Assembly: GCA_031292145.1 (NCBI GenBank)
Contig: JARLHR010000169.1
Span: forward strand, 1-36,161
Reading direction: 5' to 3'
Length of the DNA: 36,161 nt
Source: Clostridium sp.
Lineage (GTDB): Bacteria; Bacillota; Clostridia; Clostridiales; Clostridiaceae
This document shows, piece by piece, positions 1-36,161 of the stretch (positions are counted from its first letter, which is position 1; every line of letters starts with the position of its first letter). The notes under the pieces were generated by a model. That model had not been told where the DNA came from. It did no database searches and worked only from the letters and a program-made list of their open reading frames with translations. The position numbers were made by a program, and so were the translations under genes.

Positions 1-58
1 AATACATTAAAGAAACTATGTGGAATTTTGAAAGAATAAAATCTTTCAAAGGTGACGT

Positions 59-133
<75 letters not shown>

Positions 134-136
134 CTA

Positions 137-254
137 TCTCGTGATGATGGCATAGAGGTAACACTCCTTCCCATTCCGAACAGGAAAGTTAAGGTCTATA
201 GCGCCAATGGTACTGCATGGGAGACTGTGTGGAAGAGTAGGACGTTGCGAGGTA
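137..254 (+). rRNA. 5S ribosomal RNA
   Basis: The sequence has the conserved 5S core (CCATTCCGAACAGGAAAGTTAAG near 170-194) and terminal helix TCTCG...CGAGG. Length of about 118 nt is normal. It follows tRNA-Asn by only a few bases and is followed at once by a strong terminator, so it closes an rRNA operon. End positions are estimated from the helix and may be off by a few bases. Confidence 0.94.
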
Positions 255-259
255 ATTAA

Positions 260-312
260 AAAAAGGTATATGAAAATGATTAAATTAAAATCATTTTCAT
301 ATACCTTTTTTG
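260..312 (+). terminator. rRNA operon terminator
   Basis: A stem of about 20 bp (AAGGTATATGAAAATGAT near 263-280 pairs with ATCATTTTCATATACCTT near 290-307), A-T rich, with a short AAATTAAA loop and a trailing T run at 306-311. It lies six bases after the 5S gene. Confidence 0.93.
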
Positions 313-420
313 TTGGTAATTATGAAAATTGAATAATTATTCATTTACAGAATGTGGTATAATTGAACTGTAATAGTACGTAATTATAGAGGAAAGTTAT
401 TTTATAAGGAAGTGAATAAT

Positions 421-1137
421 ATGAGAATATCTATAATACACGGGAGTCAAAGGAATGGGAATACAGAAAAAACTATTGAGATAGTTAAATCAAAGTTGAA
501 TTCTCTTGAAAATAATGATTTTTTCGATTTTTATTTACCGAAAGACTTACCATTGTTTTGTTGTGGATGTTTTCAATGCCTTGACAGAGGAAGCATTGGA
601 GGGGAATTTTGTCCTCATGCTAAATATACACATCCTATTTTGAAAATGATTAAACTTTCTGATGGTATCATTATAGCTTCACCTGTTTATTCTCTTGCTG
701 AGAGTGGACAAGTTAAGGTATTTCTCGATCACTTTGGATGTATTTTTATGAGCCACAGACCATTGGAAGAAATGTTTTCTAAAACTGCACTTATAATATC
801 TACAACGGCTGGGACAGGTACAAAGCATGTGATAAAACCAATAGAAAGGAGCTTAAGGTACTGGGGCATTCCAAAGGTATATAAATGTGGATTAATTCTT
901 TGGGCAAAAAAATGGAGTGAAATGCCCCTTGAAAAGCAAGATAAATATAAGAAATGTTTGGGCGAGAAAGCATTAGCTTTTTATAATTCCATGAAAAATA
1001 AAAGAGTATATATCCCGTTAAAAACAAAAATATTGTTTAGTATATTTAGAAATCTTATGAATAGCTATACAGATGGTCATAAAGACAAAGAATACTGGAG
1101 AGATAAAGGTTGGTTAGAAGGAAAAAGGCCTTGGTAA
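421..1137 (+). CDS. Flavodoxin-fold NAD(P)H-dependent FMN reductase-like protein
   Basis: 238-aa cytoplasmic protein. It opens with the flavodoxin/NADPH-dependent FMN reductase signature RISIIHGSQRNGNTEKT (beta-strand plus phosphate-binding loop for FMN) and has the second flavin loop region ASPVYSLAESGQVKVFLDHF at about residues 81-100. A Cys cluster (FCCGCFQCLD...EFCPH) at about 43-63 is typical of iron-sulfur flavoprotein-like members and may hold metal or take part in redox. The C-terminal third is variable. The start is taken as ATG 421 because AAGGA at 406-410 is 10 nt upstream; a GTG at 412 would be too close to it. An extended -10 (TGGTATAAT) lies at 355-363. It is monocistronic. The electron acceptor is unknown. 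Confidence 0.8.
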   Translation: MRISIIHGSQRNGNTEKTIEIVKSKLNSLENNDFFDFYLPKDLPLFCCGCFQCLDRGSIGGEFCPHAKYTHPILKMIKLSDGIIIASPVYSLAESGQVKVFLDHFGCIFMSHRPLEEMFSKTALIISTTAGTGTKHVIKPIERSLRYWGIPKVYKCGLILWAKKWSEMPLEKQDKYKKCLGEKALAFYNSMKNKRVYIPLKTKILFSIFRNLMNSYTDGHKDKEYWRDKGWLEGKRPW

Positions 1138-1396
1138 GAGTAGTGAAACATAATTTTCTTTTATATGTAATAAGTTGAACATTCGGTAGAGGGAAATTCC
1201 ATTTTGCTAAATGTTTTTATGTGGAAATATTAAAATAATTGGCTTTTTAAAGAACTAAATGTAAAATTAATCTAATAAGGAGAGTAAAATATGTAAAATT
1301 ATTTATGTATTTTAAACTAAGAAAAGCTTGTATTATATATATGTAAATTTAAAGTTTAAGAATAATAAACAAAAAAATATGTAAAGGAATCGGGCG

Positions 1397-1564
1397 ATGG
1401 AAACATTAAATGATATGGAAAATTTAATTAATAAAATACGTCAAACTTTATATTTGATAATAAATGAAAAAAATGATTTGTTAGATATTGAAGTAGTTGC
1501 CGTGAGTCAAATTCTTGATGTTACTTTAAATAAATATAATAAATTGCTTGAGGAAGCTAATTAA
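1397..1564 (+). CDS. Spo0E-like aspartyl-phosphate phosphatase
   Basis: A 55-aa protein with the Spo0E family pattern: a helix beginning MENLINKIRQTLYLIINEK, a turn, then the signature SQILDVTLNKYNKL at residues 37-50, matching the S-Q-x-L-D active-site motif. Spo0E proteins dephosphorylate Spo0A~P and so delay sporulation. The ribosome site AAAGGA at 1383-1388 is 8 nt before ATG. The next frame downstream is a broken chemoreceptor gene 33 bp away. The family assignment is good; the target response regulator is inferred from the family only. Confidence 0.8.
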   Translation: METLNDMENLINKIRQTLYLIINEKNDLLDIEVVAVSQILDVTLNKYNKLLEEAN

Positions 1565-1597
1565 CTTAATACTATTTTTTGGATGGGGGATAAATTG

Positions 1598-2002
1598 ATG
1601 CATTATAATCAGTACTTTAGCGAAGAATTAAGTGATGAAGAAATTTTAAGAGCGTTTATTGTTGTTTTACCATATTTAAAAAATCTTATAAGAGATGATA
1701 TAGCTTTTGCAATATCGGACAAATAAAATAAATTTACCAGGTCTAAATGAAGCTATTGAATCAGCTAGAGCTGGTAAATATGGAAAAGAATTTTGTGTTG
1801 TATCAAGTGAAATAAGGAAACTTGCAAATCAAAGTGAAGAATTTGTTGCTACAATAGGAGATGTCATTGGAGAGATGAATACATTACTGGTGCAGTTGAT
1901 GATTCAGCAGCAGTAAGTGAAGAGCAAGCAGCATCTATTCAAGAAATAAGTGCAACTGTTGAAAGTATTAATGATAACTTGCAAAAATTAAACAATCAAT
2001 AG
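1598..2002 (+). pseudogene. Decayed soluble methyl-accepting chemotaxis protein
   Basis: Three pieces of one chemoreceptor remain. 1598-1726 encodes an intact N-terminus (MHYNQYFSEELSDEEI..., 42 aa, stop at 1724), of the type that begins clostridial cytoplasmic chemoreceptors. From about 1727 the sequence jumps to the signalling-domain hairpin tip (LNEAIESARAGKYGKEF, VVSSEIRKLANQS) in another frame, so most of the sensory and adaptation regions are deleted. A further frameshift near 1890-1915 is needed to read the tail (SAAVSEEQAASIQEISATVE) to the stop at 2000-2002. Tip residues are also changed: LNEAIE for the usual LNAAIE, and KEF for KGF. It should be inactive. Confidence 0.82.
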
Positions 2003-2399
2003 TAAAACAATGAATAGATATGATTTCTTGATAAAAGGAAACGAAAAGTACGGAATAAATAAGGATGAAATTTGCAAGTCAGTATTGAATTTTAATAAAG
2101 AATAACATACATAGGGGTAATATGCATGTTATTCTTTAACTTTTATATTTATAGATTAAATATTTATGAAAAAAATATTCTAATCAGATAAACAAATGAC
2201 ATTATTTAAACTATTTCTACTCCTAAATACCTACAAGAGACATTTAAGCTTTAAAAGTGTATAATTGGGAAGTTTTATGTTACTAAGCTTTGTTACTGGT
2301 ATTATCATATTTATATAGTAAGGAGGGGGATAAAATGTAATATTTGTATAGAGTGATACATATTAATAAAATATGACCAAGTTAAAAGGGGAGATACAG
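2003..2399. other. Intergenic region with a start-stop codon pair
   Basis: No convincing gene. A weak hairpin (GAATAACAT...ATGTTATTC, 2100-2136) followed by a T-rich stretch could end transcription. At 2321-2330 an almost perfect ribosome site (AGGAGGGGGA) precedes ATG at 2335 that is followed at once by TAA at 2338. A 31-codon open frame at 2010-2105 has no ribosome site and no recognisable similarity. Confidence 0.4.
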
Positions 2400-2855
2400 A
2401 TGTTTGAGTTCAAGAATTTTGATTTTTTAACAGATGGAGAAATTGATTTGAAGATTGAAAAGAAAATACCATCGAATGAAGAAAAAGGATATGTACCTAC
2501 ATATAGATATAGGATTACTCTACATAACTCGAACAATAGTATAGGCAATATTGATATACGTATCGGATATAATGAGAATATATATTATGGTGGTAATATT
2601 GGTTATAGGATTGAAAAATCTTATAGAGGCAATAATTATGCTTCGAAGGCTTGTAAAATTATTAAACAGGTAGCAATTGCTCATGGAATGTATAAATTAA
2701 TAATAACCTGTAATCCAGATAACTTTCCATCTCGAATAACTTGTGAGAAGACAGGTCTTAAGCTTAATGCGATAGTAGACTTGCCACTACATAATGAGAT
2801 GTATAAAGATGGAGAAAGGCGAAAATGTATATATGAATGGATTTTAACAGGATAA
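2400..2855 (+). CDS. GNAT family N-acetyltransferase
   Basis: 151-aa protein of the GNAT fold, RimJ/RimL-like. Seen features: a beta-strand/hairpin segment (NSIGNIDIRIGYNENIYYGGNIGYRIEKSYRGNNYASKACKII) at about residues 45-85, where GNIGYRI and YRGNNYASKAC correspond to motif A and the acetyl-CoA pyrophosphate loop R-G-x-x-Y-A, then ITCNPDNFPSRITCEKTGLK, the CNPDNxxSRxxxEKxG motif of RimJ-type enzymes. The start at 2400 is chosen because AAGGGGAG at 2386-2393 is correctly spaced from it; an upstream in-frame ATG at 2373 has no ribosome site. The substrate (protein N-terminus or small amine) cannot be told. Confidence 0.82.
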   Translation: MFEFKNFDFLTDGEIDLKIEKKIPSNEEKGYVPTYRYRITLHNSNNSIGNIDIRIGYNENIYYGGNIGYRIEKSYRGNNYASKACKIIKQVAIAHGMYKLIITCNPDNFPSRITCEKTGLKLNAIVDLPLHNEMYKDGERRKCIYEWILTG

Positions 2856-2875
2856 TTCTTTATAATTTTTATATT

Positions 2876-2913
2876 AACAGGTAGTCTAAATTAAAATTGG
2901 ACTGCCTGTTTTT
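2876..2913 (+). terminator. Terminator of the GNAT gene
   Basis: AACAGGTAGTCT at 2876-2887 pairs (with G-U pairs) with GGACTGCCTGTT, followed by a T run to 2913. It begins about 20 bp after the GNAT stop codon. Confidence 0.8.
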
Positions 2914-2919
2914 AGGAGT

Positions 2920-3192
2920 GTGTATATATCAACTAAACTAATAGATTATAGATTATCTCCTTTAATAGAATCGCTTTATTTGGCTGAATCACGGAAATCA
3001 AAAAGGGTTAAGATAGGATGTGGACAGGGAGACACTCGATTTATTATGCACAGAAACGATATGAAGTGAATTCTGTAGATTTATCCGAGTATGCTGTAAA
3101 TCACTTGAAGAAATGGGGAAATGGATGATGTGATTTTAGGTTACGATAACTTAGAGGGATATTTAAAGGGAGATAAGTATTTGAGTTTTTAA
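2920..3192 (+). pseudogene. Remnant of a SAM-dependent methyltransferase
   Basis: The frame from GTG 2920 contains KIGCGQGDT, the glycine-rich SAM-binding motif I, then stops at 3067-3069. One base out of frame the reading continues YYAQKRYEVNSVDLSEYAVNHLKKWG (motif I helix and the acidic motif II strand SVDLSEYA) and stops at 3126-3128. A third frame, DVILGYDNLEGYLKGDKYLSF, ends at 3190-3192. The pieces are in the right order for one class I methyltransferase, so at least two frameshifts plus deletions have broken it. No ribosome site precedes it. The 3' segment 3145-3184 resembles DNA at 15470-15509. Confidence 0.75.
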
Positions 3193-3220
3193 CCACTACA
3201 CTTTTGTAGTGGTTAAAAAC
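3185..3220. terminator. Bidirectional terminator (perfect 16-bp stem)
   Basis: GTTTTTAACCACTACA at 3185-3200 and TGTAGTGGTTAAAAAC at 3205-3220 are perfectly complementary around a 4-nt CTTT loop. The arms supply A and T runs on both strands, so it can terminate the methyltransferase remnant (+) and the PadR gene (-), whose stop is at 3282. Confidence 0.85.
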
Positions 3221-3281
3221 TTTGAACTCTAGTGAAAGTTTATGTGATGTAAGTTCGAGTCTTTATATTAAAATAATTAGA

Positions 3282-3830
3282 TTATGATTCATTTCCATTT
3301 TTACAATAATTAAGACAAAGGTTTAACCATTTGATTGAAGACTCTTCTCGTATAATGGCTCCTTTTAGAACAAGAAAATCTCCAAAAACATCACTATCAA
3401 CAGGTGGAATACCATTATAAGGTTCCAATTGAGTGTATAAAAATGTAAGTCTGTCTTGATGCTGTTCTAATTGCTGTTCTAATAAATAAATTCTAGTATT
3501 TAAATCTAAATTATTTGAAAAGTACATCCTAAGGCGAAAAACATTCTTCGGCGTCTGTTCCATAGGTTCATCTTTTTTTAACCATTTTAAAAAGTCTTTC
3601 TTACCTTTTTCTGTAATAGTATAAACCTTCTTTTCTAAAACATCTCCAGTAATTTCGATATTGTAAACTATAGATTTTTCGTCTACTAATTTTTTCAACT
3701 CTGGATATATTTGACTATGTTTTGCACTCCAAAATTCAGCTAATTGAAAATTAAATTCTTTTCCTATATCATAACCTGTCATAGGTTTTCTATTTAATAA
3801 TCCTAAAATTGCATATTTAAGTGTTCTCAT
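3282..3830 (-). CDS. PadR family transcriptional regulator
   Basis: 182 aa. Residues 1-80 form the PadR winged helix (MRTLKYAILGLLNRKPMTGYDIGKEF; then SQIYPELKKLVDEKSI and KKVYTITEKGKKDFLKWL), and residues 90-180 form the helical Vir_act_alpha_C dimerisation domain (LLEQQLEQHQDRLTFL...). The length matches B. subtilis PadR. PadR proteins are repressors released by ligands, phenolic acids in the founding member. ATG 3830 is preceded by AAAGAGGTG; an upstream GTG at 3836 overlaps this site. It is divergent from the OFA carrier gene, with 296 bp between the start codons, so it probably controls that promoter. The ligand is inferred only. Confidence 0.88.
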   Translation of the reverse strand: MRTLKYAILGLLNRKPMTGYDIGKEFNFQLAEFWSAKHSQIYPELKKLVDEKSIVYNIEITGDVLEKKVYTITEKGKKDFLKWLKKDEPMEQTPKNVFRLRMYFSNNLDLNTRIYLLEQQLEQHQDRLTFLYTQLEPYNGIPPVDSDVFGDFLVLKGAIIREESSIKWLNLCLNYCKNGNES

Positions 3831-4043
3831 AAACACACCTCTTTCCTTGACATCTATTTATTATAACATGGTTTTTGCAAAATACAATTGTATCAAATAT
3901 TACAAGTGGAATGCAATGGGGAATCTATACAAGTAAATATATAGAGATAAACATGCACAGTAATTATAGCTTAATAAACAAATATTCAAAAAATATATAC
4001 AATTATATATAAAATTAAACATATAAATATTTATATATTGATA

Positions 4044-4100
4044 TTTACATGTTTCTGATATTGTGATATTATTAACATGTAATTGTGATAATATTAACAA
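4044..4100 (+). promoter_or_regulatory. Promoter of the OFA carrier with two tandem Rex-like boxes
   Basis: -35 TTTACA (4044-4049), 17-bp spacer, -10 TATTAT (4067-4072). Two near-identical 18-mers, TTGTGATATTATTAACAT (4061-4078) and TTGTGATAATATTAACAA (4083-4100), are spaced 22 bp apart (two helical turns). Against the known clostridial Rex consensus TTGTTAA-N4-TTAACAA they match 5/7 in the left half and 6/7 or 7/7 in the right. The first box covers the -10 and the second the start-site region, a repressor layout. Two ACATGT motifs (4047-4052 overlapping the -35, and 4075-4080) may be PadR sites. Promoter elements are seen; the binding proteins are inferred. Confidence 0.65.
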
Positions 4101-4126
4101 AAAAGATAAACAAGGGGGATTTTTTC

Positions 4127-5374
4127 ATGGAACTTACAAAAAAAAGATGGATTATTTTAATTGCAAGCTGTTTTATCAATTTATGTATTGGTTCGATGTA
4201 TGCTTGGAGTGTTTTTGCAGCTCCTATGGCAAGCTATTTGAGTCAAGTTACTGGTGCTGCTTTAACTGCGGGTACCTTAGCGATCGTTTTCACAGTCACG
4301 AATTCAGTCGGACCTATTACTATGATTACAGGTGGAAGAATTAATGATACTTTTGGACCTAAAAAAGTTATCTTCTTTGGAGGAATACTTTTTGGAGGAG
4401 GTATGATTTTATCAGGGTTTGCCAATGGATTAGGAGTGTTAGTAATAGGGTATGGTGTTCTGACTGGTCTTGGTATTGGAATGGTTTACGGATGTACAAT
4501 CAATAATTCAATTAAATTTTTCCCAGATAAACGTGGATTTGTTGGGGGTATTACAACTGCATGCTATGGTTTTAGTACAGTAATAATATCACCAGTTGCA
4601 AATATATTAATAAATAATTTTGGAGTAACCTCAGCATTTAAGATAATAGGTACTACATTCCTAATTATTGTATGTGGCTGCTCATTCTTAATTGATAAAT
4701 GCCCAGCAGGATTTGTTCCAGAAGGCTGGACACCACCAGTTTCTCAAGGAAACAAGTCAAATCAAAATGATAAGAATTGGAAAGAAATGATTGCAACACC
4801 TATTTTTTATGTAATGATGTTAGTATTTTTATGTGGTGCTTTTTATGGGTTAATGTGTTCTTCTATGACTTCTCCTTTAGCACAAGGTATGATTGGAATG
4901 TCAGTTACTGCTGCGACTACTGTAGTTTCTGTTTTAGCATTATTTAGTACTGGCGGCCGTATAATTGCAGGTTATCTTTCAGACAAAATAGGTAGAAATA
5001 ATACACTTTCTGCTGGTTTTATTCTTGCTGTTATTGGACTTACATGTTTGTATTTTTCAGGGCAAGGAGATGTAATGAAATTTTATGCAGGAATAATAAT
5101 TGTTGGATTATCCTTTGGAGCATTTATGAGTGTTTTACCAGGGTTTGTTGCGGATCAGTTTGGTACTAAGCACAATAGTGTTAACTATGGAATAATGTTC
5201 ATTGGTTTTGCAATATCAGGTTATTTTGGACCAACTGTTATGAAAAATGTATATGCTGCTGATCATAGCTATCAAAGAGCATTTTTAATCGCTGCAATTC
5301 TTTGTGTTATAGGTTTTGGATTAACATTTGTATATCGTTATATGCATAAGAAAGAGATTGGTGCTAATAAGTAA
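4127..5374 (+). CDS. OFA family MFS transporter (oxalate/formate antiporter-like)
   Basis: 415-aa integral membrane protein with 12 predicted membrane spans. The N-terminus (RWIILIASCFINLCIGSMYAWSVFAAPM) is characteristic of the OFA family, which exchanges or imports small carboxylates. The cytoplasmic MFS motif appears as GRINDTFGPKKV at about 76-87 and again as GYLSDKIGRNN at about 282-292. The ATG at 4127 follows AGGGGGAT by 6 nt; a GTG at 4085 lies inside the operator region and is rejected. The gene precedes the enoate-reductase-like gene by 152 bp with no evident terminator between, so the carrier probably supplies its substrate or exports its product. The exact substrate is unknown; the PadR neighbour hints at an aromatic or unsaturated acid. 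Confidence 0.88.
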   Translation: MELTKKRWIILIASCFINLCIGSMYAWSVFAAPMASYLSQVTGAALTAGTLAIVFTVTNSVGPITMITGGRINDTFGPKKVIFFGGILFGGGMILSGFANGLGVLVIGYGVLTGLGIGMVYGCTINNSIKFFPDKRGFVGGITTACYGFSTVIISPVANILINNFGVTSAFKIIGTTFLIIVCGCSFLIDKCPAGFVPEGWTPPVSQGNKSNQNDKNWKEMIATPIFYVMMLVFLCGAFYGLMCSSMTSPLAQGMIGMSVTAATTVVSVLALFSTGGRIIAGYLSDKIGRNNTLSAGFILAVIGLTCLYFSGQGDVMKFYAGIIIVGLSFGAFMSVLPGFVADQFGTKHNSVNYGIMFIGFAISGYFGPTVMKNVYAADHSYQRAFLIAAILCVIGFGLTFVYRYMHKKEIGANK

Positions 5375-5526
5375 ATATATATGTAAACAATTGCCTGTTA
5401 ATTGTTAGACAATAAATTACATCCTACAAGGTAAATTTATTAACAAAGATATGTTTTCAATTTAAGTGATTATATCAGTAATAATTGAAAAAAATTAATA
5501 TTTTATAAATTAAGGAGAATAGAATT

Positions 5527-7476
5527 ATGGAAAGAAAATATCCCAACCTATGCAAACCAATTAAAATTGGAAATGTAACTTTTAGAAATAGAATGTTTTC
5601 AGCTCCCATGGGAGGAACAGATATTACAGCAGATTGTACTATTGGACCTGCATCAACAGCTTTTTATGAATTAAGAGCTAAGGGTGGAGCAGGTTCAGTT
5701 ACTGTAAGTGAAGTAGTGGTTCATCCAAAAACAGAAGCTTCACACATGTATCATTTAGACTTACAAACAGTAGGCTCACTTGCAAGTTTCACTTATACAG
5801 CAGATGCTATCCGTCGTCATGGAGCAATTGCCAGCGTAGAATTATCCCATTCAGGACAATATGCTGGAACTTACTTAACTGATAAGGATAAAAAAGAAGG
5901 TATGGCTCAATGGGGACCAAGTGTTGGGGTTCGTCCAGATGGCCGCGAAGTAAAGGAACTTACTCAAGAATTAATAGATGATATAGTAAAAGCTTATGGA
6001 GATACTGCTGCACTAGCAAAAAGAGCAGGATTTGAAATGGTTATGATTCATGGTGGACATGGATGGTTAATTAATCAATTCTTATCACCTTATTTTAATA
6101 AGAGAACAGACAAATACGGTGGGTCATTAGAAAACAGAGTTCGTTTTGCACAAGAAGTTCTTGATAGTGTACGTAAAGCTGTTGGACCTGGATTCCCAAT
6201 AGAATTTAGATTTAGTGGTTCAGAATTATTTGAAGGTGGCTATGATCTTGCAGAAGGTGTTGAAATTGCTAAGTTAATAGAATCAAGAGTGGATTTACTT
6301 CATGTGTCTGCAGGAACTTACCAAAGAGGATTTGGATTAACACATCCTTCTATGTTTTTACCACATGGATCAAATGTTTATCTTGCAGCTGAAATCAAAA
6401 AACATGTAAGTGTTCCAGTTGCAACACTTGGTGGTTTAAATGATCCAGAAATGATGGAAGAAATAATAGCTAGCGGTAAGGCAGATGTAGTTGAAATGGC
6501 ACGTGCACTTTTAGCTGACCATGAATTACCACAAAAGGTTATGAGCAACCGTGATAAGGACATTGTAAAATGTTTAAGATGCTTCACATGTATGGCTGAG
6601 CGTGCTGCTACATCTACAAGACGTTGTACAGTTAATCCATTAATTGGACGAGAACTTGGTGGAATGGAAGTTATACCAGCAGCTGCTTCACGCAAAGTTC
6701 TTGTAGCTGGTGGTGGTCCGGGAGGACTAGAAGCTGCTATCACTGCTGCAAAACGTGGACATAAAGTAATTCTTTGTGAAAAATCTAATGAATTAGGTGG
6801 AATACTTAAGGGAGAACAAGCACTTCCATTTAAATATGAAATGTATGAGCTAGGAGTTACTCTTGGAAAATTAGCAGAAGATGCTGGTGTTGAAATAAGA
6901 TTAAATACAACTGTTACAAAAGAATATGTTGAAAAAGAAAATGTTGATGCATTAATTATAGCGGTTGGTTCAGAACCACTTGTTCCTCCAATTCCAGGTT
7001 TAGATGGAGATAATGTAGTAGTTGTTAATGACTATTATTTAGAAAAGGACAAGGTTGGTAATGAAGTAGTAGTTCTTGGAGGAGGTCTTGCAGGTTGTGA
7101 AGCAGCAATACATCTTGCACAAGAAGGAAAGACTGTACATCTAGTAGAAATGAGAGCTGAACTTGCTCCAGATGCAAACATAAGACATCGTCCAATTTTA
7201 TTAGCTGAAATTGAGAAGAATGGTATTCAAGTTCATACGGAATATAGAGGATTAAAAGTAACAGAAGAAGGTGTTTTATGTTCTGATGTAAATGGTGAAG
7301 AACATCTTGTACCAGGTATTTCAGTAATCTGTGCACTTGGACAAAGAGCAAGAAGAAAAGAAGTAGATGAATTAATTAATTGTGCACTATGGGTTAGAGA
7401 AATTGGAGATTGTGTACGTCCATCTACTATAACAACAGCTGTATATCAAGGATATCATGCTGCACTTGATATCTAA
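5527..7476 (+). CDS. NADH:flavin oxidoreductase / 2-enoate reductase-like enzyme
   Basis: 649 aa, full length for the enoate reductase/dienoyl-CoA reductase/BaiCD group. Residues 1-340 are an old-yellow-enzyme TIM barrel binding FMN (start PNLCKPIKIGNVTFRNRM; active-site HGGHGW with H175 and H178, then LSPYFNKRTDKYGGSLENR). Cysteines C349, C352, C355 and C367 (CxxCxxC-x11-C) should hold a 4Fe-4S cluster; the usual spacing is CxxCxxxC. Residues 385-649 contain two dinucleotide folds: VAGGGPGGLEAA near 393 (FAD) and VLGGGLAGCEAA near 515 (NADH). Such enzymes pass electrons NADH-FAD-FeS-FMN to an activated C=C bond. The substrate (2-enoate, cinnamate-type acid, or steroid) cannot be fixed from sequence. 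The ribosome site is AAGGAG. The OFA carrier is upstream and a terminator follows. Confidence 0.88.
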   Translation: MERKYPNLCKPIKIGNVTFRNRMFSAPMGGTDITADCTIGPASTAFYELRAKGGAGSVTVSEVVVHPKTEASHMYHLDLQTVGSLASFTYTADAIRRHGAIASVELSHSGQYAGTYLTDKDKKEGMAQWGPSVGVRPDGREVKELTQELIDDIVKAYGDTAALAKRAGFEMVMIHGGHGWLINQFLSPYFNKRTDKYGGSLENRVRFAQEVLDSVRKAVGPGFPIEFRFSGSELFEGGYDLAEGVEIAKLIESRVDLLHVSAGTYQRGFGLTHPSMFLPHGSNVYLAAEIKKHVSVPVATLGGLNDPEMMEEIIASGKADVVEMARALLADHELPQKVMSNRDKDIVKCLRCFTCMAERAATSTRRCTVNPLIGRELGGMEVIPAAASRKVLVAGGGPGGLEAAITAAKRGHKVILCEKSNELGGILKGEQALPFKYEMYELGVTLGKLAEDAGVEIRLNTTVTKEYVEKENVDALIIAVGSEPLVPPIPGLDGDNVVVVNDYYLEKDKVGNEVVVLGGGLAGCEAAIHLAQEGKTVHLVEMRAELAPDANIRHRPILLAEIEKNGIQVHTEYRGLKVTEEGVLCSDVNGEEHLVPGISVICALGQRARRKEVDELINCALWVREIGDCVRPSTITTAVYQGYHAALDI

Positions 7477-7540
7477 TCTAATCATGGTATTTTAGGTTTG
7501 GTAACTGAAGAATAATCATTTTTCTGAAAAGCAAAATTAC

Positions 7541-7594
7541 AACCTCAAACGGAAAATTCTCTTAATAAGGGAAATTCCCGTTTGAGGTTTTTTC
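7541..7594. terminator. Bidirectional terminator between convergent genes
   Basis: AACCTCAAACGG at 7541-7552 pairs with CCGTTTGAGGTT at 7578-7589, followed by T6. It lies between the reductase stop (7476) and the stop of the convergent MFS gene (7659) and can serve the plus strand best. Confidence 0.85.
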
Positions 7595-7658
7595 CATAGA
7601 ATAAAGATAAAAAATTGAATCTTAATTTTCAGGCACTGTAATAAATTTTTATGCATAC

Positions 7659-9089
7659 TCAGTTTTTACCAGTTTGAAAATTATTGCGTTTCAGAAATAA
7701 AGATAAAATTACAGCAAGAATAAGAATGAAAACTTGAATTACAAAAGCATTATGCACACCGAATACTAAGGATAAAGCTTGTGATTTTGAATCAGTAGGA
7801 TTGTTTATAGACATCAAATAATTTTTTTGATTTGAGGACATAATAGCAACAAATAAAGATGTTCCAAATGCTCCAGCAATTTGTTGTAGTGTATTCATTA
7901 TAGCTGTGCCATGAGGAGCATATTCAAGTGATAATTGATTTAAACTATTTGTTTGAGTTGGTGTGTTTATCATACCTACAGCTAGTAATGACAAACAATG
8001 TAAAGCAATGATTATTGGAATTGTTATTTGAAGTGATATGGTAAATGAAAAAATACAAAATACAACTGTTGAAATTATAAATCCGGGAAGAATCAGTACT
8101 TTAGCTCCAAACCTATCATAAAGATGTCCTGAAATAGGTGATACAATACCATTAATAAGGCCACCAGGTAGCATAATAAGCCCGGCAGCAAAAGCGGTTA
8201 ATCCTAAAGCTCCTTCAAGAAACATTGGTAAAATAAGCATAGTAGCAAAATTAACCATATGCATAATTATAATAAGTATAGTTCCAATAGTGAACATAGG
8301 ATATTTAAAAGGGCGCATGTCCAACATTGGATTTTTCATATGCAATTGACGTAGCACAAATGCGAATAATGCAACACATCCAACGATTATAGGGATAGTC
8401 ATCGAACTAGCAGAACCACCAATATTGCTCACACCATATATAAATCCTCCAAAACCAATAGTAGATAATAAAATAGATGGGATATCAAGATGTGGTTTTG
8501 TTAATTCAGTTAAATTCTTTAAATATACATATCCAATTATCAATGAAATCATAGAAAGTGGTATTATGACAAAAAATAACCACCTCCAATTGAGTGATTG
8601 CATAACTAATCCAGAGAGAGTTGCACCGATGGCTGGTGCACAAAACATTACAAGATTAAATATGCCTAATGCTTTGCCACGTTTTTCTACTGGATTAATA
8701 ATTAATAAGGTATTTATTATATTGGGGATTAATACACCAGTTCCTACAGCTTGAATTAATCTTCCTATTAGTAAAATAGAAAAAACAGGAGCAACACCAG
8801 ATATGATTGTTCCCAAAAGAAATATTGTTACAGATGTTAAAAACAATTGCCTCGTTGTGAAAGTTTTGGTAAGAAAAGCAGAAATCGGAATGGAAACACC
8901 CATGATAAGCATATAACCTGTACTTAGCCACTGAACAGTGGTTGCAGATATATTAAATTCAACCATTAAACTTTTCAAAGCCATATTTAATACTGTTTCG
9001 TTCAGCATGCAAAAAAATCCAGCTGATATTAGTGCTATAGTAATTGGTAGTACTTTTAATTCGTCATCTTCGCAAATAACTTGTTCCAT
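7659..9089 (-). CDS. DHA2 family MFS multidrug efflux transporter
   Basis: 476-aa membrane protein with about 14 spans, the size and topology of the EmrB/QacA (DHA2) drug:H+ antiporters. Seen: an N-terminal span beginning TIALISAGFFCMLNETVLNMAL (the LNETVLN motif D1 of this group), WLSTGYML in helix 2, GRLIQAVGTGVLIPN (motif B, with the conserved Arg in helix 4), and APAIGATLSG (antiporter motif C) in helix 5. The ribosome site TGGAGGTT is 8 nt upstream. It lies downstream of a MarR gene on the same strand but behind its own promoter; a 14-mer is shared by both promoters. Drug efflux is known for the family; the substrate is not predictable. Confidence 0.9.
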   Translation of the reverse strand: MEQVICEDDELKVLPITIALISAGFFCMLNETVLNMALKSLMVEFNISATTVQWLSTGYMLIMGVSIPISAFLTKTFTTRQLFLTSVTIFLLGTIISGVAPVFSILLIGRLIQAVGTGVLIPNIINTLLIINPVEKRGKALGIFNLVMFCAPAIGATLSGLVMQSLNWRWLFFVIIPLSMISLIIGYVYLKNLTELTKPHLDIPSILLSTIGFGGFIYGVSNIGGSASSMTIPIIVGCVALFAFVLRQLHMKNPMLDMRPFKYPMFTIGTILIIIMHMVNFATMLILPMFLEGALGLTAFAAGLIMLPGGLINGIVSPISGHLYDRFGAKVLILPGFIISTVVFCIFSFTISLQITIPIIIALHCLSLLAVGMINTPTQTNSLNQLSLEYAPHGTAIMNTLQQIAGAFGTSLFVAIMSSNQKNYLMSINNPTDSKSQALSLVFGVHNAFVIQVFILILAVILSLFLKRNNFQTGKN

Positions 9090-9142
9090 TTCTTTGAACC
9101 TCCATGAAAATATTTTTTTATTATATGTTAAATGATATGCAA

Positions 9143-9201
9143 ATTATTAGTGTGAATATAGTTGTTATACTAATAATATATCTACTATGTAATTCTGTCA
9201 A
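9143..9201 (-). promoter_or_regulatory. Promoter and MarR-type operator of the DHA2 efflux gene
   Basis: On the minus strand: -35 TTGACA (9201-9196), 17-bp spacer, -10 TATTAT (9178-9173). Overlapping the -10 is TATTAGTATAACAA (9175-9162), repeated exactly in the promoter of the neighbouring MarR gene. It is also one arm of an inverted repeat, ATTATTAG at 9143-9150 against CTAATAAT at 9170-9177, 35 bp in total. This is the pattern expected of a MarR repressor site. Confidence 0.65.
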
Positions 9202-9249
9202 ATATATTTTTTGTAAGTATTATACATTGAATCGTTTTTGGACAATATA

Positions 9250-9286
9250 AAAAATGTGACTAACAATTTGTAAGTTAGCCACATTT
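9250..9286 (-). terminator. Terminator of the upstream MarR gene
   Basis: On the minus strand AAATGTGGCTAAC pairs with GTTAGTCACATTT across a short loop, then a T run follows. It separates the MarR gene (stop at 9344) from the DHA2 gene, so the two are transcribed separately. Confidence 0.8.
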
Positions 9287-9343
9287 AATAAATATGTGTT
9301 AAAGAAATATTTATTAAAATTTGATTCATGGAAGTTTTTTTAT

Positions 9344-9784
9344 TTATAAGATGCTCAAATTAGTAATATTATTATCTATTTTAGCAAGAACATCTAGATA
9401 AGTTTTTAGATCTTTTTCAGAAATACCATCTAGAATTTTTTTGAATATATCTTCTATGTATGGTGTAAGTTCTTTCGTTAAATCGAGTCCTTTTTCTGTT
9501 ATATGAATCGAGAATGAACGTCTATCTTCTTTACTGGCATGCCTTTCAACAAGGACCTTTCTTTCTAATATATCAAGCATTCTTGTCAATGTAGGTTGAT
9601 CTTTATTTACTGCTTGTGACAGAATTTTTTGATTTATCTTATTTTGTTTAGATAGTGTAAACAATACTTGCCACTGTTCGGCGGTTATATCAAAAATTCC
9701 TAGCTGTGAATTTAAGAAATAAACCATTTTTTTATTTACTAAACTTGTAAAATTGCCAACATTTTTATCATAAGATTCAAACAT
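9344..9784 (-). CDS. MarR family transcriptional regulator (of the DHA2 efflux gene)
   Basis: 146 aa. The MarR winged helix spans residues 30-105: ITAEQWQVLFTLSKQNKINQKILSQAVNKDQPTLTRMLDILERKVLVERHASKEDRRSFSIHITEKG, with the recognition helix DQPTLTRMLDILE and the wing containing DRRSF, the usual D-x-R motif. Flanking helices form the dimer interface. Its promoter on the minus strand is TTGAAA-N17-TATACT (9848-9820), with the 14-mer TATTAGTATAACAA (9816-9829) covering the -10, the same sequence as in the DHA2 promoter. Autoregulation plus control of the downstream pump is therefore likely. Confidence 0.9.
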   Translation of the reverse strand: MFESYDKNVGNFTSLVNKKMVYFLNSQLGIFDITAEQWQVLFTLSKQNKINQKILSQAVNKDQPTLTRMLDILERKVLVERHASKEDRRSFSIHITEKGLDLTKELTPYIEDIFKKILDGISEKDLKTYLDVLAKIDNNITNLSIL

Positions 9785-9815
9785 AAAATTCCCTCCGAAT
9801 AATTGTCATAATGAA

Positions 9816-9848
9816 TATTAGTATAACAAGTTAATTATATTTTTTCAA
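9816..9848 (-). promoter_or_regulatory. Promoter and operator of the MarR gene at 9344-9784
   Basis: Minus-strand -35 TTGAAA (9848-9843), 17 bp, -10 TATACT (9825-9820). The shared 14-mer TATTAGTATAACAA (plus strand 9816-9829) contains the whole -10. Confidence 0.65.
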
Positions 9849-9868
9849 GTATTACGAATGTAATGCGC

Positions 9869-9925
9869 TTGATTATTAATGATTAGAATGATATACTTAC
9901 CTAAGTAATTATTACTTAGGTAAGT
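9869..9925 (+). promoter_or_regulatory. Promoter and perfect 31-bp operator palindrome of the MarR-FUSC operon
   Basis: -35 TTGATT (9869-9874), 17-bp spacer, -10 TATACT (9892-9897). ACTTACCTAAGTAAT (9895-9909) and ATTACTTAGGTAAGT (9911-9925) are a perfect inverted repeat around T9910. Each arm is itself a small dyad (ACTTA-CC-TAAGT and ACTTA-GG-TAAGT), so two repressor dimers could bind with dyad centres 19 bp apart. The site covers the -10 and the likely start site, directly before the ribosome site GGAGGTG. Confidence 0.75.
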
Positions 9926-9941
9926 AATTGGAGGTGTAAAA

Positions 9942-10349
9942 ATGATCTTATATGGTCATAATGTAAATCAATTAGCAAGAAGTTTTACAAAGAAATTAAA
10001 TGAGAAAATTTCTCCGCTTGGATTATACTCATCACAGTGGGGAATTGTAGTATACTTACATAAAAAAAAGAAATGTACACAAATTGAATTATGTAAATAT
10101 CTTGGAGTAGAGGCTCCAACTATCACTAGAACCTTAGCTAGGATGGAAGAAATGGGATTAGTAATGAGAACAGAAGGTAAGGACAAACGAGAAAGGCATA
10201 TAGAATTAACTGAAAAGGCTTATGAAATGTTTCCACAATGGTGTGAAGCTGCTACAAGTATAGAATTAGAAGCTATAAATAACATTAGTGAGGAAGAGCT
10301 AGAAATTTTCAATAATGTGCTAGAAAAAATGATGATGAACTTAAATTGA
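9942..10349 (+). CDS. MarR family transcriptional regulator (of the FUSC exporter)
   Basis: 135 aa. MarR fold: N-terminal dimer helix (MILYGHNVNQLARSFTKKLNEKISPLGLYSSQWGIVVYLHKKKKCTQ), winged helix with LCKYLGVEAPTITRTLARMEEMGLVMRTEGKDKRERHIELTEKA (recognition helix EAPTITRTLARME; wing KDKRERHI), then C-terminal dimer helices. It is the first gene of an operon with the FUSC exporter, 30 bp upstream of it. A perfect 31-bp palindrome covers the promoter just ahead, indicating autorepression. The ligand is probably the exporter's substrate (inference). Confidence 0.9.
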   Translation: MILYGHNVNQLARSFTKKLNEKISPLGLYSSQWGIVVYLHKKKKCTQIELCKYLGVEAPTITRTLARMEEMGLVMRTEGKDKRERHIELTEKAYEMFPQWCEAATSIELEAINNISEEELEIFNNVLEKMMMNLN

Positions 10350-10379
10350 AAAATACAAAATTAAGAAGGAAGAAATAAT

Positions 10380-12281
10380 ATGTATATAAGTATAATAAAA
10401 CAAGCATTTAAATTAAATAAAAATCCTGTCCCATGGGAAAAGGCAATAAGTGCAGCTATATGTGGAGGATTTCCAGTAATTATTGGACTTTTATTAAATC
10501 AAGTACGTTTCGGACTATTAGCTTCAATTGGTGGATTTACTTATTTATATGTGTTTAATGAACCATATACTCAGCGCGTAAAAAAAATATTTTTTGTTGC
10601 TATTGGTATTACTCTTTCTGTTGGATTGGGAACATTAGTAGCACCGTATCCATCGATTATAATATTAATAGTAGGGCTGATAGGTGCAGTTGTAACTTTT
10701 ATATTCGGTATACTTAAAATACCTGGGCCAGCAGCAGTATTTTTTGTATTAAGTTTTACAATGACAACAGGAGTTTCTATTAATAAATCAGAAATACCTA
10801 TATTTATTGGAGTTGTATTTGCGAGTAGTATTTTTTCATGGATGGTTAGCATGATTGGATATTTCGTTAATCCTCATGGTCCTGAATTAAAAAAGATTAA
10901 AGGATTGTATTTGGCATTGGCGGAATTTGCTAATGTTGTTGGTAATGAAGATATCAGTAATATGAGAAATCGAACTGTTAATGCCTTAAAGGAATCAGAA
11001 GAAATTCTTGTAGTAGGATATAATCCACGGAAAGTTTCATTTTTGTTTAATCGATTAGTCCTTTTGAATCAGCACGCCAATAAAATATTTTTAGAAATGC
11101 TTGAGCTGCATTCAAATAGTAAAAATAAATTACCTAAAGAACTTATTGATATGATAAGAATATTAGCAATTGGAATTAATTTAAAGGATGAAGAAATAAT
11201 TAAAATAGAAAAACCAACTGAAGAGTTAGATGAAAGGTATCATAAGATTTTAGAGATAATATATGATATCGAAGCTATAATGAATATACCATTAAACTAC
11301 ATTGGACATAGTATTAAAATCTCTAAACCATCAGTAACCATGAGATTTATTAAAGCTTTTAATAAAGACTCCATAGTGTTTGTTAATTCAGTCAGATATG
11401 GAATAGTGCTTTCAATATCAGCAATAGTAGCGTTTAATTTTCCATTTACAAGACCGTATTGGATTACATTATCATGTGCTGCAGTTATGTGTGGTTCAAC
11501 TATTATGGCAACTTTTCATAGGTCAATTCAACGTTCGGTTGGAACTATAATCGGTATATTTGTGGCTATAATTATTTTAAGTTTTCAGCCACAAGGTTTT
11601 ATGATCGTTGCAGTGAATATGTGTTTAACATGTTTAGTAGAACTTGCTATATCAAGAAATTATGCTCTAGCAGCAGTATTCATTACACCAAATGCTATGC
11701 TTATAGCAGAAAATTCAACTAAAATTTATAACGTTACTTATTTTGCAACAGCTCGTATTACAGATATAGTTGTTGGATCTATAATTGGGTTAATTGGAAC
11801 ATATATTATTGGACGTAAATCAGCATCTAGTAGATTACCAGATTTAATGGTTAAATTATTACGGAATCATGTCAGAGTGATAGTTTTTTTAGCATCTAAT
11901 AATAATGAAAATGATACAAGCCTAATAAAAGAAAAGATGGAAATAGATTTTATGAACTTTAAAATGGCTTATAATACAGCATTAGGTGAGATTCCTAATA
12001 ACGAAGAAATGCTTGAAATGATGTGGCCAGCATTTTTCGCATTAGAACATATTAGTTACCTGCTTACTCAGTATTGTACAGAAAAAGGACAATTAATTTT
12101 GTCTGACGATGAGTTGTCACAATTAATACTTATTTATGAAACAATGGCAAATGATATCGAACAAAAAAATGTAATAAAGCCTAGAAAGATTTCTATCATA
12201 AATGAAATTTCTGAATTTTGTGAAGAAATTAATATGCTTCAAGAAGCATTAAGTATAAAGAGTATATTATTGGTAAGATAA
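10380..12281 (+). CDS. FUSC family protein (aromatic-acid-exporter-like, AaeB/YccS type)
   Basis: 633-aa membrane protein with the duplicated FUSC layout: an N-terminal hydrophobic bundle (about residues 20-165, including GGFPVIIGLLLNQVRFGLLASIGGFTYLY), a cytoplasmic linker of about 170 residues, a second bundle (about 335-480, with FPFTRPYWITLSCAAVMCGSTIMATFHRSIQRSVGTIIG, the signature FUSC segment), then a soluble tail. FUSC proteins such as AaeB export aromatic carboxylic acids. It is co-transcribed with the MarR gene 30 bp upstream (ribosome site AAGAAGGAAG). No AaeA-like membrane-fusion partner is present, as expected in a Gram-positive cell. The substrate is inferred from the family. 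Confidence 0.83.
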   Translation: MYISIIKQAFKLNKNPVPWEKAISAAICGGFPVIIGLLLNQVRFGLLASIGGFTYLYVFNEPYTQRVKKIFFVAIGITLSVGLGTLVAPYPSIIILIVGLIGAVVTFIFGILKIPGPAAVFFVLSFTMTTGVSINKSEIPIFIGVVFASSIFSWMVSMIGYFVNPHGPELKKIKGLYLALAEFANVVGNEDISNMRNRTVNALKESEEILVVGYNPRKVSFLFNRLVLLNQHANKIFLEMLELHSNSKNKLPKELIDMIRILAIGINLKDEEIIKIEKPTEELDERYHKILEIIYDIEAIMNIPLNYIGHSIKISKPSVTMRFIKAFNKDSIVFVNSVRYGIVLSISAIVAFNFPFTRPYWITLSCAAVMCGSTIMATFHRSIQRSVGTIIGIFVAIIILSFQPQGFMIVAVNMCLTCLVELAISRNYALAAVFITPNAMLIAENSTKIYNVTYFATARITDIVVGSIIGLIGTYIIGRKSASSRLPDLMVKLLRNHVRVIVFLASNNNENDTSLIKEKMEIDFMNFKMAYNTALGEIPNNEEMLEMMWPAFFALEHISYLLTQYCTEKGQLILSDDELSQLILIYETMANDIEQKNVIKPRKISIINEISEFCEEINMLQEALSIKSILLVR

Positions 12282-12336
12282 ATTAAAAGGTATTTAGATA
12301 AAAATGTATTTGATCTCGGTGAGTCATCGCATAACC

Positions 12337-13716
12337 CTAAAATACATGTTGGGTATCTAGATTTTCCTCAAATTCATCGCAGTCTTTTAATAAAGGATTT
12401 TTTCTCTTAAATACAAAATAATATGGTACTTCATAAGATAGCATAAGTATCCATCCTATGAGGCTTGCATAAGCTACGCCAGGCATTCCAATATGTGGAA
12501 CTAATATAAAAACAAATATTACTCTAAAGGATATTTGTATTAATGTAGAAACTAATGTGATTTTCATATTGCCCATGCCTCTAAAGAAGCCTTGTATACC
12601 ATTAGTGAAGCCCGGAAGCAGATAGAAGAATGCCATTAGCGTTAAGTAATTAACTCCTATACTGATCATGTTATTATTTTCAGATGAAACAAATAATTTC
12701 ATAATTGGCTCTTTTAAAGCTAAAATAACTATGCAGATAAATATCCAATAACAAAATTCTAGACATAATCCAATTTTAAATCCTGACTTAACACGTTTTT
12801 TATTATTTGCACCACGATTTTGTGCCACAAAGGTCATCATTGCATGGGATATACTTTGCTCTGGTACAAAACCAAAAGCATCGACTTTGTTAACAGCATT
12901 GAAGGCTGCAATAGTAGCAACGCCTAGCGGATTAATAGTACCTTGTATTAATAACTTTCCAATTGGCTGGCAAGATTGCTGCAAGGCTGTTACAGAACCT
13001 TGGGCGAGGGTTTGCTTTAAAAGCTTCATGTCTATTTTTAGATCACTTTTAGTTAATCTTAATAATGGAACCTTTTTATATATGTAAATTATGCAGAATA
13101 GGGCAGAGCAAGCTTCAGCAATGTCTGTTGCAAGACCAGCTCCAATCACACCCATGTTAAAACCACCTATAAAAATAAAATCAAGGCAGCCATTTAAAAT
13201 AGATGCGATTGCTAAAAATCTTATTGGGGTTTTGGAATCACCAACACTTCTCATGGCTGCTGATACTGCATTGTACAAATATGTGAAGGGCATTGCAACA
13301 AATATAATTCTAAGGTAAAGGGTTGCAGATTCGAGAATTTCGTTTGGAACACCAAGAAGGATTAGTAAGCCTTTTGAAAAAATTAAACCAAGGATTACAA
13401 TTAGCAAAGAAAAAAAACAACCAAATATTAAAGTAGTTGATATTTCTTTTTTTAATTCTTCATATTTGCAAGCACCAAAGAATTCACTCATTAGTACTGA
13501 TGCTCCAATACAAATACCTGATATTCCTAAAATGACAATGTTCATTACTGGATCCGCTGTCCCAACTGCTGCTAAGGCATCTGTTCCTGAAAATCTTCCT
13601 ACAATGATTGAATCTACCGCATTGTAAGTTAGTTGAAGAAGATTTCCAAGTATTAATGGGAGAGAAAAGCTTATAAGATGTTTTGGTATATTACCTTTTG
13701 TCATGTCTTTAATCAT
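12337..13716 (-). CDS. MATE family efflux transporter
   Basis: 459-aa, 12-span membrane protein. The N-terminal lobe begins MTKGNIPKHLISFSLPLILGNLLQLTYNAVDSIIVGRFSGTDALAAVG, the MATE signature; the second lobe starts near residue 235 (QGSVTALQQSCQPIGKLLIQG) and mirrors it. MATE proteins export cationic drugs or metabolites in exchange for Na+ or H+. ATG 13716 has AGGA 10 nt upstream, while GTG 13725 overlaps that site. It is convergent with the FUSC gene and lies 97 bp downstream of the PrpR-type regulator on the same strand, which may control it. The substrate is unknown. Confidence 0.9.
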   Translation of the reverse strand: MIKDMTKGNIPKHLISFSLPLILGNLLQLTYNAVDSIIVGRFSGTDALAAVGTADPVMNIVILGISGICIGASVLMSEFFGACKYEELKKEISTTLIFGCFFSLLIVILGLIFSKGLLILLGVPNEILESATLYLRIIFVAMPFTYLYNAVSAAMRSVGDSKTPIRFLAIASILNGCLDFIFIGGFNMGVIGAGLATDIAEACSALFCIIYIYKKVPLLRLTKSDLKIDMKLLKQTLAQGSVTALQQSCQPIGKLLIQGTINPLGVATIAAFNAVNKVDAFGFVPEQSISHAMMTFVAQNRGANNKKRVKSGFKIGLCLEFCYWIFICIVILALKEPIMKLFVSSENNNMISIGVNYLTLMAFFYLLPGFTNGIQGFFRGMGNMKITLVSTLIQISFRVIFVFILVPHIGMPGVAYASLIGWILMLSYEVPYYFVFKRKNPLLKDCDEFEENLDTQHVF

Positions 13717-13813
13717 AATGTTCACTTCCTAAATGTTTCTTCATTAGGCTATTATACTAAAGTGATTAATACATCTTCAACGGATTAATTTTAAAAAGTG
13801 TTTCATTTTGAAA

Positions 13814-15346
13814 CTATTTTAATTTTCGCCATAAGGTACTATGCCCAATTTCTAATCTTTTCTCAACTTTTGCTTGGTTCATTTCTTCTTGTACCATTAC
13901 ATGTTTTATAATACGACCTTCAATTTCTTTTAAACTGCCACTAAGATCAATAGGTACTAAGGAAGCTTTTTTATGATTATCTTCTTCGTTATTTAAAGCA
14001 GCCTTAACTTCGCTCATGGCGATATAGGAACCATTACAAGTTAGTGCTAATTGATTTATTACCCTCATAAACTGCCTTATATTTTCTGGCCAATCATATT
14101 CGCAGAGTAATTTTATTCCGCTTTCATTGATTCCAACGATTTGACTTGCACATCGTACATCTAATTTAGCAAGATACATACTTATCATATTACTAATTTC
14201 ATTACTATAATTTTTAAATGGCCTTAATTCTATTCTTACGTCATCTAAAATTGAACGAAGCTGCCTTAAAAGCTTTCCACTATGAACACATATTTCAATA
14301 GGCAGCTCACAAGAGGCAATCATTTTAATATTATTGTTTTTGTTCAATTTTCTTAAGAGAGAAGCTATATTTTTTTGTCCTTCTTTATATAATTGATCTA
14401 TATCTTCTAAAAATAAAGTGCCCCCATCATTGCACAAGTTTTCTATGATAATATTATATAATAAATCATAGTTATAATCTTGTGGTATAGAATAGCAGCT
14501 TACACATACTAAACTTTTTCTTTTTTGAGGGCCCAATAAGTGACATAAATATCCAACATCACTTTTACACATTCCATCTTCACCAGTTATTATAGTTGGA
14601 AGTGGGGTATTACTTAGCTCTGATATTTGAGATAAAATTGTTTGAGGAAATACTGTATGTACAAGATCTGGAGATATTTCATTTGCACTTGAGATCTTAA
14701 TAAAATTATCAGTATTATGTGATTCTATGATTTTGTCATCTATATAATCATTAAATTCAACAATTTGCTTCTTATTCTTAGAAAGAGCATTACATAATCT
14801 AACAGCTTCATCAATGGCACTTCTTATACCTTCTATTCCACTAGTAAGAAGAATGCTGTTCATTCCGAGCACTTGTGATGTCTCGTATACAAGATTATCT
14901 CCAATTACGAGCTCATAGTTTTCTTTTTTCAGTTCCTCCATTATGATTCCTATATCTTTATGCTCAAAATAGCACTTTGACTCTAAGGAATATCCTAAAA
15001 GTTCACTTAACTGTTTAAAGGAGTTAACTATACTCGGATAAGCTAAAAATATTTTCTTTCCCTCAAACCCTTGTGATAATTTTAAAATCCTAACTATATC
15101 ATAAGCATTTATATATACTTCGATAATAGGAGTTGTTGTAACTTTTTTGCTAGTTTCAACTGTACCACCTCTTGTTATAATTGCATCATATTTTTGATCA
15201 GCATTAAGTTTTTTTATAAGCTTTGGAGCTGTTTCATAATTTCCTTGATATACATCTATTTTAATATCTTTATATTCATCTAGAACCGACATTGCCAGCT
15301 CTTTTAAACCTAAATAAGGTGCTAAAAAAAGGATTTTCATTCCCAT
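13814..15346 (-). CDS. PrpR-N domain regulator with degenerate sigma-54 AAA+ domain
   Basis: 510 aa. Residues 1-190 form a PrpR-N sensory domain (KILFLAPYLGLKELA..., DAIITRGGTVETSKK). Residues about 215-440 align to the sigma-54 activator AAA+ domain but are damaged: the Walker A region reads GEDGMCKS (255-262), with Cys for the essential Gly. Walker B GGTLFLED (308-315) remains. The stretch between them is about 12 residues shorter than in NtrC and lacks the GAFTGA loop that contacts sigma-54. The C-terminus (QAKVEKRLEIGHSTLWRKLK) is a Fis-type helix-turn-helix. It probably binds DNA but cannot remodel sigma-54 polymerase. ATG 15346 follows GGAG by 9 nt. The MATE gene downstream is a possible target. 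Confidence 0.8.
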   Translation of the reverse strand: MGMKILFLAPYLGLKELAMSVLDEYKDIKIDVYQGNYETAPKLIKKLNADQKYDAIITRGGTVETSKKVTTTPIIEVYINAYDIVRILKLSQGFEGKKIFLAYPSIVNSFKQLSELLGYSLESKCYFEHKDIGIIMEELKKENYELVIGDNLVYETSQVLGMNSILLTSGIEGIRSAIDEAVRLCNALSKNKKQIVEFNDYIDDKIIESHNTDNFIKISSANEISPDLVHTVFPQTILSQISELSNTPLPTIITGEDGMCKSDVGYLCHLLGPQKRKSLVCVSCYSIPQDYNYDLLYNIIIENLCNDGGTLFLEDIDQLYKEGQKNIASLLRKLNKNNNIKMIASCELPIEICVHSGKLLRQLRSILDDVRIELRPFKNYSNEISNMISMYLAKLDVRCASQIVGINESGIKLLCEYDWPENIRQFMRVINQLALTCNGSYIAMSEVKAALNNEEDNHKKASLVPIDLSGSLKEIEGRIIKHVMVQEEMNQAKVEKRLEIGHSTLWRKLK

Positions 15347-15469
15347 AAGTATATTCTCCAATAATTAATTTATGGTCTTATTATATCAATTTATTTATAA
15401 CGTAGAAAAGACTGTATCTGAACTTTATTTTACTCTTCAAACACACATTGTAACGCTTCAATTTTGTAG

Positions 15470-15544
15470 GATAACTTAGAGCGATATTTAAAGAGAAATA
15501 AGTATTTGGGGGCAATAATAGGGAGGTGCTGCAATAGATTTTAA
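15470..15544 (+). pseudogene. 3' end remnant of an unidentified gene
   Basis: The frame DNLERYLKRNKYLGAIIGRCCNRF ends at TAA 15542-15544 and closely matches the end of the decayed methyltransferase at 3127-3192 (DNLEGYLKGDKYLSF), with about 90% DNA identity over 40 bp. No start, ribosome site or upstream coding sequence remains. It appears to be the tail of a lost paralogue. The rest of the 15362-15677 gap holds a terminator and nothing else that I can see. Confidence 0.45.
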
Positions 15545-15566
15545 GAGTATTTGAATAAGAAATTTG

Positions 15567-15607
15567 AAAACCTCTCACTTTGGAGCACAAATATGAGAGG
15601 TTTTATT
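15567..15607 (+). terminator. Terminator hairpin after the gene remnant
   Basis: AAAACCTCTCA (15567-15577) and TGAGAGGTTTT (15594-15604) form a perfect 11-bp stem with a 16-nt loop, followed by ATTTTC. Orientation fits the plus-strand remnant just upstream; it may also stop leftward transcription from the nitroreductase gene. Confidence 0.65.
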
Positions 15608-15677
15608 TTCTATTATATTGTTAGTTGACAAAATAATCAAATAAAGATAAATTATTGCTCATTTCGCTGACTATCTA

Positions 15678-16418
15678 TTATTTAGTTTTTAGCCCTTGCT
15701 TATTGATAGTATCCTTAACTTTAGGGTAATAAACTGATTGATAAATTCTTGAAGTGAAAGTACTCCAATTAGTTTCTTGTTCAGATCGTCCGATATCATT
15801 TAAGTATTTACCCATTTGCTCATCATAAATATCTATAGATTCTTCAATAGCTTTTGTATCATAACTTTCAGTATGTTTAAAGCTATCAAAAGGAACTCTT
15901 GGTTTTTTATGCGATTCATCAGCTGGATATCCAAGTACTAATCCTACCATTGGAAAAGTATATTTAGGTAAGCCTAATAGTTCTATAACTTCTTCTGGAT
16001 TTTTTCTGATTCCACCAATAGGAACTGTACCTAGTCCAAGAGATTCAGCAGCAATAACTGAAGCTCCTAGAGCTATTCCAACGTCTACTGATCCTGCAAG
16101 AATACCTTCTATATCCTCATGAATTACTTGTTTAAAGCCAGTTTTTTCACCTGCAAGATAAGTTCTATAAAAATCCATTACAAATACTAGAAATACTGGA
16201 GCTTTAGCAACATATTCTTGATTGCCCACAAGTTCTGCTAATTTTTCTTTTTTCTTTTTGTCTCTTACAACTATAACAGATGTTTGCTGCCCGTTTATTG
16301 AGTTAGGCATAGCTTGAGCACTTTTTACAATTTCATCGATTATTTCATCTGAAACATCTTTATCTAAATATTGTCTTATAGACCTATGATTTTTTATTGT
16401 ATCTATTGTATTATTCAT
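15678..16418 (-). CDS. Nitroreductase family protein (NfrA-like NADPH:FMN oxidoreductase)
   Basis: 246 aa, the size of NfrA/SnrA-type nitroreductases. The N-terminus TIDTIKNHRSIRQYLDKDVSDEIIDEIVKSAQAMPNSINGQQTSVIVVRD contains the R-S-x-R FMN-phosphate motif and the SxNGQ flavin motif. A central segment, GILAGSVDVGIALGASVIAAESLGLGTVPIGGIRKNPEEV, is the conserved FMN/isoalloxazine region. Such enzymes reduce free flavins, nitroaromatics or quinones with NADPH. The ribosome site GAGGTGAT precedes ATG. It is the second gene of an operon with the metallo-hydrolase, 68 bp apart. The physiological substrate is unknown. Confidence 0.9.
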   Translation of the reverse strand: MNNTIDTIKNHRSIRQYLDKDVSDEIIDEIVKSAQAMPNSINGQQTSVIVVRDKKKKEKLAELVGNQEYVAKAPVFLVFVMDFYRTYLAGEKTGFKQVIHEDIEGILAGSVDVGIALGASVIAAESLGLGTVPIGGIRKNPEEVIELLGLPKYTFPMVGLVLGYPADESHKKPRVPFDSFKHTESYDTKAIEESIDIYDEQMGKYLNDIGRSEQETNWSTFTSRIYQSVYYPKVKDTINKQGLKTK

Positions 16419-16486
16419 AATTTATCACCTCATAATAATATTTAATATTTTCATAATATGCTAACTTATTTTAACATAAGTGTTTT

Positions 16487-17236
16487 TTATAATTTCATAA
16501 TAGTACTATTTTTTAATGAAGATAAAGCTTCAGGAGTGTGAGTACCTAAGTAAACTGTATCATTTTCTTTAATGAAAGTTCGGACTTTTTCCAATGTTTC
16601 CTTTGCTAAGTCTTTGTCCTCAAAAACAATAGATAATTGATTTTGTCTCAAAGCTTCATCTGTGTAAGTTACATCACCATGAAGCATATAGTAAACACCA
16701 TTAATTTCAGCAATGACTAAAGAATTACCAGTAGTATGACCATAAGCTGGCACCATAATAATATGTTCACTTATAGTTTGGCTTTTAGCAAAATTTTTAT
16801 ATTGACCATCAGTAAAATCAACTTTAATTATATTGTCATTAGTTAAATTCATTGCATCAGCTTCTATACGAGAAATATAAATTTTTGCATTATCAAATAA
16901 TCTTAATTCACCAGCATGATCAGGGTGTTTATGAGTTAAAATAATTTTATTAACATCTTTTGGTTCATAGCCTATATTTCTTAATGCTTCATTAAAGTTA
17001 GCAACTTTTTCTCCCATGTACATCGATTGGTCAGGCTTTTCTTCAAAATCTGGTGTTTCAACAGGAAGCCCTGTATCTACTAAAATAACTTCTTCTCCTG
17101 TATCTATTAGATAGTTTTGTAAACTTGCAGGATATTCTTTATTAGGGTTAACTTTTTCTTTTTCAAGAGATCCACCTAAAGCAAATGATTCTTTCATTCT
17201 TCCGTTTTTATAAAATTCTAAAGCTAAAATTTTCAT
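16487..17236 (-). CDS. Metallo-beta-lactamase-fold hydrolase (lactonase-like)
   Basis: 249 aa with a complete dinuclear zinc site: HKHPDH at 102-107 (H102, H104, D106, H107), H167 in GHTTGN, D188 in HGDV, and a C-terminal His in GTHTPE. The order and the ID-TGEEVILVDTGLP strand at 44-58 match the AHL-lactonase (AiiA/AttM) branch of the superfamily, but quorum-lactone hydrolysis is only one of the activities in that branch. The ribosome site GGAGGAAT precedes ATG. It is the first gene of an operon with the nitroreductase, behind a perfect-consensus promoter with a dyad operator. Confidence 0.85.
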   Translation of the reverse strand: MKILALEFYKNGRMKESFALGGSLEKEKVNPNKEYPASLQNYLIDTGEEVILVDTGLPVETPDFEEKPDQSMYMGEKVANFNEALRNIGYEPKDVNKIILTHKHPDHAGELRLFDNAKIYISRIEADAMNLTNDNIIKVDFTDGQYKNFAKSQTISEHIIMVPAYGHTTGNSLVIAEINGVYYMLHGDVTYTDEALRQNQLSIVFEDKDLAKETLEKVRTFIKENDTVYLGTHTPEALSSLKNSTIMKL

Positions 17237-17340
17237 AATCTATTCCTCCAATATATCATTATATTTAAATTATTTACTAATATTTAGTTGCTTTGTTAGA
17301 GCTTATAATACTTTTTTGCATAACATTTTTTGTTAAGTTA

Positions 17341-17393
17341 TTGATTATAAATTGGTATAATCAAATTATATTTTATACAATTTAATTTGTCAA
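17341..17393 (-). promoter_or_regulatory. Consensus promoter plus perfect dyad operator for the hydrolase-nitroreductase operon
   Basis: Minus strand: -35 TTGACA (17393-17388), exactly 17 bp, -10 TATAAT (17370-17365), both hexamers fully consensus. Immediately downstream, over the expected start site, TTGATTATA (17341-17349) and TATAATCAA (17356-17364) form a perfect 9-bp inverted repeat with a 6-bp centre. A promoter this strong with a dyad at +1 is expected to be held off by a repressor. No regulator gene adjoins it. Confidence 0.75.
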
Positions 17394-17621
17394 TTGATAT
17401 TTTGAAATTTATATAAACACTATCATATAAATTTCTCATGTACAATTAGGGTGTAAACTAAGAAAGTCAGCCATTTATATTATCATTTTTAACTTACATA
17501 AAACCAACTTCATGATATAATATAGAAAAAATATTTGGTGTGATTAACTTTGGAGAGATTTTGTAATAATATAAGTGTTATAATATTTAGAATTGAAAGA
17601 TTACTGGAGGGATAATTTATA

Positions 17622-18806
17622 ATGGATATGCTCGCACAAGCCTTTGCAGTTAAGGATGAAATAATAAAGTGGAGAAGGGATCTTCATAAAATACCTGAAA
17701 TAGGTTTAGATTTGCCAAAAACTTTTGACTATGTAACAAAGAAATTAGATGAATTTAATATAGAATATACTACATATAAAAATCACTCTGGAATCAGTGC
17801 TGTTTTGGGGAGGAAAGAAGGAAAAACAATTGCAATAAGGGCAGATATGGATGGTTTAGAAATTAAGGAAGAAACAAGTCTGGAATTTAAATCAGAAAAT
17901 GATAATATGCATGCCTGTGGCCATGATGGGCATACTGCAATATTGATTGGAGTAGCAAAAATACTTAAGGAAAATGAAAATGAGTTAAATGGAAAAGTAA
18001 AGTTAATATTTCAACCAAGTGAAGAGTTAGGGCCAGGTGGTGCATTAGCTATGATTGAAGATGGAGTATTAGAAAATCCTAAAGTAGATGCAATGTTAGC
18101 TTTGCATGTTGATCGTAAGCTTGGAGATTATAAAAATGGAGATGTATTAGTTAGATATGGAAGCATGTCTGCAGCAGAGGATCCGATTAATATAAAGATA
18201 ATAGGGAAGGGAGGTCATGCGTCAACACCTAATTTATGCATTGATCCTATATGTATCGCAACCCTACTTATCAATAATATTCAATATATATTAAGTAGAG
18301 AAATAAATCAAACTATACCGACAGTAATAAGTTTTGGAAGTATTCAAGGTGGAAGGAATTCAAATAACGTTATTCCGGATACTGTTGAGATTAATGGAAC
18401 TGTAAGAAATACAGATATTGAAACAAGGAAATTTGTATTAAAGCGAATTGAAGAAATAGTAGCGGGTTTGACAAAAATAATGAGAGCGGATTTTGAGTTG
18501 AATTTTAATGGCGGTTGTCCAGCTGTTATTAATGATAAAAATATGGTTGATATGTTTTTAAAGTCAGCAAAAAAGATATTAAAGGAAGAGGACGTGCATA
18601 TTTTAAATGATTGCAATATGGGAGCAGAAGATGCAGGCTTCTTCTTTGAAAGAGTTTCAGGATGTTATTTTAGATTATATAATCCATTAGCCTTTGAAGA
18701 TGGAATTGTGTATCCGGCTCATAACTGCAAATATATGATGGATGACTCAGTATTATATAGAGGTGTGGCCGTGATGCTGCAAATGACAATTGATTACTTA
18801 AATTAA
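17622..18806 (+). CDS. M20 family amidohydrolase / peptidase (M20D)
   Basis: 394 aa, typical length. Seen: WRRDLHKIPEIGLDLPKT at the N-terminus, IAIRADMDGLEI (metal-binding Asp region), ACGHDGHTA with C99 and H101 as metal ligands as in M20D hippurate hydrolases and amino-acid deacetylases, catalytic E134 and ligand E135 in QPSEELGPGG, then the small dimerisation domain (about 180-295, KIIGKGGHASTP) and a return to the catalytic lobe. It hydrolyses N-acyl amino acids or similar amides in the cytoplasm; the substrate is not resolved. GGAGGGA lies upstream. A possible promoter is CTTACA-N17-TATAAT (17493-17521). A terminator follows, so it is probably monocistronic. Confidence 0.9.
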   Translation: MDMLAQAFAVKDEIIKWRRDLHKIPEIGLDLPKTFDYVTKKLDEFNIEYTTYKNHSGISAVLGRKEGKTIAIRADMDGLEIKEETSLEFKSENDNMHACGHDGHTAILIGVAKILKENENELNGKVKLIFQPSEELGPGGALAMIEDGVLENPKVDAMLALHVDRKLGDYKNGDVLVRYGSMSAAEDPINIKIIGKGGHASTPNLCIDPICIATLLINNIQYILSREINQTIPTVISFGSIQGGRNSNNVIPDTVEINGTVRNTDIETRKFVLKRIEEIVAGLTKIMRADFELNFNGGCPAVINDKNMVDMFLKSAKKILKEEDVHILNDCNMGAEDAGFFFERVSGCYFRLYNPLAFEDGIVYPAHNCKYMMDDSVLYRGVAVMLQMTIDYLN

Positions 18807-18898
18807 GCTGTTCATTTAAATTAAATAATTTCTAATAAATTTATGATAAATAAGCATATATAATTCTAACTTATATAAGAAATAAATAGAACGTAAAT

Positions 18899-18929
18899 AA
18901 GAGCTTTTGTAATGTAAGCTCTTTTTTTG
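18899..18929 (+). terminator. Terminator of the M20 amidohydrolase gene
   Basis: AGAGCTT (18900-18906) pairs with AAGCTCT (18916-18922), followed by seven T. From here to 19168 there is no gene; an extended -10 for the next gene lies at 19104-19112. Confidence 0.88.
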
Positions 18930-19168
18930 TTGGGATTATAGGTGATAATTAAAACAAAGCTTAGTGTGCAGGTGTTTTGTGTATAAATAATGAGATTATA
19001 TTTGAATAAAAAGAATGGAATTGAAGGAATTAAGTGGAATATGAATAAAAATCGGCAAAAAAGTTTAAGGAATGTGGGAGAAATAGAATTTATGTGTAAA
19101 TTGTGGTATAATTACAAGCGAGAGTTGAGAAAATTGTCTAAAAAAATAAGTTATTAGGGGGAAATGTA

Positions 19169-20881
19169 ATGAATTTAATAAACAATTTAAGGGTTAGAAC
19201 TAAATTAATTTCAGCGTTTTTGATTGTTGCTGCATTAATTTTAGTGGTTGGAGCAGTTGGAACTTTATCATTAGGAAATGTAGACACGAAGGCAAAAAAA
19301 ATATATAGTGTAAATTTGCAAAGTGTAAATTATGTGTTATCAATTAAAGCAAATATGTCAAAAATTGATGGCAAACTTTTAACAATGATGGACGAAAAAG
19401 ATAAATCTAAAGTGGAAGAATTACAAAAAAGCATTAATTCTATGGTAGAAGAGGATAATAAATATATAGCAGATTATGAAAAATTAATTAGTACACCAGA
19501 ACAAGAAAAGGTTTGGACTGAGTTTAAAAATAATGTAACTAAATATAGAGATACTAGAAATGGTTTAATAGATGCTATTAATTCTGATGATATCAATGGT
19601 GCACAAAAGCAATATTTATTAATGGGGCCTATAGAAAATGAGATGCTAGATAGTCTTGATAAGGTAATAGAAATAAATATAAATGAAGCACAGACAGCAG
19701 ATGAAAATATTAGTTTAACATTCACATCTGCAAATTTAAGTATACTTATATTAACAATTATAGGATTTATAATTGCAGTTATACTTGGATTATTTATGTC
19801 AAGAAATATAAATGTGCCATTGAAAAAGATAAAAGAGTATGCTGAAAGATTAGCATTATATGATTTTTCAACTCCAATTACTATCACAAGAAAAGATGAA
19901 TTTGGACAAACGGGAGTTGCTTTAAATACTGCACAAAAAAATGTGAATGATTTAGTTAAAACAATTATAGAAAATTCTGAAGATATAAGTGCATATAGTG
20001 AGGAACTTTCTGCAACTGCTGAGGAATTAGCTTCTAGAGCTGAGAATATAGATAACGCGGTAAATAATATTGCAATTAGCATGCAAGAGTCTAGTGCAGT
20101 ATCAGAAGAAATAAGTGCTTCAGTTCAAGAAGTAGATGCAAGTATTAATGAACTTTCAGAAAAAGCTGCGGAGGGAAGTAATAATGCCAGTAAGTCTAAG
20201 GAAAGAGCTACGGAAGTTCAAATTAATAGCAAGAAAGCAATAGAAGGAACTCGTAAACTTTACTCTGAAAAAGAAAGAGGCATGCTGCAAGTAATAGAAA
20301 ATGGAAGAGTAGTAGCTAGTATTAAAATTATGGCAGATACAATAGGAAGTATATCAGAACAGACTAATTTATTGGCATTAAATGCAGCTATAGAAGCAGC
20401 AAGAGCTGGAGAGCAAGGAAAAGGCTTTGCAGTTGTTGCAGAAGAAGTAAGAACACTTGCAGAACAGTCATCACAGGCAGTAACAGATATTCAGAATACA
20501 ATTATTAAGGTTGAAGAAGCATTTAACGATAGTATTAATACTGGAAGGGATATACTTAAATTTATTAATACAGATGTGCATGAACAATTTGATGCGTATG
20601 GAGAAACAGGTACCCAGTATTATAATGATTCTGATTTTGTAAGTAAAATGTCAGAAGAAATTGCAGCTATGTCAGAAGAAATTACAGCTACTGTAGATCA
20701 AGTAAGTGAAGCGGTGCAGAATATGGCACAAACAGCGCAAAAATCTAATGAACAGGCTGATGAAATTAAAGAGAGTATGAATGAAACTACAAAAGCTATA
20801 GAACAAGTGGCTTTAACAGCACAAAGCCAAGCAGAACTTGCTCAAAAGCTTAATGAAATGGTACATAAATTTAAGATTTAG
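19169..20881 (+). CDS. Transmembrane methyl-accepting chemotaxis protein
   Basis: 570 aa. A short cytoplasmic start ([13 protein letters not shown]), TM1 at about 12-32, a four-helix-bundle sensor (about 33-187), TM2 at about 188-208 and a HAMP domain (about 209-262, [23 protein letters not shown]). The signalling domain has the canonical hairpin tip [40 protein letters not shown] near 395-433, which contacts CheA/CheW. Glu/Gln-rich heptads on both sides provide methylation sites. No C-terminal tether pentapeptide is seen. An extended -10 (TGGTATAAT, 19104-19112) provides the promoter. The ligand is unknown. Confidence 0.94.
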
Positions 20882-20898
20882 ATTAATTACGACTATAA

Positions 20899-20926
20899 AA
20901 ACCCCCGATTTATCGGAGGTTTTTTA
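20899..20926 (+). terminator. Terminator of the chemoreceptor gene
   Basis: AACCCCCGAT pairs with ATCGGAGGTT (one mismatch) across a 2-nt gap, followed by six T; it starts 18 bp after the stop codon. The following 20927-21184 holds no gene I can recognise. Confidence 0.85.
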
Positions 20927-21184
20927 GTTTGAGAATTAAAATAAGTTATGTCAATCCACTAGGAGTATATTTATATTTTGTTTATCGATATGTTGTTTTT
21001 AATTTTCAGGATTGTTTGAGCTGTTTTTGCGGTAAGACGGAATGAAGAATATAAACATATTATGCGAAAATATGTGGAAACATAAGAGAAAAAACAGAAC
21101 GAAAATAGAAGGTAATAATACGTATGTGTAGAAATATATGGACAAGGGTATTAAAATATTAAATTTATGGGAGGTATTGATTTT

Positions 21185-21307
21185 ATGTATGAGATTTTAG
21201 TACAAAAAAGTAACAGATTAGCACCTAATTCTTATTGGAAAATCAATTTATTGTTTTCTGAGAGTTTTGATGACGTTTATGGAGATTCTATAATTCAAAC
21301 TGAATAA
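21185..21307 (+). CDS. Small protein of unknown function, possibly frameshifted
   Basis: A 40-aa frame (MYEILVQKSNRLAPNSYWKINLLF... ending IIQTE) behind a good ribosome site, GGGAGGT at 21171-21177. Composition is normal for a real protein (Trp, Tyr, Pro and charged residues). One base out of frame, the DNA just after the stop continues as LNNKPDILEEIKK and ends with TAA near 21342, so the original protein may have been about 53 aa and lost its end through a single-base change near 21299. I do not recognise the family. No obvious partner; the next gene starts 217 bp later. Confidence 0.4.
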   Translation: MYEILVQKSNRLAPNSYWKINLLFSESFDDVYGDSIIQTE

Positions 21308-21523
21308 TAAGCCTGATATATTGGAAGAAATTAAAAAATAATACGTATAAATAGTTGAAATATGATTAAAAAGGTAAAAATTTTACAAATATTAAATTAT
21401 GTGCTATATGCAAATATAAAATAGGGCATTAAGTAAACGTATTCGCAACCCGGAATTGATGATATCGAATATTAATGTAATTTAATCTAGAGAGGTACGA
21501 TTAATAAAATGGGGGGGAACGTT

Positions 21524-22198
21524 ATGAGAGTTTTATGTGATAATTGCAATTTGAATTGTCATATTGAAAAATATAAGGAGAGATTAGATAATATCATTAT
21601 TAGAAAAAATTATAATTTATTAGATAATGAAGTGATTAGTTTAAGCCAGTTTCTTGATGATTTGATAGCTAAATGTATTTTTTGCGACACAAATAATTTG
21701 CATAAATTTAATAAAAAAAATTCAATTGAATCTGAAATGTTGTATTACTATGGAAAACAGCATTTGTTTTTAAAATTATACTATTATATAAGTGAAGGGA
21801 TAAAAAATGACGAGCTAATTTATATTTCAATGGAAGAAGGACTTTATACTAAGCTTATGGAAACTCTTATAATTAATAGAGTTCCCATTAATCATATCAA
21901 ATTTAAATCTTTAGAAGACATAACATTAAGGAATAATGAATTTAATGTTATTGCATTAAAAGAAAAAGTAGATAAACTTAACTTTAATAGTAAAAATGAT
22001 GATATAATAATTAGGTGGGTAATAGAACCTAGATATGTAAGTGAAGTGAATCTAAAGAAATATTTCTTTGATACTAAAGCTACATTCAATAGATACATGG
22101 GAAATATAAAGTCAAATATTATGTATATATATGATGCATGTGAGCACATAAATAAAGGTAAAAATACTAATTTAAGTTGTATAGAAAATAAAAATTAA
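21524..22198 (+). CDS. Spo0E-like phosphatase fused to a MEDS-type sensory domain
   Basis: 224 aa. Residues about 12-52 (IEKYKERLDNIIIRKNYNLLDNEVISLSQFLDDLIAKC) are a Spo0E-like helical hairpin with the active motif SQFLDDLI. From about residue 70 the protein reads MLYYYGKQHLFLKLYYYISEGIKNDELIYISMEEGLYTKLMETL..., resembling the MEDS (DcmR sensory) domain, and continues to the C-terminus without a DNA-binding domain. Four Cys (CDNCNLNC and CIFC) flank the Spo0E part and could bind metal. ATG 21524 is preferred, with the G7 run (21511-21517) serving as ribosome site; ATG 21509 with GAGGT at 21492 is the alternative. It is likely a sensor-controlled Spo0A~P phosphatase (inference). Confidence 0.72.
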   Translation: MRVLCDNCNLNCHIEKYKERLDNIIIRKNYNLLDNEVISLSQFLDDLIAKCIFCDTNNLHKFNKKNSIESEMLYYYGKQHLFLKLYYYISEGIKNDELIYISMEEGLYTKLMETLIINRVPINHIKFKSLEDITLRNNEFNVIALKEKVDKLNFNSKNDDIIIRWVIEPRYVSEVNLKKYFFDTKATFNRYMGNIKSNIMYIYDACEHINKGKNTNLSCIENKN

Positions 22199-22212
22199 AA
22201 TATGAATTTGAA

Positions 22213-22250
22213 AGACTAGTTACAAAATAAAAATTAAGTAACTAGTTTTT
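22213..22250 (+). terminator. Terminator of the Spo0E-MEDS gene
   Basis: ACTAGTTAC (22217-22225 region) pairs with GTAACTAGT (22238-22246 region) across an A-rich loop, followed by five T. It can also work leftward for the gene at 22293-22646. Confidence 0.8.
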
Positions 22251-22292
22251 GCGTTTATATGTATGTATTTTTAATTAATTTGTATATTTGAA

Positions 22293-22646
22293 TTAATAAC
22301 CCAATATTAGTCTTTGGCGACACTCGGATCTTTGAAGTGGTGACATTTTTGATGTATTTTCTTCCATCCATTTCCGTTGTTGAAAGGAGAACCTTTTTCC
22401 AAAGAATAATAAAAATTGATTATGATAAGTTTCACCTACTAAACCATACGTAGACTGGGTAAATTTAACATAGCCTAAAGCCTCTAATAATGCTGTATCA
22501 TGAAGATAAATGGACTTTTCTTCATCAAACAGTTTTAAATCGAAATCTTTTTCTAATTTACCTGCTAAAAGATTGTGTTTAGATTCACCACATTCATAAA
22601 ATTTACCTTCTCTAGATAACCAACCACATATACCTGACTCACTCAT
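22293..22646 (-). CDS. Uncharacterised GWLS-type protein
   Basis: 117 aa of unknown function. The N-terminus CGWLSREGKFYECGESKHNLLAGKL matches a recurring but uncharacterised pattern in Firmicute and phage genomes: GWLS-x-x-G-x-F-x-x-C-x(5)-H, with Cys and His suggesting a metal or catalytic site. It is followed by an LHDTALLEALGYVKFTQ-type segment and a C-terminal region with QRKWMEEN. No clear ribosome site precedes ATG 22646, and the gene stands alone, so it may be an immigrant or a decaying gene. No function is assigned. Confidence 0.6.
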   Translation of the reverse strand: MSESGICGWLSREGKFYECGESKHNLLAGKLEKDFDLKLFDEEKSIYLHDTALLEALGYVKFTQSTYGLVGETYHNQFLLFFGKRFSFQQRKWMEENTSKMSPLQRSECRQRLILGY

Positions 22647-22971
22647 TCAATTAATAGGATAGATACGTATAATTTCATTCGATAAACAAAACTTCAAATT
22701 ATATCTTCCTATTTTACACCTCACTTTCTCGTATAGATAATTATAATATATTATAAATCATTTTCTTTTAAATGACTATGTTTTAACATTGTGTTTATTT
22801 TTTTAGAAATAAATTGAATACTTATATAACTTAACAAACTTTTGAGATAGAGACACTTATAAAAACTTGTACTAGCAGAGATGAATTTTTTATTTTGTGA
22901 TAGATAAATAATACTATAAATGTGTTATAGTATTATAGTATTATTTAGTTAAGAGATAAGGAGAAATAAAT
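22647..22971. other. Intergenic region with a perfect hairpin before the U32 gene
   Basis: AATACTATAA (22910-22919) and TTATAGTATT (22925-22934) form a perfect 10-bp inverted repeat with a 5-nt loop, 38 bp before the U32 start codon, followed by a third partial copy ATAGTATT (22935-22942). It could be an operator or leader hairpin. The rest is AT-rich and shows nothing else. Confidence 0.45.
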
Positions 22972-24195
22972 ATGAATAAGCCAGAACTTCTAGCACCAGC
23001 AGGAAATTTAGAGAAACTTAAAACTGCTATAAATTTTGGCGCTGATGCAGTATATCTTGGGGGAAGTAAATTAAACTTAAGAGCATCAGCAGATAATTTT
23101 ACAATAGAAGAATTAAAAGAGGGTCTTGAATATGCACATTCAAGAGGAAAAAAAGTTCACGTTACATTAAATGTAATTCCACATAATGAAGATTTAGTAG
23201 GGATAGAAGAATATATTAATGAATTATATGAAATAGGCGTTGATGCTGTACTTATTGCCGATCCAGGAATTTTTAGTATAGCTCGTGAAGTGGTACCAAA
23301 TCTGGAAATTCATTTAAGTACTCAAGCTAACAATGTAAACTACAAATCTGCTTTATTTTGGCATAAGGCTGGAGTTAGTAGAATTGTAGCTGCAAGAGAA
23401 ATGAGTCTTGAAGATTTAAAAGAATTAAGAAAAAAACTACCTGAATCTTGCGAGGTAGAAGCCTTTGTCCATGGTGCAATGTGTATGGGGTATTCTGGGA
23501 AGTGTTTGTTATCGAATTATATAACTGGCAGGGATTCTAATAGGGGAACTTGTACGCAACCTTGCAGATTTAAATATCACTTATATGAAGAAAGAGAACC
23601 AGGAGATTATCACAAAGTCAATAATAGTGATAATGGAATTTATTTTATGAATTCAAAGGATTTATGTATGATAGAGCATATTCCAGAATTGATTGAAGCA
23701 GGTATAAATTCTCTTAAAATTGAAGGTAGAATAAAGAGTGCATATTACGTGGCATCAGTAGTAAAAGCTTATAGGCAAGCTATTGATAAATACATAGAAG
23801 ATCCTAAAAATTATAAATATGACCCTAAGTGGATGAAAGAGCTTGAGAAGCCTAGCCATAGAGCATATACAACTGGATTTTATTTTGATGAAGAAGTAAG
23901 ACAAAATTATGAAACTTCAGCATATATACATAACTATGATATGATAGGCATTGTGAAGGATTATAATAAGGAAACTCATATTGCAACCATTCAGCAAAGA
24001 AATAAGGCTTATAATGGAGATTTAGTTGAAGTTTTAGCTATAAAAGGAGAAAACAGAATAATAAAGCTTGAAGATATGAGAAAAGAAAATGGTGAAGCAA
24101 TAGAAAGCGCGAATCGCCCACAAATGATTTTTACAGTGAAATGTGATGAGGAATTAGAGGTTAATGATATAATTGTAAAAAGTAAAAAGGCTTAG
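22972..24195 (+). CDS. Peptidase U32 family protein, TrhP-like (tRNA U34 hydroxylation)
   Basis: 407 aa, cytoplasmic. The U32 barrel starts KPELLAPAGNLEKLKTAINFGADAVYLGG. The diagnostic segment EAFVHGAMCMGYSGKCLLSNYITGRDSNRGTCTQPCRFKY carries four conserved Cys (C171, C178, C194, C198) that bind an iron-sulfur cluster in this family, and DLCMIEHIPELIEAGINSLKIEGRIKS follows. Length and the C-terminal beta-barrel domain (about 325-405) match YegQ/YrrO (TrhP), which makes 5-hydroxyuridine at tRNA position 34 from prephenate-derived chemistry; the 'peptidase' label is historical. AAGGAG precedes ATG. It is monocistronic, with a terminator following. Confidence 0.88.
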   Translation: MNKPELLAPAGNLEKLKTAINFGADAVYLGGSKLNLRASADNFTIEELKEGLEYAHSRGKKVHVTLNVIPHNEDLVGIEEYINELYEIGVDAVLIADPGIFSIAREVVPNLEIHLSTQANNVNYKSALFWHKAGVSRIVAAREMSLEDLKELRKKLPESCEVEAFVHGAMCMGYSGKCLLSNYITGRDSNRGTCTQPCRFKYHLYEEREPGDYHKVNNSDNGIYFMNSKDLCMIEHIPELIEAGINSLKIEGRIKSAYYVASVVKAYRQAIDKYIEDPKNYKYDPKWMKELEKPSHRAYTTGFYFDEEVRQNYETSAYIHNYDMIGIVKDYNKETHIATIQQRNKAYNGDLVEVLAIKGENRIIKLEDMRKENGEAIESANRPQMIFTVKCDEELEVNDIIVKSKKA

Positions 24196-24234
24196 ACGAA
24201 AAAATTGTTATTATTTTTAGTTTGTGCCTTAATC

Positions 24235-24272
24235 AAGGTAGATTAAGTGAAAATGCTTGATCTACCTTTTCT
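24235..24272 (+). terminator. Terminator of the U32 gene
   Basis: AAGGTAGATTAAG (24235-24247) pairs with CTTGATCTACCTT (24256-24268) with one G-U pair, followed by TTCTT. Confidence 0.85.
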
Positions 24273-24405
24273 TATGACTATAAAAATATATTAATTATCC
24301 CTATAAATTTAAATGTTAATAAAAAATTCATATTTTTTATACGTTTACATTAAAAAATGTGTTATAATGTAAAGGATGGTTTGCGAATTGAAAAGGAGAG
24401 ATTTA

Positions 24406-24828
24406 ATGTCAAAGAGTTATAAATGGACAAAGGTTATGAAAAAATCAGCTGTTTTTGTAATGGCGTTAAGCATAAGTTTAGGTACAGGAATTACTTTTTC
24501 AAGTAACGTAGCTAAAGCGGTAACAACACCAAATAAAGAACTGATTTGTTCAACAACAGCATATACAGCAGATGCAGGAAGTAGCACAGCAAGTGGACGA
24601 GTAGTGGAAAGAAAACCAAATGGTATAAGCACAGTTTCAGTTGATCCAAATGTAATTCCGTTAGGAACTTTTTTATATATTGAAGGATATGGATATGCAG
24701 TAGCAGCAGATACTGGCAGTGCGATAAAAGGAAACGAAGTTGATGTGTACTTTGATAATTCTAGTGAATGTTATGATTGGGGTAGAAAAACTGTTAATGT
24801 CACAGTGATAGGTCATTCTACGAACTAA
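24406..24828 (+). CDS. Secreted 3D-domain protein
   Basis: 140 aa. A Sec signal peptide (basic SKSYKWTKVMKKS, hydrophobic AVFVMALSISLGTGITF, likely cut after NVAKA at about residue 36) is followed directly by a 3D domain. The three Asp that name the domain are visible: VSVDPNVIPLGT, AVAADTGSAI and NEVDVYFDN, together with the STTAYTADAG and ASGR segments. 3D domains occur in peptidoglycan-cleaving lytic transglycosylase-like proteins (YocH, Rpf/MltA-like fold). Here there is no LysM or SH3 cell-wall anchor, so it would act as a free catalytic domain. AAGGAGAG precedes ATG 24406; an in-frame ATG at 24376 lacks such a site. Confidence 0.86.
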   Translation: MSKSYKWTKVMKKSAVFVMALSISLGTGITFSSNVAKAVTTPNKELICSTTAYTADAGSSTASGRVVERKPNGISTVSVDPNVIPLGTFLYIEGYGYAVAADTGSAIKGNEVDVYFDNSSECYDWGRKTVNVTVIGHSTN

Positions 24829-25237
24829 TAGGTAACATAAATGATGTAAATGTAAATTGTTCCAATAAAACAATTTGGATAATAAATATCTAAATTTAAT
24901 AGTTATAAAAATTTAATAGGTAGTTTTCAATTATAGTTGCAACTTGTAGTTACAATTGAATGTATGAAAAAAAGTAAAACAGTCGTAATATACGGAAAGT
25001 TATGTTAAAACAGAAAGCCGTTAAGAATGTTCAAAATTAAACAGCATAAATTGTCAAACAAAATAGTATAGCCATCAATTAATTTCTTACTATGTTTCAT
25101 ACGTAGTATATAACAGATATAATTTTGACAGAGGTATTTAAGAATAACTTTCTATTTAGATAAACTTGGACAAGTTTATCTGGGGAAATAATAATGTTAA
25201 ATAATTAAATAGGGAGGATACAATAATTGTATTCTGT
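24829..25237. other. Long intergenic region with a perfect 24-bp palindrome
   Basis: No gene. AGATAAACTTG (25158-25168) and CAAGTTTATCT (25171-25181) form a perfect inverted repeat around GA. It sits 28 bp after a TTGACA (25125-25130) and before a well-formed ribosome site GGGAGG (25212-25217). A short TTG-started frame from 25227 runs through the following terminator into the mobile element and is not convincing. AAATTGTT/AACAATTT (24854-24876) is a weak hairpin after the 3D gene. Confidence 0.45.
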
Positions 25238-25272
25238 AAAGAAGTGTTTCGAAAGGGAGACACTTCTTTTAT
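25238..25272 (+). terminator. Terminator-like hairpin in the leader region
   Basis: AAAGAAGTGT (25238-25247) and ACACTTCTTT (25260-25269) are a perfect 10-bp stem with a loop containing TTCGAAAGG, followed by T-rich sequence. No gene immediately precedes it, so it may end a small RNA or act as an attenuator. Confidence 0.7.
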
Positions 25273-25286
25273 TTAATAAACTAATA

Positions 25287-25359
25287 TTAGGCACATGAAA
25301 GAAAATAACAAGTCTAAAATGCTAGCAGATGGGCTTGTTATTTTTTTGATTGTGCCTTA
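25287..25359. mobile_element. Core-less 67-bp copy of a TIR mobile element, with TTA target duplication
   Basis: Element 25290-25356 runs from GGCACATGAAAGAAAATAAC to ...GATTGTGCC. The ends are inverted repeats: GGCACA / TGTGCC, and inside them ATAACAAG / CTTGTTAT. TTA is present on both sides (25287-25289 and 25357-25359). Compared with the copy at 32171-32437 it lacks the GC-rich core; the two arms join at GCTAGCA, a sequence found next to the core in the long copy. No coding capacity, so it must be mobilised in trans. Confidence 0.75.
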
Positions 25360-25521
25360 TCACTGTTATTGCAATAATACACTGAAATGGTATAATTAAA
25401 TTAATAACTAAGAATTTTTATTAATTAACAATTATTCTGGGAAAATGGATTTAATGGATGGTATAGATATTAAAGTTAATATATCTAAGCTTGCTAAAAT
25501 AAATAGGGGGTGACACTTATT

Positions 25522-28389
25522 TTGAATATACATATATTGAAAAAACTTGTTACGGTGGGGAAAAATTGTTCATTAAGACTATTAATCAGTGCTTTGTTTA
25601 TTGCTCTTATGACTATTACTGTGGGAATTATAACTTATATTGTATTCACAAATTGGAAGATTTCTGTAAACAATACCATAATGAAAATTCAAGAGGATTC
25701 AAATAAAGATATTTTCAATGAAATACAATCCTTACTTAATGTGCCTCTATACAATAATGAAATTAATCAAAGTTTGATAAAAAATGGGGTTATAGATATA
25801 CATAATAAAGAACAGAGAGATGCTTTTTTTGCAGGAGTAATTAAACCAAGCAGAGAAGAAATTTATAGTTTTAGTTTTGGAACAGAAAATGGAGAATACT
25901 ATGGAGCGCGGAAAAATGAAAAAAATCAAATAGAAATATATAGAAGCACTCCTGAAACCAATGGTCACTCTATGTATTATAGTGTAAATGATGATTTGAC
26001 AGAGGGAAATTTTGTTAATGATTACGGTAAATTCGATCCAAGAACAAGAGACTGGTACATAAGAGCTAAAGAGAAAGGAACAGCAGTGTTCTCTGATCTT
26101 TATAAGCATTTTATAAAAGATGACTTAGCTTTATCGGCTGCATACCCTATTTATAATGAAAATGGTGATCTTCAAGGGGTAATGGGGACACACATAATTC
26201 TTTCAAACCTTAATGAGTCTTTAAGAAAAATCGCAGACAATAATTCTGCTACGACATATATAGTTGAAAAAAATTCAGGGTATTTAGTGGCAAATTCATT
26301 AAATAAACCTAATTTTGAAACACTATCAAATGGAAATATTAAAAGAACTTTAATTGAAGATACTGATAATAAGGCAATTCGTGAAGCATATGAAAAGTGC
26401 CAAAATACTCCAAATGCAAGCTTTATTTCACAAGTAGAGGATGAAAAGTATCATATAAAAACATTTGAATATGCACGAGCAGGGTTAGATTGGATTGTAA
26501 TAACATCAATTCCTGAAAGCGTATTCACAAAGGAAATAAAAAATAATACTAATTTTGCTATAATATTCACTATAATGGCTTTTGCTGTAGCAATAATAAT
26601 TCATATAAAAAGTACTGAATTAATTTTAAAACCTATCAATCATTTAATAACAACTGCAGATAAGTTTTCAAAAGGGGATTTATCAGTAAGGGCTAGAGTT
26701 TTTAGAAATGATGAAATTGGAAATCTAGCTAAGGGTTTTAATAATATGGCAGATGATTTGTATTCCCTTATAAATAATCTTGAAGAAAAAGTAAAGGATA
26801 GAACCAATAAACTGATTGATGCTAAAGAAACAGCAGAAGAGGCAAATATGGCAAAGAGTCAATTTCTAGCAAATATGAGCCATGAAATAAGAACACCTAT
26901 GAATGGAATTGTAGGATTTTTAAGTCTTTTAGAGAAAACTGATTTAAATAATACTCAAAAAGACTATCTTCAAACAATTAAAACATCTTCTGATACGTTA
27001 ATAGCAGTTATCAATGATATACTTGACATTTCTAAAATTGAAGCTGGAAGGATGGAAGTTGAAAATATTCCTTTTGATATTTTATCTGTGATTCAAAGTA
27101 CTATATGCCTTTATAGTGCAAAGGCAAAAGAAAAAGGACTTGAGCTTAATATGATCATAAGTTCGGCTATTCCAAGGTTTGTAAAAGGTGATCCGACAAA
27201 GCTGAAGCAAGTTATAAGCAATTTAGTTAGTAATGCAGTAAAGTTCACACATGAGGGAGAAATAGTTATGGAAGTTTCATTAATTAAAGAAACGGATACA
27301 AGTATGGAACTCTCTTTTGAAATTAGAGATACTGGAATAGGTATAAACGAGGAGGAAATAAATAAACTATTTAAACCATTTAGCCAGGCTGATGCATCTT
27401 CCACGCGAAAATATGGGGGCACTGGATTAGGACTTGTAATATGCAAAAGATTAGTTGAAATGATGGGAGGTTCAATAAGTCTTATAAGTGTAAAAGGGAA
27501 AGGTACAACTTTTAGTTTTACTTTAATATTAGAAAATTGTGTTGAAACGGATGTAGAAGATAACAATTTAAAAGAAGAGAGTAATGAAGTTTTCGCTACA
27601 AAAAATACTATTATGGAAGCTAAATATATCAATACTTTAAAAATATTGTTAGTAGATGATAATGATATAAATAGGAAATTCCTCATTAATAGTTTAAAAT
27701 TAATTGGATTAACCTGTGATATTGCTGTCGATGGTTTAGAAGCCTTAAAAGCTTATGAAGAAAAAGAGTATCATATAATCTTTATGGATTGTCAAATGCC
27801 AGTAATGGATGGTTATGAAGCGACAAGAAAGATACGCACTTTGGAAGGGGGGCGTAAGCACATACCTATTATAGCCATGACTGCACACTCTATGAAAGGT
27901 TTTGAGGATAAATGCCTGGAAGCTGGAATGGATGATTATTTAAGCAAACCTTTTGCCTTTGAGCAAGTTATAAATATGTTCAAAAAGCATGTTAAGTCTT
28001 TTAATAATAAAAATTTAAGTGACGATATAAATAACTTTGAGGATTTAGACGATAATGAAATTAAAAATCAAAATACTTGTTTTGATAAAACTGTAGAGCT
28101 TCTTATGAAAGAGTCAGGATTTAATGAGGAGTTTTGTAAAGAACTGGTGGAGGATTTTTGTAAACAGGCGGAAAAACTTTTGGAAAGTATTAAAGAAAAT
28201 ATGACTAGAAATGATTTAACTGAAGTTTGTATAAATCTACATAAGTTAAAAGGTTCAGCTGGCACCGTAAGAGCTAATGACATAGCTAAAACTTCTTTAG
28301 AAGCTGAAGAGGCGATAAAAAATGATGACAAAGATTTACTAATCAAAATGGTAGGCGAGATAGAAAAATTATTAGACAAACTATGTTAG
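25522..28389 (+). CDS. Hybrid sensor histidine kinase (Cache-HAMP-HisKA-HATPase-REC-HPt)
   Basis: 955 aa. TM1 at about 20-42; extracellular double-Cache-like sensor (about 43-335, with [24 protein letters not shown] and [21 protein letters not shown]); TM2 near 340; HAMP ([39 protein letters not shown]); HisKA with phospho-accepting His 454 in [10 protein letters not shown]; HATPase with N, G1 (DTGIGI) and G2 (GGTGLGL) boxes; receiver domain with Asp 756 in [12 protein letters not shown]-terminal HPt with His 907 in [10 protein letters not shown] full internal phosphorelay is present. TTG 25522 is preferred as start because AGGGGGTGA ends 8 nt upstream; GTG 25510 overlaps it. It is the first gene of an operon with the REC-GGDEF-HD-GYP protein. 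Confidence 0.93.
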
Positions 28390-28412
28390 TAAAGAAAGGC
28401 GGAAATGGGGTT

Positions 28413-29837
28413 ATGGTAGGAAATATTTTAATTGTTGATGATTCTCCAATTGAAAGAAAAATGATTGGTCAAATAATTAAAGAAAGATTAAATGATGTAA
28501 ATATTTTTGAAACTGATAATGGGTTGGATATTTCAAATAAACTTTTAGAGAACAATATAAATGCATGTATTCTAGATATAATGATGCCAGTAAAAGATGG
28601 ATTTGAAGTATTACGGGAAATGAAAGAAGACTTTAATTTAATGGATATACCAGTGATTGTTTGTACTGGTACATCTGATAAAGGAGCAATAGAGAAAGCA
28701 TTAAGTCTTGGTGCATATGATTATTTTTCTAAACCTCTAAGTGAAGAAGCAATGAAAATTTCTCTTCCATTAAAAATTAAAAATGCTATTGATCTTATGA
28801 AAAGAAAAGAAGAAATAATATATTTGAGCTATCATGATCAGTTAACAGGGCTATATAATCGCAGATTTTTTGAAGAAGAATTAAGCAGGATTGATATAAA
28901 AAGAAATCTTCCTTTGACAATTATTATGGGAGATTTAAATGGATTAAAACTCATTAATGATTCCTTTGGACATCCTATGGGAGATGAAATAATTAAAGAA
29001 GTAGCAAATGTGCTAAAGTCAGGGTGCAGAGCTGAAGATGTTACCGCAAGACTTGCAGGAGACGAATTTGTCATTGCATTACCTAAAACAGGGGATGTAG
29101 AAGCTGAGCAAATCGTAAATAGGTTTAAGGAATTGCTGTCAAGAGAAAAAGTAGGGTCTATAGATTTATCTATTTCATTTGGTTATGGATGCAAATATAA
29201 TGAGGAGGAAAAAATTCAAGATATATTAAAGATTGCTGAAGATAATATGTACGCGAAAAAACTATTTGAAAGTCAAAGCATGAGAGAAAAAACAATTAAG
29301 AATATAATAAATACCCTTCGTGAAAATAATAAAAGTGAGAGAGAACATTCTTTTAGAGTTTCAGCATTATGCACGAGTATGGGAGAAGCTTTAGGGATGT
29401 CGGAAAATGAAATTAATAAAATTAGGACAGCTGGAGAGCTTCATGATATAGGTAAAATTGCTGTAGATGACAAAATAATAAATAAAGAAGGAAAACTTAC
29501 AGAGGATGAATGGAAAGAAGTTAAGCGCCATTCAGATGTAGGATACAGAATGGTTAATGCTGTAAATGAAATGGCTGTTATAGCTAACTACATATTGCAT
29601 CATCATGAAAGATGGGATGGAAACGGGTATCCACAGGGATTAAAGGGGGAAGAGATACCTCTGGTATCAAGGATTATAACAATAACAGATGCTTATGACG
29701 CAATGATAAGCAAAAGAAGTTACAAAAGCGAACTATCAAAAGAAGCTGCAATAGAGGAATTGCAAAAAAATGCAGGTATCCAATTTGACCCCAAGTTGGT
29801 TAATATATTTATTGAAAAAGTATTAAATAAAACTTAA
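28413..29837 (+). CDS. Response regulator with GGDEF and HD-GYP domains (c-di-GMP turnover)
   Basis: 474 aa. REC at 1-125 (NILIVDDSP; phospho-acceptor D55 in CILDIMMPVKDG; KPLS). GGDEF at about 145-295 with active site AGDEF (215-219; Ala in the first place is tolerated in active cyclases) and an intact RAED inhibitory I-site five residues before it. HD-GYP at about 300-470 with H344-D345 (HDIGKIA), HHHERWDGNGYPQGLKGEEIP (from 396), so c-di-GMP hydrolysis is also expected. Both activities in one protein need a switch, presumably phosphorylation by the kinase encoded immediately upstream. ATG 28413 (MVGNILIV) is preferred; the open frame begins at 28383 and overlaps the kinase stop. Confidence 0.93.
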   Translation: MVGNILIVDDSPIERKMIGQIIKERLNDVNIFETDNGLDISNKLLENNINACILDIMMPVKDGFEVLREMKEDFNLMDIPVIVCTGTSDKGAIEKALSLGAYDYFSKPLSEEAMKISLPLKIKNAIDLMKRKEEIIYLSYHDQLTGLYNRRFFEEELSRIDIKRNLPLTIIMGDLNGLKLINDSFGHPMGDEIIKEVANVLKSGCRAEDVTARLAGDEFVIALPKTGDVEAEQIVNRFKELLSREKVGSIDLSISFGYGCKYNEEEKIQDILKIAEDNMYAKKLFESQSMREKTIKNIINTLRENNKSEREHSFRVSALCTSMGEALGMSENEINKIRTAGELHDIGKIAVDDKIINKEGKLTEDEWKEVKRHSDVGYRMVNAVNEMAVIANYILHHHERWDGNGYPQGLKGEEIPLVSRIITITDAYDAMISKRSYKSELSKEAAIEELQKNAGIQFDPKLVNIFIEKVLNKT

Positions 29838-29848
29838 TTTCATTTCAT

Positions 29849-29880
29849 ATGAAAAAATTATAATTTTTCATGTAATTTTA
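29849..29880 (+). terminator. Terminator of the kinase/c-di-GMP operon
   Basis: ATGAAAAAATTA (29849-29860) pairs with TAATTTTTCAT (29861-29871) with one bulge and is followed by GTAATTTT. It is A-T only, so weaker than others in the window. Confidence 0.6.
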
Positions 29881-29919
29881 ACTATTATTAGATTATTTAT
29901 GATAAATTGTAATAATATT

Positions 29920-29947
29920 TTGAATTTTTCGTTTATTGCGGTATAAT
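29920..29947 (+). promoter_or_regulatory. Promoter of the rubrerythrin cluster
   Basis: TTGAAT (29920-29925), 16-bp spacer, TATAAT (29942-29947), 46 bp before the start codon. Only a weak PerR-like match (TTGTAATAATATTTT near 29907-29921) is visible upstream, not enough to claim a site. Confidence 0.6.
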
Positions 29948-29992
29948 ATTAAATATACCAATAAAATATATCTGTAAAGGGGATGGGTTTTA

Positions 29993-30529
29993 ATGGGGAA
30001 TTTAAAAGGAACAAAGACAGAAGCAAATTTATGGGCAGCATTTGCAGGAGAATCTCAAGCAAGAAACAAATATAGTTATTTTGCATCAAAAGCAAAAAAG
30101 GATGGATTTGTACAAATAGCATCTATTTTCGAGGAAACAGCTAATAATGAAAAGGAACATGCTAAAATATGGTTTAAACTTTTAGAAGGTATTGGCACTA
30201 CTTCCGATAATTTAAATTCAGCTGCTGAAGGCGAAAATTATGAATGGACAGATATGTATGCAACCTTTGCAAAAGAAGCAAAAGAAGAAGGATTCGATAC
30301 GATTGCATATTTATTTGAAGAAGTTGCTAAGATTGAGAAGGAACATGAGGAAAGGTATAGAAAGCTACTTGCTAATATTGAGGGTGATTTAGTATTTTCA
30401 AAGGATGGAGATGTAATTTGGAAATGCTCTAATTGTGGACATATATGCGTTGGAAAGAAGGCACCAGAAGTTTGTCCTATATGTTCTCATCCAAAAAGCT
30501 ATTTTGAAATAAAAGCAGAAAATTATTAA
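29993..30529 (+). CDS. rbr: Rubrerythrin
   Basis: 178 aa, standard rubrerythrin with the di-iron domain first and rubredoxin second. Four-helix domain: [35 protein letters not shown] and [15 protein letters not shown] provide the Glu and two E-x-x-H ligands. The C-terminal rubredoxin-like centre is CSNCGH (Cys pair) and CPICSHP. It reduces hydrogen peroxide to water in the cytoplasm, fed by NADH via rubredoxin or flavin reductase partners. Desulfoferrodoxin follows 27 bp later. The ribosome site is AAGGGGATGG. Confidence 0.95.
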
Positions 30530-30556
30530 TACTATAAAATGAGAGGTGGAATAATA

Positions 30557-30937
30557 ATGGAAGAACAAAAATTTTATGTTTGTAAGCACTGTGGTAATAT
30601 GGTTGCTTTTATTAAGGATTCAGGAGCAAAAATTTCATGTTGTGGGGAACCAATGACTAAGTTAGAGCCTGGTACAGTGGAAGCAAGTGTGGAAAAACAT
30701 GTTCCTGTTGCTACATGTGAAGATGGAGTTGTTAAGGTTGAGGTTGGTTCTGTTATGCATCCAGCGACTGAGGCACATCATATTGAATGGATTTTCTTGA
30801 AAACAGAAAATGGTGGGCATAGAAAAATATTAAAGCCATTAGATGAACCAAAAACAGTATTTTTCATAGGTGAAGATAAACCAGTTACAGTTTATGCGTA
30901 TTGCAATCTGCATGGTCTCTGGATGGCTGAAATTTAG
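30557..30937 (+). CDS. dfx: Desulfoferrodoxin (class I superoxide reductase)
   Basis: 126 aa. The N-terminal desulforedoxin centre has C9, C12, C28 and C29 (CKHCG...CCGEPM). The C-terminal superoxide reductase centre has the EKHVP motif with catalytic K47 and ligands H48, H68 and H74 (MHPATEAHH), C116 and H119 (CNLHG). It reduces superoxide to peroxide, which the adjacent rubrerythrin can then remove. ATG 30557 follows GAGGTGG; the in-frame ATG at 30539 lies before that site. It shares an operon with rubrerythrin. Confidence 0.96.
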   Translation: MEEQKFYVCKHCGNMVAFIKDSGAKISCCGEPMTKLEPGTVEASVEKHVPVATCEDGVVKVEVGSVMHPATEAHHIEWIFLKTENGGHRKILKPLDEPKTVFFIGEDKPVTVYAYCNLHGLWMAEI

Positions 30938-31053
30938 CAAATTAAACTTAAAAACTAAGCAAAGTTATTTATTTTTATAAAGATGACAAGCTATAAGATA
31001 ATTTGAAAATGGTTACTATAATAGCATAAGCAAAAAGAAAGAGGGCAGCAATT

Positions 31054-31701
31054 ATGAATAATGACGCATTTAGAAATTTATCATATGGGGTGTATATTAT
31101 CTCTGCATGGGATGATGGAAGACCAACTGGCTGTACAGCTAATAGCACTATGCAGATTACATCAGATCCTGCAACTATTGCAATTAGTATCAATCATGAT
31201 AATTATACTAATAAGTGTATTGAGGAGACAGGAAGATTTGCAATCTCTATTTTAGGAGAGAATTCAGATTCAACAATTATCGGTACATTTGGATTTCAGT
31301 CTGGTAAAAATGTAAATAAATTTGATTCTGTTAAGTACGAAGTGAAAGGATATATGCCAATAGTAATGGAAGCCTGTGCTTATATTACTTGTGAAGTAAT
31401 CAATAAGATGGAGACAGATACGCATACTGTTTTTCTAGGTAAAGTTCTAGATGCAGATGTTCTTTCAAAGGATGATCCTATGACATATGCTTATTACCAT
31501 AAGGTTATAAAAGGAAAAAGTCCAAAGAATGCTCCAACCTATATTGCTGAAGATAGCGAAGTGGAAAATAAGAGTGGAAAATATGTATGCAGCGTATGTG
31601 GATATGTGTATGAAGGGAACATTCCATTTGAAGAATTGCCAGAAGATTATACTTGTCCAGTATGCAAACAACCAAAGTCGGTATTTAAAAGGCAGGAATA
31701 A
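31054..31701 (+). CDS. Flavin reductase-rubredoxin fusion (high-molecular-weight rubredoxin)
   Basis: 215 aa. Residues 1-155 are a flavin reductase-like FMN domain ([46 protein letters not shown]..., CAYITCEVI). Residues about 170-215 are a rubredoxin with both Cys pairs ([10 protein letters not shown] and [11 protein letters not shown]). In anaerobes such proteins (Hrb type) pass electrons from NAD(P)H to flavodiiron oxygen/NO reductases or to rubrerythrin and superoxide reductase, which fits the two genes just upstream. The 116-bp gap contains a TATAAT at 31017-31022 and the ribosome site AGAGGG, so it may have its own promoter. Confidence 0.9.
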
Positions 31702-31716
31702 GATAGTGTGAATTTT

Positions 31717-31753
31717 AAAGGCTAGTTACCCAATTAGGTGACTAGCCTTTTGA
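31717..31753. terminator. Bidirectional terminator between convergent genes
   Basis: AAAGGCTAGTTACC (31717-31730) and GGTGACTAGCCTTT (31737-31750) pair around CAATTA with one mismatch, with A and T runs at either end. It serves the flavin reductase (+) and the thioesterase (-). Confidence 0.88.
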
Positions 31754-31755
31754 GT

Positions 31756-32145
31756 TTAACTATTTCTTGTTTTTTTCATGAAATCCAGTGAATTTACTAT
31801 ATATCTTATGTGGGAACCCTTCCCTATAGGACCATTATCATCACTTGCCTCTACATCAAAAAATAATTTTTTCCTATCTGCTTTTATAAGAGTAGCCTTA
31901 CATTTTATATTTGCTCCAACTGGAGATGATTTAATATGTTGAACATTCATCTCAATACCAACTGTGGTATAACCCTTTGGAAGTTCATCTATTACTAAAC
32001 TCTTAGCTGCATTTTCCATAAGAGCAATCATAGCAGGGGTTGCATAAACTTCTAAATCTCCTGATCCCATTTTTATTGCTGTTTCATTTTCAGTAACCTT
32101 TAATTCTTTAACAAATGAAGTGCCTTCTTTTAAAACAAATTCCAT
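31756..32145 (-). CDS. Hotdog-fold thioesterase, fluoroacetyl-CoA thioesterase (FlK)-like
   Basis: 129 aa, single hotdog domain. GSGDLEVYATPAMIALMENAAKSL and VGIEMNVQHIKSSPVGANI are the two signature segments of FlK-like thioesterases. T36, E44 and H70 correspond, at a constant offset of six, to the FlK catalytic triad T42/E50/H76. It should hydrolyse a small acyl-CoA; fluoroacetyl-CoA itself is unlikely to be the natural substrate here. A ribosome-like AGGAG lies a rather long 13-14 nt upstream. The mobile element copy at 32171 begins only 25 bp before the start codon, so the promoter must lie within or across it. Confidence 0.85.
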   Translation of the reverse strand: MEFVLKEGTSFVKELKVTENETAIKMGSGDLEVYATPAMIALMENAAKSLVIDELPKGYTTVGIEMNVQHIKSSPVGANIKCKATLIKADRKKLFFDVEASDDNGPIGKGSHIRYIVNSLDFMKKTRNS

Positions 32146-32167
32146 TTAAAACCACGTCTCCTCTCTA

Positions 32168-32440
32168 TAAGGCACATGAAAATAAATAACAAGTCCAAAG
32201 TTGCTAATATAAGTTCCGACATGCAGCATAGCTGCTCTGTTCTAATGTGTGGATATTTTTCATCAGGCAAGGAGGTGAATTGACCTCATAGCGGGCCTAT
32301 TAGGTCGATTTGCCGATGAGCAGAGAACCCAAATCTATGATTTGGTGTGAATCGCTTACTCAGGGAGCGTAGCGAGTCGAGCTTCTTATGATGAAAAATA
32401 GGCTAGCAAATGGACTTGTTATTTATTTGATTGTGCCTAA
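32168..32440. mobile_element. Complete 267-bp TIR mobile element with structured GC-rich core and TAA target duplication
   Basis: Element 32171-32437, flanked by TAA on both sides (32168-32170 and 32438-32440). Terminal inverted repeats extend about 28 bp: GGCACATGAAAATAAATAAC at the left, and the right end read in reverse starts GGCACAATCAAATAAATAAC, both continuing AAGTCCA. The core (about 32215-32395) is clearly richer in G+C than the surroundings and holds nested stems: GCAGC/GCTGC, TATTTTTCATCA/TGATGAAAAATA (inner dyad), GAGGT/ACCTC, CCAAATC/GATTTGG, ACTC/GAGT. No open reading frame of useful length. It resembles a MITE carrying a structured RNA-like cargo. Confidence 0.8.
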
Positions 32441-32824
32441 ATACCATTATATAATTTCTTTGTAAGGTTAGAAAGTCAATTTTTATATTAGTCATATGAA
32501 AGGAAATAAATATATATTTTTGTGAAATAAAATCTTAAAATCATAATATATATATGAAAATCATGGAACTTAGATTAAGTTGTGAATGTTTGTATCCCCA
32601 TACGTGTCAGTATGCTTTTAGCGACTTCAATCTAGTAATTGATTGCAATATTGAAGTGTGTATATTTAAGATATAGTTATATGAGTCATAAAAATAAATT
32701 ATTGGGTATAAATGAAAGAGAAGAATTAGTAGAAAATATAGATCAATGTATGTATCTAATAAAATAAAATAATGTTAATATAAATATATGGCACTTAAAA
32801 ATTAGATTAGAGTGGGTGAGGCAA
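32441..32824. other. Intergenic region without a recognised gene
   Basis: AT-rich. A 28-codon frame, MSHKNKLLGINEREELVEN..., at 32681-32767 has no ribosome site and no recognised family. Nothing else stands out. Confidence 0.3.
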
Positions 32825-33247
32825 GTGAATGATAAAATAGTAATTAAAGCTATGAAAGAGTTAGATATAGATCAGGTACTTAAATTATGGAATGATATTT
32901 TGGGTTCATCATTTCTAGAAAAATCCGTTACAAAGGAAGAGTTAATCACATATATAAAGAAAAATCCAGATGCTAGTTCTGCAGCATATGATGATGGGAG
33001 ATTAATAGGAGCTTTATTATGTGGAAATGATGGGATAAGGGGATTTATATATCATATTGCAATATATAGTGAATATAGAGTTAATGAAATTGAAAAAAGA
33101 TTATTAGATCGTTCGTTATCAAAGTTGAAAGAAGTTGGAATCGAAACAGGTTTTATATTTACACAAAATAACAACCATGATATGGATGTAAGCTTTAACT
33201 CTATAGGTTGGGTTGTAATTCCTAACGAACTCAACTTAGGCACATGA
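32825..33247 (+). CDS. GNAT-like acetyltransferase, probably truncated and inactive
   Basis: 140 aa resembling a GNAT domain: KAMKELDIDQVLKLWNDI at the N-terminus, DDGRLIGALLCGNDGIRGFIYHIAI (strand 4 region) and NSIGW near the end. The acetyl-CoA loop, normally R/Q-x-x-G-x-G/A, reads R-V-N-E-I-E, so cofactor binding is doubtful. The last three codons (LGT) and the TGA stop come from the mobile element fragment beginning at 33239, so the natural C-terminus has been replaced. The start is uncertain: GTG 32825, or GTG 32816, with GGTGAGG nearby and no good spacing for either. Confidence 0.6.
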   Translation: MNDKIVIKAMKELDIDQVLKLWNDILGSSFLEKSVTKEELITYIKKNPDASSAAYDDGRLIGALLCGNDGIRGFIYHIAIYSEYRVNEIEKRLLDRSLSKLKEVGIETGFIFTQNNNHDMDVSFNSIGWVVIPNELNLGT

Positions 33248-33271
33248 AAGAAAATAACAAGTCCAAAATGC
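33236..33271. mobile_element. Truncated left end of the TIR mobile element
   Basis: 33239-33271 matches the first 33 bp of the copy at 25290 with a single difference (TCC for TCT), preceded by TTA as in that copy, then homology stops at ATGC. The right end is missing. It interrupts the end of the GNAT-like gene. Confidence 0.75.
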
Positions 33272-33277
33272 ATTATA

Positions 33278-33412
33278 ACGTATAAAGACCTAGAAACTAA
33301 ATGCTTTTGTAATAAACTAAAGGAATGTAGCAAATGCAATAATAAAGAAAATAGAAAAACAGAAAAAGAATGTAATGTACCAATAGGTGGATATTGCACA
33401 TGTAGGACATGA
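33278..33412 (+). pseudogene. Remnant of a Cys-rich protein gene beside the element fragment
   Basis: An open frame beginning TYKDLETKCFCNKLKECSKCNN and ending GGYCTCRT at TGA 33410-33412. Eight Cys in 44 residues, in CxC and CxxC-type spacing, suggest a metal-binding tail. It has no start codon or ribosome site; it begins immediately after the truncated mobile element, which probably removed its 5' part. I do not recognise the family. Confidence 0.4.
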
Positions 33413-33802
33413 GGATTTGCAGCAAGAACGTGATTTAGTGGAATAAAAAAGGAATATAAGAGGAATAATTTTATTAAATAGATGTAATAAAATTATATGT
33501 GTAAAGAAACCAATTAAGCATTTATCAAAAACATTAGTTGGACAATGTTATTACCATGTAACCTCTCATAAATTCTCAATATCCCCTTTATACCATAGTG
33601 AAGCACTTATAGAAATCTAGGCGTCTTTTCATTATGTAAAAGGCTGATTTACATGACTGAAATAATATTGTATAGATTGGATATTGATTGAAATTATAAT
33701 TAAATAATGTATTATTGTTAAAATGTTACTAGTATGTTATGATTAATAGGTAATTTTATGAAAATAAAATTTTAACTAAAATAAAAAGTAGGGGGATTTT
33801 TA
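33413..33802. other. Intergenic region with a perfect 12-bp inverted repeat
   Basis: ATAATTTTATTA (33465-33476) and TAATAAAATTAT (33485-33496) form a perfect stem of A-T pairs with an 8-nt loop. No gene is recognised in the rest. Confidence 0.4.
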
Positions 33803-34000
33803 ATGACAGGAGCGGCAGCTGGATTAGGCGTTATAGTTGTTTTAATTTATCTGGTTATTTTGGCTATATGGATTTATGGATTTGTTTTATTTGTAAAACT
33901 AGCTAGAAGAGGAATAAAAGCACTTGATATCTTTATAAATGAAAAGACTAAAAAACAACAAAATAATTATTACATAAGCGGAAGTAATGACGAAAACTAA
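33803..34000 (+). CDS. Small single-span membrane protein
   Basis: 65 aa. One long hydrophobic segment (GLGVIVVLIYLVILAIWIYGFVLFV, about residues 8-32), then a basic stretch (KLARRGIKALDIFINEKTKKQQ) that should stay cytoplasmic, and a polar tail. This pattern is common among small clostridial membrane proteins without known function. Ribosome site AGGGGGA. Followed by a terminator, so monocistronic. Confidence 0.65.
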   Translation: MTGAAAGLGVIVVLIYLVILAIWIYGFVLFVKLARRGIKALDIFINEKTKKQQNNYYISGSNDEN

Positions 34001-34078
34001 TAAGTACATATAGTATTTTGATTTCAAAATACTAATTATAATGCTAAATAATTAAAGGCTATAAGTAAAATATTTTAG

Positions 34079-34109
34079 AATACCACATTATGAAAGTGTG
34101 GTATTTTTC
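34079..34109 (+). terminator. Terminator of the small membrane protein gene
   Basis: AATACCACA (34079-34087) pairs with TGTGGTATT (34097-34105), followed by T4. Confidence 0.88.
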
Positions 34110-34238
34110 ATTATACTATATAAATGACTAAGGCACTTGCTAGCTAGTAGGTGTCTATTTTAATGCAGTTTATTTGCTTATAATTGAGGTATATTAATGT
34201 TGAAAAAGAAAACAATAAAAAATGGAGGTGATAGAAAT

Positions 34239-34415
34239 ATGAAGAATTTAAGTAAAGAAGAAAAACTATATTTTGAGAAACATTTAAGACAAGATATGCC
34301 AAAGGAATCTGGAGGAGTTAAAGAATCAGGACCAGATACAGTAAATCAAGCAGAAAATCCAGGTTATTATCATTTTACCCAAGATTATAATTATCCATTA
34401 TCAAGAAAAAGATAA
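34239..34415 (+). CDS. Small hydrophilic protein of unknown function
   Basis: 58 aa, highly polar and probably disordered: MKNLSKEEKLYFEKHLRQDMPKE at the start, a GGVKESGPDT middle and GYYHFTQDYNYPLSRKR at the end. The ribosome site GGAGGTGAT is full length and well spaced, and a terminator follows, which argues that it is a real and well-translated gene. A longer frame upstream lacks such a site. I do not recognise the family. Confidence 0.65.
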   Translation: MKNLSKEEKLYFEKHLRQDMPKESGGVKESGPDTVNQAENPGYYHFTQDYNYPLSRKR

Positions 34416-34442
34416 TTATCTAAATCACCCAAACCTATATAA

Positions 34443-34474
34443 AGATGCAATCATTAATTTGGTTGCATTTTTTA
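34443..34474 (+). terminator. Terminator of the small hydrophilic protein gene
   Basis: ATGCAATC (34445-34452) pairs with GGTTGCAT (34461-34468), with a T run to 34473. It is nearly identical in sequence to the terminator at 35589-35619. Confidence 0.85.
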
Positions 34475-34708
34475 TGTATATTTATTTTAAGAAAATGTAA
34501 TTCTTTAAATATAAATTTTCAAATGTATTAATTAAATATAATTGTCTAATCATTTTAATTAGAGTTTTATTTAAGCGTTTGCTTAATAAATATGTAATTA
34601 TATCTTAATAAAAACTTAAGTGATATTAATTGTAGTAATACTGAGATGGATACGAATATATATATGGGAAGATAATTCCTACTAGCTATTTGAAAGGATG
34701 AGATACTT

Positions 34709-35578
34709 ATGAAAAAACTATTAATTTCACTATTAACTGCATCAGTATTACTAGGTTCAAGTGTAGCAGCATTTGCTGATACAACTACAACAACAACTCC
34801 AGTGTCAATAACTACAACTCAAGCTAGCGATCCAGCAACAGGTTTGACTGATCCTTCTAGCGATACAACTTCAACAACTGTAACAACTACAACACCAGAT
34901 CCAACAGAAGGTACTGCCCTTACTATGGAACAACAAAGAGCATTATTTTACGCACAAGTATATATGCCTGATATGACTTCTATAGTTAACTTAAGAGTGC
35001 AAACAGCAAATGCGATAGCTGCCAATAATTCAATATCAACAAAAATACAAGCTACATTAAAATTATTAAACACAAATAATACAGCTAAAATTAAAACTGC
35101 ACAGCAAACTGTTAGTAACGATGAAACTCAGTTAAAGTCTTTAACGCAACAAGCTAATTCATTAAAAAGTCAATTTTTAAGTTCTATAAAATATCAAAAC
35201 ACAAGTAGCATGAGTACTATACAGCAGCAATATCAAACTTTGCTTACACAAATAAATACACTAACTCAAAAAATAGCAACTGATAGAGCTACTGTAAATT
35301 CATTAGAGGCTCAACTTTTAAATAATAAAACACAACAAGTACAACCTCTAATTCAACAAGCTAAAAGTTTAGCAGCCAAGATAAAACAAGAAGAAATAGC
35401 TAAAAATCAATTATGGACAAGTTATAATGCTGAAATGAAAGCTAATGATTTTACATCAGCTGGAAAAACACTTCAAAGCATAATAACTGCTAAAACTCAA
35501 ATATTACAAGATATAAATTCAAGGGGAACTGTATTAAATCAATTGATTACAGTTGCTCAAACACTAGCGAACCAATAA
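34709..35578 (+). CDS. Secreted Thr/Gln-rich coiled-coil protein
   Basis: 289 aa. Signal peptide MKKLLISLLTASVLLGSSVAAFA with cleavage expected after AFA (residue 23), then a Thr/Ser/Pro/Asp-rich linker (24-70, TTTTTTP and TTVTTTTPDP) like a surface or cell-wall spacer, then a long helical region (75-289) rich in Gln, Thr, Asn and Leu with heptad spacing (TQQANSLKSQFL, QQQYQTLLTQINTLTQKIATDRATVNSLEAQLL), so a coiled coil. No anchor motif or enzyme domain. Upstream, TTAAGC-GTTT-GCTTAA (34571-34586) is a perfect dyad that partly resembles a cre site. Function unknown; possibly envelope- or spore-associated. Confidence 0.75.
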   Translation: MKKLLISLLTASVLLGSSVAAFADTTTTTTPVSITTTQASDPATGLTDPSSDTTSTTVTTTTPDPTEGTALTMEQQRALFYAQVYMPDMTSIVNLRVQTANAIAANNSISTKIQATLKLLNTNNTAKIKTAQQTVSNDETQLKSLTQQANSLKSQFLSSIKYQNTSSMSTIQQQYQTLLTQINTLTQKIATDRATVNSLEAQLLNNKTQQVQPLIQQAKSLAAKIKQEEIAKNQLWTSYNAEMKANDFTSAGKTLQSIITAKTQILQDINSRGTVLNQLITVAQTLANQ

Positions 35579-35588
35579 AGTAAATAAA

Positions 35589-35619
35589 AGTGCAGTTATT
35601 AATTTGGCTGCATTTTTTT
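35589..35619 (+). terminator. Terminator of the coiled-coil protein gene
   Basis: TGCAGTT (35591-35597) pairs with GGCTGCA (35606-35612), followed by seven T. Confidence 0.88.
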
Positions 35620-35703
35620 ATATTGCGTAAAATATATAATACAATTATAATGTAATAAAAAAAATTTTTTCGAGTTTATTTTATAATTAAGGAGGTAAAC
35701 AAA

Positions 35704-35847
35704 ATGGCTGGTTGTAATGAGAAGAATTGTACATGCTCTAATACTGCTTGTGAAAGACATGGCAAGTGTTGTGAATGTGTTAATTTTCACCGTAGTAAAG
35801 GGAATTTAGTAAATTGTTTGAGAGATATCAAAGTTGAAGGTAAATAA
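35704..35847 (+). CDS. Small Cys-rich protein, DUF6485-like
   Basis: 47 aa with eight Cys: MAGCNEKNCTCSNTACERHG, then KCCECVNFHR and NCLRD. The order C-x-C-x(4)-C-x-x-(H/K)-G-x-C-C-x-C-x(3)-H fits the DUF6485 family of small presumed metal-binding proteins in anaerobes. The ribosome site AAGGAGG at 35690-35696 is full length. A terminator follows. The family's function is not known. Confidence 0.78.
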   Translation: MAGCNEKNCTCSNTACERHGKCCECVNFHRSKGNLVNCLRDIKVEGK

Positions 35848-35869
35848 TTATAAGTGCAATTAAAATAGC

Positions 35870-35906
35870 AAGCAGTAGCCAGGTGTAATCCAACTACTGC
35901 TTTATT
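35870..35906 (+). terminator. Terminator of the Cys-rich protein gene
   Basis: AAGCAGTAG (35870-35878) pairs with CTACTGCTT (35893-35901), followed by TATTTATT. Confidence 0.8.
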
Positions 35907-35970
35907 TATTGTAGATTTTGCTTATGAAAATTGAAAGATGCAACATTTTAAATATATGTTATAATCAATA

Positions 35971-36034
35971 GCTCGTTTATAAAATATGCTATAATTTATT
36001 TATAATACCAATTAAATATATACTATAAACGAGC
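35971..36034. repeat. Inverted repeat upstream of the last gene
   Basis: GCTCGTTTATA (35971-35981) and TATAAACGAGC (36024-36034) are perfect 11-bp inverted arms 42 bp apart, with GTTTTT just after. The interior contains GCTATAAT. It may be a loose terminator or an element boundary. Confidence 0.5.
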
Positions 36035-36072
36035 GTTTTTACATCCAATAAATTACCAACAATAAAAAAATA

Positions 36073-36144
36073 GAACATTTATGAAATCATTTGTTATAAT
36101 TAGGTTCCAACACAAAACATAACAAGGAGATATCATAAATGTTC
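36073..36144 (+). promoter_or_regulatory. Extended -10 promoter and start-codon-covering inverted repeat
   Basis: TGTTATAAT (36092-36100) is an extended -10. GAACATTTATGA (36073-36084) and TCATAAATGTTC (36133-36144) are perfect 12-bp inverted arms; the right arm covers the start codon at 36139. The left arm lies upstream of the expected transcription start, so only transcripts coming from further upstream would contain both arms. Confidence 0.55.
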
Positions 36145-36161
36145 ATTGGCTCAATTATAAC
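36139..36161 (+). CDS. Start of a gene truncated by the window end
   Basis: ATG at 36139 follows AAGGAG (36124-36129) by 9 nt and reads MFIGSII before the sequence ends. Too little remains to identify the product. The start-codon hairpin just upstream is a layout seen in some transposase genes, but this is only a hint. Confidence 0.5.

Follow-up and report, generated by a model that had tools for sequence, protein, structure and literature searches.

Organization of the locus

The window analysed here, positions 1–36,161 of contig JARLHR010000169.1 of Clostridium sp. (assembly GCA_031292145.1), carries a module of three genes. A padR-type repressor gene (3282–3836, minus strand; PF03551 and PF10400) is divergent from a gene for an MFS carrier of the L-lactate/monocarboxylate type (4127–5374, plus strand; 415 aa), and a gene for an FMN/FAD/4Fe-4S flavoenzyme of the FadH/BaiCD/2-enoate-reductase superfamily follows on the plus strand (5527–7476; 649 aa; PF00724 and PF07992). 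The repressor had been described as a divergent PadR of 182 aa, which is its length from an ATG; counted from a GTG two codons earlier, it is 184 aa.

A plus-strand promoter can be read from the sequence ahead of the carrier gene, with a predicted −35 element TTTACA (4044–4049) and a predicted −10 element TATTAT (4067–4072) separated by 17 bp. Two 18-bp Rex-type boxes accompany it, their starts 22 bp apart; box 1, TTGTGATATTATTAACAT (4061–4078), covers the −10 element and box 2, TTGTGATAATATTAACAA (4083–4100), lies immediately 3′ of the predicted transcription start. On re-reading, the genes, the promoter and both boxes were found where the earlier note had placed them, and the fits that it claimed to the Rex consensus were reproduced, at 11/14 for box 1 and 12/14 for box 2 with the strict pattern TTGTTAAN4TTAACAA; with the relaxed pattern TTGTKAWN4WTMACAA, also of 14 fixed positions, they reach 13/14 and 14/14, respectively. 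Two candidate PadR sites were also read from the sequence, namely site A (ATAT-N8-ATAT, degenerate; 4021–4036), upstream of the −35 element, and site B (ATAT-N8-ACAT; 4035–4050), overlapping it. Both ACATGT motifs reported previously are present, at 4047–4052 and 4075–4080, yet the second is not conserved and reads ACATGA in all 4 near relatives.

The neighbouring genes gave no indication of the substrate. Weak matches excepted, none of the window genes outside the module has a counterpart adjoining the module in relatives, whose flanks were inspected by eye only; relatives of an acetyltransferase-like gene (32816–33247) lie 3′ of the modules at loci L005 (50% identity) and L003 (38% identity) as such weak matches.

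Conservation of the Rex-type boxes

Chance occurrence of the boxes was estimated by shuffling the intergenic region with its dinucleotides preserved. In the window promoter region, a best strict match of 12/14 was reached in 20 of 1000 shuffles, a relaxed match of 14/14 in 0 of 1000 and two separate sites, each of at least 12/14 relaxed, in 47 of 5000, the two relaxed figures being partly post hoc as the relaxed pattern was chosen after viewing the window and the crt box of the host. The conservation of the boxes and the genes bearing the other host copies are stronger evidence than these shuffle figures. Conservation in related genomes, a point the earlier note had raised, is indeed found for both boxes, with 17/18 positions invariant in each among the window and 4 near relatives, compared with only 32/149 in the spacer 3871–4019. 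A Rex-type box of at least 13/14 relaxed is present in 8/10 module loci, and weak boxes of 12/14 occur in G038 (equalled in 138/1000 shuffles) and L007 (23/1000). Boxes are retained even at loci of diverged sequence. The locus of DSM 17811, whose −35 element is TTGACA, has a single box of 14/14 relaxed (0/1000 shuffles), that of G041 has TAGTTAATAATTTAACAA (13/14 strict; 2/1000 shuffles) and that of Sharpea has TTGTGCAAAATATCACAA (13/14 relaxed; 7/1000 shuffles). Judged by this conservation, the boxes look like real control sites.

Could they be tandem extended −10 elements, TGTGATAAT and TGTGATATT, working without a repressor? Box 1 does contain the predicted −10 element and the left halves of the boxes resemble the extended −10 consensus, yet the right halves, TTAACA(A/T), which a −10 element does not need, are conserved too (17/18 per box), and a suitable −35 element for box 2 was not seen. 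We regard this explanation as very improbable.

Rex in the host

The proposal of Rex control presupposes a Rex gene, and the host has one, in a single copy (G000:C33:2543–3178; PF06971 and PF02629); rex was found in all 10 module-bearing genomes searched, the host and 9 others. The exact relaxed pattern is not enriched in the host genome, with 6 matches as opposed to 8 for a backwards control pattern, and with up to 2 mismatches allowed there were 462 matches, compared with 422 for the control. Since the host match counts show nothing, only the locations of the matches are telling. Five of the 6 precede genes, those for crt, thiolase, adhE, FeFe hydrogenase and the module carrier, and one lies within an ORF, while among the 8 control matches, 2 have a gene start no more than 250 bp downstream. 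When one mismatch to TTGTKAAN4TTMACAA was permitted, 33 host sites were obtained, 20 within ORFs and 13 intergenic, and 6 of these 13 have no obvious NADH-linked gene alongside. Across 68 genomes of the genus, the exact pattern gave 235 forward matches against 174 for the control (summed by hand), a modest excess that we do not take as proof.

In box 2, TGTGA-N6-TAACA can be read as well, which differs at a single letter from the CRP consensus TGTGA-N6-TCACA, and a Crp/Fnr-type regulator rather than Rex might bind the boxes. Nevertheless, the host sites before the crt, thiolase, adhE and hydrogenase genes carry T rather than G at position 5 and are otherwise of the same form, and the G041 promoter contains TAGTTAATAATTTAACAA, which is a Rex site of the clostridial kind rather than one for CRP, so that we consider binding by a Crp/Fnr-type regulator unlikely.

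Both boxes are probably Rex operators, because they are conserved, the host has rex and the same pattern precedes its crt, thiolase, adhE and FeFe hydrogenase genes; on this comparative basis, the Rex control suggested previously is well supported. Predicted Rex targets in the part of PMC5367854 consulted include adhE, thl and crt-bcd-etfBA-hbd, and Rex is described there as releasing DNA at high NADH. The Rex regulon known from solventogenic clostridia, with crt-bcd-etf, thl and adhE, has boxes of this form upstream of NADH-consuming genes, as does the host; the module differs in that its two boxes stand in tandem and carry G at position 5, and in that a second regulator, encoded alongside, would use the same promoter.

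The linked PadR-type regulator

padR, carrier and reductase genes are linked in all 10 loci examined. The module is also carried, at locus G023, by a solvent-producing laboratory Clostridium, probably C. saccharoperbutylacetonicum. The padR orthologues of the 9 other loci (52–90% identity) are all linked to the module, and in Sharpea the linkage persists even though padR is in the same orientation as the carrier gene. Operators of PadR/LmrR regulators are described, in the parts of PMC3506622 and PMC5050560 consulted, as ATGT/ACAT inverted repeats with an 8–10 bp spacer. The same repeat, as ATGT-N8-ACAT, is perfect near the −35 element in 4/10 promoters of this module (module 1) and is degenerate in the window, where the genes putatively controlled would be the carrier and the reductase.

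A second PadR of the host, 54% identical to the first, is encoded divergently from another Fe-S flavoenzyme gene (module 2), the product of which retains the FadH catalytic Tyr. The host promoter of module 2 has a Rex-type box together with ATGT-N8-ACAT over TTGACA; among 16 orthologues, the Rex-type box is clear in only 3, and the repeat is perfect over the −35 element in 12. Around the remaining four PadR relatives in the host (29–35% identity), flanks of about 1.5 kb contained no such flavoenzyme. The module of DSM 17811 has an adhE and a further rex gene, its second, as neighbours.

Alternatively, the carrier promoter could answer to Rex alone, with the action of PadR confined to its own gene or some other one and without any dual control. 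The best PadR-type site of the window matches 7/8 positions, a score equalled by 505 of 1000 shuffles, and in DSM 17811 such a site is at best 7/8 and away from the −35 element. Against an irrelevant PadR stand the constant linkage of padR, even with the same-direction gene of Sharpea, the perfect sites in the 4 module-1 promoters, the conservation of the PadR region 4020–4050 (24/31 positions invariant among the window and 4 relatives) and the perfect repeats of the paralogous module 2. Control by Rex alone is in our opinion rather unlikely, and of the PadR control claimed for the window, the linkage and the sites in relatives lend it support, while the window's own degenerate sites, no better than shuffles, do not.

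Identity of the carrier and the flavoenzyme

The carrier had been taken for an OFA carrier, which is only partly correct. It does belong to the same superfamily as the oxalate/formate antiporter OxlT (structure 8hpj, E = 7.9e-36), yet it falls below the cut-offs of the OFA models TIGR00890 (225.1 vs 374.85) and TIGR04259 (179.9 vs 335) and passes that of the L-lactate MFS model NF049980 (421.6 bits, cut-off 320). K355 of OxlT, the second basic residue with a role in the OFA antiporter, is replaced by F361. The substrate Arg of the L-lactate transporter SfMCT (R280) is kept as R278, whereas D257, N276 and Y331 are changed to G, S and F. According to the portion of PMC6573034 consulted, transport by SfMCT requires R280, N276 and D257. 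Judged by the models, the carrier fits the L-lactate family better than the OFA antiporters.

The flavoenzyme had been called an enoate reductase, to which its domains and Cys cluster are suited. Its cluster of C349, C352, C355 and C367 is invariant among 11 aligned sequences, and both His of the H-x-x-H-G motif, which bind substrate in YqjM-type enzymes, are retained. The position of the FadH catalytic Tyr, given as Y166 of 1PS9 in the part of PMC12238238 consulted, is occupied by Trp180 in 10/10 aligned module-1 enzymes. The name "enoate reductase" is unproven because of this replacement, and we consider it doubtful, as no NCBIfam ene-reductase equivalog was reached, all equivalog scores being far below cut-off. 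The long form of bilirubin reductase was one candidate rejected (411.8 bits, cut-off 750), and its cut-off was passed in 0 of 299 genomes. A phylum-wide search for the flavoenzyme at E ≤ 1e-250 added no wider footprint; it succeeded in 1 genome of the 398, namely that of the window, and 3 candidates were scored among the genomes listed.

As described in the part of PMC5882074 consulted, the clostridial 2-enoate reductase FldZ is a single chain of similar size (665 aa against 649 aa) that likewise combines an FMN-type, an Fe-S and a FAD/NADH region with a cluster of four Cys; the module enzyme differs in its Trp at the FadH Tyr position, its linked carrier and its compressed Cys motif, CX2CX2CX11C instead of CX2CX3CX11C. 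The compressed motif in 10/10 aligned module-1 enzymes, together with the Trp and the low equivalog scores, may speak for some other activity of the FadH/TMADH superfamily, still fed by NADH, such as demethylation or the reduction of a different group. The retained His pair, a Tyr at the FadH His position and the nearest PDB sequences, NCR and 2,4-dienoyl-CoA reductase, argue against such an activity, which we hold to be a minor but real possibility.

A proposed redox- and substrate-gated electron outlet

On balance, we lean slightly towards the reading that the carrier–reductase operon is an electron outlet gated by both redox state and substrate. At low NADH, the NADH sensor Rex would occupy box 1, over the −10 element, and box 2, past the start, blocking transcription, and at high NADH it would leave the boxes. 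The linked PadR would sit on tandem ATGT-N8-ACAT-type sites over the −35 element and be freed by a ligand that is probably the acid transported, and the operon would be transcribed only when both regulators are released (AND logic). The carrier would then import a monocarboxylate, the flavoenzyme would pass electrons from NADH through FAD, 4Fe-4S and FMN to the imported acid, and the product would exit, perhaps via the same carrier. The comparison supports the boxes as control sites like the host Rex sites, the linked PadR with its sites in relatives and the domains of the enzyme; Rex and PadR binding, the AND logic, the ligand, any sensing of phenolic acids, the substrate, its exchange for the product and the sink function we infer. 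It looks as if the module is on only when reducing power is in surplus and a chemical signal is also there, which would make it a plausible and little-described electron outlet.

More tentatively, a general two-key circuit of clostridia might exist, in which Rex, reporting surplus NADH, and a dedicated PadR, reporting the presence of an acceptor, jointly gate optional electron-sink flavoenzymes; this genome would have built it two times or more, each time with a different enzyme and a paralogous PadR, and the enzyme of module 1 would use a Trp-type active site on an acid.

Rex has a known role in directing core fermentation, and here it is apparently joined with a substrate-type repressor on a recurring reductase module. 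If this is true, clostridia would possess a logic gate governing the use of electron acceptors that are optional, new acceptors could be found by searching for Rex boxes beside PadR and Fe-S flavoenzyme genes, and the module may represent a competing electron outlet in solvent-producing clostridia.

Architecture of the module promoter

The host genome measures 6.34 Mb, with the window as its contig C57, and its nearest relatives are C. sp. C2-6-12, C. chromiireducens and C. puniceum. Sequence and gene checks bear out where the earlier note had placed the three genes of the module (padR at 3282-3836, minus strand; carrier at 4127-5374 and Fe-S flavoenzyme, or reductase, at 5527-7476, both plus strand), its promoter and two 18-bp Rex-type boxes. 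Its box scores were also reproduced; against the strict pattern TTGTTAAN4TTAACAA, box 1 (4061-4078) matches 11 and box 2 (4083-4100) 12 of 14 fixed positions. With the -35 predicted at 4044-4049 and the -10 at 4067-4072, box 1 covers the -10 and box 2 lies just beyond the likely transcription start, 26 bp before the carrier ATG. By eye, an apparent methyltransferase gene remnant with no usefully long open frame was seen at 3014-3130, and a row of rubrerythrin-, desulfoferrodoxin- and flavin reductase/rubredoxin-like genes at 29993-31701 is an oxygen-defence group.

The strict score of box 2 was equalled in 20 of 1000 dinucleotide-preserving shuffles of the intergenic DNA alone. The relaxed pattern TTGTKAWN4WTMACAA was picked only after the window and the host crt site had been viewed; its score in the window was reached in none of 1000 shuffles, and 47 of 5000 gave two distinct sites that each scored 12/14 or better. 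Independent of this choice is the comparison of the window with four near relatives, where 17 of 18 positions are invariant in box 1 and likewise in box 2, 24 of 31 at 4020-4050, just 32 of 149 in the spacer at 3871-4019 and 8 of 26 in the leader at 4101-4126.

PadR/LmrR operators are described in PMC3506622 and PMC5050560 as inverted repeats of ATGT/ACAT with a spacer of 8-10 bp. Two overlapping degenerate forms lie at 4021-4050, no better than shuffles (505/1000). The second ACATGT listed in the earlier note reads ACATGA in all four near relatives, which makes a role as PadR site unlikely. ATGT-N8-ACAT was found in the corresponding promoters of genomes G041 and G038 and of Sharpea, and twice in that of L007, an uncultured Eubacteriales locus.

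Distribution of the module and its boxes

The padR-carrier-reductase linkage was observed in all ten loci examined, namely the window, C. sp. C2-6-12, C. chromiireducens, C. puniceum and G023, followed by C. sp. DSM 17811, G041, G038, L007 and Sharpea azabuensis (L006); paralogues of 44-45% identity (L015-L017) were left out of this count. Within the host genus, 7 of 68 genomes carry the reductase at 83% identity or more, and an eighth only a relative at 45%. Close counterparts of the other window genes were not found beside the module in relatives, where matches were few and weak, so it appears that padR, carrier and reductase move together as one block. All are on the same strand in S. azabuensis (L006:4311-8182), with PadR- and Rex-type sites still directly ahead of the carrier. 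UbiX- and UbiD-like genes were seen by eye near the G041 module (L020:12922-14965), separated from it by three genes, one of them LysR-like.

The proposed conservation of both boxes ahead of orthologous carriers holds in five of the ten loci, but the rest do not keep both. Eight loci reach a best relaxed score of 13/14 or more, the remaining two 12/14. DSM 17811 retains a single box, containing the -10, behind TTGACA. The G041 promoter carries TAGTTAATAATTTAACAA, which at 13/14 comes close to the strict clostridial Rex site (2/1000 shuffles strict, 12/1000 relaxed), and that of Sharpea TTGTGCAAAATATCACAA (7/1000). The L007 box is weak (23/1000), and that of G038 does not reach significance with the relaxed pattern (138/1000). 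A rex gene is present in all nine other module-bearing genomes. DSM 17811 has, beside the module and a few kb from it, a second rex-family gene (PF06971 and PF02629; L135:6133-6765) adjoining an adhE-like gene (6875-9463).

Rex-type sites across the host genome

The host was expected to possess rex, and one rex gene was indeed found, immediately upstream of crt-bcd-etf, with TTGTTATATTATTAACAA ahead of crt. Scanning with TTGTKAAN4TTMACAA at up to two mismatches gave 462 matches vs 422 for the backwards control pattern, which makes the match count uninformative. There are no perfect sites and 33 with one mismatch, whose surroundings were inspected, the window site being the 33rd; 20 lie within ORFs and 13 are intergenic. 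Intergenic sites precede crt, a thiolase gene, adhE and a FeFe hydrogenase gene, as well as the window carrier, another PadR/flavoenzyme pair and a third flavoenzyme gene that is broken, while six (L036, L045, L052, L053, L055 and L056) have no evident NADH link. The coding sequence of this third flavoenzyme (L059:5015-6857, contig C134) is divided between two reading frames and has ATGTGAATAAATTCACAA upstream of it.

Six host sites match the relaxed pattern exactly, one within an ORF and five ahead of crt, hydrogenase, adhE, thiolase and the window carrier (the last reported by the location script only by its distance to padR, 247 bp), compared with eight for its backwards control (three intergenic, of which two lie ahead of a gene start at a distance of no more than 250 bp), a comparison resting on small numbers. 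In PMC5367854, crt, thl and adhE are named as predicted Rex targets in C. pasteurianum. Position 7 is T, in one reading direction, in the boxes that these genes carry in the host and in the window boxes; the G that the latter have at position 5 matches the S. aureus form TTGTGAAW4TTCACAA (PMC2883068).

The second PadR/flavoenzyme pair lies on contig C8 of the host (L026:1481-4219 / L058:7981-10719). Its PadR is 54% identical and divergent from the gene of a 663-aa Fe-S flavoenzyme, ahead of which there are a PadR site and a Rex-type box, TTGTTAAATGGTTAACGA, that begins 45 bp before the start codon. Among 16 orthologues of this second module (83-100% identity in the 68 genus genomes, host included), 13 have PadR within the fetched flank and 12 a perfect ATGT-N8-ACAT containing TTGACA, whereas a clear Rex-type box at -45 to -48 occurs in three (L063, L065, L069). 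The box is weak in L073, a 12/14 match lies far upstream in L071 and L076 (-150 and -163), and the remaining orthologues have no Rex-type match above shuffles; the result for L077, on the opposite strand, is uncertain. PadR control therefore looks stable in the second module and Rex control occasional, while in the first module the better-conserved element is the putative Rex boxes.

Identity of the carrier and the flavoenzyme

The earlier note's OFA assignment held only in part: the carrier falls below the cut-off of both OFA models and passes the L-lactate MFS model (421.6 vs 320). It retains the substrate Arg of SfMCT (R278), with Phe (F361) at the second basic residue position of OxlT and G, S and F for SfMCT D257, N276 and Y331. 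Our best guess is a monocarboxylate carrier.

The enoate reductase assignment is in doubt. The enzyme has PF00724 and PF07992 domains, and its nearest PDB sequences are NCR (6qkg) and 2,4-dienoyl-CoA reductase. It passes no NCBIfam equivalog cut-off (best 423.9 vs 793.15), and in the alignment Trp180 (6064-6066) occupies the position of the catalytic Tyr of E. coli FadH, given as Y166 in 1PS9 numbering in PMC12238238. Trp is also found there in the nine other enzymes of the module and in the L015-L017 paralogues, whereas enzymes of the second module retain Tyr. Tyr265 stands at the FadH His position, H175 and H178 are retained, and the Cys cluster reads CX2CX2CX11C. The enzyme of the first module is therefore not a plain FldZ-type enoate reductase.

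Possible joint control by Rex and PadR

Among the matches listed, mostly from open-access literature, no title or abstract describes a module of this type under combined control by Rex and PadR; one match, PMC3848806, contains both words. A predicted Rex target of C. pasteurianum is annotated as NADPH dehydrogenase in PMC5367854, so there may already be a precedent for Rex near enzymes of this type.

What we observe of the window module is its anatomy and conservation; we infer that the regulators bind, the logic by which they act, the identity of ligand and substrate, and the role as an electron sink. At low NADH, both boxes would be occupied by Rex and the promoter would be off, and PadR would occupy the -35 when its ligand is absent. 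High NADH together with the ligand would release both regulators, allowing the carrier and reductase to be made, and their products may offer the cell an additional route for NADH reoxidation.
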